This document shows positions 1 to 64,000 of a stretch of 64,000 nt of DNA, piece after piece. The notes under the pieces were generated by a model. It was given only the letters and a program-made list of their open reading frames with translations. It did not search any database and had not been told where the DNA came from. Source of the stretch: Flavobacterium sp. SUN046. GTDB taxonomy: Bacteria; Bacteroidota; Bacteroidia; Flavobacteriales; Flavobacteriaceae. Numbering within the stretch: position 1 is the stretch's first letter; every line of letters starts with the position of its first letter. The translations under genes and the position numbers were made by a program. The DNA lies in the NCBI RefSeq assembly GCF_028867965.1, contig NZ_JAPQNT010000003.1, forward strand, positions 124,001-188,000. Direction: 5' to 3'.

Positions 1-734
1 AAAGTCAAGATTTTGAAGCGGTTGTTGATTTGCAAAACGAACAATCGGTAAATGAGTTTCATGCCACTTTTTTGCAAGATTCACGTTCTTGGATTTTAAT
101 GCCAACCAAAGTTGACTATTATGTTTCAAATGATAATATAAATTTCACTTTAGCAGGCACTGTGCCAAACGATATTGATCCCAAAGAATCTGAGAATAAG
201 ATTAAAGATTTTAGTTTAAAATCTGATAAATCTTTAACAGCTCGTTATGTAAAAGTAATTGCCTACAATTTTGGAAAACTTCCTGAATGGCATCAAGGTG
301 CTGGTGGCGATGCGTTTATTTTTATTGATGAGATTTCATTTGAGTCAAAAATTAAAAAAGTAAAACAAATTTGTGAATATGAAATTAATTTTGGAGTTTC
401 AACTATTATTTTTTTTGAGAAAAATAAAAATAACATAGATGATTCTTCAGAAAATGTTTTGATAGAATGGGCGGAAATTTTAAAGAAGTATCCAACAATG
501 AAATTTGAAATTCGTTCGCACTGTGATTCAAATGAAAAGAATAAAGAAAATTTATCTCTACAAAGAGGACAAGTAATTTTTAATTATTTGGTTAATAATG
601 GCATTAATAAAAATAGATTAAGTATAAAAAGTAATTCAGATTCTCAATTAATATTCGATTGTAAAACTAAAGAATGTACCAAAGAGCAGCATCAACAAAA
701 CAGAAGATGTGAAATTATAATAACAGAATTATAA
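1..734 (+). CDS. GH20 hexosaminidase C-terminal part fused to OmpA-like domain (5' partial)
   Basis: The reading frame is open from base 3, so the gene starts upstream of the window; the TTG at 30 is internal. The first ~110 visible residues look like the discoidin-like C-terminal region of Bacteroidota family 20 beta-N-acetylhexosaminidases (motifs DSRSWILMP, ARYVKV, LPEWHQGAGGDAFIFIDE). The remaining ~120 residues read as an OmpA-like peptidoglycan-binding domain: an SHCDS segment, LSLQR and a final NRRCE. The Asp and Arg that contact diaminopimelate in OmpA appear to be kept, with two residues fewer between Asp and the LS motif. If the missing part holds a GH20 barrel, this would be a peptidoglycan-anchored hexosaminidase in the periplasm or outer membrane. 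The catalytic domain itself is not visible. Confidence 0.75.
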   Translation, partial: SQDFEAVVDLQNEQSVNEFHATFLQDSRSWILMPTKVDYYVSNDNINFTLAGTVPNDIDPKESENKIKDFSLKSDKSLTARYVKVIAYNFGKLPEWHQGAGGDAFIFIDEISFESKIKKVKQICEYEINFGVSTIIFFEKNKNNIDDSSENVLIEWAEILKKYPTMKFEIRSHCDSNEKNKENLSLQRGQVIFNYLVNNGINKNRLSIKSNSDSQLIFDCKTKECTKEQHQQNRRCEIIITEL

Positions 735-736
735 TT

Positions 737-780
737 AATCAGTGCAAATCTGTAAAATCCGTTTAATCTGTGGCAAAAAA
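737..780. repeat. Dispersed intergenic repeat, family A (copy 1)
   Basis: A 44-bp AT-rich segment whose reverse complement nearly matches 15306-15348 (both contain GCCACAGATTA, then GATTTT and ACAGA). Similar words are common between genes in Flavobacterium genomes. The copy covers the GTG at 770, which argues that the downstream gene starts at the ATG at 788. Confidence 0.6.
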
Positions 781-787
781 TATAAAG

Positions 788-1558
788 ATGAATCTAAAAA
801 TAGCCTTAATCCAAACCGAATTATCCTGGGAAAATCCCAATGAAAACATAGCTTTATTGCAAGAAAAAATAAATGCTATTTCGCAATATGTCGATATAAT
901 TGTTTTGCCAGAAATGTTCACATCAGGTTTTACAATGAACCCGAAAAATGTAGCTCAAACAATGCAAGGCGAAGCTGTTTCTTGGCTAAAAGAAACGGCA
1001 AAGTCTAAAGATTGCGCAATCACAGGAAGTTTAGTAATTGAAGAAAATGGCAACTATTTCAATCGACTACTTTTTGTTTTTCCAAATGGTGAGATTCAAT
1101 ATTATGATAAACGCCATTTGTTCACTTTAGCTGGTGAAGACAAAGTTTACAATGCTGGAACTAATAAATTAATTGTTGATTACAAAGGTTTCAAAATTTG
1201 TCCGCTAATATGTTACGATTTACGCTTTCCGGTTTTTTCAAGAAATGTTCAAGAATATGATGTGTTAATTTATGTTGCCAATTGGCCCAAACCACGTGTA
1301 AATGCTTGGGATATTTTGCTAAAAGCACGTGCTGTAGAAAACATGAGTTATGTAATTGGAGTCAACAGAGTAGCATTTGACGGAAATAATCATGAATATG
1401 TTGGACATTCACAAGCAGTTGATTTTCTCGGAAATTATTTGTTAGAACCACAAGAAAACGAAGCTGTTTTTTTAGTAACATTAAACAAACAGCAACTTCT
1501 TGAAACGAGAACTAAATTGAATTTCTTGAATGATCAAGATAAGTTTAATATAATCTAA
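788..1558 (+). CDS. Carbon-nitrogen hydrolase, omega-amidase (YafV/Nit2) type
   Basis: A 256-residue nitrilase-superfamily amidase. The Glu-Lys-Cys triad is visible as Glu42 (LPEMFTSGF), Lys108 (YDKRHL) and Cys142 (PLICYDLRFP). The length and these motifs fit the omega-amidase branch, which hydrolyses alpha-ketoglutaramate or alpha-ketosuccinamate released by glutamine transaminases, as part of metabolite repair or methionine salvage. A GTG at 770 is in frame but lies inside a dispersed repeat, so the ATG at 788 is taken as the start. It stands alone on this strand and is convergent with the next gene. The family call is secure; the exact substrate is inferred. Confidence 0.85.
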   Translation: MNLKIALIQTELSWENPNENIALLQEKINAISQYVDIIVLPEMFTSGFTMNPKNVAQTMQGEAVSWLKETAKSKDCAITGSLVIEENGNYFNRLLFVFPNGEIQYYDKRHLFTLAGEDKVYNAGTNKLIVDYKGFKICPLICYDLRFPVFSRNVQEYDVLIYVANWPKPRVNAWDILLKARAVENMSYVIGVNRVAFDGNNHEYVGHSQAVDFLGNYLLEPQENEAVFLVTLNKQQLLETRTKLNFLNDQDKFNII

Positions 1559-1562
1559 TTTT

Positions 1563-3164
1563 TTACTCTGCACTTGCATCAAATGGCTGCTCGACATCCC
1601 AATTGGCGCGAACATCAATTTCTTTCGGAAAATAAATCACTTCTTCGCTTTGGCGTTGCTCTAAGAAATTGCCTGGCGTCCACATTTTATCATTATTATC
1701 GTCATAAATTAGTCGCAAAGTATATTTTTTAGGTTCTATTAAATCGAATGTTATGTTCAAACTTTTATCAGAATATCCAGTTGCTAAAACGTCGCCTTTG
1801 TCATTAGTGAGTTGCACAATTACAGGAAAACGCTTGACATGTTCTAAAGTGACTCTCAAATTTCCATATTCTGAATAATTGTTGGTCGAAAATTGATACA
1901 ACAAGGTGTCGTTTACTTTTTCATTGTAATTGGTTACAGCTCCGGGCAAAAATTTCAAAACATACTTTTCTAAAGGTTCTTTTTTGAAATCTAAAACCAA
2001 TTTTTGATTAAAAGCGTCATATCTAGTTATGAATTTTACTTCTGCCGAATCTTTATTGATTAATTTTATTTTAGAATTATCCCATTTTGTTAATGCTACA
2101 TTTGAATTTAATGCAATTGTATCTCTAAAATTTAATGTACCAACGCCGTCACAAGTAAAAGAAACAGAATCTTTTTTCTGCTCTTTAATTTTAAGCGAAA
2201 ACATCTTTTTGAATTTGTTTTTAGAAACATCTATGCTTAAAGAATCGCCTTTTATTGCTTGAAAGTACACTTGTAACGAGTCTTTTTTAGGCAATTTCGA
2301 AACTACAAATGGAATTTCTTCAGCACCTTTTTTTATTGCAATTTTTACATCTTTCGGATTTCCTTGATAACCCATTGTAAATCGATTTCCAGAAGCTTGT
2401 GACACATTTAATGCTTTAAACGGCTGTTCTTCTTTAAATAATTCCAATTCATACAAAGTGTCATTCGGAATAGTAACAAAGTCTTTTTGAAATCCTATTT
2501 TGTCTGTTTTAGGATCATATTTATTGTTGCCGTTGGCATCTTTTAAAGCAATTAATCGGTATTTTCCTTGTTTCAAATTTTCAAATTTTACCAATTTCAA
2601 ACTGTCTAAAGTATTGGTGACATATCGTGGTACTTCTTTAAAAATAATCGAGTCATTGTATTTTTCATTCACTTCATACAACATCAAGGAAACATAATTA
2701 TCGACTTTTCTTTCTAAAGCATCTTTTACTTTTCCGCCAAGAACCAACGAATCAATGTAACTTCCTGTAGAAAAGACATATTTGAATTGCTGGTACGGAT
2801 TGCCTTCATTGTTATCTTGAATGCTTTTTCCGAAATTGAAACTATAAGTTGTGTTGGGCAATAAAGTATCTTTGATTCTAATGGTTATGAATTTACTAGC
2901 CGTGTAAGGTAAAATTTCAGGCTGACTTTTCATTGGAGGCGAAATAATTAGCTGTTTGTTGATGTCTTTTAACTTAACATATTCATCAAAACTGATTTTA
3001 ATTTCTTTGCCATTAAAGCCTGTAGCAAAATTTTTGGGCACGCTACCAATAATTTTTGGAGCAATAGTATCTTTTAAACCGCCAGTAATAGTGCCTCTTT
3101 TAGCACAACTAACAATTGCAATTGCTAAAAATAGAAAGATATATTTTAAAAAACCTTTTTGCAT
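1563..3164 (-). CDS. Ig-like domain lipoprotein
   Basis: A 533-residue predicted lipoprotein. The signal peptide ends in a lipobox (AIVSC, mature Cys near residue 20). Residues ~30-130 form a bacterial Ig-like (Big_5/SbsA-type) domain with the typical APKIIGSVPKN...IKISFDEYVKL pattern. The rest is beta-rich, with repeated carboxypeptidase-regulatory-like segments (KYRLIALKDANGNNKYD, KKYTLRLIYDDNNDKMW). Flavobacterial genomes usually carry one such protein, with no assigned function. The start is the ATG at 3164; an in-frame TTG one codon upstream is ignored. It probably faces the periplasm or cell surface. Confidence 0.8.
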   Translation of the reverse strand: MQKGFLKYIFLFLAIAIVSCAKRGTITGGLKDTIAPKIIGSVPKNFATGFNGKEIKISFDEYVKLKDINKQLIISPPMKSQPEILPYTASKFITIRIKDTLLPNTTYSFNFGKSIQDNNEGNPYQQFKYVFSTGSYIDSLVLGGKVKDALERKVDNYVSLMLYEVNEKYNDSIIFKEVPRYVTNTLDSLKLVKFENLKQGKYRLIALKDANGNNKYDPKTDKIGFQKDFVTIPNDTLYELELFKEEQPFKALNVSQASGNRFTMGYQGNPKDVKIAIKKGAEEIPFVVSKLPKKDSLQVYFQAIKGDSLSIDVSKNKFKKMFSLKIKEQKKDSVSFTCDGVGTLNFRDTIALNSNVALTKWDNSKIKLINKDSAEVKFITRYDAFNQKLVLDFKKEPLEKYVLKFLPGAVTNYNEKVNDTLLYQFSTNNYSEYGNLRVTLEHVKRFPVIVQLTNDKGDVLATGYSDKSLNITFDLIEPKKYTLRLIYDDNNDKMWTPGNFLEQRQSEEVIYFPKEIDVRANWDVEQPFDASAE

Positions 3165-3245
3165 CAATTAATTATTTTCTTAAGGCAAAATAACAATTAT
3201 ATTTAGAGGAAACGAAATGTTTTTATTTATTATTAACTAAAATCA

Positions 3246-3926
3246 TTATTGTGTCATTGCCATACAAACAATACTCAACTTTGCGCCAGGAATTTTGAGC
3301 AATTCTCGACCACAAGATTCAAGTGTGGAGCCAGTTGTAATGATGTCATCAATTAAAATAAAATGTTTGTTGTGAAAATTTTCATCATTAGTTATCCCAA
3401 AAATACTTTCAACAGTTTCACTTCTTCCTAATAGAGTTTTTTTAGTTTGTGTTTTAGAATACACATTTCGTACTAAAAGTGATTCGTTGTAAGGAACATT
3501 GAGGTTTGTAGCTAAAGTTTTGCCAAAGGTTGTAACTTGGTTGTAACCTCTATTTTTTAAACGTTTTTTGTGTAACGGAACCGGAATTATATAATCGGCA
3601 TTCTGAAGTTGTGCAATTGATTTTAAATCCTCAGAATACCAATCGCCAATGACGCTACCAATTTCTTGATGACCTTTGTACTTCAATTTGTGCATCATTT
3701 CTTGAACAATTCCTTTTTTGTGAAAATAGAACAATGATGTTGCAAATTCAATAGGAATTCGTCCATAAAATTTGACAAAAGCTTCGTTATTTAGTATCTT
3801 GTGATGATTTGTAAGCGGAATTTCATGTCTGCAACTTGTACATATTACAATTTCATTTTCCAATAAAAATGAATTACAACCTGCGCAGGCTTTAGGAAAA
3901 AATAGGTTTATTAGGTTCGAAATCAT
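3246..3926 (-). CDS. comF: ComF family phosphoribosyltransferase-like protein
   Basis: A 226-residue ComF-family protein. The N-terminus carries a four-cysteine zinc motif (Cys14, Cys17, Cys29, Cys32). The C-terminus carries the PRPP-binding loop of type I phosphoribosyltransferases (FILIDDIITTGST). ComF proteins act in natural transformation, in the cytoplasm with the ComFA helicase in Firmicutes and as a stand-alone factor elsewhere. No other competence gene is adjacent. It is transcribed divergently from glyS. Confidence 0.9.
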   Translation of the reverse strand: MISNLINLFFPKACAGCNSFLLENEIVICTSCRHEIPLTNHHKILNNEAFVKFYGRIPIEFATSLFYFHKKGIVQEMMHKLKYKGHQEIGSVIGDWYSEDLKSIAQLQNADYIIPVPLHKKRLKNRGYNQVTTFGKTLATNLNVPYNESLLVRNVYSKTQTKKTLLGRSETVESIFGITNDENFHNKHFILIDDIITTGSTLESCGRELLKIPGAKLSIVCMAMTQ

Positions 3927-4008
3927 AACTATAACGCATATTATTTGCTAAAAATATAAAAATCTACGAATCAACAACAATTTATATCATATTTTAATTT
4001 CACTTTTA

Positions 4009-4016
4009 TATTTTTG
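4009..4016 (+). promoter_or_regulatory. Promoter -7 element of glyS
   Basis: TATTTTTG matches the Bacteroidota -7 consensus TAnnTTTG and lies 7 bp before the ATG at 4024. Transcription would therefore start at or within a few bases of the start codon, giving a nearly leaderless mRNA. Confidence 0.5.
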
Positions 4017-4023
4017 CACCACT

Positions 4024-5568
4024 ATGGCAAAACAAGAAGATTTATTTAAGAATGTAGTTTCGCATGCAAAAGAGTACGGATTTATTTTTCCGTCAAGCGA
4101 AATATACGATGGTTTGAGTGCAGTTTATGATTATGCACAAAACGGAGTTGAATTAAAGAAAAACATCCGCGAATATTGGTGGAAAGCAATGGTGCAAATG
4201 CACGAAAACATTGTTGGGCTTGACGCAGCGATTTTGATGCATCCAACCACTTGGAAAGCTTCAGGTCACGTCGACGCTTTCAATGATCCATTAATTGATA
4301 ACAAAGATTCCAAAAAAAGATATAGAGCCGACGTTTTAATTGAGGATTATGCCGAAAAATTAAACCTGAAAGCCAAAAAAGAAATCGAAAAAGCGAAAGT
4401 GCGTTTTGGAGACGCCTTCAACGAGCAAGAATTCATCACAACCAATACAAGAGTTGTTGAATATTTGGCTAAAGAAAGAGAAATTCTGGAACGAATGGGA
4501 AAATCTTTAGGAAACGGCGATTTAGAAGACGTAAAAGCATTAATCGAAGAATTAGAAATTGCCGATCCTGAAACTGGTTCTAGAAATTGGACCGAAGTGC
4601 GTCAGTTTAACTTAATGTTCGGAACAAAATTGGGTGCTTCTGCCGAAAGTGCTATGGATTTGTATTTACGTCCAGAAACTGCTCAAGGTATTTTCGTAAA
4701 TTTCTTGAATGTCCAAAAAACTGGTCGAATGAAAATTCCGTTTGGAATTGCGCAAACCGGTAAAGCCTTTAGAAATGAGATTGTTGCAAGACAATTTATC
4801 TTCCGTATGCGTGAATTTGAACAAATGGAAATGCAGTTTTTTGTAAAACCAGGAGAAGAAATGAGATGGTACGAATACTGGAAAGAAAACCGTTTAAAAT
4901 GGCATTTATCTTTAGGATTAGGAAAAGAAAATTACCGTTTTCACGACCACGAAAAATTGGCTCATTATGCTAATGCAGCTGCCGATATTGAATTTAATTT
5001 CCCATTTGGATTTAAAGAATTAGAAGGAATTCACTCAAGAACAGACTTCGATTTGAAAGCTCACGAACAATATTCTGGTAAAAAATTACAGTATTTTGAT
5101 ACCGAAACCAATTCAAACTATGTTCCTTATGTAGTGGAAACATCAGTTGGATTGGATAGAATGTTTTTGTCAGTTTTTGCAACATCATTACAAGAGGAAA
5201 CTTTAGAAGACGGTTCAACTCGTACTGTTTTGCGTTTGCCAAGCGTTTTAGCACCAACTAAAGCAGCAGTTTTACCATTAGTAAAAAAAGATGGCTTACC
5301 AGAAGTGGCTCAAAGCATAATTGAAGACTTAAAATGGGATTTTAACGTAGCTTACGACGAAAAAGATGCTGTTGGAAGACGTTACAGAAGACAAGATGCA
5401 CTAGGAACGCCATTTTGTATTACGGTTGATCATCAAACATTAGAAGATAAAACGGTTACTATTCGTCACAGAGATTCTATGAAACAAGATAGAGTTGCTA
5501 TTTCTGAATTAAGAGGAATTATCAACGATGAAGTTTCTATGAGAAATTGGTTGATGCGAACGGTTTAA
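4024..5568 (+). CDS. glyS: Glycine--tRNA ligase (dimeric type)
   Basis: A 514-residue class II glycyl-tRNA synthetase of the single-chain dimeric type, which charges tRNA-Gly with glycine. Class II signatures are present, including RPETAQGIFVNF (motif 2 region), FRNEIVARQFIFRMREFEQME and VETSVGLDRMFLSV (motif 3). The C-terminus holds the anticodon-binding domain (APTKAAVLPLVKK onward). The N-terminal insertion between motifs 1 and 2 is of normal size. It is a monocistronic gene ended by a strong terminator. Confidence 0.97.
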   Translation: MAKQEDLFKNVVSHAKEYGFIFPSSEIYDGLSAVYDYAQNGVELKKNIREYWWKAMVQMHENIVGLDAAILMHPTTWKASGHVDAFNDPLIDNKDSKKRYRADVLIEDYAEKLNLKAKKEIEKAKVRFGDAFNEQEFITTNTRVVEYLAKEREILERMGKSLGNGDLEDVKALIEELEIADPETGSRNWTEVRQFNLMFGTKLGASAESAMDLYLRPETAQGIFVNFLNVQKTGRMKIPFGIAQTGKAFRNEIVARQFIFRMREFEQMEMQFFVKPGEEMRWYEYWKENRLKWHLSLGLGKENYRFHDHEKLAHYANAAADIEFNFPFGFKELEGIHSRTDFDLKAHEQYSGKKLQYFDTETNSNYVPYVVETSVGLDRMFLSVFATSLQEETLEDGSTRTVLRLPSVLAPTKAAVLPLVKKDGLPEVAQSIIEDLKWDFNVAYDEKDAVGRRYRRQDALGTPFCITVDHQTLEDKTVTIRHRDSMKQDRVAISELRGIINDEVSMRNWLMRTV

Positions 5569-5587
5569 TTCTTTTATAGACATAAAA

Positions 5588-5622
5588 AAAGCCCGATTTC
5601 AATTGAAATCGGGCTTTTTTTT
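5588..5622. terminator. Rho-independent terminator, shared by convergent genes
   Basis: A perfect GC-containing stem (GCCCGATTTC/GAAATCGGGC, 5591-5614) flanked by A- and T-tracts. It can work in both directions, for glyS and for the minus-strand gene ending at 5636. Confidence 0.9.
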
Positions 5623-5635
5623 AGTTTAGTATTTT

Positions 5636-6202
5636 TTAAAACCTATAACCAACAGTAATACCGAATTTTCCTGTAATTCTAGAATAATCGGTGTCGGGAA
5701 CATTTGATGAAATAGACAGATTTCTGCCAATACCAGCACTAATTTCAAACATTACATTACGTTTGGTGTACCATTTTCCACCCAAACCAATTCCTAAAGC
5801 AAAAGCACTTACCTTTTCTTCATAATCCTTTCGTGTTGAGTAACCCAGTGTTGGATCGTAAGTGTAATAAGTAGTATTACGATTTACTTTTTGATACAAT
5901 GAAAATCCTTCCATAAAAAATCCTGAAACTGGTTTTCCGCCAAAGTAGAATCTGTAATAAGGTGATATTGCAAAAGCGGTGTTAATATCGCCTTCTTTAT
6001 CTAATAAAAAAGTAACCGATGAACCAACACTTGACTCTTCGTTAATAGCTCTTTCATAAGTTGCATCAAATGCACCTAATATTAAATACAAGGCATTGAC
6101 TTTGATTTCATTCTTTTTAAAATCTTGAATCTCTTTTTTTTCATTTTGACTAAATCCATTTAAGCAAACGGTCAATAGTAAAGCAATAGCGATTTTTTTC
6201 AT
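5636..6202 (-). CDS. DUF3575-like outer membrane beta-barrel protein, paralog 1
   Basis: A 188-residue protein with a cleaved signal peptide (LLLTVCLNGFSQ) and alternating aromatic/hydrophobic strands ending in GITVGYRF. A C-terminal Phe is typical of outer membrane beta-barrels. The core (NALYLILGAFDATYER, YYRFYFGGKPVSGFFMEGF, LGIGLGGKWY) matches the DUF3575 group. It is the last of three tandem paralogs and is most similar to its immediate upstream neighbour, so it arose by recent local duplication. No specific function is known. Confidence 0.75.
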   Translation of the reverse strand: MKKIAIALLLTVCLNGFSQNEKKEIQDFKKNEIKVNALYLILGAFDATYERAINEESSVGSSVTFLLDKEGDINTAFAISPYYRFYFGGKPVSGFFMEGFSLYQKVNRNTTYYTYDPTLGYSTRKDYEEKVSAFALGIGLGGKWYTKRNVMFEISAGIGRNLSISSNVPDTDYSRITGKFGITVGYRF

Positions 6203-6226
6203 TTTTTATGTTTTAAATTTAGTTAA

Positions 6227-6790
6227 TTAAAATCTGTAACCTGCCGAAATTCCGATTCTTGCGTTATATCGTGTATAGTTTCTAAAATATTGAACGTTGG
6301 ATTCTATTGAGACATTTCTGCCAAATCCACCATTTATTTCAAATACTATATTTTTACTGGTGTACCATTTACCACCAAGTCCAATACCAAGTCCATAAAT
6401 GGTAACTTTTTCTTTGTACAAATTGGTTTCTCCAGATTCAGGACTATAATAATAATGTTCGTTTTTATCTTTCAATTTCTCATAAACAGCAAATCCTTCC
6501 ATAAATAATCCAGAAACTGGCTTCTTGCCAAAATAAAACCTGTAATGTGGAGTAAATGCAATTGCATTTTTAATGTCATTTTGGTTATCAATACTAAAAC
6601 CAATTGATGTACCTATGGCAGAGGATTCATTTAAACTTCTTTCATAAGTTGATTCAAATGCACCAAAAACTAAATATAATGCATTGATTTTTACTTCATT
6701 TTGTTTAAAAGTTTGAGACTCTTTTTTTTCATTTTGACTAAATCCATTGAAACAAAACGTCAGTAGCAAAGCAATAGTAATTTTTTTCAT
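6227..6790 (-). CDS. DUF3575-like outer membrane beta-barrel protein, paralog 2
   Basis: A 187-residue paralog of the gene at 5636-6202. The signal peptides are almost identical (MKKI.IALLLT.C.NGFSQNEKKE) and the same blocks occur along the barrel (NALYLVFGAFESTYER, HYRFYFGKKPVSGLFMEGF, GIGLGGKWY). It ends in GISAGYRF. The spacing of 24 bp to the next gene and 12 bp to the previous one suggests a single transcript. The main differences lie in the loop regions, as expected for surface-exposed loops of paralogous porin-like proteins. Confidence 0.75.
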   Translation of the reverse strand: MKKITIALLLTFCFNGFSQNEKKESQTFKQNEVKINALYLVFGAFESTYERSLNESSAIGTSIGFSIDNQNDIKNAIAFTPHYRFYFGKKPVSGLFMEGFAVYEKLKDKNEHYYYSPESGETNLYKEKVTIYGLGIGLGGKWYTSKNIVFEINGGFGRNVSIESNVQYFRNYTRYNARIGISAGYRF

Positions 6791-6802
6791 TTTTTAGGTT
6801 TA

Positions 6803-7360
6803 TTAAAATCGATAGCCCACAGTTAATCCACCACGACCAACAAAAGTGTGACCAAAATAATCATTTTTCTCTGAATTCAGTAAATTACGACCAATGCCGC
6901 CATTAACTTCCAAAATAACGCCTCTTTTTGAAATCCATTTTGCACCTACACCAAACCCCAATGCAAAATCGATATAACTATCGCCTTTATAAAACATATA
7001 AGTAGTAGCACCGGTAGAATAATTGTAGTAAACAGCTGTTTCATCTTCGATTTTTAGAGAATTTAACATTGCAAATCCTTCTACAAATAAGCCGGCAGCA
7101 GGCTTTTTTCCAAAATAAAAACGATAAAAAGGGGTTAAACTAAATTTAGTTTCAAATGCTTTATCTATTGCAAAATTTACAGAAACACCAATACCCGATT
7201 CTTTTTCTAAAATGCGTTCGTAAGTGATTTCCGGTTGTCCAATAATCAAGAACAATGCGTTTCCCTTAAATTCATTTTGTTTAAAATCAACTGTAGCTTT
7301 CTCTTGAGAGTAAGCTAATTGGAAAAAGATAAAGCATAGTAAAACTACTGTTCTTTTCAT
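6803..7360 (-). CDS. DUF3575-like outer membrane beta-barrel protein, paralog 3
   Basis: A 185-residue, more divergent member of the three-gene set and the first in the presumed operon. It has a signal peptide (FIFFQLAYSQ), the shared FKQNEFKGNALFLIIGQPEITYER block, YRFYFGKKPAAGLFVEGFAML and a C-terminal GGLTVGYRF. It likely sits in the outer membrane. The function is unknown. Its larger distance from the other two suggests it is the older copy. Confidence 0.72.
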   Translation of the reverse strand: MKRTVVLLCFIFFQLAYSQEKATVDFKQNEFKGNALFLIIGQPEITYERILEKESGIGVSVNFAIDKAFETKFSLTPFYRFYFGKKPAAGLFVEGFAMLNSLKIEDETAVYYNYSTGATTYMFYKGDSYIDFALGFGVGAKWISKRGVILEVNGGIGRNLLNSEKNDYFGHTFVGRGGLTVGYRF

Positions 7361-7432
7361 AAGAAAATATTTATAAGCTGTTCAAAAATAAAAATTTTTC
7401 TTACATATCAATAAATTTTAACATTTGTTTCT

Positions 7433-7750
7433 TTATTCTTCTTTAGGTCTATTAATGTCACTAAGTACAAATCCTTTCACTTTTTCCCAAGTAACCAAGT
7501 TCAATGTATAGTAAATGTTATTGCCTTTGGTTTTTCCTTTAATGAGTTTTACGCGTTTTAGTTCTGAGAGGTGTTTGGATACTGTAGATTGTGCTAAAGG
7601 CAAAACTTGAATCATATCGCCGCACGAAGACGATGGTGCATCCATTAAAAACTGAATAATTTTTAATCTAGCAGGATTTCCCAATGCTTTTAATATATCT
7701 GCCATTTCGTTGATTTTAAAGGCAAATCCAAAGGTTTTTGTTATTCCCAT
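7433..7750 (-). CDS. ArsR/SmtB-family transcriptional regulator
   Basis: A 105-residue winged-helix repressor of the ArsR family. ILKALGNPARLKIIQFL, LPLAQSTVSKHLSELKRVKLIKGKTKGNNIYYTL and the SCGDM segment fit a branch whose members begin MGxTKT and carry a Cys in the first helix region. The start at 7750 keeps this MGITKT N-terminus. The word ATATCGCTATAT overlaps its start codon and recurs at 8051, so autoregulation is likely. No arsenic or metal genes are adjacent; the downstream barrel genes on the same strand, or something upstream, may be the targets. The effector is unknown. Confidence 0.85.
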   Translation of the reverse strand: MGITKTFGFAFKINEMADILKALGNPARLKIIQFLMDAPSSSCGDMIQVLPLAQSTVSKHLSELKRVKLIKGKTKGNNIYYTLNLVTWEKVKGFVLSDINRPKEE

Positions 7751-7760
7751 ATCGCTATAT
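7749..7760. promoter_or_regulatory. Candidate ArsR operator, proximal copy
   Basis: ATATCGCTATAT overlaps the start codon of the ArsR-family gene. The identical 12-mer occurs again at 8051-8062 in the same gene-free interval. Imperfect AT-rich dyads of this kind are typical targets of ArsR/SmtB repressors. Assignment to this regulator is inferred from position and recurrence. Confidence 0.4.
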
Positions 7761-8299
7761 TTAGTTGATATATTTAGTTTTGTAATTAGCTATTATTGAT
7801 CCTTGTTAATTAAAGATTTTTCAAATTTATGACTATTATTTTAATTTTTAAGCCCTAAAGAGTTTCATTCATATTGTTAATAACCATTCTTGTAGGCTAT
7901 AATTATTAAAAAAGATTCAAATTCCTTAATTTGAGGCGATTTCACTTACATATTTAATTTGCAGTTATTTATTATTTTGAAAATAAAATTTTCATGGAAA
8001 TTTATTAAATTCAATAAATACAAAGCCTAGCAATGTATTATATAGACTATATATCGCTATATTATAATATTATTTTGGTTTTAAATTATAATTTTCATCA
8101 TCTTATTAAAAGTAAGAAAAAACACATCTTTTATGGTTGTTAATCGAGTATTTATTCCTTTAAACTAAAATATGCTGATTGTTAAAAAATCGTAAACACA
8201 AATGATTCAGATGTGTAGTAAAACTTTTACTTTAGTAAAGTTTTAAAAGCGGTTTTTTTTAAAACAAATAGTCCCCAAAACTATCAATATTCTAAACCA
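7761..8299. other. Gene-free AT-rich interval with a second ATATCGCTATAT word and alternative hairpins
   Basis: No ORF of useful length was found. It contains a second copy of the putative operator (8051-8062). Near the right end are two overlapping stem-loops: a 10-bp stem with one bulged T (8220-8244) and a 9-bp stem (8240-8265). They share GTTTT and so are mutually exclusive. With the hairpins at 8300-8349 this may be a structured mRNA leader of the LytTR gene. I could not identify a convincing TAnnTTTG promoter. Confidence 0.45.
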
Positions 8300-8349
8300 G
8301 GAGTTGTGTGAACTCCCATTATTAATGCTTTACCCCAAAAAGTAAAGCA
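8300..8349 (+). promoter_or_regulatory. Two stem-loops directly before the TTG start of the LytTR gene
   Basis: GGAGTT/AACTCC forms a perfect 6-bp stem with a 5-nt loop (8300-8316). TGCTTTAC/GTAAAGCA forms a perfect 8-bp stem with an 8-nt loop (8326-8349). The second stem ends one base before the TTG at 8351. Structure so close to a weak start codon would restrain translation unless it is opened. A regulatory role is inferred. Confidence 0.45.
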
Positions 8350-8350
8350 A

Positions 8351-9376
8351 TTGAAGAAATTTACGTTTGTAATTATCGATGATAATCAGATAACTGCATT
8401 GAAAACTAAAGCTATAGCCGAAAGTTTTCAAAGCATGCGTTATTTGGCTAAAGCAGACAATTATGATGACGGATTGGATATTGTTTTAGAGTATCAACCT
8501 GATGTGGTATTCTTAGAAATTGATCCACAAGAAAAAGAATCCAAACTTTCGTTAGCTTTAATTAATGAGTTACACAGGTATTTAACTGTTGTTCCCAAGA
8601 TAATTGTTACAACAACTAACGATGCTTTTTGTCTAGAAGCTTTTAAATACGGCGTTTTTGATTATTTCATCACTCCAATTGAGGTTAAAGAACTTCGAAA
8701 GACATTATTCCGTTTAGAAAAAGAAACTGAGAACACTATTGTTACTAAAAACATTGCTGCACAAACAAATAATTTTGCATCAGTAAAAGAGACTAATACG
8801 TTACCTATAAATGAAGTTATTCTTGCTTCGCCTGAGAATAATACAGTAATTCAAGATGTAATTTCACTTGAAGATCAATTACCAGCCGAAGTAATTGTTA
8901 TTGACAATAATGAAGAAAAAGATGCAGAAATTGGCATAGTAACTGCTGTAGAAACGAATGTAGAAGCTGCAACCACTACAGAACCTGCAATTTTAACGAT
9001 TCCAGCAACGGATAGTTCCAAAACAAAACCATTAGTTATCTGCGTTAAGTCGTATGGCGATTACCGTTATATAGATGCTAGCGACATTTGTTACTTACAA
9101 GCAGACAATAATTCAACCGATATTCACTTAAATAGTGGTGAAATGATTACTGCTTTCAAAACATTAAAGCATTTTGAAGGTGTTTTAACGTATCCATTTG
9201 CACGAATTCACAACAGTTACATCGTTAACGTTGATTATGTTTCTAGAATTCATACGGGTAATGCAGTTTGCCATATTAAAAACACGACTACCAAACTTCC
9301 GTTTTCTAAATCTTATAAGGAAAACATTGATGTTATTATTGCTACAATAGCCTCTGGAAATTACTTAGAGATATAA
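8351..9376 (+). CDS. LytTR-family DNA-binding regulator with degenerate receiver domain
   Basis: A 341-residue protein: receiver-like domain (~1-120), Thr/Glu-rich linker (~125-225) and LytTR DNA-binding domain (~227-341, with the DICYLQADNNSTDIHL and FARIHNSYIVNV blocks). The acidic pair Asp10/Asp11 is present. The usual phosphoacceptor position holds Glu56 (VVFLEID), and the conserved Lys is Thr108 (FITPIE), so normal phosphorylation is unlikely. The start is a TTG: there is no upstream ATG before an in-frame stop, and the receiver fold begins at once (KKFTFVIIDDN). The last 350 bp are duplicated at 10336-10685. Its targets are unknown; the nearby lipoprotein and repeat-protein genes are candidates. 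Confidence 0.85.
   Translation: MKKFTFVIIDDNQITALKTKAIAESFQSMRYLAKADNYDDGLDIVLEYQPDVVFLEIDPQEKESKLSLALINELHRYLTVVPKIIVTTTNDAFCLEAFKYGVFDYFITPIEVKELRKTLFRLEKETENTIVTKNIAAQTNNFASVKETNTLPINEVILASPENNTVIQDVISLEDQLPAEVIVIDNNEEKDAEIGIVTAVETNVEAATTTEPAILTIPATDSSKTKPLVICVKSYGDYRYIDASDICYLQADNNSTDIHLNSGEMITAFKTLKHFEGVLTYPFARIHNSYIVNVDYVSRIHTGNAVCHIKNTTTKLPFSKSYKENIDVIIATIASGNYLEI
9027..9376 (+). repeat. 350-bp direct repeat, copy 1 (LytTR domain coding)
   Basis: This segment, through the stop codon, recurs at 10336-10685 with six substitutions and no gaps (about 98% identity). The offset is 1309 bp. Recombination between the copies would remove the lipoprotein gene between them and leave an intact LytTR gene. 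Confidence 0.95.
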
Positions 9377-9466
9377 TTTTTTTGTAGGTTCATAATTTTT
9401 TTTATATTTTCACTAAAAATTACAAGTCTTATAAAACAATTATTATCAATCATAAACCAAGATACT

Positions 9467-10075
9467 ATGAAACCAACTTTTTTGATTTTTATACTTACTT
9501 TATTTTTGTCTGGCTGTAGCAACGACTCTTCAACCAAGGAGCCCAATTTAACATTACCGCCAGAAACCCAAGTAGGAGCCAATACTTTTGGTTGTTACAT
9601 CAATGGTAAATTATTAGTGCCAAGAGGCTTTGGATTATATAATGGTGATTATCCAGCATTGATTTTAGCAGGATATCCTAGTGAATCCTATTCAGAAATA
9701 GATATTAGAGATTACAAGTCGAAAAACGCAAGTAGAATTTTTATTCATATACAGTCTCTTGTTCAAAATGGTGAAAGTTTATACAATATTGATGAGTCAA
9801 ATGGACAAACTGATATTGACGGATTAAATCATACTTACGTAAATTGTAAAATTTTTAATGAAGACACAAATTCTTATCAATATTATAGATCGTTCGATAA
9901 TTCAGGTACATTAAAAATTACAAAGTATGACTTTATCCCAAGTGTAAAATTAATTTTATCAGGCACATTTAATTGCAAGTTAAGAAATTCTATAAATCCA
10001 AATGATATTATTGAAGTTACACAGGGAAGATTTGATTTTAATGGTGCAACATTGCATTCTACAAATTTTCCTTAA
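9467..10075 (+). CDS. Hypothetical flavobacterial lipoprotein
   Basis: A 202-residue predicted lipoprotein with signal peptide and lipobox FLSGC (mature Cys17). The first part of the mature protein (ANTFGCYINGKLLVPRG) and the end (LSGTFNCKLRN...EVTQGRFDF) resemble a common flavobacterial lipoprotein group (DUF6252-like) of unknown role. The middle is beta-rich. It lies between the two LytTR repeat copies, 91 bp after the regulator, and could be its target or simply a passenger in the duplicated region. The family assignment is tentative. Confidence 0.65.
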   Translation: MKPTFLIFILTLFLSGCSNDSSTKEPNLTLPPETQVGANTFGCYINGKLLVPRGFGLYNGDYPALILAGYPSESYSEIDIRDYKSKNASRIFIHIQSLVQNGESLYNIDESNGQTDIDGLNHTYVNCKIFNEDTNSYQYYRSFDNSGTLKITKYDFIPSVKLILSGTFNCKLRNSINPNDIIEVTQGRFDFNGATLHSTNFP

Positions 10076-10335
10076 AAAAGTTGCCACTGTGATGACAACC
10101 TAAATGCAGATTAAATTAATTAACCCTTAAAAAAACAAAGTTTAATATTTTTTTCGGTTGTTTCTTGAACACAAACTGTTGTTCTAAAATCATCAATAAC
10201 TAATATGTAATTACTTTGAAATAGCTATTCTTATTGCTAATTAGCTTTAAATTTCAATTGAAAATACTATTACTACAAAAAATGATTCAAATCTTATGTA
10301 AGTCAGTTTTGTAAAATCTAATAATACTAAAGATT

Positions 10336-10685
10336 AACCATTAGTTATATGCGTTAAGTCGTATGGCGATTACCGTTACATAGATGCTAGCGACATTTGT
10401 TACTTACAAGCAGACAATAATTCAACCGATATTCACTTAAATAGTGGTGAAATGATTACTGCTTTCAAAACATTAAAGCATTTTGAAGGCGTTTTAACAT
10501 ATCCATTTGCACGAATTCACAACAGTTACATCGTTAACGTTGATTATGTTTCTAGAATTCATACGGGTAATGTAGTTTGCCATATTAAAAACACGACTAC
10601 CAAACTTCCGTTTTCTAAATCTTACAAGGAAAACATTGATGTTATTATTGCTACAATAGCCTCTGGAAATTACTTAGAGATATAA
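10336..10685 (+). pseudogene. Orphan duplicate of the LytTR DNA-binding domain
   Basis: A copy of 9027-9376. It encodes the whole LytTR domain, but a TAA lies immediately upstream in frame (10335-10337) and there is no start codon before the ATG at 10452, which would give only the last 77 residues. Of six differences from copy 1, five are synonymous (ATC/ATA, two TAT/TAC, GGT/GGC, ACG/ACA) and one changes Ala to Val. That pattern suggests the copy diverged while still under coding constraint, or is kept alike by gene conversion. It is most likely a decayed paralog. Confidence 0.75.
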
Positions 10686-11019
10686 TCTATTATTTATTAG
10701 CTAATAGAACCGTATTTTTTTTTCATTAATTAGATTTTATTTCAATAGATAAGATATAAATTATTGATTATCAATTAATTGTATTTAAATTTCTGTTCAA
10801 TTTTGGCTTAAAAAAGTGCTAATATTAAAAAACCTTCATTCACCCTAATTTGATATACATCCACTATCAAACGAGGTTATTCTACATTATACAATAGAAA
10901 GTGTATAAATCCAAACTTATTACTGTAGTAGTTTTACGACGTCAAAAGCCCCAAACAAGTTTAAACGACTGGCTTTACACAATTAATAAAGTCTAACAAA
11001 AAACTATAAATTAAGTATT
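10686..11019. other. Gene-free interval upstream of the repeat protein
   Basis: A 334-bp AT-rich interval with no credible ORF. A small hairpin with 7-bp arms (TTATACA/TGTATAA, 10887-10908) is visible. No clear TAnnTTTG element could be placed. It is long enough to hold regulatory sites for the gene at 11020. Confidence 0.5.
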
Positions 11020-11292
11020 ATGAAAAAATCATTAGTAATATTCGGATTATTCTCTTTAATGATGGTATTAACTTCTTTCACTACACCAATTGGTGGAGGA
11101 ACAAGTTCTAATGGAGGTTTAATTACTGAAATTGGTGGAGGAACAAGTTCTAATGGAGGTTTAATCACTAAAATTGGTGGTGGAACAAGTTCTAACGGAG
11201 GTTTAATCACTGAAATAGGTGGTGGAACAAGTTCTAACGGAGGTTTAATCACTGAAATAGGTGGTGGAACAAGTTCTAATGGAGGATTATAA
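11020..11292 (+). CDS. Small secreted protein made of 14-residue Gly-rich repeats
   Basis: A 90-residue product. Residues 1-23 are a Sec signal peptide with no lipobox (FGLFSLMMVLTSFTTP). The rest is five copies of IGGGTSSNGGLITE/K, the last cut after 11 residues. I recognise no family. The repeats could form a small beta-roll or be released as near-identical peptides; neither is proven. The gene lies between the LytTR duplicate and a TPR-containing sensor kinase and has its own terminator. The plus strand is chosen over an opposing ORF because only it has a start with a signal peptide and a fitting terminator. Confidence 0.75.
   Translation: MKKSLVIFGLFSLMMVLTSFTTPIGGGTSSNGGLITEIGGGTSSNGGLITKIGGGTSSNGGLITEIGGGTSSNGGLITEIGGGTSSNGGL
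11089..11289 (+). repeat. 42-bp in-frame tandem repeat, 4.8 copies
   Basis: Units start at 11089, 11131, 11173, 11215 and 11257 (the last 33 bp long). The unit is 14 codons, so gain or loss of a unit keeps the frame. Copies differ mainly at third positions. There are no spacers, so it is not a CRISPR. Confidence 0.97.
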
Positions 11293-11310
11293 ATCTACAT
11301 TTCTAAAATA

Positions 11311-11345
11311 TAAAAGCTATTACTTTACAGTAATAGCTTTTTTTA
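11311..11345 (+). terminator. Rho-independent terminator after the repeat protein
   Basis: AAAGCTATTAC/GTAATAGCTTT stem (11313-11340) followed by a T-run. It separates the repeat-protein gene from the sensor kinase. Confidence 0.85.
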
Positions 11346-11360
11346 TTGATAATACTTTAG

Positions 11361-11368
11361 TATTTTTG
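11361..11368 (+). promoter_or_regulatory. Promoter -7 element of the sensor kinase operon
   Basis: TATTTTTG fits TAnnTTTG and lies 17 bp before the TTG start at 11386. It directly follows the upstream terminator, so the kinase/regulator pair probably has its own promoter. Confidence 0.5.
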
Positions 11369-11385
11369 AAAAAATTCTAATATTA

Positions 11386-13422
11386 TTGAAAACAAAATTA
11401 TTTTACTTTTTTATAATTTTTTCATTAATTTCTTGTAATAGGAATAAAAAGGAATTACTATCACAAACATTTATAGATGATAGTATAACTTACTATTTCA
11501 ACAATATCGAAAATGACACTTTTAGAAAAACTAAAAGTTATAAAATGGATAGATTATACTTGTTGTTAAAGTATAAAAACACTTTAACTAACCGAAACAA
11601 TTTATCTAATCTAGTTCCTGAATATTATAAAATTAATAATCTTTCAAAGTTAAAAAGTGTTTCTTTGAAGTTATTAGAATTTTCTTCTCAAGCTAAAGAT
11701 TCTTTAAATTTAGCAAAAGCGAATAGATTTCTTGGAGGCTATTATAAGTTTGTTAGTAATAATGACAGTTCTTTTTATTATTACACTAAAGCAGAAAAAA
11801 TTTATAAAACTAATAAAGACGATCTAAACTTAGCTAATGTGCTTTTTAATAAAGGAATAATTCAATACTATGTTGGTGATTATTTAGGTTCAGAGATTTC
11901 TTTAAAAAAAGCTTATTTTATATATATTAATTCCACCGAATATGATAAATTGTATGGAACACTTAATCAACTTGGACTCGTTTATAATGAGTTAAAAGAG
12001 TTTGAAAATTCAGAGATATATCATAATAAGGCTTTATTAATTGTAAGGAAACATCAATTACAAACTGATGAAAATCAAGAGTCTGTTTGTTATAATAATT
12101 TAGGATTTTTATTTCTTAAACAAGCTAAGTATAAAAAAGGAATATTAAATTTCGAATTAGGATTGAAAAAAAGAAATTTAATTGCTGAAAATCCAATTTT
12201 ATATTCTAATCTTCTTGATAACTTAGCATACTGTAGGCTTAAATCTAATATATCTAATGACTTGCCAGATTTGTTCTTCGAAGCATTAAATGTTAGAAAA
12301 AGAATTGGTGATTACACAGCAATGGTAGGTAGTAATATTCACCTTTCAGAATTTTATTTTTATAATAATGATTTAAAGAAAGCAGTTGAATACTCCCAAA
12401 ATGCATTAGAAATAGCAAAAAAATCAAAAATTCCTTTAAATATTATTGCCGCTCTAAAACAAGCATCACTTGTAGATAAAGTAAATTCCTCAAAATATTC
12501 TGAAGATTACATACGAATTTCAGATAGTCTTCAGATAGTAGAACGAAGTTCCAAAGATCGTTTTGCTAGAATCGAACTAGAAACCGACGAACTTAAAAAA
12601 GAAAACACCAATTTAGAAGAAATAAATAGAAATATCCTTAATTATTTTATGGGTACGATGCTTTTTGTTGGTTTGCTATTTTTTATGAGAATTCAAAGAT
12701 CTAGAGCTAGAGAACAAGCACTAAGACAAGCACAACAAAGAGCCAACGAAGAAATTTATAAATTAATTATTTCTCAGCAAAACAAATTGGATGAAGGACG
12801 CGTAATGGAAAAAACCAGAATCGCAAAAGAACTTCATGACGGTGTTTTAGGAAGAATGTTTGGATTGCGACTAAACCTTGATGGATTAAACAAGCGAGAT
12901 GATGACGATGCAATTAATGAACGCCTAAAATGCTTAGATGAATTGAAAATTATTGAACAAGATCTTCGTGAGATTTCTCATGAATTAAGCAGAGAAAAAT
13001 ATGTTTTAGTCAATAACTTTGTCGCAATTGTAAATAATCTTTTAGAAGAACAAACCAAAATTAATAAAGCTAAACTAATATCTAAAATTGGAATTAATAT
13101 TGATTGGGATTTGTTATCTAATACCACCAAAATTAATATTTATCGAATTCTTCAAGAGACTTTACAAAACATCAATAAATATGCAAATGCAAAAAACATA
13201 AAAATTGAATTTAAAAAAGATAAAAAAGGAAATTTAATTCTTAATATTGCAGACGACGGAATTGGCTTTGAAGTAGAGAAAAAAAGCAAAGGTATTGGCT
13301 TAAAAAACATTGTAACCCGAATCCACGAAAGTGAAGGAACAATTGAAATTAAATCATCAAAAGATAAAGGAACTCAAATAAAAATAACAGTTCCGTTAGA
13401 TAGTAAATCAATTAAAATATAA
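11386..13422 (+). CDS. TPR-containing sensor histidine kinase (HisKA_3/NarL-type)
   Basis: A 678-residue membrane kinase. The N-terminal signal ends in a lipobox-like LISC. Residues ~60-400 form tetratricopeptide repeats that should lie in the periplasm, followed by one membrane helix at ~418-434. The HisKA_3 dimerisation domain carries the phosphorylated His484 (KELHDGV), and the HATPase domain shows ETLQNINKYA, ADDGIGF and GIGLKN. Kinases of this build pair with LuxR-type regulators, as here (gene 5 bp downstream). The start is a TTG with no in-frame ATG before the signal peptide. The TPR domain suggests that a protein or peptide is sensed. Confidence 0.9.
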   Translation: MKTKLFYFFIIFSLISCNRNKKELLSQTFIDDSITYYFNNIENDTFRKTKSYKMDRLYLLLKYKNTLTNRNNLSNLVPEYYKINNLSKLKSVSLKLLEFSSQAKDSLNLAKANRFLGGYYKFVSNNDSSFYYYTKAEKIYKTNKDDLNLANVLFNKGIIQYYVGDYLGSEISLKKAYFIYINSTEYDKLYGTLNQLGLVYNELKEFENSEIYHNKALLIVRKHQLQTDENQESVCYNNLGFLFLKQAKYKKGILNFELGLKKRNLIAENPILYSNLLDNLAYCRLKSNISNDLPDLFFEALNVRKRIGDYTAMVGSNIHLSEFYFYNNDLKKAVEYSQNALEIAKKSKIPLNIIAALKQASLVDKVNSSKYSEDYIRISDSLQIVERSSKDRFARIELETDELKKENTNLEEINRNILNYFMGTMLFVGLLFFMRIQRSRAREQALRQAQQRANEEIYKLIISQQNKLDEGRVMEKTRIAKELHDGVLGRMFGLRLNLDGLNKRDDDDAINERLKCLDELKIIEQDLREISHELSREKYVLVNNFVAIVNNLLEEQTKINKAKLISKIGINIDWDLLSNTTKINIYRILQETLQNINKYANAKNIKIEFKKDKKGNLILNIADDGIGFEVEKKSKGIGLKNIVTRIHESEGTIEIKSSKDKGTQIKITVPLDSKSIKI

Positions 13423-13427
13423 AAATA

Positions 13428-14096
13428 ATGCCCCAAAACATTAATGTATTGATAGTCGATGATCATCCTTTTATTATTCAAGGATACAAAAATGTCATCA
13501 AATTATTTCCAAACAAAAACATCGAATTTACATTCTATGAAGCTATAGATTGTAAGTCTGGATTTGAAGCAATTGTTGAAAGTGATCAGCAATATGACAT
13601 CGCATTTCTAGATGTAAGTATGCCAACTTATGAAGAAAAAGGCATTAAAACAGGCGAAGATTTAGCTAAATTATTGCAAAAGCATAAACCCGATTGTAAA
13701 ATTGCACTACTAACAATGCATTCTGAAAGTTTAAAAGTACAATCAATTATTGATGAAATTGACCCTTTAGGATTGGTTATCAAAAATGATTTAGGATTTG
13801 AAAGTATGATTTTAGCTTTAGACACCATAATAAAAGGCGAAAGATATTACAGCGATTCAGTAATTAAATATTTGAATAACCAACAAAAGGAAAAAGTTTA
13901 TGTAGATATTATTGATAAACAAATTCTACATTATTTAAATAAAGGAGTAAATTATGATGATATTCCATTATACATCACAATCTCATCAAGTTCAGTTAAA
14001 ACCAGAAAAGAAAATATTAAAGTACTTCTCGGAATTAGCGGATGTTCTGATTCAGAATTAGCCGCAGTTGCTAAAGATCGAGGCATGTTATTATAA
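13428..14096 (+). CDS. Response regulator, NarL/LuxR-like
   Basis: A 222-residue partner of the upstream kinase. The receiver domain has acidic residues Asp11/Asp12, phosphoacceptor Asp62 (FLDVSMP), the Thr in ALLTMHSE and Lys119 (VIKND), so it is complete. The C-terminus (~155-222) has a LuxR-like helix-turn-helix (LNKGVNYDDIPLYI, SSSVKTRKENIKVLLG), weaker than the classic signature. It probably binds DNA as a dimer when phosphorylated. Its targets are not visible. Confidence 0.9.
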   Translation: MPQNINVLIVDDHPFIIQGYKNVIKLFPNKNIEFTFYEAIDCKSGFEAIVESDQQYDIAFLDVSMPTYEEKGIKTGEDLAKLLQKHKPDCKIALLTMHSESLKVQSIIDEIDPLGLVIKNDLGFESMILALDTIIKGERYYSDSVIKYLNNQQKEKVYVDIIDKQILHYLNKGVNYDDIPLYITISSSSVKTRKENIKVLLGISGCSDSELAAVAKDRGMLL

Positions 14097-14100
14097 AAAA

Positions 14101-14229
14101 AACAACTATTTTACACGGATTCCAATAATTTACACGAAATATAGTTCGTTTTAATCTCACGAATTAGTAACAGTTATTTAGCTTTACTAGTTTTATAATT
14201 TGTGAAAATTAGTGGAATTTGTGTTAACT
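14101..14229. repeat. Degenerate dispersed-repeat remnant (family A-like)
   Basis: Words such as ACACGGATTCC, TTTACACG, TCTCACGAATTAG and GTGGAATTTGTGTTAAC recall the dispersed family-A elements, but the segment is degraded. No ORF or hairpin of note is present. Confidence 0.35.
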
Positions 14230-14241
14230 TTTTTATGTTCT

Positions 14242-15288
14242 TTATTCTTCCAAAGCATTCCAACCGCGCGCTTTTAGAGGGATTTTTGTATTCGCTCTAG
14301 TTATCAAATGAACGCCTTCGCTTTCGCCAACAATGTGACCAATTACAGTAAAATTTGGATTGGCTTTTATTTTGTCAAAATCTTCCATTGCAATGGTAAA
14401 TAGTAATTCATAATCTTCACCACCATTTATAGCAACAGTTGTCAAGTCGATATTAAACTCTTCACATACATTTATAAACTGCGGATCAACCGGAATTTTC
14501 TCTTCATATAAATTACAACCGACTTTACTTTGCTTACAAATATGAATAATTTCTGAAGATAATCCGTCAGAAATATCAATCATTGAAGTTGGTTTTAAAT
14601 CTAATTTTGATAATAAATCTTTAATATCATGACGCGCTTCTGGACGTAATTGTCTTTCTATCAAATAAGTATAAGTATCCAAATCAGGTTGATTATTTGG
14701 GTTTACTTGAAATACTTGTTTCTCGCGTTCCAAAACTTGCAATCCCATATAAGCAGAACCTAAATCGCCAGAAACTACTAATAAATCTCCTTCTTTAGCA
14801 CCGTTTCTGTAAACAATTTCGTCTTCATTTGCTTCGCCAATGGCAGTAATTGAAATGATTAAACCTTTTTGTGATGAAGTTGTATCGCCACCAATTACAT
14901 CAACATTATAGAATTTTGATGCTAATGTAATTCCGTCAAATAATTCTTCCAAAGCTTCCAACGGAAAACGATTCGACACTGCAACAGAAACTGTAATTTG
15001 AGTCGCTTTTGCATTCATCGCACAAATATCAGAAACATTTACAACAACGGCTTTGTAACCCAAATGACGCAAAGGCATATACGACAAATCAAAATGTACA
15101 CCTTCAATTAATAAATCGGTAGAAATTACTACTTTTTTGTCTTTGAAATCTAAGACAGCCGCATCATCGCCAATACTTTTTAGTGTTGAAGCATTTTTTA
15201 CATCAAAGTTTTTGGTCAAATGTTCAATTAATCCGAATTCGCCTAATTGTGAAAGTGCTGTTCGTTGTGGGTTTTTGTCTTCTATCAT
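14242..15288 (-). CDS. thiL: Thiamine-monophosphate kinase
   Basis: A 348-residue ThiL, which phosphorylates thiamine monophosphate to thiamine diphosphate, the cofactor form. PurM-like motifs are present: SIGDDAAVLDF (Mg/ATP binding), STDLLIEGVHFDLSY, GGDTTSS, VSGDLGSAYMG and DISDGLSSEI. The start is placed at the ATG at 15288; an upstream in-frame start at 15336 would add residues encoded by a dispersed repeat. It is divergent from the PfkB gene. Confidence 0.95.
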   Translation of the reverse strand: MIEDKNPQRTALSQLGEFGLIEHLTKNFDVKNASTLKSIGDDAAVLDFKDKKVVISTDLLIEGVHFDLSYMPLRHLGYKAVVVNVSDICAMNAKATQITVSVAVSNRFPLEALEELFDGITLASKFYNVDVIGGDTTSSQKGLIISITAIGEANEDEIVYRNGAKEGDLLVVSGDLGSAYMGLQVLEREKQVFQVNPNNQPDLDTYTYLIERQLRPEARHDIKDLLSKLDLKPTSMIDISDGLSSEIIHICKQSKVGCNLYEEKIPVDPQFINVCEEFNIDLTTVAINGGEDYELLFTIAMEDFDKIKANPNFTVIGHIVGESEGVHLITRANTKIPLKARGWNALEE

Positions 15289-15305
15289 GGCGCAAAGGTA
15301 CGAAG

Positions 15306-15348
15306 TTTTTTTGCCACAGATTACACTGATTTTCACAGAATTTTTGCA
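15306..15348. repeat. Dispersed intergenic repeat, family A (copy 2)
   Basis: Near-identical to the reverse complement of 737-780. It fills most of the space between thiL and the divergent sugar kinase and covers an upstream in-frame start of thiL, which supports the start chosen there. Confidence 0.6.
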
Positions 15349-15372
15349 TCTTTATGGTTGTAAATAAATTTT

Positions 15373-16299
15373 ATGAAAAACAATAAAATTACGACCTTAA
15401 CTATAAATCCGTCTTTAGACAAATCAACTCATTTTTCAGGATTGGTTGCTGAACAAAAAATGCGTTGCGAAAAACCGCGTTATGATGCTGGCGGTGGCGG
15501 AATAAATGTATCTAAAGCTATTGCCAAATTAGGTGGAAAATCGACTTGTATTTTTACTTCTGGTGGTTCTTCTGGCGAAATGTTGGAAGAATTGGTTGCT
15601 AATAAAAAACTCGAAAGCATCGTAATTAAAACCAAAAATTGGACGAGAGAAAACTTTATAGCCTTTGAAAATAATTCTAAATCACAATACCGATTTGGTT
15701 TTCCAGGAAATGAATTTTCAGAAGATGAAAAAGATAAAATTCTGCAAACGATAAAAGATTTACAAACCGATTATTTAGTAATCAGTGGAAGTTTGAATGA
15801 AGGATTGCCATCAAATTTCTATCAAAAAATAGCTAAAATTGCAAAAGAATCCAACATTAAAGTAATTGTTGATACGTCAGGCGAAGCGTTGCAAAAAGTA
15901 CTAGAAACTGGCGTTTATTTAATCAAACCCAATATTGGTGAATTAGCAAAATTAATTGGTGTCGATAGATTAGAATTGCCAGAAGTAGAAAAGGCAGCAC
16001 AAAAACTCATCGAAAATAAAAGTGCTGAAATTGTAGTAGTTTCACTCGGAGCAGAAGGCGCAATTTTAGTTTCTAAAGAAGAAACCCATTTTATAAAAGC
16101 ACCAAAAGTAGAAAATAAAAGTACCGTTGGCGCAGGCGATAGTATGGTTGGCGGAATGGTTTGGGCATTATCACAAAACAAATCATTGAAAGAAGTAATC
16201 CAAATGGGCGTTTGTTGTGGAACTGCAGCAACTATGAATGAAGGAACGCAACTTTTTAAGGCAGAAGATGTAGAGAATTTATTTTCGAACATGAAATAA
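15373..16299 (+). CDS. pfkB: PfkB-family hexose kinase (1-phosphofructokinase/Pfk-2-like)
   Basis: A 308-residue ribokinase-fold kinase of the 1-phosphofructokinase/6-phosphofructokinase-2 group. The N-terminus reads TLTINPSLDKS, the substrate loop GGGGINVSKA and the C-terminal ATP/catalytic signature VGAGDSMVGG. It should phosphorylate a sugar phosphate (fructose-6-phosphate or fructose-1-phosphate, or tagatose-6-phosphate) in the cytoplasm. The next gene starts 37 bp downstream on the same strand, so it may be co-transcribed with the Lgt-like/radical SAM pair. A functional link is not evident. Confidence 0.88.
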   Translation: MKNNKITTLTINPSLDKSTHFSGLVAEQKMRCEKPRYDAGGGGINVSKAIAKLGGKSTCIFTSGGSSGEMLEELVANKKLESIVIKTKNWTRENFIAFENNSKSQYRFGFPGNEFSEDEKDKILQTIKDLQTDYLVISGSLNEGLPSNFYQKIAKIAKESNIKVIVDTSGEALQKVLETGVYLIKPNIGELAKLIGVDRLELPEVEKAAQKLIENKSAEIVVVSLGAEGAILVSKEETHFIKAPKVENKSTVGAGDSMVGGMVWALSQNKSLKEVIQMGVCCGTAATMNEGTQLFKAEDVENLFSNMK

Positions 16300-16336
16300 A
16301 TTTATCAGTACTTTTATAGTAAATAAAATTATTCAA

Positions 16337-17077
16337 ATGAATATTCCTTTTGAGCCAATTATTTTTAATTACAAAATTAATATTCATTTAGTTCTTGAAT
16401 ATTTGGCTTTTTTTCTTGCGTTTAGGTATTATGTTTTTTTAAGGAAAAATTCTGTCGATTTGATTCCAAAAACAAATAGACTTTCTATTATTTTAGGAGC
16501 AACTTTAGGTGCATTTTTAGGTTCTAGAATCATGGCTGTTCTTGAAAATCCAGTATTTATTACAGATATTTCTTCGATAATTACAATTTTAAACTCCAAA
16601 ACAATTATGGGCGGTTTGTTTGGAGGACTTCTTGGAGTTGAACTTGCCAAAAAAATAATTGGCGAAAAACAATCATCTGGAGATTTATTCGTTTTTCCAA
16701 TAATACTCGGAATTTTCATAGGAAGAATAGGTTGCTTCCTATCCGGTGTCAAAGAGTTTACTTACGGAAAAGAAACTACTTTTTTTCTAGGAATGAACCT
16801 TGGCGATGGTTTAAAAAGACATCCAATTGCTTTGTACGAACTGATTTTTCTAATAATCTTATTTTATTTTTTACGGAATTTAAAAAAGAGGAATTTAAAA
16901 AACGGATTATTATTTCAATATTTCATGATTTGTTACTTTGCATTTCGATTTTGCATTGAATTTCTAAAACCTAATTTGTTTTTTGTTTTCGGATTGAGTT
17001 CTATTCAAATTTTATGTCTAATTTGCTTACTTTATTATTACAAAACAATTTTAAAATTATTTAAAAATGCCAGTTAG
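16337..17077 (+). CDS. Divergent Lgt-like (prolipoprotein diacylglyceryl transferase family) membrane protein
   Basis: A 246-residue integral membrane protein with about seven hydrophobic segments. It keeps two Lgt marks, GRIG (Arg130) and RHPIALYE (161-168). The rest of the signature is altered: the usual GRxGNFxNxE reads GRIGCFLSGVK (Asn to Cys133, Asn to Ser136, the Glu position not acidic), and the essential His of the FHGG loop appears missing (GGLFGGLLG). It is therefore probably not the housekeeping lipoprotein enzyme, though it may still move a diacylglyceryl or similar lipid group. Its last 11 bp overlap the radical SAM gene, which implies translational coupling. Confidence 0.75.
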   Translation: MNIPFEPIIFNYKINIHLVLEYLAFFLAFRYYVFLRKNSVDLIPKTNRLSIILGATLGAFLGSRIMAVLENPVFITDISSIITILNSKTIMGGLFGGLLGVELAKKIIGEKQSSGDLFVFPIILGIFIGRIGCFLSGVKEFTYGKETTFFLGMNLGDGLKRHPIALYELIFLIILFYFLRNLKKRNLKNGLLFQYFMICYFAFRFCIEFLKPNLFFVFGLSSIQILCLICLLYYYKTILKLFKNAS

Positions 17078-18464
17078 AAAATATACATATTACGATTTTA
17101 CTTTAAGCCTTTGTCCCGAATGTTTAAAGCGAATTGACGCCAAAATTGTTTTTGAAGATGATAAAGTTTTCATGTTAAAACGTTGTCCCGATCACGGAAA
17201 TTCTAAGGTGTTGATTGCCGATGATATTCCGTATTATAAAAATATTAGAAACTACAATAAACCTTCTGAAACTCCTTATAAATTCAATACAAAAACCGAT
17301 TATGGTTGTCCGTATGATTGCGGATTGTGTCCAGATCATGAGCAACATTCGTGCTTAACAGTTATTGAGGTTACCGATAGATGCAATTTAACTTGCCCAA
17401 CTTGTTATGCAGGTTCATCACCAACTTATGGACGACATAGAACCTTAGAAGAAGTAAAAACCATGTTGGATACTATTGTTGAAAACGAAAAAGAACCAGA
17501 TGTTGTACAAATAAGTGGTGGCGAACCAACTATTCATCCACAGTTTTTCGAAATTTTAGATTATGCTAAAACACTTCCGATACGGCATTTAATGTTAAAT
17601 ACAAATGGAATCAAAATTGCAAAAGACATTGAGTTTGCCAAAAAATTAAAATCGTATTCACCAGATTTTGAAATTTATCTGCAATTTGATTCCTTTGAAA
17701 ATAGCGTTTTACAAGAACTTCGTGGTGCCGATTTGTGGGAAATTAGAAAACAAGCGATTGAAAATTTAAATGAAATTAATCTATCAACAACATTGGTCGT
17801 TACTTTGCAAAAAGGTTTAAATGACAATGAAATCGGTAAAATAATTGAGTTTGCTTTAAAGCAAAAGTGTATTCGTGGAGTTACATTTCAACCAACACAA
17901 ATTGCTGGAAGATTAGAAAATTTCAATCCAGAAACCGATAGGATGACTTTGACGGAAGTTCGTAGAAAAATTTTAGAACAAACTTCCATTTTTAATTCAG
18001 ACGATTTACTTCCAGTTCCTTGTAATCCAGATGCTTTGGTTATGGGATATGCTTTAAAATTGGACAACGAAGTTTTTCCTTTAACACGTTATATAAATCC
18101 AAATGATTTATTGGATAATAGTAAAAATACAATCATTTATGAACAAGATTTGCACCTTCAAGAGAAAATGATTGAACTTTTTAGCACTGGAAATTCCGTT
18201 GAAGTTGCAGAAGAAAATTTAAAATCAATACTATGTTGCTTGCCAAATATTGATGCGCCAAATTTAGGATATGATAATTTATTTAGAATTATTATCATGC
18301 AATTTATTGATGCTTATAATTTTGATGTTCGAGCTATTAAAAAATCGTGTGTTCATATTATCAATAAAGACAACAAAATAATTCCTTTCGAAACTATGAA
18401 TTTATTTTATAGAGATGATAAATTAGCAAGATTAAAAGAATTACAAAACGAAATAAAATTTTAA
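17067..18464 (+). CDS. Radical SAM protein of the MJ0619/tetraether synthase (Tes) type
   Basis: A 465-residue radical SAM enzyme with a distinctive cysteine pattern: a zinc-ribbon- or rubredoxin-like N-terminus (Cys16, Cys19, Cys40), a first CX3CX2C (Cys81, Cys85, Cys88), Cys96, then the canonical CX3CX2C (Cys106, Cys110, Cys113). ISGGEPTIHP provides the SAM-binding GGE motif. Two CX3CX2C motifs in this arrangement characterise the MJ0619 family: class D methylases that modify methanopterin, and archaeal tetraether lipid synthase, which couples lipid tails. In a flavobacterium neither archaeal substrate is expected. The overlapping Lgt-like gene points to a lipid or lipoprotein substrate at the membrane. 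Family confidence is high; the reaction is inferred. Confidence 0.88.
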   Translation: MPVRKYTYYDFTLSLCPECLKRIDAKIVFEDDKVFMLKRCPDHGNSKVLIADDIPYYKNIRNYNKPSETPYKFNTKTDYGCPYDCGLCPDHEQHSCLTVIEVTDRCNLTCPTCYAGSSPTYGRHRTLEEVKTMLDTIVENEKEPDVVQISGGEPTIHPQFFEILDYAKTLPIRHLMLNTNGIKIAKDIEFAKKLKSYSPDFEIYLQFDSFENSVLQELRGADLWEIRKQAIENLNEINLSTTLVVTLQKGLNDNEIGKIIEFALKQKCIRGVTFQPTQIAGRLENFNPETDRMTLTEVRRKILEQTSIFNSDDLLPVPCNPDALVMGYALKLDNEVFPLTRYINPNDLLDNSKNTIIYEQDLHLQEKMIELFSTGNSVEVAEENLKSILCCLPNIDAPNLGYDNLFRIIIMQFIDAYNFDVRAIKKSCVHIINKDNKIIPFETMNLFYRDDKLARLKELQNEIKF

Positions 18465-18468
18465 AATC

Positions 18469-18666
18469 ATGATAGCATTAGAAGGAGGAAATTACGATGG
18501 TTTATTTTTATTAATTATTTTAATAATGTTTGGACCACCAATTCTGTTAAGCATTATTGGATTTAGTGTAAGAAAAACTAATAAACAAGCTTCTTTAGTT
18601 TTATTTATTTTAGCTGGGTTGTACTTAATTATTGGATTGGGAATTTGTGGAGGAATGTTTGTTTAA
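18469..18666 (+). CDS. Small membrane protein, third gene of the Lgt-like/radical SAM unit
   Basis: A 65-residue protein with two strong membrane helices (LFLLIILIMFGPPILLSIIGF and the C-terminal LVLFILAGLYLIIGLGI) joined by a short basic loop. It starts 4 bp after the radical SAM stop codon, so it is very likely co-transcribed. I recognise no family. It could be an accessory subunit or membrane anchor for the radical SAM protein. Confidence 0.65.
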   Translation: MIALEGGNYDGLFLLIILIMFGPPILLSIIGFSVRKTNKQASLVLFILAGLYLIIGLGICGGMFV

Positions 18667-18668
18667 AA

Positions 18669-18702
18669 AAACCCAACAACTTTCGCCATCGGGTTTGTTT
18701 TT
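18669..18702 (+). terminator. Weak rho-independent terminator
   Basis: AAACCC (18669-18674) can pair with GGGTTT (18691-18696) across a 16-nt loop, followed by a T-rich run. It lies directly after the small membrane protein gene. Confidence 0.45.
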
Positions 18703-18709
18703 ACTTGAT

Positions 18710-18733
18710 GTCATCCTGAGCTTGTCGAAGGAC
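18710..18733. repeat. REP-like palindrome
   Basis: TCATCCTGAGCTTGTCGAAGGA, an imperfect dyad (TCCT/AGGA arms). This word is widely dispersed between genes in Bacteroidota genomes. Only one copy is seen here. Confidence 0.5.
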
Positions 18734-18754
18734 TTTTATGTTACTAATTAATTA

Positions 18755-20551
18755 TTAATCATTCAACTTCAACACAGCCATAAATGCTTCTTGCGGAATT
18801 TCAACATTTCCTACCAATCGCATTCTTTTTTTACCTTTTTTCTGTTTTTCAAGAAGTTTACGTTTTCTCGAAATATCACCACCATAACATTTTGCGGTAA
18901 CGTCTTTACGTAAAGCTTTTATCGTTTCACGAGCAATGATTTTAGCTCCAATTGCAGCTTGAATTGGAATATCAAATTGTTGTCTTGGTATTAATTCACG
19001 CAATTTTTCACACATTTTTTTACCAATATTATACGCATTACTTTCATGAATTAAAGCCGAAAGTGCATCAACCGATTGTGCGTTTAACAACACATCTAAT
19101 TTTACCAATTTCGATTCTTTCATTCCAATTGGTGTGTAATCAAATGAGGCATAACCTTTAGAAACCGTTTTCAATCGATCATAAAAATCGAATACTATTT
19201 CTGCTAAAGGCATATCAAATGTTAGCTCCACTCGTTCTGTAGTCAAGTACGTTTGATTGGTAATTACACCACGTTTTTCGATACACAAACTCATTACATT
19301 TCCAACATAATCGGCTTTTGTAATAATAGTTGCTTTTATAAATGGTTCTTCAACGCGGTCTAATTTTGATGGTTCTGGTAAATCCGATGGATTATTAATT
19401 ACAAACGAAACTTCTGGTTCTTTTTTGGTATAAGCCAAATACGAAACGTTGGGAACAGTTGTAATTACTGTCATATCATATTCGCGTTCCAATCGTTCTT
19501 GGATAATTTCCAAGTGCAACATTCCTAAAAATCCGCAACGGAAACCAAATCCTAAAGCAGCAGAACTTTCGGGAGCAAATACTAGTGAAGCATCGTTCAA
19601 TTGTAATTTTTCCATCGAAGCACGCAAATCTTCATAATCTTCTGTATCAACAGGATAAATTCCGGCGAAAACCATTGGTTTTACATCTTCAAATCCTTTA
19701 ATCATATTAGTAGTTGGCGTTTTTGCATCGGTAACGGTATCACCAACTTTTACTTCTTTAGCTTCTTTAATTCCAGAAATCAGATAACCAACATCACCAG
19801 TAGAAATTACGTTTTTCGGAACTTGATTTAATTTCAGAGTTCCAACTTCATCAGCAAAATATTCATTTCCAGTTGCCATGAATTTTATTTTCTGACCTTT
19901 TTTTATTTCTCCGTTTTTCACACGAAAAATTACTTCAATTCCACGAAACGGATTGTAATGTGAATCGAAAATCAAAGCTTGTAGAGGCTCGTCTTTTACG
20001 CCTTTTGGATGCGGAATTTTTTCGATTATAGCTGCTAAAATATTTTCAACACCAAAACCAGTTTTACCCGAAGCGTGAATAATATCTTCCAATTTACAAC
20101 CTAATAAATCGATAATATCGTCGCTAACTTCTTCCGGATTAGCACTTGGTAAATCTACTTTATTCAAAACTGGAATAATTTCCAAATCATTTTCTAAAGC
20201 TAAATATAAATTTGAAATCGTTTGTGCCTGAATACTTTGCGCGGCATCAACAATCAAAAGCGCGCCTTCGCAAGCTGCAATTGAACGAGAAACTTCATAC
20301 GAAAAATCGACATGTCCAGGAGTATCAATAAGATTCAGAATGTATTCTTCACCTTTGTACGTATATTCCATTTGGATAGCGTGACTTTTTATGGTAATTC
20401 CACGCTCGCGTTCCAAATCCATATTATCAAGCAATTGCGCTTTTTCTTCACGTGCAGTAACGGTTTGTGTGGCACCAAGAAGTCTATCCGCAAGTGTACT
20501 TTTTCCGTGATCAATATGTGCAATAATGCAAAAATTTCTTATGTGTTTCAT
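18755..20551 (-). CDS. lepA: Elongation factor 4 (LepA)
   Basis: A 598-residue translational GTPase that back-translocates stalled ribosomes and aids 30S assembly. The G domain shows [25 protein letters not shown] and NKVDLP. The LepA-specific C-terminal domain follows ([47 protein letters not shown]). The length is normal. It is monocistronic by position. Confidence 0.97.
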
Positions 20552-20635
20552 CTACTTTTTCTGTCAATTTTAGCTAATGCTTTCGCATTTAATCTGCAAA
20601 TATAAAGTAAAGTTTGCACAAAGTATAGCGCTAAA

Positions 20636-21001
20636 TTATTTTAATGAATTAAAAGTAGCTTTATAAAAAGTAGTATCTTTTTTTTCATCAAAATAAACAC
20701 GTCGGTTATCTTGATTTTGAAATTCAAATTCATCATTAACTGTGAATTTTACTTCGGTAAATAAATAACCTGTTTCTCCTGTAATAGTTGCTTTATACAA
20801 ACTGTCTTTGATGATTTCTTTCATTTCAAAATCACTATCCCACGAAAGGGGTTTATCGTTGCCACGAATACCAACTTTTTTTACATTTTTCACCTGTGAA
20901 ACATCAAGTGTAAAAACGACAGTTCGTTTGTACGATTTTTGAACACAACTCGAAAACAGAAATAGAAAAAAAACTATAGTTACTGTTATAATTGTTCTCA
21001 T
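20636..21001 (-). CDS. Small lipoprotein with starch-binding-like fold (tentative)
   Basis: A 121-residue predicted lipoprotein with a signal peptide and lipobox LFSSC. The mature part (VVFTLDVSQVKNVKKVGIRGNDKPLSW split by short loops, then FEFQNQDNRRVYF) resembles the beta-sandwich of CBM20/glycogen-binding modules, seen in short flavobacterial lipoproteins. Its ATG overlaps the stop codon of the upstream DoxX gene (ATGA), so the two are translationally coupled. The carbohydrate-binding role is a guess from pattern only. Confidence 0.6.
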   Translation of the reverse strand: MRTIITVTIVFFLFLFSSCVQKSYKRTVVFTLDVSQVKNVKKVGIRGNDKPLSWDSDFEMKEIIKDSLYKATITGETGYLFTEVKFTVNDEFEFQNQDNRRVYFDEKKDTTFYKATFNSLK

Positions 21002-21486
21002 AATATTGCTTTTTTTCTAGTTATTAAATAATCAATGCCAAAACGTCCTGAACCTAAAACTAGTGTTGTTATTGCAACCCATAGAAATCCCATTGCCGCT
21101 AAACAATTCCATAATCCGTTATTGATTTGTTGCATGAAAATTGCCACTAACATAGTACTGATAATTAAAAACGAAGCAATTCTGGTTTGAAAACCGAATA
21201 GTAAAAATAGTCCGCCAATGGCTTCGCTAAAAGCACCCATCCAAGCGAAGAAAGCTGGAAATAATGCAAAAATTCCGCCATATTGTGCTACATCTTTTGG
21301 AAACCAAAATGCAACTTCGAATAATCCTAAATTGTTGTCAACTGGCGACCAAGGCAAACCAAATTTTGCTGCTCCAAAGTTAGAAGTTAGAAGAAATCCA
21401 CAAACGATTCTTGGAATTGATAAGAATAAATCTTGCGACCAATGAGGCAAAATAAATGGTTTGGTTATTTTATTTAAAATTTTCAT
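20998..21486 (-). CDS. DoxX family membrane protein
   Basis: A 162-residue protein with four predicted membrane helices and the DoxX pattern (RIVCGFLLTSNFGAAKFG, EAIGGLFLLFGFQTRIASFLIISTMLVAIF, LWNCLAAMGFLWVAI). DoxX-like proteins sit in the cytoplasmic membrane and are linked loosely to redox or sulfur metabolism; the role here is unknown. It is coupled to the downstream lipoprotein by ATGA overlap and follows the lipoprotein gene at 21489 by 2 bp, so at least these three form one operon. Confidence 0.8.
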   Translation of the reverse strand: MKILNKITKPFILPHWSQDLFLSIPRIVCGFLLTSNFGAAKFGLPWSPVDNNLGLFEVAFWFPKDVAQYGGIFALFPAFFAWMGAFSEAIGGLFLLFGFQTRIASFLIISTMLVAIFMQQINNGLWNCLAAMGFLWVAITTLVLGSGRFGIDYLITRKKAIL

Positions 21487-21488
21487 GA

Positions 21489-21836
21489 TTAGTTGATTGT
21501 GTAGTTAACAATTAATTCTTCTTCACTATAGTTTTGCAATAATAAACTACCGTTGGATGAAATAGTAAAATCAAGTGATTTTTTAGCTAGTAATGATGGA
21601 CTTATCCATTTTTGATTCCCTGACGAAGATACTTTGTATGCTTCACAAGAGTTTTTAGAACTTTTATTTTCTAAATGGAGCGTGAAAGAAGAGTGCTCAA
21701 TATTTTGCCACATTCTTATTTCTCCTTTTGGTGGTACTTTTATTGTTCCTTCCTTTGGCGATATATCAACTGATTTGCAAGAAAATTGAAAAGATATTAA
21801 AATAAGTAAGATTGAAATTTTGATTGAATTTTTCAT
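21489..21836 (-). CDS. Small lipoprotein of unknown function
   Basis: A 115-residue predicted lipoprotein with a signal peptide and lipobox QFSC. The mature part is a single small beta-sandwich-like domain (HSSFTLHLENKSSKNSCEAYKV, SLDFTISSNGSLLLQNYS). The same layout (neighbouring H-x-SF/K-x-x-L-x-N, a final L-x-F/LQN) appears in the lipoprotein at 22612-22968, which suggests distant paralogs on either side of the DUF2807 gene. It is in an operon with DoxX (2-bp gap). Function unknown. Confidence 0.65.
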   Translation of the reverse strand: MKNSIKISILLILISFQFSCKSVDISPKEGTIKVPPKGEIRMWQNIEHSSFTLHLENKSSKNSCEAYKVSSSGNQKWISPSLLAKKSLDFTISSNGSLLLQNYSEEELIVNYTIN

Positions 21837-21863
21837 GATTGATTTGATTGATGATTGAAACTA

Positions 21864-22529
21864 TTATTTATTTCTAAGTTCAGCATTGCCAGATTTGGAT
21901 GATTGCGCATTAAATTCTGCTTTTCCATAATTTACGATGCTACTATTTCCACTTGCTTTTGCAGTTAATTCATCGGATGTATTGGTGTAAACATTTCCGT
22001 TTCCGGAACATTTGATTATTGCAGTTTTTGCAATTAGTTCTTTGGCTTTGGTGTTTCCATTTCCTTTATTGATTACTTCTAATTTATCAATTGAACCAAA
22101 AATAGTAGCCGTTCCATTTCCTGAATTTTCTAGTTTAAAATTAGTTCCATATAAATTTTTAACAATTAATGAGCTATTACCAGAATGCTTTATCTCAAGG
22201 ATTTTTGGCATTGTAATCTTGATTTTTACATTTGTGTCTTCAATGTATTTGTTGTTATTTGTATTGTTTTTGAAAAATATTTTTAGTTCATTTTCAGAAC
22301 TAGTTTCTTCAAAACTCAATAAAGGAACCAAGTTATCGTCAATTGTTATTGAAATGCTAAATTCTTTACCAATTTCAACTTCAATTTTACCATCTAAATC
22401 TTGGAATGATAATTTGTCAAAATTTTTGAATTCATAACTTTTTGTAACAGTTTTTCCAGAACCTTTTAATTGTGCGTTTGCAAAGATTGAAGCTAATGTC
22501 AATGCGATTGCGAAGATTAATTTTGTCAT
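21864..22529 (-). CDS. DUF2807 (GIN domain) secreted protein
   Basis: A 221-residue protein with a cleaved signal peptide (ALTLASIFANAQ) and a repetitive beta-helix of the DUF2807 type: short rungs such as IEVEIGKEFSISI, LEVINKGNGNTKAK and IIKCSGNGNVYTN with repeated SGNG turns. These proteins are common in Bacteroidota, face the periplasm or surface, and have no settled function. It sits 27 bp upstream of the lipoprotein/DoxX group on the same strand. Confidence 0.85.
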   Translation of the reverse strand: MTKLIFAIALTLASIFANAQLKGSGKTVTKSYEFKNFDKLSFQDLDGKIEVEIGKEFSISITIDDNLVPLLSFEETSSENELKIFFKNNTNNNKYIEDTNVKIKITMPKILEIKHSGNSSLIVKNLYGTNFKLENSGNGTATIFGSIDKLEVINKGNGNTKAKELIAKTAIIKCSGNGNVYTNTSDELTAKASGNSSIVNYGKAEFNAQSSKSGNAELRNK

Positions 22530-22611
22530 AATTTTTAATTTGATTGATGATTGAAACTTTCGTAAATTTATAGTTTACAACTTTTTAATAATTGTAATAA
22601 TGGAACTTCAA

Positions 22612-22968
22612 TTAATTTTTATAAGTCATTGATAAACCTAAATCGCCTGTAACTTTTAAATCTACAGACGCATATTCGTTAGATTTATTTTCGAAATACA
22701 ATGCCGTATTTCGATCCACTTTTATAATGGCACTTTCATTTGGTTTAACCGTTATTCTAGAATGAGTTCCGCCAGAAATCGGCGCTTCATAAACGTCAAT
22801 ATCATTTTTAGAAACATTTTTTAATTTGACCTTAAAAGAGCCGTGTTCGTTGTTACCTAATACAAAACTATCATTGGGTTTGATACTTGTGTTAGAATTT
22901 AAAGATTCAAATACGCCACAAGATGAAGTTAAGATTGATACTGCTAGTGCTGTAATAAATACTCTCAT
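22612..22968 (-). CDS. Small lipoprotein of unknown function
   Basis: A 118-residue predicted lipoprotein with a signal peptide and lipobox LTSSC. The mature domain (HGSFKVKLKNVSKNDIDVYEAP, SAIIKVDRNTALYFENKS) parallels that of the lipoprotein at 21489-21836. It lies between DUF2807 and the AraC-type regulator, all on the minus strand. Function unknown. Confidence 0.65.
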   Translation of the reverse strand: MRVFITALAVSILTSSCGVFESLNSNTSIKPNDSFVLGNNEHGSFKVKLKNVSKNDIDVYEAPISGGTHSRITVKPNESAIIKVDRNTALYFENKSNEYASVDLKVTGDLGLSMTYKN

Positions 22969-23087
22969 AATTTTTTATTTAATGATTAATAACAGGGCAA
23001 AATTGCGCCATAATTCCTCATCAATCGCTTCAAATTATGATTTGAGACGTATTTGTAATTTATCGGGAAGTATTGTAAATAAAGAGT

Positions 23088-24296
23088 TTATGCTTTTTCT
23101 AAATATTCTTTAGGAGAAAAACCAGTATTTTTTTTGAAAGCACGATTAAAAGTTGCTTTCGAATTAAATCCGCAATCAAAGGCAATTCCGAGTAGTGTAG
23201 TTTTTTTATGTTCGCCTTTGTCAAATGCTTTTTTAACTTCTTCAATTCGATAGTTATTTATAAAATCATTGAAATTCATTTGAAAACCTTGATTTATGGT
23301 TTTGGAAATTATAGAAACATTTGTATTTAATTTTTTTGCCAAATCTGATAAAGTCAATTCGGGATTGTTAAAAAGAGATTCCTCTTGAATTAAAGTTTCG
23401 ATTTTATTTTTCCATAAATCAATTTCCGTAGAACTATTTTCAGTAAATGTTTCGTATTCAATATCAATTATAGAATCTTCTTCTGTAAAATTATTATTTT
23501 CTGACAACAATAAAACCTTATTGGTATTAGATTTTGAAAACTTAAATGGAATTGAAGAATTTATAGGATTAGAATACCCAGTTATAGCAATGTAATACAT
23601 TATAAATGAGAAGAAAAGAAAAAACCACCAACTTCCAGTGTAGGAATTCAATTTTGGATACAAATAGGAAATACAATCGAAAATAATTGGTAATAAAAGC
23701 ATTATCAAAAAAGCAATAAGATAAGTTTTTATCCATTTAAAGAGAATACTATCAGCATAACTGACTACTTGAACTATTATTTTTTTGTAAATATTATAAT
23801 AACGAAGACTTAGAACAAAATAAATAAGCATTGAAATTAATCCTAATTTTTGATACCAAAAATCAAAATCTTTATCCATTCCATCTTTATAAAAATAGTA
23901 ATCACCAAAGATAAATTTGTCATAAACCCACATCGAAATGCTATAAATCAAGTAAATAATTCCAGGAAGGAAATGTAAAAATTGTTTTTTGTTAAATTTA
24001 AAACCAGGATTTAAAAGACTTTGAGTGTAACAAAAAATTACTGGCCCAATAAACAGTAAATGCTGAAAAGGTGTGTAAAAAAGAATATCTCGATACGGTT
24101 GATTATCATACCAACCTGCAAATCCGAGCATCCACGGCGCAATAAAAAGCGAACATAAAAAGATAAAAAAACTCAACCAATAATTGGATTTGTTTTCGGT
24201 TTTTAAACCTTTAATAAATAATAAAACGGTGTAAATTATTCCTTGTGAAAAGGTAATTAATAATAAGGAAGAATAAAATCCGAATTGGAATAACAT
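23088..24296 (-). CDS. Membrane-bound AraC-family transcriptional regulator
   Basis: A 402-residue protein with about seven hydrophobic helices in residues 1-240 and a C-terminal AraC/XylS helix-turn-helix domain (~300-400: TLSDLAKKLNTNVSIISKTIN, TLLGIAFDCGFNSKATFNRAFKKNTGFSPKEYL). This membrane-sensor/AraC build is frequent in Flavobacteriia. It is the first minus-strand gene of the lipoprotein/DUF2807/DoxX group and may control it. The signal sensed is unknown. Confidence 0.88.
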   Translation of the reverse strand: MLFQFGFYSSLLLITFSQGIIYTVLLFIKGLKTENKSNYWLSFFIFLCSLFIAPWMLGFAGWYDNQPYRDILFYTPFQHLLFIGPVIFCYTQSLLNPGFKFNKKQFLHFLPGIIYLIYSISMWVYDKFIFGDYYFYKDGMDKDFDFWYQKLGLISMLIYFVLSLRYYNIYKKIIVQVVSYADSILFKWIKTYLIAFLIMLLLPIIFDCISYLYPKLNSYTGSWWFFLFFSFIMYYIAITGYSNPINSSIPFKFSKSNTNKVLLLSENNNFTEEDSIIDIEYETFTENSSTEIDLWKNKIETLIQEESLFNNPELTLSDLAKKLNTNVSIISKTINQGFQMNFNDFINNYRIEEVKKAFDKGEHKKTTLLGIAFDCGFNSKATFNRAFKKNTGFSPKEYLEKA

Positions 24297-24357
24297 AAAA
24301 TCTTTTTGATAAAATTACATATTTTTTCAAATAGTATCACTACAATTTTAATTTTCG

Positions 24358-24365
24358 TATTTTTG
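24358..24365 (+). promoter_or_regulatory. Promoter -7 element of dusB
   Basis: TATTTTTG, matching TAnnTTTG, 13 bp before the ATG at 24379. Confidence 0.5.
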
Positions 24366-24378
24366 CAAAAAAATTAAA

Positions 24379-25371
24379 ATGCCCAAAATAGGCAATATCA
24401 TATTACCAGATTTTCCGCTTTTACTTGCGCCAATGGAAGATGTAAGCGATCCACCATTTCGTAGATTGTGCAAATTACATGGTGCCGATTTAATGTATTC
24501 TGAATTTATTTCCAGTGAAGGATTAATTCGTGATGCTGTAAAAAGTAAAATGAAATTGGATATTTTTGATTACGAACGCCCAGTTGGAATCCAAATTTTC
24601 GGTGGCGATGAAGAAGCTATGGAAATGTCAAGCAGAATTGTTGATGCCGTACAGCCCGATTTGGTTGATATTAATTTTGGTTGTCCAGTAAAAAAAGTAG
24701 TTTGTAAAGGCGCAGGCGCAGGCGTTTTGAAAGATGTTGATTTGATGGTGCGTTTGACAAAAGCGGTTATTAAAGGAACGAGTCTTCCGGTAACGGTGAA
24801 AACGCGTTTGGGTTGGGATGAAAATTCAATCAATATTGATGAAGTTGCCGAGCGTTTGCAAGATATTGGCGTGCAAGCCTTAACAGTTCATGCCAGAACA
24901 CGTGCACAAATGTATAAAGGTCATTCTGATTGGAGTCATGTGCAACGAATTAAGAATAATCCGAGAATTACCATGCCAATTTTTGGAAACGGTGATATCG
25001 ATTCTCCAGAAAAAGCGTTAGAATATAAAAATAAATTTGGGCTCGACGGAATGATGATTGGTCGCGCCGCAATTGGTTATCCTTGGATTTTTAATGAAAT
25101 CAAACATTACTTTGCAACTGACGAAAAATTAGCATTGCCAACAATTTCAGATAGAGTTGAAGCCGCAAGAAATCATTTAATTTGGTCGATGGAATGGAAA
25201 GGTGAACGACTTGGAATTGTAGAAATGAGACGTCATTATTCCAATTACTTTAAAGGAATTCACGGATTTAAAGATTACAAACAACGTTTGGTTACAACCG
25301 ACGAGCACAACGGTTTAATGGATATTTTTAATGAAATTAGTGAAGCTTATTCAGATTATCAGTTTGTTTAA
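24379..25371 (+). CDS. dusB: tRNA-dihydrouridine synthase
   Basis: A 330-residue FMN-dependent enzyme that reduces specific uridines in the tRNA D-loop. The N-terminal TIM barrel shows LLLAPMEDVSDPPFRRLC, DINFGCPVKKVVCKGAGAG (catalytic Cys109), PVTVKTRLGW, TVHARTRAQMYKG and DGMMIGRAAIGYPWIF. The C-terminal helical domain (REMRRHYSNYF-like) is present. The 3' end overlaps the convergent permease gene by 4 bp. It has its own promoter. Confidence 0.95.
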   Translation: MPKIGNIILPDFPLLLAPMEDVSDPPFRRLCKLHGADLMYSEFISSEGLIRDAVKSKMKLDIFDYERPVGIQIFGGDEEAMEMSSRIVDAVQPDLVDINFGCPVKKVVCKGAGAGVLKDVDLMVRLTKAVIKGTSLPVTVKTRLGWDENSINIDEVAERLQDIGVQALTVHARTRAQMYKGHSDWSHVQRIKNNPRITMPIFGNGDIDSPEKALEYKNKFGLDGMMIGRAAIGYPWIFNEIKHYFATDEKLALPTISDRVEAARNHLIWSMEWKGERLGIVEMRRHYSNYFKGIHGFKDYKQRLVTTDEHNGLMDIFNEISEAYSDYQFV

Positions 25372-26567
25372 TCTAATAATTTCTTATTTACACGACTACT
25401 CGCTATTAAACTTGAAATAAATCCAAGTGATACGATTGTTCCAAAAACAATAAAAATATTTTGAATTGAAAATAATACCGGATATGCTAACGATTGTGTA
25501 ATCATTATCAACTGATATTTGGTTTGAAGTGCAACAACTAGAATTCCTAAAATTATTCCAATAATTCCGCCTAAAACGGTTAAAAGTGTTCCTTGAAGCA
25601 GGAATATTTTACGTAAATTTTTAACTTCTGTTCCTAAATTGAAAAGCGTTTTTAAATTTGATTTTTTATCTAAAACCATCATAATTAAAGCACCAATTAA
25701 ATTGAAAAGTGCAATAATTACAACCAAAGTAAAGATTAAATAAACTGCAATATTTTCGGTATTTAGCATTTTATACAAAGTTGCATTTAGTTGCGCACGG
25801 TTTTTAACAGCTACGTTATTTCCTAAAATCTTTTCTATTTTAGAAATTATTTCGGCTTCGTTTGCATCTGGTTTTGTTCTAAATTCAATTCCCGAAACTT
25901 GAGTGGTATTATATTCTAATAGTTCTTGTGCTAAAGATAAATCGACAAACACATATTTAGAATCTAATTCTTCACTTATGGCATAAATCCCAACAGGAGT
26001 AAGTTCTGATTTATTAAAAGCCTCATCAGGATTTTCAATAGTTCCTTTTCCGGGTTTTGGAACATATACTTCAAACGGATTATTAAAATCAAATAATCCC
26101 ATTGATAGTTTTTCGGAAATTCCGTATCCAACAACACATTGCGTAGTATTTGGTTTTAACCATTGTCCGCTAAAAAGTTTTTCAGAAGCTTTGTTTACTT
26201 TTGTGAAATTAACATCAACACCTTTTAAAAAGGTAACTTGCTGTTTTCCGTCAAATGAAAAAAGAACGCGTTCTTCAATGATTTTACTGTACAAAACAAC
26301 ACCTGTAATAGCTTTAATTTCTTTTTCTTGTTCAGGTGATATTGAAAATGATTTTCCCGAAATTGCATTGGCTTTTAAATCAGGATCAAAATCATTAGAA
26401 AATGACAAACTAAATTCACGTAATCCACTAAATGCCGAAAGTACAATAAACAAAGCCATTGCGCCAACAATAATTCCGCCCGAAGCAATTCGAGTAATGA
26501 TGTTGATAGCATTATTCTTGCTTTTACTAAAAATGTAGCGTTTGGCTATGTAAAACGGAAAATTCAA
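25368..26567 (-). CDS. ABC transporter permease, LolC/E (FtsX) type
   Basis: A 399-residue inner-membrane permease: an N-terminal helix (GGIIVGAMALFIVLSAFSGL), a large periplasmic domain (~45-265) and three C-terminal helices (VYLIFTLVVIIALFNLIGALI, LLTVLGGIIGIILGILVVAL, IFIVFGTIVSLGFISSLIA). This is the build of LolC/LolE, which extract lipoproteins from the inner membrane. The start is a TTG immediately after the rbfA stop (TAATTG); no ATG fits. It is coupled to rbfA. No ATPase gene is adjacent. Confidence 0.85.
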   Translation of the reverse strand: MNFPFYIAKRYIFSKSKNNAINIITRIASGGIIVGAMALFIVLSAFSGLREFSLSFSNDFDPDLKANAISGKSFSISPEQEKEIKAITGVVLYSKIIEERVLFSFDGKQQVTFLKGVDVNFTKVNKASEKLFSGQWLKPNTTQCVVGYGISEKLSMGLFDFNNPFEVYVPKPGKGTIENPDEAFNKSELTPVGIYAISEELDSKYVFVDLSLAQELLEYNTTQVSGIEFRTKPDANEAEIISKIEKILGNNVAVKNRAQLNATLYKMLNTENIAVYLIFTLVVIIALFNLIGALIMMVLDKKSNLKTLFNLGTEVKNLRKIFLLQGTLLTVLGGIIGIILGILVVALQTKYQLIMITQSLAYPVLFSIQNIFIVFGTIVSLGFISSLIASSRVNKKLLD

Positions 26568-26960
26568 TTATGATTTTTTTCTTTTTTCTAAAAGCTCACG
26601 ATTTTCAATAGGATTTTCTTCGCCTTTAAGTGCATTGTCAATTTTTTCGATATAATCTAAAGAGTCATCTATATAAAAAGATAGATTTGGAACTTTTCTT
26701 AATTGTAGTTTTACTCTTTGAGACAAATCGTGTTTAATTAATGGCGCGTTCGATTTTACGGCCTCCAAAATTTCTTGAGCTCTATTTTGAGGAAATACAC
26801 TTAAATATACTCGTGCAACACCTAAATCTGTAGTAACAACAACTTTAGAAACCGAAATTATCAAATTTGTTAATCCGTTTTTTCGCACTTCACCTTGAAG
26901 AATATCTACTAAATCATTTTGTAGCACGCTTCCTATTTTTTTCTGTCTATTTGTTTCCAT
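26568..26960 (-). CDS. rbfA: 30S ribosome-binding factor A
   Basis: A 130-residue KH-fold factor for 16S rRNA maturation and cold adaptation. Motifs: RQKKIGSVLQNDLVDILQ, VSKVVVTTDLGVARVYLSVFP and LRKVPNLSFYIDDSLDY. The start is the ATG at 26960 (METNRQKK), which gives the usual RbfA N-terminus. An upstream in-frame start at 27119 would add 53 residues that overlap the divergent epimerase gene and fit no RbfA. It is followed directly by the LolE-like permease. Confidence 0.93.
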   Translation of the reverse strand: METNRQKKIGSVLQNDLVDILQGEVRKNGLTNLIISVSKVVVTTDLGVARVYLSVFPQNRAQEILEAVKSNAPLIKHDLSQRVKLQLRKVPNLSFYIDDSLDYIEKIDNALKGEENPIENRELLEKRKKS

Positions 26961-27101
26961 GCTGCAAAAATACAATTTTTTTAGAGCCACAAGTCCCAAA
27001 ATTCCAAAGTTTAAATTTTTTATAGAATTTCCTTTTTGAGATTCTTGTAGATTTTGTAGTTTTACATAACCTTTAAGACTTAGCGTCTTTGTAGCAAAAA
27101 A

Positions 27102-27503
27102 ATGAGAAAAATAGAACATATAGGTATTGCAGTTAAAAATTTAGAAACGTCTAATTTGTTATTTGAAAAATTATTTGGTGCAGCAGCATACAAGCAAGAA
27201 GAAGTTGCTAGTGAAGGCGTGAAAACTTCTTTCTTTATGAATGGTCCAAATAAAATAGAATTATTAGAAGCCACTAATTCTGAAAGTCCGATTGCAAAAT
27301 TCATCGAAAAAAAAGGAGAAGGAATTCATCACATAGCATTTGATGTTGAAGATATTCATTTAGAAATGAAAAGATTGCAAGATGAAGGCTTTATTTTGCT
27401 AAACGAAGTTCCTAAAAAAGGTGCTGATAATAAATTAGTTTGCTTTTTACATCCAAAAGGAACAAATGGTGTTTTAATAGAACTTTGTCAAGAAATACGC
27501 TAA
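27102..27503 (+). CDS. mce: Methylmalonyl-CoA epimerase
   Basis: A 133-residue VOC-fold enzyme that interconverts (R)- and (S)-methylmalonyl-CoA for entry of propionyl units into the TCA cycle. Metal-binding histidines and acids are visible (IEHIGIAVKNLE, GIHHIAFDVEDI, and a Glu near the C-terminus in VLIELCQE). The start at the ATG at 27102 gives the standard N-terminus. The mutase genes are not in this window. Confidence 0.9.
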   Translation: MRKIEHIGIAVKNLETSNLLFEKLFGAAAYKQEEVASEGVKTSFFMNGPNKIELLEATNSESPIAKFIEKKGEGIHHIAFDVEDIHLEMKRLQDEGFILLNEVPKKGADNKLVCFLHPKGTNGVLIELCQEIR

Positions 27504-27610
27504 AAATAGTTGCATTCAATAAAAAATAATAGTAATATTGCAACCTCAAATAAAGTTCGTCTTTATTCGCTGAATTCAGTAAATTTTTTAAAATACTGTT
27601 AAGCAAAACC

Positions 27611-27684
27611 GGTCCTATAGCTCAGTTGGTTAGAGCACCTGACTCATAATCAGGTGGTCCTTGGTTCGAGCCCAAGTGGGACCA
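27611..27684 (+). tRNA. tRNA with CAT anticodon (tRNA-Ile2 or elongator tRNA-Met)
   Basis: A 74-nt cloverleaf: acceptor GGTCCTA/TGGGACC with discriminator A, D-arm AGCTCAGTTGGTTAGAGC, anticodon stem CCTGA/TCAGG with loop CTCATAA, and T-arm with GGTTCGAGCCC. CCA is not encoded. The anticodon CAT fits elongator Met or, if lysidine-modified, Ile2. Pairs C4-G69 and C5-G68 match the TilS determinants known from E. coli tRNA-Ile2, which favours Ile2. Initiator Met is excluded by the normal 1-72 G-C pair. Confidence 0.95.
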
Positions 27685-27693
27685 CAACAAAAA

Positions 27694-27720
27694 AGACCTC
27701 ATTTAATGAGGTTTTTTTTA
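27694..27720 (+). terminator. Rho-independent terminator after the tRNA
   Basis: ACCTCATT/AATGAGGT stem followed by eight Ts. Confidence 0.85.
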
Positions 27721-27832
27721 TTTTTTTAAAACTAAAATTGAAAAATTTACGTTTATATAATACAACTTAAACGGCAAAACAGGTTAATTGTCGTTTATTT
27801 ACAACGTTAATCAAATAATTAAGATAAAAAAT

Positions 27833-27862
27833 TTTGATAAAGAGATTTTTTTTTTACTTTTA
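27833..27862 (+). promoter_or_regulatory. Promoter of the PID-CTERM protein gene
   Basis: TTTG (27833-27836), an 18-bp spacer and TACTTTTA (27855-27862, one mismatch to TAnnTTTG) lie just before the ATG at 27869. Spacing fits the Bacteroidota -33/-7 pattern. Confidence 0.45.
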
Positions 27863-27868
27863 CGCCCT

Positions 27869-28072
27869 ATGAAAAATGTCCCAAATAAAATAATTACATT
27901 ATTCGTTGGATTATTATGTTGTAATTTAACCTTTGCAGCCCCAACGCCACCTGAACCAATTCCGCCTCCGCCACCAGGTTTACCTGTTGACGAAAGTGTA
28001 ATTATATTAGTGTTAGCGTCAATAATTTTTGGATTTTACAAAATATATACCTCGAAAAAAGCTTCAAGATAA
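27869..28072 (+). CDS. Minimal PID-CTERM-like sorted protein
   Basis: A 67-residue protein: a signal peptide (ITLFVGLLCCNLTFAA), a short Pro-rich stretch (PPEPIPPPPPG), then a C-terminal tripartite tail of LPVDES, a membrane helix (VIILVLASIIFGFYKIY) and basic residues (SKKASR). The tail matches the PID-CTERM class of protein-sorting signals seen in Flavobacteriia (here PVD). Almost nothing lies between signal and tail, so any mature product would be a very short peptide. The start is the ATG at 27869; an upstream TTG frame would precede the signal peptide with an unlikely extension. The stop codon lies in the terminator loop. Confidence 0.7.
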   Translation: MKNVPNKIITLFVGLLCCNLTFAAPTPPEPIPPPPPGLPVDESVIILVLASIIFGFYKIYTSKKASR

Positions 28073-28091
28073 CTTGAAGCTTTTTCTTTTT
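28056..28091 (+). terminator. Rho-independent terminator overlapping the stop codon
   Basis: A 13-bp perfect stem (AAAAAGCTTCAAG/CTTGAAGCTTTTT, 28056-28085) with loop ATAA. The loop contains the TAA stop at 28070-28072, and the 5' arm is coding sequence. Confidence 0.9.
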
Positions 28092-28098
28092 TCTAGAA

Positions 28099-28689
28099 CT
28101 AATGTCTAATATTGTGTAATTTGGCTACATATTTTCCAATTACATCAAATTCTAAGTTAATTTTAGAGTTTACTTTAAAGTTTTTAAAATTAGTGTGTTC
28201 AAATGTGTAAGGAATAATTGCAACACTAAACTCATTTATTCTAGAATCTACAACGGTTAAACTCACGCCATTAACAGTTATCGAACCTTTTTCTATAGTA
28301 ATGTTGTTCAAATTAGAATCATATTCAAATGTAAATTTCCAACTACCTTCTGTTTCTCCAACAGATTTGCAAAAACCTACTTGATCTACATGACCTTGAA
28401 CAATGTGGCCGTCTAATCTATCACCAAGTTTCATAGCGCGTTCAAGATTTACAACATCGTTTATTTTCCAATCACCAACATTAGTTTTATCAATAGTTTC
28501 CTTAATTGCCGTTACAGTGTAATTGTCATTTTCAATTCCAACAACAGTTAAGCAAACTCCGTTGTGAGCAACACTTTGGTCAATCTTTAACTCGTTTGTA
28601 ATGGATGAATTTACGGTTATATGTAAATTTTCTTCTTCTTTTCGGATGTCTTTTATCTTTCCGAGGGTTTCTATAATTCCTGTAAACAT
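28099..28689 (-). CDS. ribE: Riboflavin synthase, alpha chain
   Basis: A 196-residue enzyme that dismutates two 6,7-dimethyl-8-ribityllumazines to riboflavin. It has two tandem lumazine-binding barrels: MFTGIIETLG, VAHNGVCLTV and then GHIVQGHVDQVG, KGSITVNGVSLTV. The ATG at 28689 gives the canonical MFTGIIE start; an in-frame upstream start (28731) is rejected. It is divergent from pdxA with a 60-bp gap. No FMN riboswitch fits in that space. Confidence 0.95.
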   Translation of the reverse strand: MFTGIIETLGKIKDIRKEEENLHITVNSSITNELKIDQSVAHNGVCLTVVGIENDNYTVTAIKETIDKTNVGDWKINDVVNLERAMKLGDRLDGHIVQGHVDQVGFCKSVGETEGSWKFTFEYDSNLNNITIEKGSITVNGVSLTVVDSRINEFSVAIIPYTFEHTNFKNFKVNSKINLEFDVIGKYVAKLHNIRH

Positions 28690-28706
28690 TTGTCGTTTTA
28701 TTTTAC

Positions 28707-28714
28707 TAAATTTG
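28707..28714 (+). promoter_or_regulatory. Promoter -7 element of pdxA
   Basis: TAAATTTG matches TAnnTTTG, 35 bp before the pdxA ATG, in the gap divergent from ribE. Confidence 0.5.
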
Positions 28715-28749
28715 CACTTCAAAATTAGCAATAAAATAGAAGAAGCGTC

Positions 28750-29796
28750 ATGAAAAAAGCAGAAAATATCATCGTCGGAATTTCAATTGGAGATTTAAAC
28801 GGTATTGGAAGCGAAGTAATCCTTAAAACATTTGAAGATTCTCGAATGTTGGAATTGTGTACGCCTGTTATTTTTGCAAATGTTAAGATTTTGTCCTTTA
28901 TCAAAAAAAATCTGAATTCAGAAACTGCTTTACACGGAATTGATAAAATAGAACAACTTGTTAAGGGTAAAATCAATGTTTTAAATGTTTGGCGTGAAGG
29001 TGTTGATATAAACTATGGAAAGAATGATGAAAATGTTGGGCAATATGCAATTAAATCTTTTGTTGCTGCCACAAAAGCATTAAAAGAAGGTTTGGTAGAT
29101 GTTTTAGTTACAGCGCCAATTAATAAGTACAACATCCAATCAGAAGATTTTAAATTTCCTGGGCATACTGATTATTTAGGTCAAGAATTAGATGGAAATG
29201 CACTAATGTTCATGGTTCAAGATAACTTAAGAGTAGGTTTAATTACCGATCATATTCCAGTTAATGATGTAGCAAAACATTTGACAGAAAAATTAATTAT
29301 TCAAAAAATTGAAACAATAAATACTTCTCTAAAACAAGATTTTAGTATTAACAAACCAAAAATTGCAGTTTTAGGATTGAATCCACATGCTGGCGATAAT
29401 GGTGTAATCGGAAAAGAAGACGATGAAATTATCAAACCAACTATTAAAAAATTATTCGAAAAAGGAATATTAGCATTCGGACCTTATTCGGCAGATGGGT
29501 TTTTTGGAAGTGGACAATATGAAAAATTTGATGCTGTAATAGCGACTTACCACGATCAAGGATTAATTCCGTTTAAAACATTATCTTTTGGAACTGGCGT
29601 AAACTATACAGCAGGTTTAAATAAAATTAGAACTTCACCTGATCACGGAACTGCTTATGAAATTGCAGGAAAAGGTGTAGCCGATTTCACATCATTCAAA
29701 GAAGCAGTTTATCTTGCAATTGACATCTATAACTCAAGAAATGAGTATGCGGAGTTGATAAAAAGACCATTAAAAACAAAAGAAAAGCAGTTGTAA
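28750..29796 (+). CDS. pdxA: 4-hydroxythreonine-4-phosphate dehydrogenase
   Basis: A 348-residue NAD-dependent enzyme of the DXP-dependent pyridoxal phosphate route. It oxidises 4-phosphohydroxy-threonine to the precursor condensed by PdxJ. Metal and substrate motifs: GDLNGIGSEV, VTAPINKYNIQ, FPGHTDYLGQEL, LGLNPHAGDNG, ATYHDQGLIPFK and TSPDHGTAYEIAGKG. The DXP supplier dxs is also in this window (58822). Confidence 0.95.
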   Translation: MKKAENIIVGISIGDLNGIGSEVILKTFEDSRMLELCTPVIFANVKILSFIKKNLNSETALHGIDKIEQLVKGKINVLNVWREGVDINYGKNDENVGQYAIKSFVAATKALKEGLVDVLVTAPINKYNIQSEDFKFPGHTDYLGQELDGNALMFMVQDNLRVGLITDHIPVNDVAKHLTEKLIIQKIETINTSLKQDFSINKPKIAVLGLNPHAGDNGVIGKEDDEIIKPTIKKLFEKGILAFGPYSADGFFGSGQYEKFDAVIATYHDQGLIPFKTLSFGTGVNYTAGLNKIRTSPDHGTAYEIAGKGVADFTSFKEAVYLAIDIYNSRNEYAELIKRPLKTKEKQL

Positions 29797-29839
29797 ACAA
29801 AAAAATGTTCATAACGCTTTTAGATTTACAATAAATTTA

Positions 29840-29847
29840 TATCTTTG
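29840..29847 (+). promoter_or_regulatory. Promoter -7 element of the DUF177-rpmF operon
   Basis: TATCTTTG matches TAnnTTTG, about 42 bp upstream of the ATG at 29889. Confidence 0.5.
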
Positions 29848-29888
29848 CACTCCCAAACCCGATTCTTCGGATTGGACAAATTGATGAA

Positions 29889-30434
29889 ATGATGAAAGTT
29901 ACAAATGAATTTTTAATTCCGTTTATAGGATTAAAGTTAGGAAAACATCAGTTTGAGTTTGAAATAAAAAAAGCGTTCTTTGATAGTTTTGATTATCACG
30001 AATATGAAGATTGTGATGTCAAAGTAAACATAGTTTTAGATAAAAAAAGCACCATGTTGGAACTTGCTTTCAAACACAAAGGAACTGTTTATGTGCCTTG
30101 TGATACAACTGGAGAAATGTTTGATTTACCAATAAAAGGAAAAATTAAACTAGTAGTTCAGTTTGGAGAGCAATACAATAACGACAATGAAGAATTGTTA
30201 ATATTAACTCATGGCGAACACCAAATAGATGTATCACAATACATTTATGAAATGATAGTGCTTTCAGTTCCATTTAAAAGAGTGCATCCAGGAATAAAAG
30301 ATGGTACACTTAAAAATGAAGCGTTAGATAAATTATCAGAATTATCGATTAAAGAACAAAAAAAAGAGAGTAAAAAAGAAGAAGATATTGACCCACGTTG
30401 GGACAAATTAAAACAACTATTAACGGATAAATAA
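29889..30434 (+). CDS. DUF177 (YceD-like) protein
   Basis: A 181-residue protein of the DUF177/YceD family, which in most bacteria precedes rpmF, as here (9-bp gap). Family features: FDLPIKGKIKLVVQFGE, EEEL-type acidic stretch and DPRWDKLKQL near the C-terminus. In plants and E. coli, YceD homologs affect 23S rRNA processing or accumulation. The start may be ATG 29889 or the adjacent ATG 29892. Confidence 0.88.
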   Translation: MMKVTNEFLIPFIGLKLGKHQFEFEIKKAFFDSFDYHEYEDCDVKVNIVLDKKSTMLELAFKHKGTVYVPCDTTGEMFDLPIKGKIKLVVQFGEQYNNDNEELLILTHGEHQIDVSQYIYEMIVLSVPFKRVHPGIKDGTLKNEALDKLSELSIKEQKKESKKEEDIDPRWDKLKQLLTDK

Positions 30435-30443
30435 TATAGTAAA

Positions 30444-30638
30444 ATGGCACATCCTAAGAGAAAAATCTCCAAAACAAGAAGAGATAAGAGAAGAACACAT
30501 TACAAAGCAACTGCTGCAACAATTGCAACTTGTCCAATAACTGGAGAAGCACATTTATACCACAGAGCTTATTGGCACGAAGGTAAAATGTATTACAGAG
30601 GACAAGTAGTTATTGATAAATCAGTAGATGCTGCTTAA
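30444..30638 (+). CDS. rpmF: 50S ribosomal protein L32
   Basis: A 64-residue bL32 ([22 protein letters not shown] at the start, [15 protein letters not shown] in the middle). The usual zinc ribbon is reduced: only one Cys (TCPITG) is present, so this is the zinc-independent form. It is co-transcribed with the DUF177 gene and followed by a terminator. Confidence 0.97.
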
Positions 30639-30660
30639 TATATTTTTAAATTTACATTCA

Positions 30661-30689
30661 AACTCTCACAAGTAGTGAGAGTTTTTTGT
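30661..30689 (+). terminator. Rho-independent terminator after rpmF
   Basis: AACTCTCAC/GTGAGAGTT stem (30661-30683) with a T-run. It separates rpmF from fabH. Confidence 0.88.
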
Positions 30690-30781
30690 TTTTTATAAAT
30701 TTTAAATTATAACTAAATATTTTTTTGTAAATTCCACCTCTTTTAAAATTCAATTTTTTAAAGAGATTATAAGACAATACT

Positions 30782-31780
30782 ATGAGTACAATTACAGCTG
30801 CAATCACCGCTGTTGGTGGTTATGTTCCAGATTTCGTTCTTTCAAATCAGGTATTAGAAACCTTGGTTGAAACTAACGATGAGTGGATCACCACTAGAAC
30901 AGGAATAAAAGAAAGACGTCTTTTAAAAGAATCAGGAAAAGGCACTTCTTTTTTAGCAATAAAAGCAGCACAAGACTTGCTTTCAAGAAACAATATTAAC
31001 CCAGCCGAAATAGATTTAGTTATCATGGCAACTGCCACACCAGATATGCCTGTTGCTACAACTGGAGTTTATGTTGCTACACAAATTGGTGCTGTAAATG
31101 CATTTGCTTATGATTTGTCTGCAGCATGTTCAAGCTTCCTTTACGGAATGTCAGCAGCTGCAGCATATATTCAATCAGGTAGGTATAAAAAAGTACTTCT
31201 TATTGGTGCCGATAAAATGTCATCAATTATAGATTATACTGATAGAGCTACTTGTATTATCTTTGGTGATGGTGCAGGAGCAGTTTTATTTGAACCAAAT
31301 CATGAAGGATTAGGTTTGCAAGACGAACTATTGAAATCTGACGGAATAGGTAGAGAATATTTGAAAATCGACGCAGGTGGTTCTATTTTGCCAGCCTCTA
31401 AAGAAACAGTTGAAAACAGCCAACATTTTGTTTTTCAAGATGGTAAAACAGTTTTTAAATATGCAGTTTCTGGAATGGCAGACGTTAGCGAAAAAATAAT
31501 GCAACGAAATGAACTTACTGAGCAAAATGTTGATTGGTTAATTGCACACCAAGCCAACAAAAGAATTATTGACGCAACTGCATCAAGAATGGGCGTTAGC
31601 GAAGAAAAAGTATTAGTAAATATCCAAAAATACGGAAACACAACATCAGCAACATTGCCTTTATTGTTGTGGGATTTTGAAAATAAATTCAAGAAAGGCG
31701 ATAACCTTATTTTTGCTGCTTTTGGTGGCGGATTCACATGGGGTTCAATTTACCTTAAATGGGCATACAACAAACAATAA
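30782..31780 (+). CDS. fabH: 3-oxoacyl-ACP synthase III
   Basis: A 332-residue KAS III, which condenses acetyl- or branched acyl-CoA with malonyl-ACP to start fatty acid synthesis. The Cys-His-Asn triad is visible: Cys116 (AACSSFLYG), His in IAHQANKRI and Asn in YGNTTSATLP. The length is normal. It is followed at 24 bp by accB and then accC, so malonyl-CoA formation and chain initiation are encoded together. Confidence 0.96.
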   Translation: MSTITAAITAVGGYVPDFVLSNQVLETLVETNDEWITTRTGIKERRLLKESGKGTSFLAIKAAQDLLSRNNINPAEIDLVIMATATPDMPVATTGVYVATQIGAVNAFAYDLSAACSSFLYGMSAAAAYIQSGRYKKVLLIGADKMSSIIDYTDRATCIIFGDGAGAVLFEPNHEGLGLQDELLKSDGIGREYLKIDAGGSILPASKETVENSQHFVFQDGKTVFKYAVSGMADVSEKIMQRNELTEQNVDWLIAHQANKRIIDATASRMGVSEEKVLVNIQKYGNTTSATLPLLLWDFENKFKKGDNLIFAAFGGGFTWGSIYLKWAYNKQ

Positions 31781-31804
31781 AAACTATAACTAAAACAACT
31801 AATT

Positions 31805-32290
31805 ATGGATTTAAAAGAAATTCAAAACCTAATCAAATTTGTATCCAATTCTGGAGTTGCAGAAGTAAAGTTGGAAACAGGTGATATCAAAATCACTATT
31901 CGCACAACTTTAGAAGGTAATTCACCAGACATAACTTACGTACAACAAGCGCCAATGCAACAAGCACTTCCTCAAGTTGCTGCGCCAGTTCATCAAGAAA
32001 TTCAAGCTCCAGCTGCTCCAGTTGCTCCAGTTGCTGATGAGAATGCAAAATATGTTACTATAAAATCTCCAATGATTGGAACATTCTATAGAAAACCATC
32101 TCCAGATAAACCATCTTTTGTTGAGGTTGGAACTTCTATAGGAAAAGGTGATGTACTTTGTGTAATTGAAGCCATGAAATTATTTAACGAAATTGAAGCT
32201 GAAATTTCAGGAAAAATTGTAAAAATTCTTGTTGACGATATGTCACCAGTTGAATTTGACCAACCATTATTTTTAGTAGATCCGTCATAA
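31805..32290 (+). CDS. accB: Biotin carboxyl carrier protein of acetyl-CoA carboxylase
   Basis: A 161-residue AccB. An Ala/Pro-rich linker (~48-78) is followed by the biotinyl domain with the biotin-attachment Lys125 in EAMKLFNE. AccC carboxylates the biotin, which then passes CO2 to acetyl-CoA. The start at ATG 31805 gives a typical N-terminus (MDLKEIQNLIKF). Confidence 0.96.
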   Translation: MDLKEIQNLIKFVSNSGVAEVKLETGDIKITIRTTLEGNSPDITYVQQAPMQQALPQVAAPVHQEIQAPAAPVAPVADENAKYVTIKSPMIGTFYRKPSPDKPSFVEVGTSIGKGDVLCVIEAMKLFNEIEAEISGKIVKILVDDMSPVEFDQPLFLVDPS

Positions 32291-32291
32291 A

Positions 32292-32405
32292 TTTAAGATT
32301 TTAGATTACAGATTTTAGATTGCAGATTTGAATCCTATTAAATGTTTAGATTCATTTCAATTGCATTCTTTACTTCTAACTTCTAACCTCTAACTTCTAA
32401 CTTTT
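32292..32405. repeat. Degenerate TTAGATT/CTAACTT repeat tract between accB and accC (family C)
   Basis: The 120-bp accB-accC gap is filled by short recurring words: TTTTAGATT, CAGATTT, then CTTCTAAC repeated four times. A similar tract precedes rng (45781-45985). No terminator lies in it, so accC should still be co-transcribed. Confidence 0.6.
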
Positions 32406-32410
32406 AAAAG

Positions 32411-33760
32411 ATGTTTAAAAAAATATTAATTGCCAATAGAGGCGAAATTGCACTTCGTGTAATTAGAACCTGTAGAGAAATGGGCATCAAAACTGTAGCA
32501 GTTTATTCTACTGCAGATGCTGAAAGTTTGCACGTAAAATTTGCTGACGAAGCCGTTTGTATCGGTCCGCCACCAAGTAATTTATCGTACTTAAAAATGT
32601 CAAATATTATTGCTGCTGCCGAAATTACTAATGCAGACGCAATACACCCAGGATATGGTTTCTTGTCTGAAAATGCTAAATTTTCAAAAATTTGTCAAGA
32701 ACACGGAATTAAATTCATCGGTGCTTCTCCAGAAATGATTGATAGAATGGGAGATAAAGCTTCGGCTAAAGCAACCATGATTGAAGCTGGAGTTCCTTGT
32801 GTTCCCGGTTCTGTTGGAATTCTTGAATCTTATGAACAAGCGGAACAATTAGCCGAAGAATTTGGATACCCAGTAATGCTTAAAGCGACTGCTGGTGGTG
32901 GTGGAAAAGGAATGCGTGCCGTTTGGAAACACGAAGAATTACTAAAAGCTTGGGAAGGCGCTCGTCAAGAATCTGCTGCAGCTTTTGGAAATGACGGAAT
33001 GTATCTTGAAAAATTAATCGAAGAACCACGTCATATCGAAATTCAAGTAGTTGGAGATTCTTACGGAAAAGCATGTCACTTATCAGAAAGAGATTGCTCT
33101 GTTCAAAGACGTCACCAAAAATTAACCGAAGAAACACCTTCACCATTCATGACAGACGAATTGCGTCAAAAAATGGGAGAAGCAGCAGTAAAAGCAGCCG
33201 AATATATTCAATATGAAGGTGCTGGAACTGTAGAATTCTTGGTTGACAAACATAGAAATTTCTACTTCATGGAAATGAATACTCGTATCCAAGTAGAGCA
33301 CCCAATTACAGAGCAAGTTGTTGATTATGATTTAATTCGTGAGCAGATTTTAGTTGCTGCTGGTGTGCCAATTTCAGGAAAAAATTATTTTCCAAATCTA
33401 CACGCCATAGAGTGCCGTATCAACGCCGAAGATCCATATAATGATTTCCGTCCGTCACCAGGAAAAATTACAGTTCTTCATGCGCCAGGCGGACACGGAG
33501 TGCGATTAGATACACACGTTTACGCAGGATACACAATTCCACCAAATTATGACTCAATGATTGCAAAGTTAATTACAACGGCGCAAACAAGAGAAGAAGC
33601 CATTAGTAAAATGAAACGTGCTTTAGACGAGTTTTATATTGAAGGAATCAAAACTACAATTCCGTTTCACAGACAATTAATGGATGAACCAGAATATGTT
33701 GCAGGAAATTACACCACAGCATTTATGGACACTTTCAAAATGAAAGAAATAGAAGAATAA
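32411..33760 (+). CDS. accC: Biotin carboxylase subunit of acetyl-CoA carboxylase
   Basis: A 449-residue ATP-grasp enzyme that carboxylates biotin on AccB. Motifs: [35 protein letters not shown], the glycine-rich ATP loop [28 protein letters not shown] and [15 protein letters not shown]. It has full length and no transcarboxylase fusion. It is the last gene of the fabH-accB-accC unit. Confidence 0.97.
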
Positions 33761-33847
33761 ATAGAATTTGAAACAAGTTCATATAGAAAGCCATTCGTTA
33801 ATTCGGATGGTTTTTTTGTATATGCGTTTCAGATTTGTCTCCACAAA

Positions 33848-33880
33848 AAAACCCGATTATCACTAATCGGGTTTTTTGTT
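33848..33880. terminator. Bidirectional rho-independent terminator
   Basis: AACCCGATTA/TAATCGGGTT stem (33850-33873) with A- and T-tracts on either side. It serves accC and the convergent rplU-rpmA operon. Confidence 0.9.
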
Positions 33881-33898
33881 ATCTAAAATAAATTTAGA

Positions 33899-34159
33899 TT
33901 ATGCTTCAAAAGGAATAATAGAAACAAACGACTTATCGTTAGCTTTCTTTTGAAATTTCACAACTCCATCAACTCTTGCATGCAACGTATGATCGTTACC
34001 CATGTAAACGTTTTCTCCTGGATTGTGTTTAGAACCTCTTTGTCTTACGATAATGTTTCCAGCAATTGCAGCTTGACCACCATATATCTTAACGCCTAAA
34101 CGTTTAGAATGTGATTCTCTACCATTCTTCGAACTACCGACACCTTTCTTGTGAGCCAT
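33899..34159 (-). CDS. rpmA: 50S ribosomal protein L27
   Basis: An 86-residue bL27, the ribosomal protein whose N-terminus reaches the peptidyl transferase centre. It starts [14 protein letters not shown], so the mature N-terminus is directly encoded and no Prp-type cleavage extension is present. It follows rplU by 32 bp in the usual rplU-rpmA order. Confidence 0.97.
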
Positions 34160-34191
34160 GATGTATTGGTTTTTATAAGTTAATACTAAAA

Positions 34192-34869
34192 TTAAACAGC
34201 TTTACCACCGTTTAATTCATCTTGTAATTTTTTTAATTCATCCATTTTACCATCTGCAGCAAGTTGTGCTTGTTGCGCCCAAGTAGTTGGATCTAAATGT
34301 TGTACTTTGTTGGTTGATGCGTCAAGAATTTCTTTAACTGAATCAGCAGATGCAGCAGCAAGCTTTGCAAATGTATCAATTCCAGCAGCAACTAATGCTT
34401 CAGCAGCTTTTGGACCAATTCCTTCAATAATTACTAAATCATCACCTTTTTTAGTTGCTTTTGGAGCTTTAGGCGCTTTTTCTTCAACTGCTTCTACTAA
34501 TTTTTCAGCTTTTGGAGCTGCTTCTTTTTTAGGAGCTGGAGTAGCTTTCTTTCCACCAGTAGCACTAATTCCTTCAATAAGAATTTGTGTTAAATACTGA
34601 CGGTGACCGTTTCTCTTTTTGTAACCTTTTCTTCTTTTCTTCTTGAAGATAATTACTTTATCACCTTTAAGGTGTTGTAATATTTTTGCTTCTACTGAAG
34701 CACCTTCTATAGCTGGGGCGCCTAAAGTTACGCTACCGTTATCGTCTAATAAAAGAACTTTGTCAAAAGAAACTTTTGAACCTTCTTCACTAGCCAAACG
34801 GTGAACATAAACCTTTAAGTCTTTGCTTACTTTAAATTGTTGCCCTGCTATCTCTACGATTGCGTACAT
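34192..34869 (-). CDS. rplU: 50S ribosomal protein L21 with C-terminal helix-hairpin-helix extension
   Basis: A 225-residue protein, twice the normal bL21 length. Residues 1-~103 are a regular L21 ([31 protein letters not shown]). Residues ~105-142 form a Lys/Ala/Pro-rich linker. Residues ~143-225 hold a helix-hairpin-helix-like domain ([19 protein letters not shown]) followed by a helical tail. The frame is continuous, so this is a real fusion, as seen in other Flavobacteriia. The extension may contact rRNA or DNA; its role is unknown. Confidence 0.93.
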
Positions 34870-35023
34870 AACAAATTGTTTAGTTAATTTTTTTAAGGTT
34901 GCAAATATACGATTAATTATTTCTCTTACAACTCTATTTTAAAAAAGTTTTCATTAAAAATCAATACATTACACATTTCATATTATTCCCTCAATTACTT
35001 TTATTAAAACAAATAAAAAAAAT

Positions 35024-35031
35024 TACATTTG
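35024..35031 (+). promoter_or_regulatory. Promoter -7 element of the M16 peptidase operon
   Basis: TACATTTG matches TAnnTTTG, 60 bp before the ATG at 35092. Confidence 0.45.
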
Positions 35032-35091
35032 TGTAACTAAATAAACAATTATTCTACTAATTGTACTATCAACTAAAATTTATAGTTTTTT

Positions 35092-36423
35092 ATGAAAAAA
35101 TCTTTAATCGCTTTAAGTTCATTGCTTATGCTAGGAGGAACAGCTCATGCCCAAAAGGTAGCTTTTGAGGAATACGATTTGGCTAACGGAATGCACGTTA
35201 TTTTACATAACGATCCATCGGCACCAGTAGTAATTACTTCAGTTATGTATCACGTTGGCGCTAAAGACGAACAACCAGATAGAACTGGATTCGCACACTT
35301 TTTCGAACACCTTTTATTCGAAGGTACCGAAAATATTAAACGTGGTGAATGGTTTAAAATTGTAACTTCTAATGGAGGCACAAATAATGCTAACACTACA
35401 GAAGATAGAACCTATTATTATGAAGTATTTCCTTCAAACAATTTAGAGTTAGGTTTGTGGATGGAATCTGAAAGACTAATGCATCCAGTAATCAACCAAA
35501 TTGGTGTTGACACGCAAAATGAAGTTGTAAAAGAAGAAAAAAGATTGCGTTATGATAATAGTCCGTATGGAGAATTAATTCCGCAAGTAAAGAAATATAT
35601 GTTTACAAAGCATCCATATCGTTGGACTACAATTGGTTCGATGGCACATTTAGATGCTGCTAAACTAGAAGAATTTCAAGCTTTCAATAAAAAATTCTAT
35701 ATTCCTAATAATGCAGTTTTAATTGTTGCTGGTGATATTAGTAATCCAACTCAAACAAAACAATGGATTGAAAAATACTTTGGAACTATCCCAAAAGGTC
35801 CGGCAATTGTGCGTCAAACGTTTGTTGAAGATCCAATTACACAACCAATAAACGCGACTTTTGAAGATGCAAACATTCAAAAACCAATGGTTGTTGCAGC
35901 TTACAGAACACCATCAATGAAAACTCGTGATGCAAGAGTTTTGGATATGATTTCTACTTATTTAAGTGATGGAAAAAGTTCTAAATTGTACAAAAAAATT
36001 GTAGACGATAAAAAAATGGCGCTTCAAATAGGTGCGTTTAGTTATAACCAAGAAGATTATGGAACATACATTCTTTACGGAATGCCACAAGGCGATTTTA
36101 CTTCTAAAGATTTAATTACTAATGTTGATGAAGAAATTGTAAAACTTCAAAATGAATTAATTTCTGAAAATGATCTTCAAAAATTAAAAAACAAATACGA
36201 AAACAACTACGTAAGTGGAAATGCAAGTGTAGAAGGTATTGCTGATAATTTGGCTACCTATTATTTATTATATGGTGATGTAAATTTAATCAACACCGAA
36301 ATTGACATGTATCGCTCTATCACTCGTGAAGAAATGAGAGATGTTGCTAAAAAATATCTAAATCCGAACCAGAGATTGATATTGGATTATATTCCTGCAA
36401 AAGACAAAGCTGAAAATAAATAA
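35092..36423 (+). CDS. M16 family zinc metallopeptidase (catalytic partner)
   Basis: A 443-residue secreted pitrilysin-type peptidase. A signal peptide (SSLLMLGGTAHA) is followed by the M16 N-domain with the inverted zinc motif HFFEH (His69, Glu72, His73) and a distal acidic ligand in NEVVKEEKRL. The C-domain follows (~200-430). It lies 11 bp upstream of a second M16 protein that lacks the zinc motif, the usual active/inactive pairing. It probably degrades peptides in the periplasm. Confidence 0.93.
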   Translation: MKKSLIALSSLLMLGGTAHAQKVAFEEYDLANGMHVILHNDPSAPVVITSVMYHVGAKDEQPDRTGFAHFFEHLLFEGTENIKRGEWFKIVTSNGGTNNANTTEDRTYYYEVFPSNNLELGLWMESERLMHPVINQIGVDTQNEVVKEEKRLRYDNSPYGELIPQVKKYMFTKHPYRWTTIGSMAHLDAAKLEEFQAFNKKFYIPNNAVLIVAGDISNPTQTKQWIEKYFGTIPKGPAIVRQTFVEDPITQPINATFEDANIQKPMVVAAYRTPSMKTRDARVLDMISTYLSDGKSSKLYKKIVDDKKMALQIGAFSYNQEDYGTYILYGMPQGDFTSKDLITNVDEEIVKLQNELISENDLQKLKNKYENNYVSGNASVEGIADNLATYYLLYGDVNLINTEIDMYRSITREEMRDVAKKYLNPNQRLILDYIPAKDKAENK

Positions 36424-36434
36424 AATTACACAAG

Positions 36435-38489
36435 ATGAAAAAATCACTAATCCTATTATCAAGCTTGTTTTTAACTATCGCTATGCAAGCACAAGACAGA
36501 TCACAACCAAAACCAGGACCAGCTCCTACTATTAATATTAAAAAACCAGTTTCGTTTGTATTACCTAACGGATTGAAAGTATTAGTTGTTGAAGACCACA
36601 AATTGCCAAGAGTTTCTTTTAGTTTACAATTGGATAATTCGCCTTATACAGAAGGTGATAAAAAAGGTGTAGATGAACTAACAGGAAGTTTGATAGGAAA
36701 TGGTTCTACAACTATTACCAAAGACGCTTTTAACGAAGAAATTGACTTTCTCGGTGCTGACATTAGTTTTAGTACTGATAGCGCTTTCGGAAGCGGATTA
36801 TCTAAATATTCAAAAAGAATTTTAGAATTAATGGCAGACGGTTCTTTAAATCCGAATTTCACTCAAGAGGAATTTGATAAAGAAAAAGATAAACTTATTG
36901 AAGGTTTAAAAACACAAGAAAAAAATGTAACTGTTGTTGCAGGTCGTGTTGAAAACGTATTGGTTTATGGTAAAAATCATCCTTCAGGAGAATATTTATC
37001 AGAAGCTACTATTAATAATGTTTCTTTAGCTGATGTAAAAACACATTACAATACTTATTTCGTGCCAGAACATGCTTATTTAGTTGTAATTGGTGACGTA
37101 AAGTTTAAAGAAACTAAGAAAATGGTTGAAAAATTATTTGGTTCTTGGGCAAAAGCCAAAGCGCCACAAGTTTCATTTTCTGCACCAAGTAATGTTCAGT
37201 ACACACAAATTAACTTTGTGGACATGCCAAATGCAGTTCAATCAGAAATTTCATTAGTGAATTCAGTTAATTTAAAATTATCAGATCCCGATTATTTTCC
37301 AGTAATTGTAGCCAATCAAGTTCTTGGTGGCGATTTTAATAGTTATTTGAACATGAACCTTCGTGAAGCTCACGGTTGGACTTACGGTGCACGTTCAAGT
37401 ATTGGTATAAACAAATACACAGTTTCTAAATTCAAAGCCAATTCTCAAGTAAGAAATATGGTTACAGATAGCGCTGTTGTTGAATTTATAAAAGAAATTA
37501 AAAGAATTCGTACTGAAAAAGTAACTGAGGAAGCTTTAAGTAATGTAAAAGCAGGTTATGTTGGTCGATTTGTAATGCAAGTTGAAAAACCTCAAACAGT
37601 TGCTCGTTATGCATTAAATATAGAAACAGAAAGTTTACCAGCTGATTTCTACGAAAATTTCATCAAAAACATTCAAGCTGTTAGTGCTGATGACGTAATG
37701 CGAGTTATGAACAAATACGTTCTTGCTGACAATATCAGAATTTTAATTACAGGTAAAGGTGCCGACGTACTTCCAGGATTAGAGAAGTTGAATATTCCAA
37801 TTTTCTATTTTGATAAATTCGGAAATCCAACTGAAAAACCTAAAATGAAGAAACCAGCTCCAGCCGGAGTTACTGTAAAATCAGTAATGGATAATTACAT
37901 CAATGCCATTGGTGGAGCAAAAGCTGTTGCAGGTGTAAAAACAATTTTTGTTACTGGTTCATCTGAAATTGAAGGCGCTCCAGCACCATTGGCTTACACA
38001 TCTAAAAAAGATGTAAAAGGAAAAACTTTATCTAAATTAGAATTGGTTGGAATGATGGAACTTTCTAAACAAGTAATAGGAGATAAAAGTGGTTACTTAG
38101 CAACACAAGGTCAAAAAAAGGATTTTACTCCTGAAGAATTTGCTGAGAAAAAAGCTATTGCAACAACATTTGAAGAATTATTGCTAGCCAACAAAGCAGA
38201 TGTAACTTTAGACGGAATTGAGCCAGTAAATGGAAGTGATGCTTACGCAATTAAAAACGGAAAATCTACATTATATTATGATGTAAAAACTGGATTGAAA
38301 TTGATGTCATCAACAACAAGTGAAAGAAATGGTCAAAAGATGACTTCTACAATTACTTATGGAGATTACAAAGATGTAAAAGGAGTGAAAATTCCTTATT
38401 CAATTGTAATGTCACAAGGTAGAGATATCGATATTAAAGTTACTGATGCAAAAATTAACGAAGGAGTTTCTGATGTTGATTTTCAATAA
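36435..38489 (+). CDS. M16 family peptidase-like protein, inactive partner with C-terminal extension
   Basis: A 684-residue secreted protein with two M16-like domains (~35-450) and a third, ~220-residue C-terminal domain. The HxxEH zinc motif is absent (the region reads ELTGSLIGNGSTT), but the substrate-binding Arg/Tyr pair region LREAHGWTYGARSS is kept, as in the non-catalytic subunits of M16B heterodimers. The C-terminal domain (TITYGDYKDVKGVKIPYSI) recalls the beta-fold of outer-membrane lipoprotein-sorting-like domains. It is co-transcribed with the active partner. Confidence 0.88.
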   Translation: MKKSLILLSSLFLTIAMQAQDRSQPKPGPAPTINIKKPVSFVLPNGLKVLVVEDHKLPRVSFSLQLDNSPYTEGDKKGVDELTGSLIGNGSTTITKDAFNEEIDFLGADISFSTDSAFGSGLSKYSKRILELMADGSLNPNFTQEEFDKEKDKLIEGLKTQEKNVTVVAGRVENVLVYGKNHPSGEYLSEATINNVSLADVKTHYNTYFVPEHAYLVVIGDVKFKETKKMVEKLFGSWAKAKAPQVSFSAPSNVQYTQINFVDMPNAVQSEISLVNSVNLKLSDPDYFPVIVANQVLGGDFNSYLNMNLREAHGWTYGARSSIGINKYTVSKFKANSQVRNMVTDSAVVEFIKEIKRIRTEKVTEEALSNVKAGYVGRFVMQVEKPQTVARYALNIETESLPADFYENFIKNIQAVSADDVMRVMNKYVLADNIRILITGKGADVLPGLEKLNIPIFYFDKFGNPTEKPKMKKPAPAGVTVKSVMDNYINAIGGAKAVAGVKTIFVTGSSEIEGAPAPLAYTSKKDVKGKTLSKLELVGMMELSKQVIGDKSGYLATQGQKKDFTPEEFAEKKAIATTFEELLLANKADVTLDGIEPVNGSDAYAIKNGKSTLYYDVKTGLKLMSSTTSERNGQKMTSTITYGDYKDVKGVKIPYSIVMSQGRDIDIKVTDAKINEGVSDVDFQ

Positions 38490-38510
38490 TTAAAAACTAT
38501 ATAAATTTAA

Positions 38511-38540
38511 AAGACCGTCTACGATGACGGTCTTTTTTTG
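38511..38540 (+). terminator. Rho-independent terminator after the M16 pair
   Basis: AAAGACCGTC/GACGGTCTTT, a 10-bp perfect stem with a 6-nt loop and T-run. Confidence 0.92.
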
Positions 38541-38550
38541 CTTTTATTTC

Positions 38551-38707
38551 AAAATTCAAAATTCGTTGTTGAATATTCCAAGTTCAAAAAAAATGTTGAA
38601 TGTTCAATGTTAAATAACGAATGTTGAAGTTATCACATTTCAAAATTCAAAATTCAAAATTCTATGTTGAATATTCCAAGTTCAAAAAATGTTGAATATT
38701 CAATGTT
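38551..38707. repeat. Tandem pair of dispersed repeats (family B, copies 1 and 2)
   Basis: Two adjacent imperfect copies (38551-38629 and 38638-38707) of a unit with CAAAATTCAAAATTC, TTGAATATTCCAAGTTC and ATGTTGAATATTCAATG words. A third copy lies at 39430-39506. The copies bracket the lipoprotein gene and the sorting-domain remnant. Confidence 0.8.
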
Positions 38708-38713
38708 TTGGAT

Positions 38714-39142
38714 TTAGTTTTTACCTGAAATAGTTGGTGTTGAATTGACTTTTTCATATCTAACACCGCCAAGTTGTTGAAGATTCATGATTTCAATAAC
38801 TGTTGAAGTTAGTTTTGTGATTTTTCCTTGAATTTCTGAACCATAATATAAAAGGCTATCATTTGTAACTGAATAAACACCGCTCTGATATGGATTTCCC
38901 AAATAGGTTGAAGAATAATTATTGTTGTCATATGTGATAGTTATTCCGTTTGGAACTAGATAAAAATTATCAGCATAATTCGGATCGCTATTAGGATTAA
39001 CTATGTCATCATAATATCCAACATTCTTCCATTGACCATTAATATTTAGAGTTTGATTTTCTGAAATTGCCTCATCTTTACTACAATTACTAAAAGTGAC
39101 AGATAAAATTATTAAGGTTGTTATTAAAATTATTTTTCTCAT
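38714..39142 (-). CDS. Lipocalin-like lipoprotein, hypothetical
   Basis: A 142-residue predicted lipoprotein with a signal peptide and lipobox FSNC. The mature domain has the short beta-strand pattern of flavobacterial lipocalin-like lipoproteins (LNINGQWKNVGYYDD, GVYSVTNDSLLYYGS, ITKLTSTVIEIMNLQ). The role is unknown. It is flanked by dispersed repeats and by a gene remnant, so the locus has been rearranged. Confidence 0.65.
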   Translation of the reverse strand: MRKIILITTLIILSVTFSNCSKDEAISENQTLNINGQWKNVGYYDDIVNPNSDPNYADNFYLVPNGITITYDNNNYSSTYLGNPYQSGVYSVTNDSLLYYGSEIQGKITKLTSTVIEIMNLQQLGGVRYEKVNSTPTISGKN

Positions 39143-39158
39143 GATTGTTAATATTAAA

Positions 39159-39314
39159 TTATTCTACTACTATTATTTGTTGAGTAAATCCACCTTCTTT
39201 AGTAAATAAATTAACAACATAGTTGTTGCCACTTTGCAAATCTACATTTTCTATTGTAAACTCATCAGTTTCGTATACTTTTCTAAAGACTTCGTTTCCA
39301 TTGTAATCGGAAAT
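39159..39314 (-). pseudogene. Remnant of a T9SS C-terminal sorting domain
   Basis: Reading the minus strand from 39314, 51 codons run clean to a TAA (39159-39161): ISDYNGNEVFRK...ENVDLQSGNNYVVNLF...GGFTQQIIVVE. This matches the end of type A sorting domains of type IX secretion cargo. An in-frame stop lies just before the first Ile and no start codon exists, so the rest of the gene is lost. Only the sorting-domain tail remains, upstream of the lipoprotein gene. Confidence 0.7.
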
Positions 39315-39429
39315 TTACGTCAATTTATAAATTAATGAAAACTATTTTAAACAACCAAATATTTTTGAAGTAATTTTCTGAATATTTTTCTGTTAACTAT
39401 TTATTATAGAATGATTAAGCTACTTAATA

Positions 39430-39506
39430 TTCAAAATTACATGCTGAATATTCCAAGTTCAAAAAATGTTGAATATTCAACGTTGAATAACGAATATTGA
39501 AGTTTC
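39430..39506. repeat. Dispersed repeat family B, copy 3
   Basis: Contains TCAAAATTAC, GCTGAATATTCCAAGTTC, AAAAATGTTGAATATTCAA and a tail ATAACGAATATTGAAGT that also ends copy 1. It lies immediately after the EamA stop codon. Together with 38551-38707 it brackets the decayed locus. The 115 bp between the remnant and this repeat contain nothing recognisable. Confidence 0.8.
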
Positions 39507-39509
39507 AGG

Positions 39510-40376
39510 TTACTTTTTATTAGCCAAATAAACACCAACCAAAATAATGAAAGCACCAATAAACTGAAAAGGAGTAAGCATTTCATGATCCATCAAGCCC
39601 CAAAAGAACGCCACAATCGGAATTAAATAAGTAACCGACGAAGCAAATACTGGCGATGACATTTGAATCAATTTGAAGAATAAAATATTCGCAATTCCGG
39701 TGCCAACAATTCCTAAAATCAGGATGAATACCATCGAATGTTGCGTAGTTGGTAAATGAACAATTTCAAAAAAGTTAGTGCAACTCAATATAATTAAAGC
39801 CGGAATCAACATAACCGTAAAATTTCCAGCAGTTATACTCAAAGGCTTTACATCGGATAAATATTTTTTAATCAAATTCACATTTATTCCATAACAAATA
39901 GAAGCAATAATTACCAAAATCGCATAAGTGTAATTTTCATTTGATCCAACTTGTTTTCCGTTAAAAATTAGAATTACTGTTCCAACCAAACCAATAATAA
40001 CTCCAATAAATTGACTTCTTTTAAAAGCCATTCCGAAAGCTAGAATTCCAATAAGTAAAGTGTTTAGTGGCGTCAACGAATTCAATATTGAACAAATAGA
40101 ACTACTAACTTTAGTTTCGGCAATTGCAAAAAGAAAAGCTGGAATAAAAGTTCCGAATAAGGCAGTAATTGCAATGTATTTCCATTGGTATTGCCTGATT
40201 TCTGTCAAACTTTTGAATCCAATTATCAATAAAAAAATAGCTGTAAAAATAATCCGCAATGCACCCAATTGATATGGTGACAAACCAACTAATCCTTTTT
40301 TAATTAAAATAAATGAACTTCCCCAAATTAAGGCAAGCGTAATTAATAAAGTCCATTTAAGTTGTTTGGTTTGCAT
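39510..40376 (-). CDS. EamA/DMT-family transporter
   Basis: A 288-residue protein with ten predicted membrane helices in two EamA repeats (LALIWGSSFILIKKGL in the first, ILVIIASICYGINVNLIKKYL in the second), ending in a short basic tail (YLANKK). Such drug/metabolite transporters export amino acids, nucleobases or other metabolites; the substrate cannot be told from sequence. Confidence 0.9.
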   Translation of the reverse strand: MQTKQLKWTLLITLALIWGSSFILIKKGLVGLSPYQLGALRIIFTAIFLLIIGFKSLTEIRQYQWKYIAITALFGTFIPAFLFAIAETKVSSSICSILNSLTPLNTLLIGILAFGMAFKRSQFIGVIIGLVGTVILIFNGKQVGSNENYTYAILVIIASICYGINVNLIKKYLSDVKPLSITAGNFTVMLIPALIILSCTNFFEIVHLPTTQHSMVFILILGIVGTGIANILFFKLIQMSSPVFASSVTYLIPIVAFFWGLMDHEMLTPFQFIGAFIILVGVYLANKK

Positions 40377-40489
40377 AATTTTTTTGAAACAACAAATTTG
40401 ACATAATTTTATGAATTGTCATATAAAAAATAGTGTAATTTTGTTTCGATAAATTAATTGAGATTCAAACAACTAAAAATATATATAAA

Positions 40490-40873
40490 ATGAAATTTTC
40501 AAAATCAATCGTTAGTTTAGCTTTATCAGCAATGCTATTTGTTGCTTGTAATAAAAATACAGCTAGCAAACCAGCAGATGATATAACAGAGACAACAACT
40601 AAAAAAGAAGTTGCTGCTGCTGTAAAACCAGAAACAGCTTCATTCACAATCGACGGAATGGTTTGCCCAGACGGTTGCGCCAAAACAATTGAGAAAAAAC
40701 TTTCTGCAATGGACGGCGTTCAAAATGCCAAAATAGATTTCGAGAAAAAGGAAGCAACCGTAAATTTCGATTTAGACAAATTAAAATCAGAAGATTTAGT
40801 AAAAGCAGTTGAAACAACAGGCGACGGCAAAACGTACAAAGTTTCTAATGTAAAAACTGGAACTAAAGTTTAA
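40490..40873 (+). CDS. Lipoprotein with heavy-metal-associated (HMA) domain
   Basis: A 127-residue predicted lipoprotein with a signal peptide and lipobox LFVAC. A Thr/Lys-rich linker leads to an HMA ferredoxin-like domain (~52-120). Its metal loop reads GMVCPDGCAKTIE, with three residues between the cysteines instead of the usual two (CX3C). It could bind copper or a similar ion in the periplasm. No P-type ATPase is adjacent. Confidence 0.85.
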   Translation: MKFSKSIVSLALSAMLFVACNKNTASKPADDITETTTKKEVAAAVKPETASFTIDGMVCPDGCAKTIEKKLSAMDGVQNAKIDFEKKEATVNFDLDKLKSEDLVKAVETTGDGKTYKVSNVKTGTKV

Positions 40874-40940
40874 TTGAGTTTCACAAAATTTAATTGGAAC
40901 CATTAAAGTAGTAACAAATCGTACTATTTTAATGGTTTTT

Positions 40941-41510
40941 TTATTTCCACTTCAAAGTTTCCATCAACGTTTGCATGTCATTTCTAATATAATCTGCTGC
41001 TGGCATTATCGAATCAAAGTTCGGTTTGGCATAAAAATATACCGAAGCAGTTAGAAAGTGTTTAGTGCTATCAGTAGCATAAAATTGTGCGTTAGTAGCA
41101 GCATTTCCTGAAACTTTATAGAACATTCCATACACTTTGCTTTTCGGATTTATATAAGGTTGTTCCAAAATATCATCAGCTTTAATTACATGTTCATAAG
41201 TCAGTTTTTGCGCATCGCGAAGTAATTTATCAATATCGCCATGAACTGGTTTGTAAGTCAAATAAATTGTGGCTTTCATTTTAGGATAAGAAATAGTAAA
41301 ACCGCAATCTTTTTCTTCTTTAATTACCGCGTCTTCATTCATGTCGAATGTAAACGGACAATGATTTTCAAATGCTGCATATTTTGCAACAGGATAATCC
41401 AATCGCAATTGACTTGATGGTTTTGGCAACACATCGTCTTTGCAACTTGTCAAGAGTAATCCGTTAAAAACTATTATTAACCCAATTATATATCTGAAAT
41501 TATTGTGCAT
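40941..41510 (-). CDS. gldD: Gliding motility lipoprotein GldD
   Basis: A 189-residue lipoprotein (signal peptide, lipobox LLTSC) matching GldD, which is required for gliding and type IX secretion in Flavobacterium. Features: PSSQLRLDYP, FENHCPFTFD, KDCGFTISYPKMKATIYLTY and GMFYKVSGNAAT. The ATG at 41510 is used; the TTG just upstream is not needed. It overlaps the end of gldE by 11 bp, so the two are coupled. Confidence 0.95.
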   Translation of the reverse strand: MHNNFRYIIGLIIVFNGLLLTSCKDDVLPKPSSQLRLDYPVAKYAAFENHCPFTFDMNEDAVIKEEKDCGFTISYPKMKATIYLTYKPVHGDIDKLLRDAQKLTYEHVIKADDILEQPYINPKSKVYGMFYKVSGNAATNAQFYATDSTKHFLTASVYFYAKPNFDSIMPAADYIRNDMQTLMETLKWK

Positions 41511-42801
41511 CAATTGTTACTTTTATTTGTTTAACTCGTTTTTTATCAACTACTTCAATGGTAAATAAGCAGTTTTCAAAATGTATTTTTTGTCCTTTTT
41601 TCGGAAAATTACCTAAAATTTCTAGAATAAATCCTGCCAATGTTTCGGCTTCACCTTTTCTAATTTCAAATGAATTTTCATCAACATCAATAATTCTGTA
41701 AAAATCTTTTAAGTTGATTTTGCCTTCAAATAAGAAATTCTTATCATCAATTTGAGAATAATTTATGTTTTCATCGTCAAATTCATCGCTGATATCGCCA
41801 ACAATTTCTTCAATTACATCTTCTAGAGAAACAATTCCTGATGTTCCACCATATTCGTCAACAACTATTGCCAAATGACTTTTCATACTTTGAAAATCTT
41901 TTAGCAAATCGTCTAATTTTTTATTTTCTGGAACAAAAAATGGTTCGCGAAGCAAGGTTTTCCAATCGAATTCCTTTTTATTAATATGCGGAATCAAATC
42001 TTTAATAAACAAAACGCCAACTATGTGGTCAATATTGTCTTCATAAACCGGAATTCGTGAATATCCTTTTTCAATAATTTTCGGAAAAATTTCGGCAAAT
42101 GTTTCTTCAATATCCAAAGCAAATAAGTCGATTCTCGGACTCATAACTTGCTTGGTATCGGTATTTCCAAAAGAAACAATTCCTTCTAAAAGTTTTTGTT
42201 CTTCTTGAGTGGTATCTTCAGTTGAGGTTAATTCTAAAGCTTGTGATAGTTGATCAACAGAAAAATTGGTTTTTTGTTTGCCGAGTTTTTCTTGAATAAA
42301 AAGAGTGAAAGAACGCATTGGCATGCTAATTGGCGATAATAATTTGTCTAAAATAACTAATGGAAATGCAATAAATGAAGCAAATTTTATGTTGTTTCTA
42401 CTTGCATAAATTTTGGGTAAAACTTCTCCAAATAATAAAATTAAAAAAGTAACCAAAACCACTTCAACAATAAATTTCAAAATTGAGGATTCAATTGTAG
42501 AAAAAACTTCATCTAAAGAAAATGAAAACAAAATTACAATCGAAATATGCAAGAAATTATTAGCAACTAATATGGTAGCCAATAGTTTTTTAGGTTTCGA
42601 TAATAGTTGATTTACAATTTTAGCTTTCGAGGGATTTTGTGAAGCTAAATCGGCAAGATTTTTTTTAGTTAATGAAAAAAGTGCCACTTCTGAAGCTGCT
42701 ACCATTGCACAGCAAAATAACAATAGTGCAATGCCTATTATTCCAAAAATCAAATTGGTGTTTAAGTTCGAGAAATGTGTTAAACTGGGCTCTGGGTCCA
42801 A
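41500..42801 (-). CDS. gldE: Gliding motility-associated CNNM/CorC-type protein GldE
   Basis: A 433-residue membrane protein: a CNNM/DUF21 transmembrane domain (~10-190), two CBS domains (MSPRIDLFALDIEETF, HLAIVVDEYGGTSGIVSLEDVIEEIVGDISDE) and a CorC_HlyC C-terminal domain. GldE supports GldD function in gliding. The start appears to be a TTG (giving MDPEPSLTHF), since no in-frame ATG lies upstream and this N-terminus fits known GldE proteins. It follows ssb by 24 bp. Confidence 0.93.
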   Translation of the reverse strand: MDPEPSLTHFSNLNTNLIFGIIGIALLLFCCAMVAASEVALFSLTKKNLADLASQNPSKAKIVNQLLSKPKKLLATILVANNFLHISIVILFSFSLDEVFSTIESSILKFIVEVVLVTFLILLFGEVLPKIYASRNNIKFASFIAFPLVILDKLLSPISMPMRSFTLFIQEKLGKQKTNFSVDQLSQALELTSTEDTTQEEQKLLEGIVSFGNTDTKQVMSPRIDLFALDIEETFAEIFPKIIEKGYSRIPVYEDNIDHIVGVLFIKDLIPHINKKEFDWKTLLREPFFVPENKKLDDLLKDFQSMKSHLAIVVDEYGGTSGIVSLEDVIEEIVGDISDEFDDENINYSQIDDKNFLFEGKINLKDFYRIIDVDENSFEIRKGEAETLAGFILEILGNFPKKGQKIHFENCLFTIEVVDKKRVKQIKVTIDAQ

Positions 42802-42825
42802 ATTAAATGTAATTAGTTAAACAAA

Positions 42826-43257
42826 TTAATACGGCAAATCGTTTTCAATTGGCGTATTTGGCGAATCAAAATTATTTTTTTGATCAGGTGTTGTGTGCGT
42901 TTTATTTCCTTCGGTATCTTTTTTCACATTTAAAAATGTAAACTCAGTAACCTGAATTTCAGTTGTGTATTTGGTTGTTCCGTCTTCTGCTTGCCATTGA
43001 CGCGATTTTATTCTGCCTTCAACATAAATTTTATCGCCTTTGGTAAGATATTTTTCACAAATTTCGGCAGCTTTGTTTCTAACAACAAGATTATGCCACT
43101 CAGTTGAAGTGATTTTTTCGTTAGTGCTTTTGTTAATATAGACTTCATTTGTAGCCAATGGAAATCGTCCAATGCAGTTGCCACCATCAAAATAGTGCAT
43201 TTTTATATCGTCACCTAAATGACCAATTAACATAACTTTATTTAATGTTCCGTTCAT
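42826..43257 (-). CDS. ssb: Single-stranded DNA-binding protein
   Basis: A 143-residue SSB with an N-terminal OB fold (MNGTLNKVMLIGHLGDD, STEWHNLVVRNKAAEICEKYLTKGDKIYVEGRI) and a short disordered tail ending IENDLPY. The tail lacks the classic DDxxF end; it finishes in DLPY, a form common in Flavobacteriia. It is the first gene of the ssb-gldE-gldD unit. Confidence 0.95.
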   Translation of the reverse strand: MNGTLNKVMLIGHLGDDIKMHYFDGGNCIGRFPLATNEVYINKSTNEKITSTEWHNLVVRNKAAEICEKYLTKGDKIYVEGRIKSRQWQAEDGTTKYTTEIQVTEFTFLNVKKDTEGNKTHTTPDQKNNFDSPNTPIENDLPY

Positions 43258-43464
43258 GATTCAGCATATATATTTAACCAAAATTACAAATTAAATAGAA
43301 TACTTTTCAATAAAATTAAAAATTACTATCTAAAAAGTATAATTTCACCCAAATTCAATTCTGCTTTTTAGAGGTTTATTATTATATGATGCGATGTGAT
43401 ATTATGTTTAGTTTGAATTTTATTTTGTTAAGATTTAAATTTATTAAAATTTTTTAATTATTTT

Positions 43465-43494
43465 TTTGAGAATTTTATAAAAATGTTATATTTG
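43465..43494 (+). promoter_or_regulatory. Promoter of the DUF2085 gene
   Basis: A -33 TTTG (43465-43468), an 18-bp spacer and a perfect -7 TATATTTG (43487-43494), 17 bp before the ATG. This is the clearest full -33/-7 pair in the window. Confidence 0.6.
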
Positions 43495-43511
43495 TTTGAT
43501 AAGAATTTAAA

Positions 43512-43856
43512 ATGACTAAAATTGAGTTTGTTAGCTGTCACAAATTACCTGAACGATCTTTTTTTTTAAAAGGCAAACAGTTTCCAGTTTGTTCAAGATG
43601 CACAGGAATTTATGTTGGATATTTTATTTTCATACCCTTATTTTGGTATATTAATGTCAATTTTTTTTTATGCTTATTAGCAATTGTTCCAACTGTTGTT
43701 GACGGATTAACACAAGCTTATTACAATCGAGAAAGCACTAATTTTATAAGATTTTTTACTGGCTTAATTGCAGGTTTTGGATTATCAGGAATCTCAGATT
43801 ATATAGCTTATGGTATAGTAACACTTTCTAAAATTATAATTTCAACTTTTAATTAA
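43512..43856 (+). CDS. DUF2085 small membrane protein
   Basis: A 114-residue protein with the DUF2085 signature: [28 protein letters not shown] (given here in parts: [10 protein letters not shown], then [13 protein letters not shown]), followed by three membrane helices. The conserved His and cysteines suggest metal binding at the membrane. Function unknown. It sits with the next small membrane gene between ssb and mutY, on the opposite strand to both. Confidence 0.8.
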
Positions 43857-43871
43857 TTTAAAAAACCATTT

Positions 43872-44093
43872 ATGTCAGAAGAAAATTCAAATTTCAACAA
43901 TAAATCTCAAGAAGATTTAAGTACAGGTCTTAAAGTTTTGTCATTTTGTATTCCGTTAGCAGGAGCGATTCTTTATTTTACTAAAAAAGATAATGAGCCT
44001 GTTGCGGCTAAATCTGCCTGTAATATGGCTCTTTTTGGTTTTGCTCTAGGAATTATTATTAACATTATCAGATATGTTATGGCGCCAAGATAA
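43872..44093 (+). CDS. Small two-helix membrane protein
   Basis: A 73-residue protein with a polar N-terminus (~1-20) and two membrane helices (VLSFCIPLAGAILYF and ALFGFALGIIINIIRYV). It is 15 bp downstream of the DUF2085 gene and shares its terminator, so co-transcription is likely. I recognise no characterised family. Confidence 0.7.
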   Translation: MSEENSNFNNKSQEDLSTGLKVLSFCIPLAGAILYFTKKDNEPVAAKSACNMALFGFALGIIINIIRYVMAPR

Positions 44094-44110
44094 ATGTCAT
44101 AAAATTTTAT

Positions 44111-44147
44111 AAAAACCTTCATTTTTTTTAGATGAAGGTTTTTTTTA
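44111..44147. terminator. Rho-independent terminator, shared by convergent genes
   Basis: A 12-bp perfect stem (AAAAACCTTCAT/ATGAAGGTTTTT, 44111-44143) with a 9-nt T-rich loop. It lies between the small membrane gene and the mutY stop. Confidence 0.88.
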
Positions 44148-45179
44148 TAAATACTTTTCAATAAAATTAAAAATTACTATTGGAAAAGGATAATTTTTTA
44201 AGGATTTCAAGGGAATTCCGTTGGATAATTTAGCTGAAAGTTCAATTCCATAAAAGTTAATATGCAATTTCTGATGTGAAAGTTTATGAATAATTTGATT
44301 TTCATTATAAATTGAAATTGAGGCAATGTTTTTATCAGAAAACTGTTCGGAAATTAAATTAGATACCGATTCAAAATCCAATTCTTCATCCGATTCAATT
44401 ACTGGAAATTCATATAAATTTTGCCAAATTCCTTTGTCTGCTCTTTTATTTATGATTGTATTTTCAAATTCATCTAAAAAAACTAAATAATTAAAATACC
44501 GATTAGTAACTTTAGTTTTCTTTAATTTTACTGGAAGTTCACTAACTTTTTTCTTCTGCAAAGCCGCACAACTATCATTAAAAATACAAATTTCACAATT
44601 CGGATTTTTTGGCACACATTGCAAAGCACCAAATTCCATTATCGCTTGATTGAATAAAGCTGGATTCTCATTCGGAATTAACTCATTTGCAACAGCAGTA
44701 AATTCTTTTTTTGCACCACTTGAAGCAATATCAGTTTCAATATCAAAATACCGTGAAAGCACTCGAAAAACATTTCCGTCAACTACAGGAACGACTTCGT
44801 TAAAAGCAAAAGATGCAATTGCAGCAGCAGTATATTCTCCAATTCCTTTTAGTTTTAATAAATCATTATAGTTATTTGGAAATCTTTCATCGAGTTCAAA
44901 AGCTATAATTTGTGCCGTTTTGTGCATGTTTCTTGCGCGAGAATAGTATCCCAAACCTTGCCAAAGTTTTAAAACTTGTTCTTCATCGGCTTTCGCCAAA
45001 TCTAAAACAGTTGGAAAAGCTTTCATAAATGTATTAAAATAAGGTAATCCTTGGGCTACTCTAGTTTGTTGCAACATAATTTCTGAAAGCCAAATAGGAT
45101 AAGGGTTTTGGGTATTTCGCCAAGGCAAATCGCGTTTATTTTGTAAATACCAATGCAATAAAGAGTTAGAAAATTTCAT
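44145..45179 (-). CDS. mutY: A/G-specific adenine glycosylase MutY
   Basis: A 344-residue DNA glycosylase that removes adenine opposite 8-oxoguanine. Catalytic Glu33 (WLSEIMLQQTR) and Asp134 (VVDGNVFRVLSR), the helix-hairpin-helix LKGIGEYTAAA, and the [4Fe-4S] ligands Cys187, Cys194, Cys197 and Cys203 are all present. The C-terminal NUDIX-like domain that recognises 8-oxoG follows (~220-344). It lies near ssb-gldE-gldD, as in other flavobacteria, but two small genes intervene. Confidence 0.96.
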   Translation of the reverse strand: MKFSNSLLHWYLQNKRDLPWRNTQNPYPIWLSEIMLQQTRVAQGLPYFNTFMKAFPTVLDLAKADEEQVLKLWQGLGYYSRARNMHKTAQIIAFELDERFPNNYNDLLKLKGIGEYTAAAIASFAFNEVVPVVDGNVFRVLSRYFDIETDIASSGAKKEFTAVANELIPNENPALFNQAIMEFGALQCVPKNPNCEICIFNDSCAALQKKKVSELPVKLKKTKVTNRYFNYLVFLDEFENTIINKRADKGIWQNLYEFPVIESDEELDFESVSNLISEQFSDKNIASISIYNENQIIHKLSHQKLHINFYGIELSAKLSNGIPLKSLKNYPFPIVIFNFIEKYL

Positions 45180-45262
45180 ACAAAAATTGAGATTAACAAA
45201 TGTATAACTTTATGTGATTAAATTTTAATCAATTATCCTTGAAATATTGTTTTTTTAATTCC

Positions 45263-45270
45263 TATATTTG
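45263..45270 (+). promoter_or_regulatory. Promoter -7 element of the HU operon
   Basis: TATATTTG is a perfect TAnnTTTG match, 42 bp before the HU ATG. A TTG at 45239-45241 stands 21 bp upstream as a possible -33 element. Confidence 0.55.
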
Positions 45271-45312
45271 CACACTCAAAAAAATACACATAAATATTAA
45301 ATACGAAAGAAA

Positions 45313-45606
45313 ATGACGAAAGCAGATATCGTAGCTAAAATTTCAGAGAAATTAGGTCTTGAAAAAGGAGATGTTCAATCAACAGTTGAAGCATTAATGG
45401 AAGAAGTAAAAACTTCATTAGAGAATGGAGACAATGTTTACTTAAGAGGTTTTGGTAGTTTTATTATTAAAACTAGAGCTGAAAAAACAGGTAGAAACAT
45501 TTCAAAAAATACTACAATTAAAATTCCTGCACACAATATTCCTGCATTTAAACCTGCAAAAGTATTCGTAGAAGGCGTTAAAACTAAAACTGAAGTTGCA
45601 GTTTAG
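45313..45606 (+). CDS. hup: HU family DNA-binding protein
   Basis: A 97-residue HU/IHF-type nucleoid protein: MTKADIVAKISEKLGLEKGDVQ (given in parts: TKADIVAKISEKLGL), the flexible arm region FGSFIIKTRAEKTGRNISKN and the Pro-containing tip IPAHNIPAFKPAK. It binds and bends DNA as a dimer. It is followed at 38 bp by a tiny basic gene and then rng, an order conserved in Flavobacteriia. Confidence 0.95.
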   Translation: MTKADIVAKISEKLGLEKGDVQSTVEALMEEVKTSLENGDNVYLRGFGSFIIKTRAEKTGRNISKNTTIKIPAHNIPAFKPAKVFVEGVKTKTEVAV

Positions 45607-45644
45607 TTTAAAAAACTTATTTATTAATCACAAAAAATCAACCT

Positions 45645-45737
45645 ATGCCAAGCGGTAAAAAAAGAAAAAGACATAAGGTAGCTACGCACAAACGTAAAAA
45701 AAGAGCGAGAGCTAACCGTCACAAAAAGAAAAAGTAG
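45645..45737 (+). CDS. 30-residue basic protein, bS22/AURKAIP1-like putative ribosomal protein
   Basis: ATG to TAG, 30 codons, beginning MPSGKKRKRHKVATHKRKK and ending NRHKKKK. About 60% of residues are Lys, Arg or His. The pattern resembles the AURKAIP1/COX24 motif of mitochondrial mS38 and bacterial bS22, small proteins buried in the small ribosomal subunit. The same small ORF is known after HU in other Flavobacteriia. It is too short for routine gene calling. A terminator stem begins before its stop codon. Confidence 0.75.
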   Translation: MPSGKKRKRHKVATHKRKKRARANRHKKKK

Positions 45738-45756
45738 TTTTAAACTACTTTTTTCT
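45731..45756 (+). terminator. Rho-independent terminator overlapping the stop codon
   Basis: AAAGTAGTTT/AAACTACTTT palindrome (45731-45751) followed by a T-run. The TAG stop (45735-45737) lies in its 5' arm. Confidence 0.75.
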
Positions 45757-45780
45757 TTTTAAACGTTCATTGAAAAGGAA

Positions 45781-45985
45781 TTTTAGATTTCAAATTTTAG
45801 ATATTAGATATAATGCAGTCACAAAAATCTAATATTTAATATCACAACTCTAATATCAATTCCACTGGGTAACAAACCTGTAAAAAAATGTTTAATCCAT
45901 CTGTAAATAGGATTTTAGACATTAGATTTAGGTTATAGATTTTCATCTATTTTCAATTTCTATTTTCTATTTTCTCAAAAAACAG
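45781..45985. repeat. Degenerate TTAGATT repeat tract upstream of rng (family C)
   Basis: A ~200-bp stretch rich in TTTTAGATT, TAGATATTAGAT, TCTAATATC and TTTCTATTTTC words, like the accB-accC gap. No ORF. The rng promoter must lie here or upstream, since a terminator precedes it, but no clear TAnnTTTG was found. Confidence 0.55.
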
Positions 45986-46000
45986 ATAAAAATTTACAAC

Positions 46001-47545
46001 ATGAATAAAGAACTAATCATCCGAAAAGATGACAATGCTGTAGATTTTGCCTTATTAAAAGATGGAAAACTAATTGAATTACACAAACAAGAAGCTAAAG
46101 GAAATGATTTTTCTGTAGGTGATATTTTTATTGCCAAAATTAGAAAACCAGTTCCAGGACTAAATGCAGCTTTTGTAAATGTTGGCTTCGAAAAAGATGC
46201 CTTTTTACATTACCATGATTTGGGTCCGGCATTGCTTTCTTATTTGAAATTCATAAAACTTGTAAGCGCAGGTAAAATAAAAGATTTCTCCCTAAAAAAC
46301 TTTCAACTTGAAAAAGAAATTGATAAAGATGGTGCCATAGCCGATGTGCTAAACGCCAATCAATCAATTTTAGTGCAAGTGGTTAAAGAACCAATTTCTA
46401 CCAAAGGTCCAAGAATAAGCTCTGAGCTTTCTTTTGCTGGTAGATTTTTAGTTCTTGTCCCTTTTTCAGATCGAGTTTCTATTTCACAAAAAATAGAAGA
46501 AAAATCAGAAAAAGACCGATTGAAAAAATTGGTACTAGCAGTCAAACCAAAAGGTTTTGGTGTTATTGTACGAACAGTAGCAGAAGGCAAAAAAACAGAA
46601 GAATTAGAAAAAGACTTGCAGAACTTGATATCAAGATGGACTGCAATGTGTAAAAAATTACCAACCGCTCATCATCCGTCAAAGGTGTTGGGAGAACTTA
46701 ACAAAGCTTCTTCAATACTTCGTGATGTATTCAACGATACTTTTACAAGTATTCAAATTGATGATGAAGAGTTGTATCAACAAACAAAGGACTATTTAGC
46801 CGAAATAGCTCCAGACAAGCAAAAAATAGTAAAGTTTTATCAATCAAAAGATACACCTTTATTTGAAAAATACCATATTGAGCGACAAATCAAAACTTCT
46901 TTTGGACGCACAGTATCAATGAGTAAAGGTGCTTATTTAATTATAGAACACACTGAAGCTTTGCACGTTATTGACGTGAATAGTGGAAACCGCTCTAATA
47001 AAGCAACCAACCAAGAAGATACTGCTCTAGAAGTAAACATGATTGCAGCTGGTGAAATAGCAAGACAATTGCGACTTCGTGATATGGGCGGCATTATAGT
47101 TGTCGATTTTATTGACATGCAAAATCCGGATAATCGTCAAGTGTTATTCAACTTTTTGCGAGACGAAATGAGCGACGATAAAGCCAAACACAAAATCTTA
47201 CCGCCGAGTAAATTTGGATTAGTTCAAATTACACGTCAACGCGTAAGACCAGAAGTAAATATTGAGACAAGAGAAGAAAACCCTAACAATTTGAGTGGCG
47301 ATGTAGATGCTCCAATTCAAATTATAGACAAGATTTCTTTTGAACTTGAAAAAATTATTAAAGACCATAAAAAAGTGAAACTTAGTGTTCATCCGTTTGT
47401 GGCAGCATACCTTAAAAAAGGTTTTCCATCAATACGCTCGAAGTGGTTCTTAGAGCATAAAAAATGGGTGAAAATCATACCTCGTGACGCTTACACGTAC
47501 CTTGAACATCATTTTTTTGATAATCAAGGAAAAGAAATTAAATAA
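46001..47545 (+). CDS. rng: Ribonuclease E/G
   Basis: A 514-residue endoribonuclease of the RNase G type for rRNA and mRNA processing. An S1 domain (~35-125) is followed by the RNase H-like/DNase I-like catalytic region with HVIDVNSGNRS and GGIIVVDFIDM, which carry the Mg-binding acids. The CPxCxGxG zinc-link of E. coli RNase E/G is missing; the corresponding region reads RQRVRPEVNIETREE. There is no C-terminal scaffold domain. Confidence 0.93.
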   Translation: MNKELIIRKDDNAVDFALLKDGKLIELHKQEAKGNDFSVGDIFIAKIRKPVPGLNAAFVNVGFEKDAFLHYHDLGPALLSYLKFIKLVSAGKIKDFSLKNFQLEKEIDKDGAIADVLNANQSILVQVVKEPISTKGPRISSELSFAGRFLVLVPFSDRVSISQKIEEKSEKDRLKKLVLAVKPKGFGVIVRTVAEGKKTEELEKDLQNLISRWTAMCKKLPTAHHPSKVLGELNKASSILRDVFNDTFTSIQIDDEELYQQTKDYLAEIAPDKQKIVKFYQSKDTPLFEKYHIERQIKTSFGRTVSMSKGAYLIIEHTEALHVIDVNSGNRSNKATNQEDTALEVNMIAAGEIARQLRLRDMGGIIVVDFIDMQNPDNRQVLFNFLRDEMSDDKAKHKILPPSKFGLVQITRQRVRPEVNIETREENPNNLSGDVDAPIQIIDKISFELEKIIKDHKKVKLSVHPFVAAYLKKGFPSIRSKWFLEHKKWVKIIPRDAYTYLEHHFFDNQGKEIK

Positions 47546-47547
47546 TA

Positions 47548-47581
47548 AAAACCGCCTTTCGTGAGATTGGCGGTTTTTTTG
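47548..47581 (+). terminator. Rho-independent terminator after rng
   Basis: AAAACCGCC/GGCGGTTTT stem with a 12-nt loop and T-run. Confidence 0.88.
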
Positions 47582-47589
47582 TGCTTTTT

Positions 47590-47760
47590 TAGGAGTTATC
47601 TGCCTGACGGCAGTCAGGTTTCCAGCTATTAATCGTAATCTTTCATTGCGAAGGACGAAGCAATATTTCAATCTGACTAATTGGTTCCTCGCTATGAAAG
47701 GATTTCCTCTTCAAACGAAGTTCACTGAACTCAAATGAAAATAAACACTTTGTGAAGTAA
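47590..47760. repeat. Cluster of REP-like fragments
   Basis: The rng-hipB gap (309 bp) holds no gene. It contains CCTGACGGCAGTCAGG, a perfect small palindrome (47603-47618), and ATTGCGAAGGACGAAGCAAT (47645-47664), a word widely dispersed in Bacteroidota. These look like joined fragments of mobile intergenic repeats. Confidence 0.6.
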
Positions 47761-47804
47761 TCTAGGCTAGGGCTTTTTCGTTTTAATTAATTTTGGTTAA
47801 TATA

Positions 47805-47854
47805 ATAGCTATTTTAATGTTTTTTTGCTATATTTGTATAATATATTAGCTATA
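47805..47854 (+). promoter_or_regulatory. hipB promoter with candidate operator pair
   Basis: A perfect -7 element TATATTTG (47829-47836) lies between two TAGCTA palindromes (47806-47811 and 47847-47852), the second touching the hipB start. HipB proteins repress their own operon by binding paired palindromes; here that link is inferred. Confidence 0.45.
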
Positions 47855-48133
47855 ATGAAAAATTATTCTATCAATAAAATCCCTTCTCAAATTCAGTTGG
47901 AATTAGCAGATCGGTTTAAAAAAATAAGAAAAGAAAAAAAAATTTCACAAGCACAATTGGCAACAACTTCTGGAGTTTCTCTTGGAAGTATAAAGCGATT
48001 TGAATATACTGGACTAATTTCATTGGAATCAGTATTGAAATTGGCGCATCTTTTTGACCGATTAGATGATTTTGAAAATGTATTTAAAGTCAACGAAGAT
48101 TTAAAGCAAATTGAGAAATTATTTAAGCAATAA
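47855..48133 (+). CDS. hipB: HipB-like XRE-family antitoxin
   Basis: A 92-residue helix-turn-helix protein: LADRFKKIRKEKKISQAQLATTSGVSLGSIKRFE is the XRE DNA-binding region (in parts: RKEKKISQAQLA, GVSLGSIKRFE), and the tail is acidic and hydrophobic. Position 3 bp before hipA identifies it as the antitoxin and repressor of the pair. The ATG at 47855 is used; an upstream TTG would start in the promoter. Confidence 0.88.
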   Translation: MKNYSINKIPSQIQLELADRFKKIRKEKKISQAQLATTSGVSLGSIKRFEYTGLISLESVLKLAHLFDRLDDFENVFKVNEDLKQIEKLFKQ

Positions 48134-48136
48134 ATT

Positions 48137-49366
48137 ATGGGAACGATTCAAAAGATAAAAGCTTTTTTACATCTTGACGACACCATTGAAATTGGTGATA
48201 TGGTTGAAAATCAAGGTAAAATTTATTTCAAATACCATCCTGATTTTGTTGCTCTTGGATTGGAAATTTCTCCATTCAAAATGAAGTTATCAAATGAAAT
48301 TTTAGTTCCAAAAGAGCAACATTTTGAAGGACTTTTTGGTGTTTTTTCAGATTCAATTCCAGATGGTTGGGGAAGATTATTATTAGACAGAAAATTACTT
48401 TCTTTAGGTTTGAATCTCAATGATATTTCGCCTTTGGATAGATTGCCTTATCTTGACAGAAATGTCGTTGGTGCAATTACTTATCAACCTGAATTTGAAA
48501 ATGATTACTCAAATGCGCATCAAATAGATTTAGACACCATTTTCAACGAAATAGAAACTGTTTTAAGCGGAACTTCCGAAGATGTTATCGATGAATTATA
48601 TCAACTTGGTGGTTCTTCTGGTGGAGCAAGACCAAAAATTTTGGTCGGATACAATCCAAAAAGTGATGAGTTGATGTACGGAAAATGCAATTTACCTGAT
48701 GGTTTTGAGCATTGGATAATCAAATTTCCAGCATCTAATGATTTGAAAGATATCGCTTTAATTGAATTCACATACAATCAAATGGCAAAAAATGCTGGAA
48801 TTGAAGTAAACGAATTCCGATTGTTTAAAAGCAAAACAGGCAATTATTTTTTTGGAAGCAAACGTTTTGATAGAGTTCAAAATCAGAAAGTACATTTGCA
48901 TTCGGTTTGTGGATTGTTGCACGACAATTTCCGCATGAGCACTTTAGATTATGGGCATATCATGGATTGCGCTTTCACTTTAGAAAAAGATTTTAAGGCT
49001 TACGAAAAAGTGTTACGATTGGCAACGTTTAATGTTTTAGCACATAACAGAGACGATCACAGTAAAAACTTCTCCTTTCTTATGGATAAAAATGGTAAAT
49101 GGAATTTTGCTCCTGCTTACGATTTAACTTTTTCAAATTCCTCTTTTGGATTTCACAGCACAACGGTTGCTGGCGAAAGTAAAAATCCAACTTTAGAGCA
49201 TTTAAAAGAACTTGCCAAACATTTTGGAGTTAAAAATTCGACTACAATTTTTGATGAAGTAAGAAGTTCTATTTCAGAATTTACTACTTTAGGAATTAAT
49301 GTTGGTATCACAAAAGATTCCCTAAATTTAATTAATGAAAGTTTGAAAAAGATTTCTAGAATTTGA
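48137..49366 (+). CDS. hipA: HipA-family serine/threonine kinase toxin
   Basis: A 409-residue HipA in one chain: N-terminal subdomain (FEGLFGVFSDSIPDGWGRLL), Gly/Ser-rich phosphate loop (LGGSSGGARPK), catalytic loop HNRDDHSKN (Asp306/307) and the Mg-binding APAYDLTFS. E. coli HipA phosphorylates glutamyl-tRNA synthetase and causes growth arrest; the target here is unknown. All kinase motifs are intact, so it is probably active and held in check by HipB. Confidence 0.92.
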   Translation: MGTIQKIKAFLHLDDTIEIGDMVENQGKIYFKYHPDFVALGLEISPFKMKLSNEILVPKEQHFEGLFGVFSDSIPDGWGRLLLDRKLLSLGLNLNDISPLDRLPYLDRNVVGAITYQPEFENDYSNAHQIDLDTIFNEIETVLSGTSEDVIDELYQLGGSSGGARPKILVGYNPKSDELMYGKCNLPDGFEHWIIKFPASNDLKDIALIEFTYNQMAKNAGIEVNEFRLFKSKTGNYFFGSKRFDRVQNQKVHLHSVCGLLHDNFRMSTLDYGHIMDCAFTLEKDFKAYEKVLRLATFNVLAHNRDDHSKNFSFLMDKNGKWNFAPAYDLTFSNSSFGFHSTTVAGESKNPTLEHLKELAKHFGVKNSTTIFDEVRSSISEFTTLGINVGITKDSLNLINESLKKISRI

Positions 49367-49369
49367 TTT

Positions 49370-51745
49370 TTAATCCCTTACAATCTCAACTTTCCTTTTA
49401 ATTTCATTCCCAAATTCATCTTCCACAGTAATATAATGAAATCCAGTTTCGGCGGTTACTGCCATTTCGTGAAAAGTTTGCGTCGTGCCTTTATACACAT
49501 TATCAACATACCAATACAATTTGGCATCTTTATTGGAATGCGCGACTTTAAAAATTACAGGTTGAACGTTGCTATTAAAATCTTTAGTTAAATAAATTTT
49601 GCTATTCGTTTTAGGATAAATAAAATCCATTGCGGCTTGTTGATTCTGCATGCAATCGGCTCTAAATGGCGGTAAAGTTTGATAATCAATATGGTTGCTT
49701 TTGTAATACCATTCCATAACTGGTGGCAAAACAAACCATTTTTTGGTTACTATATTATCTACATTTTCACAACTGCTGTTGACTCTAAATTGTTCGGTCG
49801 CATCTAAATGAACCAATTTATGATAGGAACAAATACTAGTTTTCTTGCCGTTTCTCGGAATTAATTGTTTAGATTTTGGACAATCATCTTGTGCTAAATG
49901 ACCGCTTTTAGTACAAATTTCAGCATATTCTAAATCGTTTAAAGGTTTTTCAAACCATTTTTTTCTTGGTAATAAATTAAAAACATCAAACAAAATCGGA
50001 GCAGCACTTTCAACACCAGTCAATTGTGGTCGTCCTTCGCCATTGGCATTTCCAACCCAAACACCAACTACATATCTCGAATTGGTTCCAATTGCCCAAG
50101 CATCACGATTCCCGAAACTTGTCCCAGTTTTCCAAGCCAATTCCAATGACGAATCGTAAAATTTCCAAGCTTCATCGCCTTCTGGACGGTTGACTTCTTT
50201 CATGGCGTTGTATGTCAGATAAATCGAACCAGCACCCAATATGGTTTTTTGATTGGTTTGTTCGCCATAATCTTGTTCAAATCCGTTTCGGTAATTCAAT
50301 TCGGCAAATTCTTTGTTACGATAATTTCCTTTCGATTGATTGTAGTAATTCAACGTTGACGATAAGTTGGAGTAGGTGCGACACAAATCCCATAAATTAC
50401 TTTCTGCACCACCTAAAATCAAAGATAAACCATAATTATCTGGACGTTTATTCACATTTTTCAGATGGAATTTCTGCAACAATTCATAAAAATTATTCAC
50501 ACCGTGTTCTTGCAACATCAATACCGCCGGAATATTCAACGAACGCGACAAAGCGCGCTGTGCAGGAACAGCACCATCAAAAGAATGATTGAAATTTTCA
50601 GGTGCATAACCCGAAATTTGGGTAGGTATATCAGCCACTAAAGTATTGGGCAAAATCTCGCCATCGTCCAACATTGAAGCAAATAAAAGTGGTTTTAAAA
50701 TACTTCCAGTGCTTCTTGGAGCAGAAATAATATCGACATCTTTGTCGTGTTCTTTATCTGTTGGCGAATTTCCAACATAACTGATTACGTTTCTGTTTTG
50801 AATATCAATTACGATGATTGCCAAGTTATGTACTTCATTTTGTTTGTATTGATTGTAATATTGTTTTGCAATTTGGTTCACACGATTTTGGAGTGAAACA
50901 TCAATTGTAGTTTTTATTCTTTCTCCTTCATTAGATTTGGCTACTTTTTGCAATAAATGAGGTGCTATTTGAGGTAAATCATACGGTTTTTGTGGTAAAG
51001 GTTCGTTAATTGCCAATTGATAAGTGAGTTTATCAATTATTTTTTCGTTGTATAATTTCAATAATAAACCGTTGCGTTTTTTTAATAATTTTATTTGGTT
51101 TTTACCCGGATAAATCAAACTCGGAGCATTCGGTAAAACGGCTAAAGTGGCACTTTCTGCCCAAGATAATTGATTGGATTGCACACCAAAATACCGCCAC
51201 GAAGCCATTTCTAATCCAACTACATTTCCGCCATACGGAGCATGAGCAGCATACAATTCTAGAATTTTATCTTTAGAATGACGAAATTCCAATCGAGTTG
51301 CAAGAACCATTTCGATAATTTTTTCAAAATAAGTTCGTTTTTGATGGTTTCTCGACAAACGAATTACTTGTTGTGTCAATGTACTTCCACCACGAACTAC
51401 TTTTCCGGCATTTCTATTTTGTTGAAATGCTTTGAACATCGCAACAGGATTAAAACCCCAATGATAATAAAAATGTTCGTCTTCATAATAAACGATACAT
51501 TTTTTGAATTTATCTGGAACACTATCGCTTGCTGGAAATCGCCATTGACCATCGTTTGCAATTTTAGCTCCTAACAATTCACCTTCTTGACTTTCAATTA
51601 CGGTGGCATAAGGTTCTTGAAAAAGTGTTCTTGGTAATGAAAAGTAATACACCACCAAAAGGACGAATGCTATTGCAGATTTCTTTTTGTTGTTTTTGAT
51701 GTAATTTAAAATGCGATTGTAAACCGCTTTTAGCTTTTCTTTCAT
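49370..51745 (-). CDS. pbpC: Penicillin-binding protein 1C
   Basis: A 791-residue bifunctional PBP. After one membrane helix (SAIAFVLLVVYYFSL) comes a GT51 glycosyltransferase domain (EDEHFYYHWG, GGSTLTQQVIRL), then a transpeptidase domain with the active Ser in GSILKP, SLN and KTGTS, and a C-terminal BiPBP_C domain. The start is the ATG at 51745 (MKEKLKAVYN). It is paired with the alpha-2-macroglobulin gene, as in E. coli, where the two are thought to act together in periplasmic defence and repair. Confidence 0.95.
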   Translation of the reverse strand: MKEKLKAVYNRILNYIKNNKKKSAIAFVLLVVYYFSLPRTLFQEPYATVIESQEGELLGAKIANDGQWRFPASDSVPDKFKKCIVYYEDEHFYYHWGFNPVAMFKAFQQNRNAGKVVRGGSTLTQQVIRLSRNHQKRTYFEKIIEMVLATRLEFRHSKDKILELYAAHAPYGGNVVGLEMASWRYFGVQSNQLSWAESATLAVLPNAPSLIYPGKNQIKLLKKRNGLLLKLYNEKIIDKLTYQLAINEPLPQKPYDLPQIAPHLLQKVAKSNEGERIKTTIDVSLQNRVNQIAKQYYNQYKQNEVHNLAIIVIDIQNRNVISYVGNSPTDKEHDKDVDIISAPRSTGSILKPLLFASMLDDGEILPNTLVADIPTQISGYAPENFNHSFDGAVPAQRALSRSLNIPAVLMLQEHGVNNFYELLQKFHLKNVNKRPDNYGLSLILGGAESNLWDLCRTYSNLSSTLNYYNQSKGNYRNKEFAELNYRNGFEQDYGEQTNQKTILGAGSIYLTYNAMKEVNRPEGDEAWKFYDSSLELAWKTGTSFGNRDAWAIGTNSRYVVGVWVGNANGEGRPQLTGVESAAPILFDVFNLLPRKKWFEKPLNDLEYAEICTKSGHLAQDDCPKSKQLIPRNGKKTSICSYHKLVHLDATEQFRVNSSCENVDNIVTKKWFVLPPVMEWYYKSNHIDYQTLPPFRADCMQNQQAAMDFIYPKTNSKIYLTKDFNSNVQPVIFKVAHSNKDAKLYWYVDNVYKGTTQTFHEMAVTAETGFHYITVEDEFGNEIKRKVEIVRD

Positions 51746-51752
51746 TTTATTT

Positions 51753-51857
51753 GAAAAGATTAACCGCAAAGTTCGCTAGGATTTACGCAAGGTTCGCTAA
51801 GAATAAATTTGATATTTCTTTGCGAACTTTGCGCTTCCTTTGCTTCTTTGCGGTTAA
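51753..51857. repeat. Inverted-repeat element filling the pbpC-macroglobulin gap (family E)
   Basis: TTAACCGCAAAG (51760-51771) pairs perfectly with CTTTGCGGTTAA (51846-51857). CGCAAAGTTCGC (51765-51776) pairs perfectly with GCGAACTTTGCG (51822-51833). The arms overlap, so two alternative hairpins compete. Similar CGCAAAGTTCGC elements are dispersed in Bacteroidota. Confidence 0.7.
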
Positions 51858-51860
51858 AAA

Positions 51861-54800
51861 TTATTTTACAACTTCAACCCATTGTCCTTTAGTACGAGCC
51901 AAGAAATCATTATCATACATAGCTTCGCATTGCAATCCTGGTAGATAATATTTTCCTAAATAAGAAGCATTCAATAAGATTTTGAACGTTCTGGTTTCGC
52001 TTCCTTTCAAACTGAAATAGTAATTGGCTCGGTCGTCACGAATATCAATATAGTCGGCAACATTATTGGTTGCGTCACCAAATTCAGTGTAACGCGTGTT
52101 CACAATTTCAAATCCAGAAGGTAAAATTTGCGAAAGCGCAACGTTTTCTACACGTTCGTTTTTACGATTTGTTAGCGTTACTTCGGCAAAAAATTCAGTT
52201 CCTTGTGCGATTTTAGAAACGTTGATTACTTTACCTTTTCGGTCTTTGAAAACTACATTGGCAGACAAGTTATTCTGAATTACTTTTTCATTTCCAACAG
52301 GTAAAATTCCACTATTTAAGACACGAACAAATAAAGTATTGTTTTTATTATTTTTAATTGTAATCGAATTAGTTCCAGTTTTGATTACCAAATTTCGTTC
52401 AGCAACTGTTTTATTGGTATTGATAACTTCTGCTTTTCCACCATTTGAATATTGAACAGATACACCTTTACTTCCGTTTGATTTTGCAAATTTCGACATT
52501 GCGTATAAACCATAAGCGGTTGTTTGTGTACTCATCCATTGATCGCTTGAAAGATTTTTAGCCAATTTGGTAGCCATTGCAAATGCTTTTGCTTTTTGAC
52601 CTAACAAAACCAAAGTTTCCAGTGCCATGGCTCGATTTCTATCGGCTGAACCATAATAATAGTAGTAATAACCATCATCATTTTGTTCATCAATAAATGA
52701 TTTACTCAACAAAGCCAATCCAGCAGAATTTTGTTTGATAATTGCATAAGCCGCAGCCAATCTTAATTTACTTTCATTAGAAATTCCAACAGTTTCACGC
52801 AATCTGTTCATCGAAGCTAAATCGGCAGCGCCAGCTACAGCAAGTGTATACAAACGATATGCTTGAGCTAAATCATTTCCGTAATGTTTTTCTAAACGCC
52901 ATTGTTTAGCCATTTTTTGTTGGTAGGAAATCCATTTGTTTTTGAAACTTATCGGTAAAACATAACCTTTTTTCTCGGCTTCAATTAAGAAATGTCCAGC
53001 ATACGAACTTCCCCAATCGTCGGCTTCTTGATTGCCTTGCCAATAAGAAAAACCTCCATTTGGCAATTGAAAATTACCTAACTTCTGAATTCCTGCGGTT
53101 ACATTTTTCTGAATATTTTGTTTGCGAACGGCATCCAAATCCATTACATCAGTTAAATACAATTGTGGAAAAACCGACGATGTCGTTTGTTCAACACAAC
53201 CGTGCGGATATTGTATCAAGTAATCCAATCTTCGAGTAAAATCTATGGTTGGCACTGATGAAACTTCCATTTTGGCTTTATTACTTCCGTTTACACCAAA
53301 GGTTTTCCAAGCAATTGTTTTGGAACTATTTGGCTCAATTACAATGTCTGTATAAGCATTCGTAACAGGATTCGGATTGGTAACATCAATTTCAACATCA
53401 TAAGTTGATTTTTCTTTACCCGAAGTAGCAATTATTTGAACTTTTCCTAATCCAGTTACACTTCCAACATTCAAATTAAAATACGCCATTTTTTCGTCAG
53501 GCTCAGTGAATTTCACAATTTGACTTGCACTTCCAATTACTCTAACAGCAGTATTTGTTTTGATTTGTAGCGTCACGTTTTTGATGCTTTTTTCGGTTGC
53601 AAATAAAGTTACAGGAATAGTCACATTTTCAGATGGCGAAATTTTTCGTGGCAACGAAGCCAAAACCATCAACGGACTTTTAACTGGCGTAGCTTTTTCG
53701 GCCATTCCATAAGCACTATTTTCTTTATTTGCCGCAACAATCATTGTACGAACCGAACCAATATATTTTGGAAGTTTGATTTTGGTAATTTTAGAATCGC
53801 CTTTTCCTAATTCAAACGGACCAAAATACATCACAACTGGCTTGAAACGGTTGGCTTTTTTAGCTTTTCCACCACCTAAATCGGCATCACCACCAATTGA
53901 GAAAATCTGATTTACTTTTCCGCCATAAGCACCAATTACATCATCGTAAATATCCCAAGTTCGAACACCCAAAGCCTCACGAGTATAGAAGTTATCCCAA
54001 GCATTTGGAGTTTTGAAACGCGTTAAATCCAATAATCCTTCATCAACTACGGCTATTGTATAAGTCATTGCTTTTCCGTTTTTTTCAGAAACTTTTACAT
54101 TGACAGTTTGCTCTGGACGAAGCACTTCAGGCATTGAAATTACAGGTTCTAAAACGGTATTTTTATCAACAACTTCTATTGGAACTATGCCGTACATTCT
54201 GATTGGCGAATCGTTTTTGGTAGAAGCATGAGGTTGTAATAACGAAATATTGATGTATACATTTGGAGCCATTTCACCAGTAATTGGCAATTCGACAGTA
54301 GTTTCGCCTTTTTTGGTTTTTGCCCAAATTGTTTTCACGACTTTTGTTCCGTTTTCAATTGAAATCATGGCTCGTCCGCCTTCACTTGATGGAAAAAATA
54401 CTTTGGCAGTTTCACCAACGGCATATTTTTCTTTATCGGTTGAGAATTTCAACATATTTGCCGATTCACCATCACCATTTTTAGCTTTAGCAGACCAATA
54501 CGGTGCATCAATATAGACATGAAGTCCAGAAGCATGACCATCATTTGGATCAGAAACACGAATTAAATAATTACCCCAATCGTTATTTGGCACTACAAAT
54601 GAAACGCTTCCTTTTCCAGAATAATTAGTGTTGATTCTGAAATTTTTGTAAGCAATTGTTGAGTTTGCAGTGTTGTAATTCGACAAATTAGCATTCGAAG
54701 CATCCCACCACCAACGAGATTCCATTTTGTAAACACGAACATCCAAATTCTGAACCGCTTTTGGATGACCATTTTCATCAACTGTTGCAATTGAAAACGT

Positions 54801-57545
54801 ATTGGATTTACCAGTTTCAATCATTCCATATTTATTTGGCTCAGGCGATTGTACTCCAACATAAGTTTTGTAAGGCGAATAAGTTGTTGAAGCAACATCG
54901 GTACTAACATCGCCACCATTTTCATAAACTTTGGTAATGAAAGCTGCTTTCAACATTCCAGGTGCTTGACCTTGCAATGTTGGTTTAATTGGAATGGATG
55001 CACGACCAGTTCCATCAACTTTTCCTGAAAAAATATTGATTTCTTCTGTTGAAAAATTACGTGTCGGATCATCGAAAATGTATTTATCAAAACCTTTAAA
55101 AGTAGTTACTTGTTGCGAAAATTTGGCTTGAACTTCAGTTTTTAAATCTTTTGCAACAGCACCATGAAGCCATAAAACTTGAATGTTATTGATGTTGGTT
55201 TTGCTAGAAGAAAGCACACTTCCGTTGAAACTATTTTTGATTTTTAAACGGTTGGGCTTTATGGTTTCAATTTTAATATTTTTATAAAAACGAGCACCAC
55301 CAATACTTACGACTGCTTCCCAACTTCCAGTAGGTGCAGAAGCATCCGTTGGAACTACAAATTTGTAATGGTTGAGTTCATTTAATTTTTGAACCGATTG
55401 GTACGTGGTTTTTCCGTTTGGATCATTCAATTTTAATTTTACTGGATGTGATGCTGGAAGTTTGTTGGCATTATCATTCAAAATAAAAGATAAAAATAAA
55501 GTATCGCCGGGACGCCAAACGCCACGTTCGCCATACAAATAGCCTTTCAATCCTTTTTGCAACGTTTCGCCTGAAACATCAAAATTACTTACAGATAATG
55601 AAAGTTCATCGTCTAATTTTACATAAGTGCTTTGTTCGCCTTTAGTAATTATTGCAAAATAAGCGAATTTCTCTAATTGAAACGAAACCATTCCGTCGCT
55701 ATCAGTACTCGAATCTGCAATTTTTTGTTGTTGGTAATTGTATAAAGTTACGGTTGCACCAGATACAGCATCGGTTGAAACAATATCACTTACAGCAATT
55801 ACGACTGATTTATCAGTTCCGCGTTTAGCAATTACACCCAAATCAGATGCTAAAATATTAGTCCCAATTGTGGTGTTATTGTAGTAATAATAATCGGTAC
55901 ACGGATCTAAACTTTCTCTATAATCGGAATCTTCATCATAGTAATAATCATCGTAGTTGTTTCCGCTATAATTCACATCATTTTCATCAACTTCTTCTTC
56001 ATCTTGGTTTTCTTCTTCTGAATTTACTGCAACATTACCACATTTATAAAGTGAATATTTCTTTTTGAAAGAAAATTCTACACGATAAATTGCACCCGGT
56101 TCGGGTTTGATAATTTTGGAAATATCAAGCGCATACGTATTCCATTTGCTGTAATTCAACAAATTATTTTGCTTTAATTCAATCGTGGTTTTGGCGACGG
56201 CTTGACTGACTTGTTTTAGATTTCGAGTCCCGTTTAGTTCGTTGTCTTGCAAAAATTGCATGATGTTGTTTTTGTAAATTTTGTACACTTTTACATCAAC
56301 AGCATTTAGATTCGCAACTTCAAAATTCAGTTTTAAATTGTTAGAACTTGGTAAAATAGTACCACTTTTTACAAATTTTACTCCGGGTTTTATTTGATCA
56401 AACAATAATTTTTCGGAATAATTAGCTTTCATTTTATAACCATAATCGTTTTCAATTCCTTGAAAAACTTCGACTAATTTTGTTCCAGAAAATGATTGTT
56501 CAGAAGTATTAGTTTCAACAACAGGTTCAGCAACAGCATCAGAAATATCGTCAACTGGCGCAGCAACAGTATCAACAGCAACTGCGGCACTATCTACTGC
56601 AGCTTCAACAGCAACTGTATTTGTCGCATTACCTTTATCAACATCAGAATTTTTAACTTCGTTGCTAAAAAATACTTTTAAGACATTTCCCATTGTGGAA
56701 AATTTCAAATTATTAGTGTTTTCAATAGCAATTAAACCTTTAAAATCTTGGTCACGTTTTAATGGATCAGAAAAATTAATTAAAATGGATTGGTTGTTTT
56801 CGTCTCCGATTTTAATTTCGGTTACCTTAAACTGATTTTTACCCGGAATAGGATATTTCACTTCGCCTTTTTGATCAATATCTACATCGTCTCCATCCCA
56901 TGCAATTATTATTTCACTATCATCGTCAAAGCGTTTTATGCTTTCGATTGTGAATTTGAATTCTTTCGAAGTGCTTGTTGCTTTATCGAATGTTATTTTT
57001 AAATCATCACCATTTTGGGTTGCTTTTACAATTTTTTGAGCTTCCTCAAATGACAAATTATCGGCGGCTTTAATGGTTCCGTTTAAGTAATAAGTGTCTT
57101 TGCTGTAGGATTGTAAATCTAATGTATTGACAATAAAATCTTGTTTGATGGTCTTAATCGAAAAATTAAAATCGGATAATTCTTTAGGAACTTTATTGGT
57201 GATTTGTGAAAGATGCAGCGTAATTTGATACAAAGTATTTTGTTCCAATTTGTCTTTTGGAATAAATGCAATCGTATTATTTGAAAGCGCAACCACTTTT
57301 CCGGAAATACTTGGTGAAATATCGAATAAATCTTCGTCTAGTTCTTGGTTGGGTTTCCAATCACTTTTATTGAATGCTAATTGCACTCGAATATCTGAAC
57401 TGACCGATACAAAACCCGAAGAAAAACTCGATATATAATCCTTATACAATGAAAAATCTGAATCAAAATCGGAAGCCGATTTTTTACTACAAGAATGCAA
57501 TACAAAGATTGCTAAAAACAAACCGATTAACTTACTGGTTTTCAT
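51861..57545 (-). CDS. Bacterial alpha-2-macroglobulin lipoprotein
   Basis: An 1894-residue predicted lipoprotein (signal peptide, lipobox VLHSC). It contains MG domains, the A2M core (GVWRPGDTLFLSFILND, PKYIGSVRTMIVA) and a thioester site GCVEQ with Cys1450, so it can trap proteases covalently. A very acidic, Tyr-rich insertion (EENQDEEEVDEND, then YDDYYYDEDSDY) lies at ~540-590. The start is the ATG at 57545. It is upstream of pbpC on the same strand and they are likely functionally paired. It anchors to the periplasmic side of a membrane. Confidence 0.93.
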   Translation of the reverse strand: MKTSKLIGLFLAIFVLHSCSKKSASDFDSDFSLYKDYISSFSSGFVSVSSDIRVQLAFNKSDWKPNQELDEDLFDISPSISGKVVALSNNTIAFIPKDKLEQNTLYQITLHLSQITNKVPKELSDFNFSIKTIKQDFIVNTLDLQSYSKDTYYLNGTIKAADNLSFEEAQKIVKATQNGDDLKITFDKATSTSKEFKFTIESIKRFDDDSEIIIAWDGDDVDIDQKGEVKYPIPGKNQFKVTEIKIGDENNQSILINFSDPLKRDQDFKGLIAIENTNNLKFSTMGNVLKVFFSNEVKNSDVDKGNATNTVAVEAAVDSAAVAVDTVAAPVDDISDAVAEPVVETNTSEQSFSGTKLVEVFQGIENDYGYKMKANYSEKLLFDQIKPGVKFVKSGTILPSSNNLKLNFEVANLNAVDVKVYKIYKNNIMQFLQDNELNGTRNLKQVSQAVAKTTIELKQNNLLNYSKWNTYALDISKIIKPEPGAIYRVEFSFKKKYSLYKCGNVAVNSEEENQDEEEVDENDVNYSGNNYDDYYYDEDSDYRESLDPCTDYYYYNNTTIGTNILASDLGVIAKRGTDKSVVIAVSDIVSTDAVSGATVTLYNYQQQKIADSSTDSDGMVSFQLEKFAYFAIITKGEQSTYVKLDDELSLSVSNFDVSGETLQKGLKGYLYGERGVWRPGDTLFLSFILNDNANKLPASHPVKLKLNDPNGKTTYQSVQKLNELNHYKFVVPTDASAPTGSWEAVVSIGGARFYKNIKIETIKPNRLKIKNSFNGSVLSSSKTNINNIQVLWLHGAVAKDLKTEVQAKFSQQVTTFKGFDKYIFDDPTRNFSTEEINIFSGKVDGTGRASIPIKPTLQGQAPGMLKAAFITKVYENGGDVSTDVASTTYSPYKTYVGVQSPEPNKYGMIETGKSNTFSIATVDENGHPKAVQNLDVRVYKMESRWWWDASNANLSNYNTANSTIAYKNFRINTNYSGKGSVSFVVPNNDWGNYLIRVSDPNDGHASGLHVYIDAPYWSAKAKNGDGESANMLKFSTDKEKYAVGETAKVFFPSSEGGRAMISIENGTKVVKTIWAKTKKGETTVELPITGEMAPNVYINISLLQPHASTKNDSPIRMYGIVPIEVVDKNTVLEPVISMPEVLRPEQTVNVKVSEKNGKAMTYTIAVVDEGLLDLTRFKTPNAWDNFYTREALGVRTWDIYDDVIGAYGGKVNQIFSIGGDADLGGGKAKKANRFKPVVMYFGPFELGKGDSKITKIKLPKYIGSVRTMIVAANKENSAYGMAEKATPVKSPLMVLASLPRKISPSENVTIPVTLFATEKSIKNVTLQIKTNTAVRVIGSASQIVKFTEPDEKMAYFNLNVGSVTGLGKVQIIATSGKEKSTYDVEIDVTNPNPVTNAYTDIVIEPNSSKTIAWKTFGVNGSNKAKMEVSSVPTIDFTRRLDYLIQYPHGCVEQTTSSVFPQLYLTDVMDLDAVRKQNIQKNVTAGIQKLGNFQLPNGGFSYWQGNQEADDWGSSYAGHFLIEAEKKGYVLPISFKNKWISYQQKMAKQWRLEKHYGNDLAQAYRLYTLAVAGAADLASMNRLRETVGISNESKLRLAAAYAIIKQNSAGLALLSKSFIDEQNDDGYYYYYYGSADRNRAMALETLVLLGQKAKAFAMATKLAKNLSSDQWMSTQTTAYGLYAMSKFAKSNGSKGVSVQYSNGGKAEVINTNKTVAERNLVIKTGTNSITIKNNKNNTLFVRVLNSGILPVGNEKVIQNNLSANVVFKDRKGKVINVSKIAQGTEFFAEVTLTNRKNERVENVALSQILPSGFEIVNTRYTEFGDATNNVADYIDIRDDRANYYFSLKGSETRTFKILLNASYLGKYYLPGLQCEAMYDNDFLARTKGQWVEVVK

Positions 57546-57697
57546 AAAGTAGAAGGAATTATTGGTTAGAACTTTTTGCCTTGAAAATGTGATTTTTAAC
57601 ATATCTCAATTAATGCAATAACAACGAAATTATATAAATATTGTAGTAAATGTAAAATATTTTTTTGGACAATTTTTCGTGTTAAAAAAAACTATAA

Positions 57698-58141
57698 TTA
57701 TTTTCGTTTGGAAGCAAAAAATAGTTTCATTAAATCAGAAGCTTCATTGGCAAGAATGCCCTGACTTACTTCGGTTTTTGGATGTAATTGTGTTCCTAAA
57801 GTTAAGAAACCACGTTGTTCATCACGAGCACCGAAAACAATTTTTGAAATCTGACTCCAATACAAAGCTCCGGCGCACATTTGGCAAGGTTCGAGTGTAA
57901 CATATAATGTGCAACCTTTTAGATATTTTCCGCCTATGAAATTTGCTGCTGCAGTTATCGATTGCATTTCGGCATGAGCCGTTACATCGTTGAGCATTTC
58001 GGTAAGATTATGACTTCTAGCGATAATTTTATTATCGATTACAATTATGGCACCAACAGGAATTTCACCTTTTTCAAATGCAGATTCCGCTTCTTGTAAC
58101 GCTTTTTTCATGAAGTATTCGTCGGTGAAAATGTTTTCCAT
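57698..58141 (-). CDS. tadA: tRNA-adenosine/nucleoside deaminase
   Basis: A 147-residue zinc deaminase. The active site shows the HAEMQSI motif (zinc His, catalytic Glu) and LEPCQMCAGAL (two zinc cysteines). TadA converts A34 to inosine in tRNA-Arg(ACG). Paralogous guanine deaminases share the fold, so the substrate is likely but not certain. The ATG at 58141 (MENIFTDEYFMKKAL) gives the usual N-terminus. Confidence 0.9.
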   Translation of the reverse strand: MENIFTDEYFMKKALQEAESAFEKGEIPVGAIIVIDNKIIARSHNLTEMLNDVTAHAEMQSITAAANFIGGKYLKGCTLYVTLEPCQMCAGALYWSQISKIVFGARDEQRGFLTLGTQLHPKTEVSQGILANEASDLMKLFFASKRK

Positions 58142-58203
58142 GAAACAAAAGTACAATTTTGAAGTAATTTTCCGTTATATATATTGAATCAAACATTTGA
58201 ATA

Positions 58204-58779
58204 ATGGAAGCAAAGTATAAAATTACCATTCCGAAACCATGTCACGAAGATTGGGATGCTATGGCACCTGAGAGGAATGGGCGTTTTTGTTCTTCTTGTA
58301 CTAAAGTTGTTGTTGATTTTACTAAAATGAAAACAACTGAAATTCAAAGTTATTTTATCGAAAATCAAGGAAAAAATATTTGCGGACGTTTTAAAACAGA
58401 ACAACTGGATTCAATTATTATTAGAATTCCACAACAAGTTTTATTTTCTCAGGTCCAATTTCAGAAAATATTCATGTTGGCTTTACTAGTTTCGATGGGA
58501 ACAACTTTATTTAGTTGCCAAAATAATAACGGAGATAAGCAGAAAATTGATGGAGTTGAAGTTGTAGATTCAATTCGAAAAACTAGAACTATGGGAATGC
58601 CAATTCCTGATAAAACAGTTGAATTAAAGACAGAAAATAAAAATGTCAAAAAGAAAATTATTCCACAAAAAACAACTTTAGAAATTCAGCAAAAGGATAC
58701 TATTATCTATGAAGAAACGGTTACTTCTGGTTTGATTACTCCAATTCTATTTAAAGATTCTATCAATAAAGGAAATTAA
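58204..58779 (+). CDS. Flavobacterial Cys-rich N-terminal domain protein with one membrane helix
   Basis: A 191-residue protein. Residues 1-~75 form a recurring flavobacterial module with CHEDWDAMAPERNGRFCSSC, then VVDFTKM, EIQSYF and NICGRFKTEQL. The CxxC and outlying cysteines suggest zinc binding. A membrane helix lies at ~90-107 (FMLALLVSMGTTLFSC) and a polar tail follows (periplasmic if the N-terminus is inside). The module is often joined to other membrane or TonB-like domains. Function unknown. It precedes dxs by 42 bp. Confidence 0.75.
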   Translation: MEAKYKITIPKPCHEDWDAMAPERNGRFCSSCTKVVVDFTKMKTTEIQSYFIENQGKNICGRFKTEQLDSIIIRIPQQVLFSQVQFQKIFMLALLVSMGTTLFSCQNNNGDKQKIDGVEVVDSIRKTRTMGMPIPDKTVELKTENKNVKKKIIPQKTTLEIQQKDTIIYEETVTSGLITPILFKDSINKGN

Positions 58780-58799
58780 TTAATTTCAATTTAAAACCT

Positions 58800-58807
58800 T
58801 AAATTTG
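58800..58807 (+). promoter_or_regulatory. Promoter -7 element of dxs
   Basis: TAAATTTG matches TAnnTTTG, 14 bp before the dxs ATG. Confidence 0.45.
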
Positions 58808-58821
58808 CTTTTTAAATTATT

Positions 58822-60588
58822 ATGAAAAGCAATCTTCTAAAAAACATCATCAATCCAACTGATTTAAGAAAATTGGAAACTACGCAATTGCCTCAATTGG
58901 CTAAAGAATTGCGTGATTTTATTATTGATATAGTTTCGGTTAAAGAAGGTCATTTGGGTGCAAGTTTAGGCGTTGTTGAATTGACAATTGCTTTGCATTA
59001 TGTTTTTGATACTCCAAACGATTTGTTGGTTTGGGATGTTGGGCATCAAGCCTATGGTCATAAAATACTAACTGAACGTAGAGAACAATTTCATACTAAT
59101 CGTCAGCTTGGCGGAATTTCAGGATTTCCAAAACGTAGCGAAAGTGTTTATGATACTTTTGGTGTTGGACATTCGTCGACTTCAATTTCTGCAGCGTTGG
59201 GAATGGCAATTGCATCTCAATTGAAAGGCGAAGTTAGAAATCATATTGCTGTTATTGGCGATGCTTCCATTGCTAGCGGAATGGCGTTTGAAGGATTGAA
59301 TCACGCAGGAGTTACCGATGCTAATTTATTGGTGATTTTAAATGATAACGCCATCGGAATTGACCCAAGTGTTGGTGCTTTGAAAAACTACTTAACTTCG
59401 GTTAAAGAAGGAAAAAATCCAAAGCAAAACAACATGATTAAGTCCTTGAATTTTGATTATTCTGGACCAATTGATGGACATGATTTCGACGCATTGATTT
59501 CAGAATTGGAACGTTTAAAAAAAGTAAAAGGGCCAAAATTTCTTCATATAATTACCACAAAAGGAAAAGGATTACAACAAGCCGAAGAAGATCAAGTAAA
59601 ATACCATGCACCTGGAAAATTTGATGCAACTACTGGAATTATTCCATTAAAATCTGAAGCACATTTGCCACCAAAATTTCAAGATGTGTTCGGATTGACT
59701 TTAGTAGAATTAGCTAAAGAAAATCTAAAAATAATCGGAATTACTCCTGCAATGCCTAGTGGAAGTTCGTTAAAATTCATGATGAATGCTTTCCCTAATA
59801 GAGCATTTGATGTAGGAATTGCTGAGCAACATGCAGTGACATTAGCCGCAGGAATGGCTACCCAAGGAATGATAGTTTATTGCAATATTTATTCTACTTT
59901 TTTGCAAAGAGCTTACGATCAAGTAATTCATGATGTTGCTTTGCAGAATTTGCCTGTAGTTTTCTGTTTGGATAGAGCAGGATTGGTTGGTGAAGATGGT
60001 GCAACACATCATGGCGTTTTTGATTTGGCATATTTGCGATGTATTCCTAATATGATTATTTATGCACCCAAAGATGTTATCGAGTTGCGAAATATTCTTT
60101 ACTCGGCCTCACTTGGATTGAATTATCCTATTGCAATTCGATATCCGAGAGGTCGTGGAACTATTGTAGATTGGCAAAAATCTTTCGAAAAAATTGAAAT
60201 TGGTAAGGCAATCAAACTAAAAAAAGGGAAAAAAGTAGCCGTTTTATCAACTGGAACTATTGCACAAAATGTAACTTTAGCGTTAAATGAATTGCCTAAT
60301 TCAGATAGAATTGCTCATTATCATTTTGGGTTTGTAAAACCATTAGATGAAAAGAAATTGCATAAAATTTGTCAAAAATATTCGACTATAATTACTATTG
60401 AAGATGGAGTTATTAATGGTGGTTTTGGAAGTTCAATTTTAGAATTTTCTGCTTCAAATGATTATGTAAATGAGATTTTCATTAAAGGTATTCCTGATAA
60501 TTTTATTGAACATGGAACTGTTGAAGAGTTGCAACAAATATGTAAAATTGATGTTAAAAGTCTAAGTTTTCTTTTTTCTAAATATTGA
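58822..60588 (+). CDS. dxs: 1-deoxy-D-xylulose-5-phosphate synthase
   Basis: A 588-residue thiamine-diphosphate enzyme that joins pyruvate and glyceraldehyde-3-phosphate to DXP, the first step of the MEP isoprenoid route and a precursor for PLP. Motifs: KEGHLGASLGVVELTIALH, the ThDP/Mg site IGDASIASGMAFEGLNHAG...ILNDN, and the transketolase block FDVGIAEQHAVTLAAGMA, DRAGLVGEDGATHHG. It is slightly shorter than E. coli Dxs, as usual in this group. It links functionally to thiL (cofactor) and pdxA in this window. Confidence 0.96.
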   Translation: MKSNLLKNIINPTDLRKLETTQLPQLAKELRDFIIDIVSVKEGHLGASLGVVELTIALHYVFDTPNDLLVWDVGHQAYGHKILTERREQFHTNRQLGGISGFPKRSESVYDTFGVGHSSTSISAALGMAIASQLKGEVRNHIAVIGDASIASGMAFEGLNHAGVTDANLLVILNDNAIGIDPSVGALKNYLTSVKEGKNPKQNNMIKSLNFDYSGPIDGHDFDALISELERLKKVKGPKFLHIITTKGKGLQQAEEDQVKYHAPGKFDATTGIIPLKSEAHLPPKFQDVFGLTLVELAKENLKIIGITPAMPSGSSLKFMMNAFPNRAFDVGIAEQHAVTLAAGMATQGMIVYCNIYSTFLQRAYDQVIHDVALQNLPVVFCLDRAGLVGEDGATHHGVFDLAYLRCIPNMIIYAPKDVIELRNILYSASLGLNYPIAIRYPRGRGTIVDWQKSFEKIEIGKAIKLKKGKKVAVLSTGTIAQNVTLALNELPNSDRIAHYHFGFVKPLDEKKLHKICQKYSTIITIEDGVINGGFGSSILEFSASNDYVNEIFIKGIPDNFIEHGTVEELQQICKIDVKSLSFLFSKY

Positions 60589-60622
60589 AAAAGCGAATTT
60601 TGTTTTTTTAACTAAATTTTTT

Positions 60623-61579
60623 ATGATGAAATTGTTTAAAAAACTTATGTTTTCTTTTCTTTTGTTGTCTTTAACTTCAACATATTCTCAAAATATTATT
60701 CAAACTACTATTTCTGATACAACTTCTAATTGGAAAAGTAAAAATACAATCGGTTTAGATTTGAGTGAAATTTCTTTCTTAAATTGGAGTGCAGGAGGAA
60801 ATAGCTCGATTTCGGGTTTGGCTAAAGGGAATTTTATTAGAATTTACAAAACTCAAAATGTAAAATGGGTTAACGAATTGATTGTTCGTTATGGAGTTAA
60901 CAAACAAGATGGAGTAGAATTCAGAAAAACAGATGACGCATTTAATTTAAATTCGACATTTGGATATAAAAGAGATACAATTTCAAATTGGTATCATTCT
61001 GCAAAATTCAGTTTTAATTCACAATTTACCAATGGTTATGCTTATCCAAATATTGACAATCCAATATCGAAACCTTTGGCGCCAGCCTATATTTTTCTTG
61101 GAGTTGGAGCGGAATATTCTAATAAAAAAGAAAAATTAAATTTTTATATTTCACCATTAACAATGAAGACTACATTGGTTTTGGATTCTTATTTAGCCAA
61201 TCAAGGAGCATTTGGTGTTATTAAAGCAGAATATGATTTAAACGGTGAATTAATTACTAAAGGGAAAAGGTCAAAAATGGAACTAGGATTTTTATTTACA
61301 GCTTCTAATAAGAGAGATGTTTTAAAAAATATTACTATGGACAATAAATTGAGTTTGTATTCTGATTATATAAATAAATTTGGGAATGTAGATGTAGATT
61401 GGCAATTGCAATTTGATTTAATTGTAAATCAATACGTCAAAGCAAATATTGGGACTCATTTGATTTATGATGATGACATAAAAACAAAAAAAATAATTGA
61501 CGGTGAACAAGTTACTTTAGGTCCAAAAGTTCAATTAAAGCAATTATTAGGAATAGGATTTGTTTATAGTTTTATTTAA
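60623..61579 (+). CDS. DUF3078 domain protein
   Basis: A 318-residue secreted protein with a signal peptide (FLLLSLTSTYSQ). The mature part is a beta-rich barrel-like domain with the DUF3078 pattern (NTIGLDLSEISFLNWSAGGNSSISG in parts: LSEISFLNWSAGG, then KGNF, WVNELIVRYGVNKQ). It is probably an outer membrane protein of unknown function. It follows dxs by 34 bp and is likely co-transcribed. Confidence 0.85.
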   Translation: MMKLFKKLMFSFLLLSLTSTYSQNIIQTTISDTTSNWKSKNTIGLDLSEISFLNWSAGGNSSISGLAKGNFIRIYKTQNVKWVNELIVRYGVNKQDGVEFRKTDDAFNLNSTFGYKRDTISNWYHSAKFSFNSQFTNGYAYPNIDNPISKPLAPAYIFLGVGAEYSNKKEKLNFYISPLTMKTTLVLDSYLANQGAFGVIKAEYDLNGELITKGKRSKMELGFLFTASNKRDVLKNITMDNKLSLYSDYINKFGNVDVDWQLQFDLIVNQYVKANIGTHLIYDDDIKTKKIIDGEQVTLGPKVQLKQLLGIGFVYSFI

Positions 61580-61590
61580 TAGAATAAAAA

Positions 61591-61619
61591 AAGCGACTTA
61601 AAATTCTTAAGTCGCTTTT
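61591..61619. terminator. Rho-independent terminator, shared by convergent genes
   Basis: AAGCGACTTAA/TTAAGTCGCTT stem with a 5-nt loop, A-run before and T-run after. Confidence 0.9.
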
Positions 61620-61640
61620 ATGTTTTATAAAACTAAAGAA

Positions 61641-64000
61641 TTAGTTTTTAACTATTTTTTGAGTAAAGTTTAATGAATCTCCACTTACTTTAAGAACATA
61701 CATTCCCGATTGTAAGCTGTTCAAGTTTAATGATTTTTCAATATTGAAATCTTCATTTTTGTATTCACTCACAATTCTTCCGTTGATGTCAATTACTTGA
61801 ATGTTTACTTTTCCAACGTAGTTGTTGATTCTAATGTTTAATAAATCTTTGGTTGGGTTTGGATATACTCTAAACAATTCATTATTTTGAAAGTAGTTTA
61901 CACTAAGAACACAATTTGATCCAGTTGCTGGAGTCGTTCCAATTGTTGGCTCAGTAAAATCTTCAACTTGATCAGTTATTGCTGGTGTATTGTAGGCATT
62001 TCCTGAATTATCACCAGAGGTAGCATTTACGCCCATTCCTCTTCTAGCAAAAACTTGCCATATTAAACAATAGTCTTGTCCGCCAGTAGTTGCTTGGTCA
62101 GCAGCTATAATGGCATCTCTAGCTTGTATAAATGATGGACCACATGGTTGTAATTTAATAGCATCTAAAACTAATCGCATTACTTTATTGTTACCACCAG
62201 TACCAGTATATTTATTATCATCATACCCATATTTAGCTACATAAGCCCATGTTAAATCCCATAACATTGTTGTCCAAATTTCTCCAACATTGTGTGACTC
62301 TGCATAATCGGCTCCGTTTGAATCTTGTGCAATAACTGGAAACATTGGTGCAGAACCACCGTTAGTATATCCAAATGTTTCAGGATTAACAGTCATATCG
62401 GTAGAATATGGATAATTTCTTAAACCATCTCCGTCAGGATCTTGGTTAATTACAAATGTTGCCATTCCACGTGGAGTTGTACCAACATCACCAGGTTTCA
62501 TTGTTAGCATTAATGCAAACCAATCTGACCAACCTTCACCCATTTGTTCAGGATTTTGAAGACAACTAGAGTTTAATCGTCCACCTGCCAAACGTGTAGA
62601 AATACCGTGACCAAATTCGTGAGCTATCACACCATTATCTAAATCACCATCTGTGTTTACAAAAACATCAAGTTGAGTTGGTGATTGTATTTTTGCATTT
62701 ACGGTTTGTCCAGCTACTAACTTAGCAATTATTGCTTCTCCATTATTTAAAGAAACACTTATTACTGGTATTGTGATGTTAGCATCTGCACCCGACATAC
62801 CTATACTTGCGTTAGGCGCCGTAGTATCGTTATTAACTATAATAGCTGCTGTTGCACCTGCATTTTTTGCATTTACTGCTTTTGCAGCAAAAGTACAAGG
62901 AGTTCCACCATTAGCTGTAGAAGTTGATCTTCTAATTACTACAATTTTACCGTTAATTGCTGCTGCATTTACAGCTGCTGCGCATCCATCTGCATTGTCT
63001 GTCTGACCTACGTCTGGCGTACCATCATCATACAATACAAGATCAGATTGAATCATACTTGGTGCTACAGGTACATTCACGTGACCTGGATTAAAACCAT
63101 TATCACTTGCATATTTTGCTCCTGCAATATCAGCTGGAGTATTTACTGTTAATAATTGAGTGATTTTTCTATAACTCCATAAATACATTTGCATTCTCGG
63201 TTTACTACCATCAACAGGAGTTGAAAAATTAGCATTATTTAAAGTCGGAGTTGTAGCTGTTGATCCATCTTGAGCATCTGCCCAAACAGCATCAGCGGCA
63301 GAACCACCAGTTAAATAATTAGTTTGTTGAAAATTCCCATTAGGCTCATTAAATCCATATTGGTACCAAACATCATGTAAAACATTATTCATGTAAAACA
63401 AATTTGTAGTTGCAGCATCAATATATGTATTTGCAGCTACAGATGTTCCTGGATATGAATAATCAAACGCTAATGATGAATTTGTTGGAGAATATCCACT
63501 AGTAGTTGAGGAAGTTGAAGTTGCTGTTGGATTAGTATTTCCATAATCAGCTCTTGTCCAAGCATTATTTCCTCTTAAATAAGTATATTTTAAAGAAGCA
63601 GTAGTTCCTGTTAAAGTATTGGTATCATGCCAACCTTTAGGTGATGCTGTTGCATTTTCAGGATTTACAAGTAAATCTCTACTGTGGTGATTTGGGCTTT
63701 CATAATTGAAAGGTACAACTCTATAAGACCCACCAAGTACTTGAGCTACAGGCACAGCGCTTTCTTCTTTAAAAGCATTTTTATAAAATGAGAAGCCGGT
63801 ATTTGCCGATGTTGTTTTGTGGTTATCAAAATTACAAGAAATAACCATATCATTTTTAGCTAGAAGTTTACCATCAGTTGCATCAATTCTGATACTCCAA
63901 ATGTGATTTCCAGATTGAGTTGCTATAGTATAATCCCAAGCTAATTTTAAAGAATTTCCTGTAATTTGGTAAACTAATTCGGCAGTAATTGCATCATTGT
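61641..64000 (-). CDS. Secreted M36 (fungalysin-type) metallopeptidase with T9SS sorting domain (5' partial)
   Basis: The frame is open to the end of the window, so the N-terminus (signal and most of the FTP propeptide) lies outside; the ATG at 63848 is internal (AKNDMVISCNF). In order: the end of an FTP-type propeptide, an M36 catalytic domain with HEFGH zinc motif and GEGWSDWFAL distal Glu, an inserted PA domain (~DGCAAAVNAAAINGKIVV, AIIVNND) just before HEFGH, and a C-terminal type A sorting domain (FRVYPNPTKDLLNI, SGMYVLKV). It should be exported to the surface or medium by the type IX secretion system. Confidence 0.93.
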   Translation of the reverse strand, partial: NDAITAELVYQITGNSLKLAWDYTIATQSGNHIWSIRIDATDGKLLAKNDMVISCNFDNHKTTSANTGFSFYKNAFKEESAVPVAQVLGGSYRVVPFNYESPNHHSRDLLVNPENATASPKGWHDTNTLTGTTASLKYTYLRGNNAWTRADYGNTNPTATSTSSTTSGYSPTNSSLAFDYSYPGTSVAANTYIDAATTNLFYMNNVLHDVWYQYGFNEPNGNFQQTNYLTGGSAADAVWADAQDGSTATTPTLNNANFSTPVDGSKPRMQMYLWSYRKITQLLTVNTPADIAGAKYASDNGFNPGHVNVPVAPSMIQSDLVLYDDGTPDVGQTDNADGCAAAVNAAAINGKIVVIRRSTSTANGGTPCTFAAKAVNAKNAGATAAIIVNNDTTAPNASIGMSGADANITIPVISVSLNNGEAIIAKLVAGQTVNAKIQSPTQLDVFVNTDGDLDNGVIAHEFGHGISTRLAGGRLNSSCLQNPEQMGEGWSDWFALMLTMKPGDVGTTPRGMATFVINQDPDGDGLRNYPYSTDMTVNPETFGYTNGGSAPMFPVIAQDSNGADYAESHNVGEIWTTMLWDLTWAYVAKYGYDDNKYTGTGGNNKVMRLVLDAIKLQPCGPSFIQARDAIIAADQATTGGQDYCLIWQVFARRGMGVNATSGDNSGNAYNTPAITDQVEDFTEPTIGTTPATGSNCVLSVNYFQNNELFRVYPNPTKDLLNIRINNYVGKVNIQVIDINGRIVSEYKNEDFNIEKSLNLNSLQSGMYVLKVSGDSLNFTQKIVKN

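Follow-up and report, generated by a model that had tools for sequence, protein, structure and literature searches.

An Lgt-like protein, a GDGT-MAS-like radical SAM enzyme and a small cysteine-bearing membrane protein form a co-inherited operon that looks like an undescribed route for modifying membrane lipids or a lipid-carrying protein

The window, the whole 64,000-nucleotide stretch of Flavobacterium sp. SUN046 DNA that was analysed, contains three closely packed genes on one strand. Their open reading frames (ORFs) and the residues discussed below are located as follows.

16337..17077, + strand: Lgt-like gene; ORF of 246 aa, divergent Lgt-family integral membrane protein
16724..16735, + strand: codons Arg130 (E. 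coli R143) to Cys133 (E. coli N146) of the Lgt-like protein; Arg130 in 108/108 and Cys133 in 106/108 linked Lgt-like proteins
16946..16948, + strand: codon of Arg204 (E. coli R239) of the Lgt-like protein, kept in 108/108
17067..18464, + strand: radical SAM gene; ORF of 465 aa, MJ0619/GDGT-MAS-like enzyme
17112..17195, + strand: rubredoxin-like site C16-X2-C19-X20-C40-X2-H43; cysteines in 113/113 clade rows, His43 in 106/113 and Cys in the other 7
17307..17330, + strand: auxiliary cluster Cys81/85/88 (N-terminal [4Fe-4S] in GDGT-MAS), 113/113 (92 type 1, 21 type 2)
17382..17405, + strand: radical SAM cluster Cys106/110/113, 113/113
18021..18350, + strand: C-terminal Cys319, Cys390/391 and Cys428, candidate ligands of a third cluster
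18469..18666, + strand: small membrane protein gene; ORF of 65 aa, two helices, C-terminal end ...LIIGLGICGGMFV
18646..18648, + strand: codon of Cys60, the conserved cysteine where the last helix presumably reaches the outer side; such a cysteine in 94/97 downstream small ORFs

The Lgt-like and radical SAM ORFs overlap by 11 bp and the 65-residue protein begins 4 bp after the latter, a layout already described in the first-pass annotation and borne out by the ORFs. A hexose kinase gene (TIGR03168, 302.4 bits) ends 37 bp upstream of the module and lepA (966.4 bits) lies downstream, facing it. There are no terminator-like sites in 16200–18800, where promoter-like sites number 19 against 14.6 (sd 3.9) in shuffles; no RNA element reached the gathering score in 15000–20000. 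We refer to the gene order seen here, with Lgt first, then radical SAM and then the small protein, as type 1. In type 2, exemplified by loci L061 and L081, the order is radical SAM, ICMT-like methyltransferase, DUF4395, Lgt, small protein; of the 108 linked Lgts, 21 lie downstream of the radical SAM gene.

The radical SAM protein scores 96.5 bits against Pfam Radical_SAM and 72.6 bits against the HMPTM zinc ribbon. Its nearest solved structure by sequence is GDGT-MAS (E 2.4e-73; the next is at 4.7e-06), and the structural comparison with Tes envisaged at first pass gave a match to the GDGT-MAS fold (single chain), with the Tes-type multi-domain arrangement of rubredoxin site, N-terminal cluster site and radical SAM core. 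The two CX3CX2C motifs and the N-terminal metal ribbon noted earlier are genuine, their cysteines being kept in all 113 members of the clade described below. The rubredoxin-like site has spacing identical to C9X2C12X20C33X2H36 of GDGT-MAS, as given in part of PMC9433317. The same source identifies MJ0619, which the first-pass annotation had introduced as a methanopterin methylase, as GDGT-MAS, a tetraether synthase; the earlier assignment found no corroboration there.

Differences from GDGT-MAS/Tes (MJ0619; PDB 7TOL/7TOM) are also clear. Against the Tes model (NF045702) the window enzyme reaches 301.9 bits, below the cut-off of 450. Cys319 is found in 113/113 rows of the Lgt-linked clade and in 0/10 archaeal Tes-side rows, of which three fall below the Tes cut-off (L279, L280, L281) and only 4 to 6 show the N-terminal auxiliary cysteines in the same alignment. 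Cys428 is present in 111/113 clade rows; Cys390 and Cys391 are present in 92/92 type 1 rows and absent from the listed type 2 letters. Since Cys319 is added and the Cys of the archaeal PFC motif is absent from the window, the third (C-terminal) cluster is probably set differently from that of Tes. At the position of Tyr459 the window has Ile431, and the clade has Ile in 87/92 type 1 rows and Ile or Val in 19/21 type 2 rows, whereas 9/10 archaeal Tes-side rows have Tyr. This difference is not decisive, because the Y459F/L variants of GDGT-MAS retain activity according to part of PMC9433317. In archaeal loci that fall outside the clade, the fetched stretch contains no Lgt on the strand of the radical SAM gene. 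The Tes cut-off (450 bits) is exceeded in 38/77 genomes of the phylum to which the archaeon of locus L165 belongs. The bacterial membrane-spanning lipid synthase Mss, likened here by description only, is described in part of PMC13274423 as having the same catalytic architecture as Tes. Thermotoga maritima, a diabolic-acid maker whose genome served as a control, has no match to the Tes model at E 1e-30.

The best-scoring named family for the radical SAM protein is TrsS (NF045646), at 340.7 bits with a cut-off of 490. The two proteins have Cys96 in common (14/14 rows of the Lgt-free clade that holds two verified TrsS), whereas the verified clostridial TrsS at L255 and L257 reach 692.6 and 704.6 bits. 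The TrsS operon at L255 encodes a DVU_1556 methyltransferase and a DVU_1555 protein without Lgt; none of the seven window neighbours of the module matches the TrsS partner models (DVU_1556/DVU_1555-type), and the TrsS model has no match above cut-off in 395 genomes of a phylum sample. We dropped the name "TrsS-like" for the type 2 order, true TrsS being two members of a clostridial Lgt-free group. In part of PMC13188914, TrsS appears as a table entry. The TrsS likeness nevertheless bears on one account of the module, in which the radical SAM enzyme, as may be the case for TrsS, has a protein or cofactor as its target: either the small protein itself, with a RiPP-like or thioether change at Cys60 or close to it, or some other one. 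The Lgt-like protein would then keep the product in the membrane, by binding or by anchoring it. The Lgt-less operons of L255 and L257 contain, by eye, XdhC-like and MobA-like genes, and thus one branch of the family works in a soluble setting; moreover, the small gene adjoins the radical SAM gene and is sometimes in tandem. We consider this account doubtful.

The Lgt-like protein has the Lgt fold (fold match, single chain) and scores 87.6 bits against Pfam LGT (PF01790, cut-off 24.9), but only 48.3 bits against the lgt equivalog TIGR00544 (cut-off 118.9). Both enzymes belong structurally to known kinds, and neither reaches the cut-off of a named function. In E. coli Lgt, H103 (HGGL motif) and E151 are each essential, the mutants being inactive (PMC4728403, in part). 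The equivalents of both are absent from 108/108 linked Lgt-like proteins: the window has Met91 for the FHGG/HGGL His and Val138 for the signature Glu. The signature Asn (E. coli N146) is absent from 106/108 (L115 and L116 keep it) and is Cys133 in the window; it occurs in 31/31 canonical Lgts, all from relatives of the window and all picked by a pattern that held this Asn and the His. The reported loss of the Asn and Glu signature residues thus stands, and that of the His, earlier called probable, is now certain. According to the same part of PMC4728403 the second lipid pocket of E. coli Lgt includes R143, E202, Y235 and R239, and every tested R143 and R239 mutant is inactive. Both arginines are kept throughout the linked proteins, as are the equivalents of E202 (106/108) and Y235 (107/108). 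Compared with E. coli Lgt (PDB 5AZB), the linked proteins lack H103, E151 and mostly N146, and have instead fixed Cys133 (106/108), Lys105 (108/108) and Asp157 (106/108). We rejected residue loss as proof of lost Lgt activity: the proteins at L290, L292, L293 and L294 likewise lack H103 and N146, and in genomes G788, G092 and G792 the top LGT match is an Lgt-family protein without these two residues.

The genome of the strain (3.37 Mb, 36 contigs) has two LGT matches, the Lgt-like gene (E 1.6e-24) and a canonical lgt at G000:C34:198790-199650 (E 2.4e-55); the earlier view that the former is not the housekeeping enzyme is upheld. Besides the linked gene a higher-scoring LGT gene was found in 15 of 16 genomes reached through named loci, the best scores being middling in two of these (G459 and G460, 114.6 and 121.4 bits). 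The sole exception is a metagenome-assembled genome (MAG) titled Candidatus Thalassarchaeaceae archaeon.

Of 60 genomes in a near set, which counts the strain's own, 6 carry the radical SAM gene (E below 1e-90). The divergent Lgt (73.7–87.1 bits, nearly the whole model) is present in exactly the same 6, each of which also has a canonical lgt. Under independence, chance co-occurrence would be about 2e-8, a figure that treats genomes as independent, which relatives are not. An additional 73.4-bit LGT match in G002 covers only model positions 137–239, with a second match over 1–167 elsewhere, and we read the two as a split canonical gene. A second set comprised 51 genomes from the same genus as locus L127, whose record is titled Paenibacillus harenae. 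Here the radical SAM gene is found in 17 genomes and the divergent Lgt in exactly those 17 (76.8–101 bits; two fragments in G751); two other genomes of this set, without the radical SAM gene, have LGT matches below cut-off (23.7 and 21.8 bits). These data bear on the simplest account, an ordinary second lgt that lipidates normal lipoproteins under some condition, with the radical SAM gene as a passenger. The Lgt-like protein is indeed a PF01790 member above the Pfam cut-off, and other Lgt branches without H103 provide the best LGT match in three genomes. Across the 111 genomes of the two sets, however, no divergent Lgt above cut-off occurs without the radical SAM gene, and the extra over-cut-off lgt copies in radical SAM-free genomes score as canonical, bar pieces of one gene. 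Given this co-occurrence in two sets we hold a passenger role to be unlikely, and the account as a whole very improbable.

More widely, the radical SAM gene (E 1e-40 or better) is present in 34/395 genomes of the phylum sample, and the module is therefore optional and patchy. An Lgt-like gene lies in the stretch at 32/36 fetched genome loci; two of the four loci without one (L062 and L082) fall outside the clade. The named loci, the best 80 of 568 confirmed candidates, were picked by radical SAM similarity and not by Lgt, and 72 of the 80 have an Lgt-like gene. In seven of the remaining eight the stretch ends at most 320 bp from the radical SAM gene, the eighth being L158. Among the matches listed, named-locus titles include Flavobacterium, Hymenobacter, Mucilaginibacter, Paenibacillus, Brevibacillus, Cylindrospermum and Ktedonosporobacter, and MAG titles include Acidobacteria, Spirochaetia, Elusimicrobia, Actinobacteria, Desulfobulbaceae and others; taxon names are those of record titles, and the archaeal and Patescibacteria records are MAGs that may be misbinned.

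The 145 radical SAM proteins placed in a quick-method tree (midpoint root, support by SH-aLRT only, long-branch warning; identical sequences and ORFs under 380 aa left out) include one clade of 113 with SH-aLRT 96. In 103 of the 113 rows an Lgt gene is near, that is, on the same strand within 5 kb; the adjacency noted at first pass thus extends well beyond this strain. Seven of the other rows are contig ends and three are true exceptions (L067, L068 and L158), whose genomes carry a divergent Lgt elsewhere (81.9, 70.2 and 65.6 bits). The same is true of four of the seven contig-end genomes (G789, G790, G791 and G795); no divergent Lgt was found in the contig-end MAGs G792, G793 and G794. The one Lgt-near row outside the clade, L083, is on a long branch. 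Over all 104 Lgt-near rows the gene is within 100 bp in 63 and farther than 1.5 kb in 5. Among 33 loci around archaeal and clostridial hits, Lgt is present at the 4 clade members and absent from the remaining 29. Distances between radical SAM proteins correlate with those between their Lgt partners, with a Spearman coefficient of 0.80 over 66 pairs, a value reached in 0/1000 shuffles. The three genes are one evolutionary unit, co-inherited across bacterial phyla and distinct from housekeeping lgt, archaeal Tes and TrsS.

The small protein reached no family cut-off in Pfam and curated-family searches. Its sequence drifts fast, and what stays fixed is the Cys that closes the last helix. Where a small membrane ORF lies directly downstream (97 loci), a Cys follows the hydrophobic stretch in 94 and is at most 25 residues from the end in 88, compared with 333 of 1681 background small membrane ORFs, which include the operon's own. 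A stricter rule, applied over the whole operon span, found a small ORF with a terminal Cys at 91/118 loci (some genome regions being counted twice; 114 distinct radical SAM sequences) and at 85/105 with full flanks; the same rule gave 3/118 on the opposite strand and 3/204 in far flanks. Outside the clade it gave 2/33 rows, one of which is L083, which has Lgt. It found no small ORF at 27/118 loci, of which 20 have full flanks and 7 lie no more than 700 bp from a contig end; a looser list has near misses at several of these 27 and nothing at L123, L133, L165 and L170. Lys or Arg precedes the last helix in 91/94 small ORFs, and by the positive-inside rule Cys60 should therefore be on the outer side of the membrane. 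The three residues ahead of the Cys mostly fit [FLN]-[GAS]-[AITS] (72, 88 and 73 of 94 at −3, −2 and −1). The lipobox of lipoproteins, [LVI][ASTVI][GAS]C, follows a signal peptide near the N-terminus; the small protein departs from it, with L-G-I-C near its C-terminus and Ile at −1. The small gene lies between Lgt and radical SAM at L073, L085, L093, L095 and L116, and upstream of Lgt at L129, L136, L163 and L168. One enzyme pair can be accompanied by tandem small ORFs, three with separate ends in L115 and two in L080, L076 and L132, which suits a substrate better than a subunit.

These features of the small protein also weigh on a purely lipid-based pathway. Here the radical SAM enzyme would couple two phospholipid tails and the Lgt-like protein would remodel or exchange the head or glycerol, giving a membrane-spanning or modified lipid; the small protein would be a subunit or lipid presenter with a structural or redox-active Cys. 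The GDGT-MAS fold of the radical SAM protein is consistent with such a pathway. As isolated from E. coli, GDGT-MAS contained lipids that fit the phospholipids of this host, and a bond between a tail carbon and a cluster sulfur forms in the course of its reaction (both in part of PMC9433317); synthesis of membrane-spanning lipids has been suggested for bacterial Tes homologues (PMC8941075, in part). The pathway leaves unexplained, however, both the fixed Cys in a fast-changing protein and the tandem copies. Membrane-spanning lipids are not known from Flavobacterium, Paenibacillus or cyanobacteria, and a literature search on the Flavobacterium lipidome found none for that genus. We judge this pathway unlikely.

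We infer that lipid-directed chemistry is the most economical reading of the unit, since it combines a fold like that of a tail coupler, an Lgt-like fold with lipid-binding arginines and an outer-face Cys. The first-pass reading, alkylation or cross-linking of lipids or lipidation of a special acceptor, is supported in part: the three-gene unit is real, and the lipid chemistry itself we propose on the grounds just given. The specific proposal we favour, and to which we give a substantial though less than even chance, is a dedicated lipidation of Cys60 by the Lgt-like and radical SAM proteins. The module would act at the inner membrane, modifying lipid. The radical SAM enzyme, with its GDGT-MAS-like fold, would generate the 5′-deoxyadenosyl radical at the cytosolic face, activating an unreactive carbon of a phospholipid acyl tail so that the tail undergoes C–C coupling or some other radical reaction. 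On the outer side, the Lgt-like protein would then move the diacylglyceryl part of the altered lipid to the Cys60 thiol. We suggest this role because the two arginines that Lgt needs for lipid are kept, and Cys60 as acceptor because the elements before it, a loop with positive charge and then a hydrophobic helix, resemble the signal peptide of a lipoprotein. An inner-side radical change first and outer-side transfer second would fit the topology best, and the outcome would be a very small membrane protein, not cleaved, that bears an unusual lipid. In its boldest form, a second kind of protein lipidation in which the dedicated Lgt paralogue puts a tail-altered or coupled diacylglyceryl lipid on the terminal-helix Cys of an uncleaved protein, the proposal is tentative and somewhat unlikely.

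Lipidation of Cys60 is supported by the co-occurrence in two genome sets, the adjacency and the co-running partner trees, by the GDGT-MAS and Lgt fold matches with the kept lipid-site residues, and by the excess of terminal-Cys small proteins over both strict-rule controls. Against it count the universal loss of H103, which E. coli Lgt needs, the loose likeness to a lipobox, the higher score for TrsS than for Tes and the C-terminal cysteines unlike those of Tes-side rows. The loci at which the strict rule found no small ORF and the three MAGs without a divergent Lgt also count against it. Furthermore, the Lgt site and the Cys are outside and the radical SAM enzyme is presumably inside, so the altered lipid would have to flip.

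GDGT-MAS homologues exist in bacteria not known for such lipids, and their reactions are left open in the part of PMC9433317 concerned. One large bacterial branch of this family has a fixed partner related to Lgt, together with a small membrane protein in which a single Cys is conserved. The question on bacterial homologues thereby narrows to one definite operon, which offers a candidate acceptor residue and occurs in cultured hosts such as Flavobacterium and Paenibacillus. Part of PMC8941075 describes 456 bacterial Tes homologues, hypothesised to serve brGDGT synthesis; surveys in which such homologues are taken to produce membrane-spanning lipids may include members of this separate Lgt-linked system in their counts. 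No description of the Lgt–radical SAM pairing was found in full-text literature searches, most subscription journals being outside their reach, and a search for COG1964 gave nothing relevant. The operon looks like an undescribed route for modifying membrane lipids or a lipid-carrying protein. If the boldest form of Cys60 lipidation is true, mesophilic bacteria from many phyla would carry an unusual, protein-bound lipid that may span the membrane.

In type 2 operons the ICMT-like membrane methyltransferase and the DUF4395 protein would finish or tune the product. When flanking ORFs of at least 90 aa within 5 kb were clustered and the 14 largest clusters considered, ICMT, found in L061 and L081, had no cluster of its own. 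The radical SAM gene forms the largest cluster (114 loci), followed by Lgt (104) and by one that looks DUF4395-like from its example (22). Next come, by eye, an ABC-type ATPase (18 loci), LepA (17) and a dehydrogenase-like gene (15); another cluster, at 16 loci, comprises small proteins of Bacillota and cyanobacteria.

Besides the type 1 order found in the window (Lgt, radical SAM, small membrane protein), the operon takes a second form, in which the radical SAM gene is separated from Lgt by genes for an ICMT-like methyltransferase of the membrane and for a DUF4395 protein:

L061, 8947-12546: second-form operon
L081, 3435-6938: second-form operon

Clustering of the ORFs flanking the module placed a DUF4395-like cluster at 22 loci. 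The small membrane protein may also be multiplied:

L115, 6522-7840: three consecutive small membrane ORFs, flanked by Lgt and the radical SAM gene

Each of the three ends in the Cys motif, the conserved cysteine at the presumed outer end of the last helix.

The top LGT matches of genomes G788, G092 and G792 are Lgt-family proteins of 306-405 aa (L292, L293 and L294), which carry the motifs GLAFFGG/GLTFYGG and GR[VI]GC..SGDGDWG, and in which the E. coli residues H103 and N146 are both absent. They may be working Lgts with an active site of another kind.

The Lgt-radical SAM pair is also present in archaeal-genome records, L165/L276 and L275 (sampled from the phylum of L165's archaeon). In L165's genome no LGT match was found besides the pair's own Lgt. 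The archaeal placement of these pairs may reflect MAG misbinning.

Three clostridial operons (L253, L255 and L257) are without Lgt. TrsS, a radical SAM (seleno)protein family related to the window's enzyme, was verified in L255 and L257, and the DVU_1556 methyltransferase and DVU_1555 protein in L255. An XdhC-like and a MobA-like gene were assigned by eye in these operons, which look like units for maturation of a molybdenum enzyme.

Two features adjoin the window module:

15373-16299, same strand as the Lgt-like gene: hexose kinase gene (TIGR03168 match)
18710-18732, directly 3′ of the operon: GTCATCCTGAGCTTGTCGAAGGA

A gap of 37 bp separates the end of the kinase gene from the start of the Lgt-like gene; hexose kinase is absent from the module's largest conserved neighbour clusters, as obtained by clustering flanking ORFs. 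The 3′ sequence occurs in two exact copies in the genome and looks like a repeat element.
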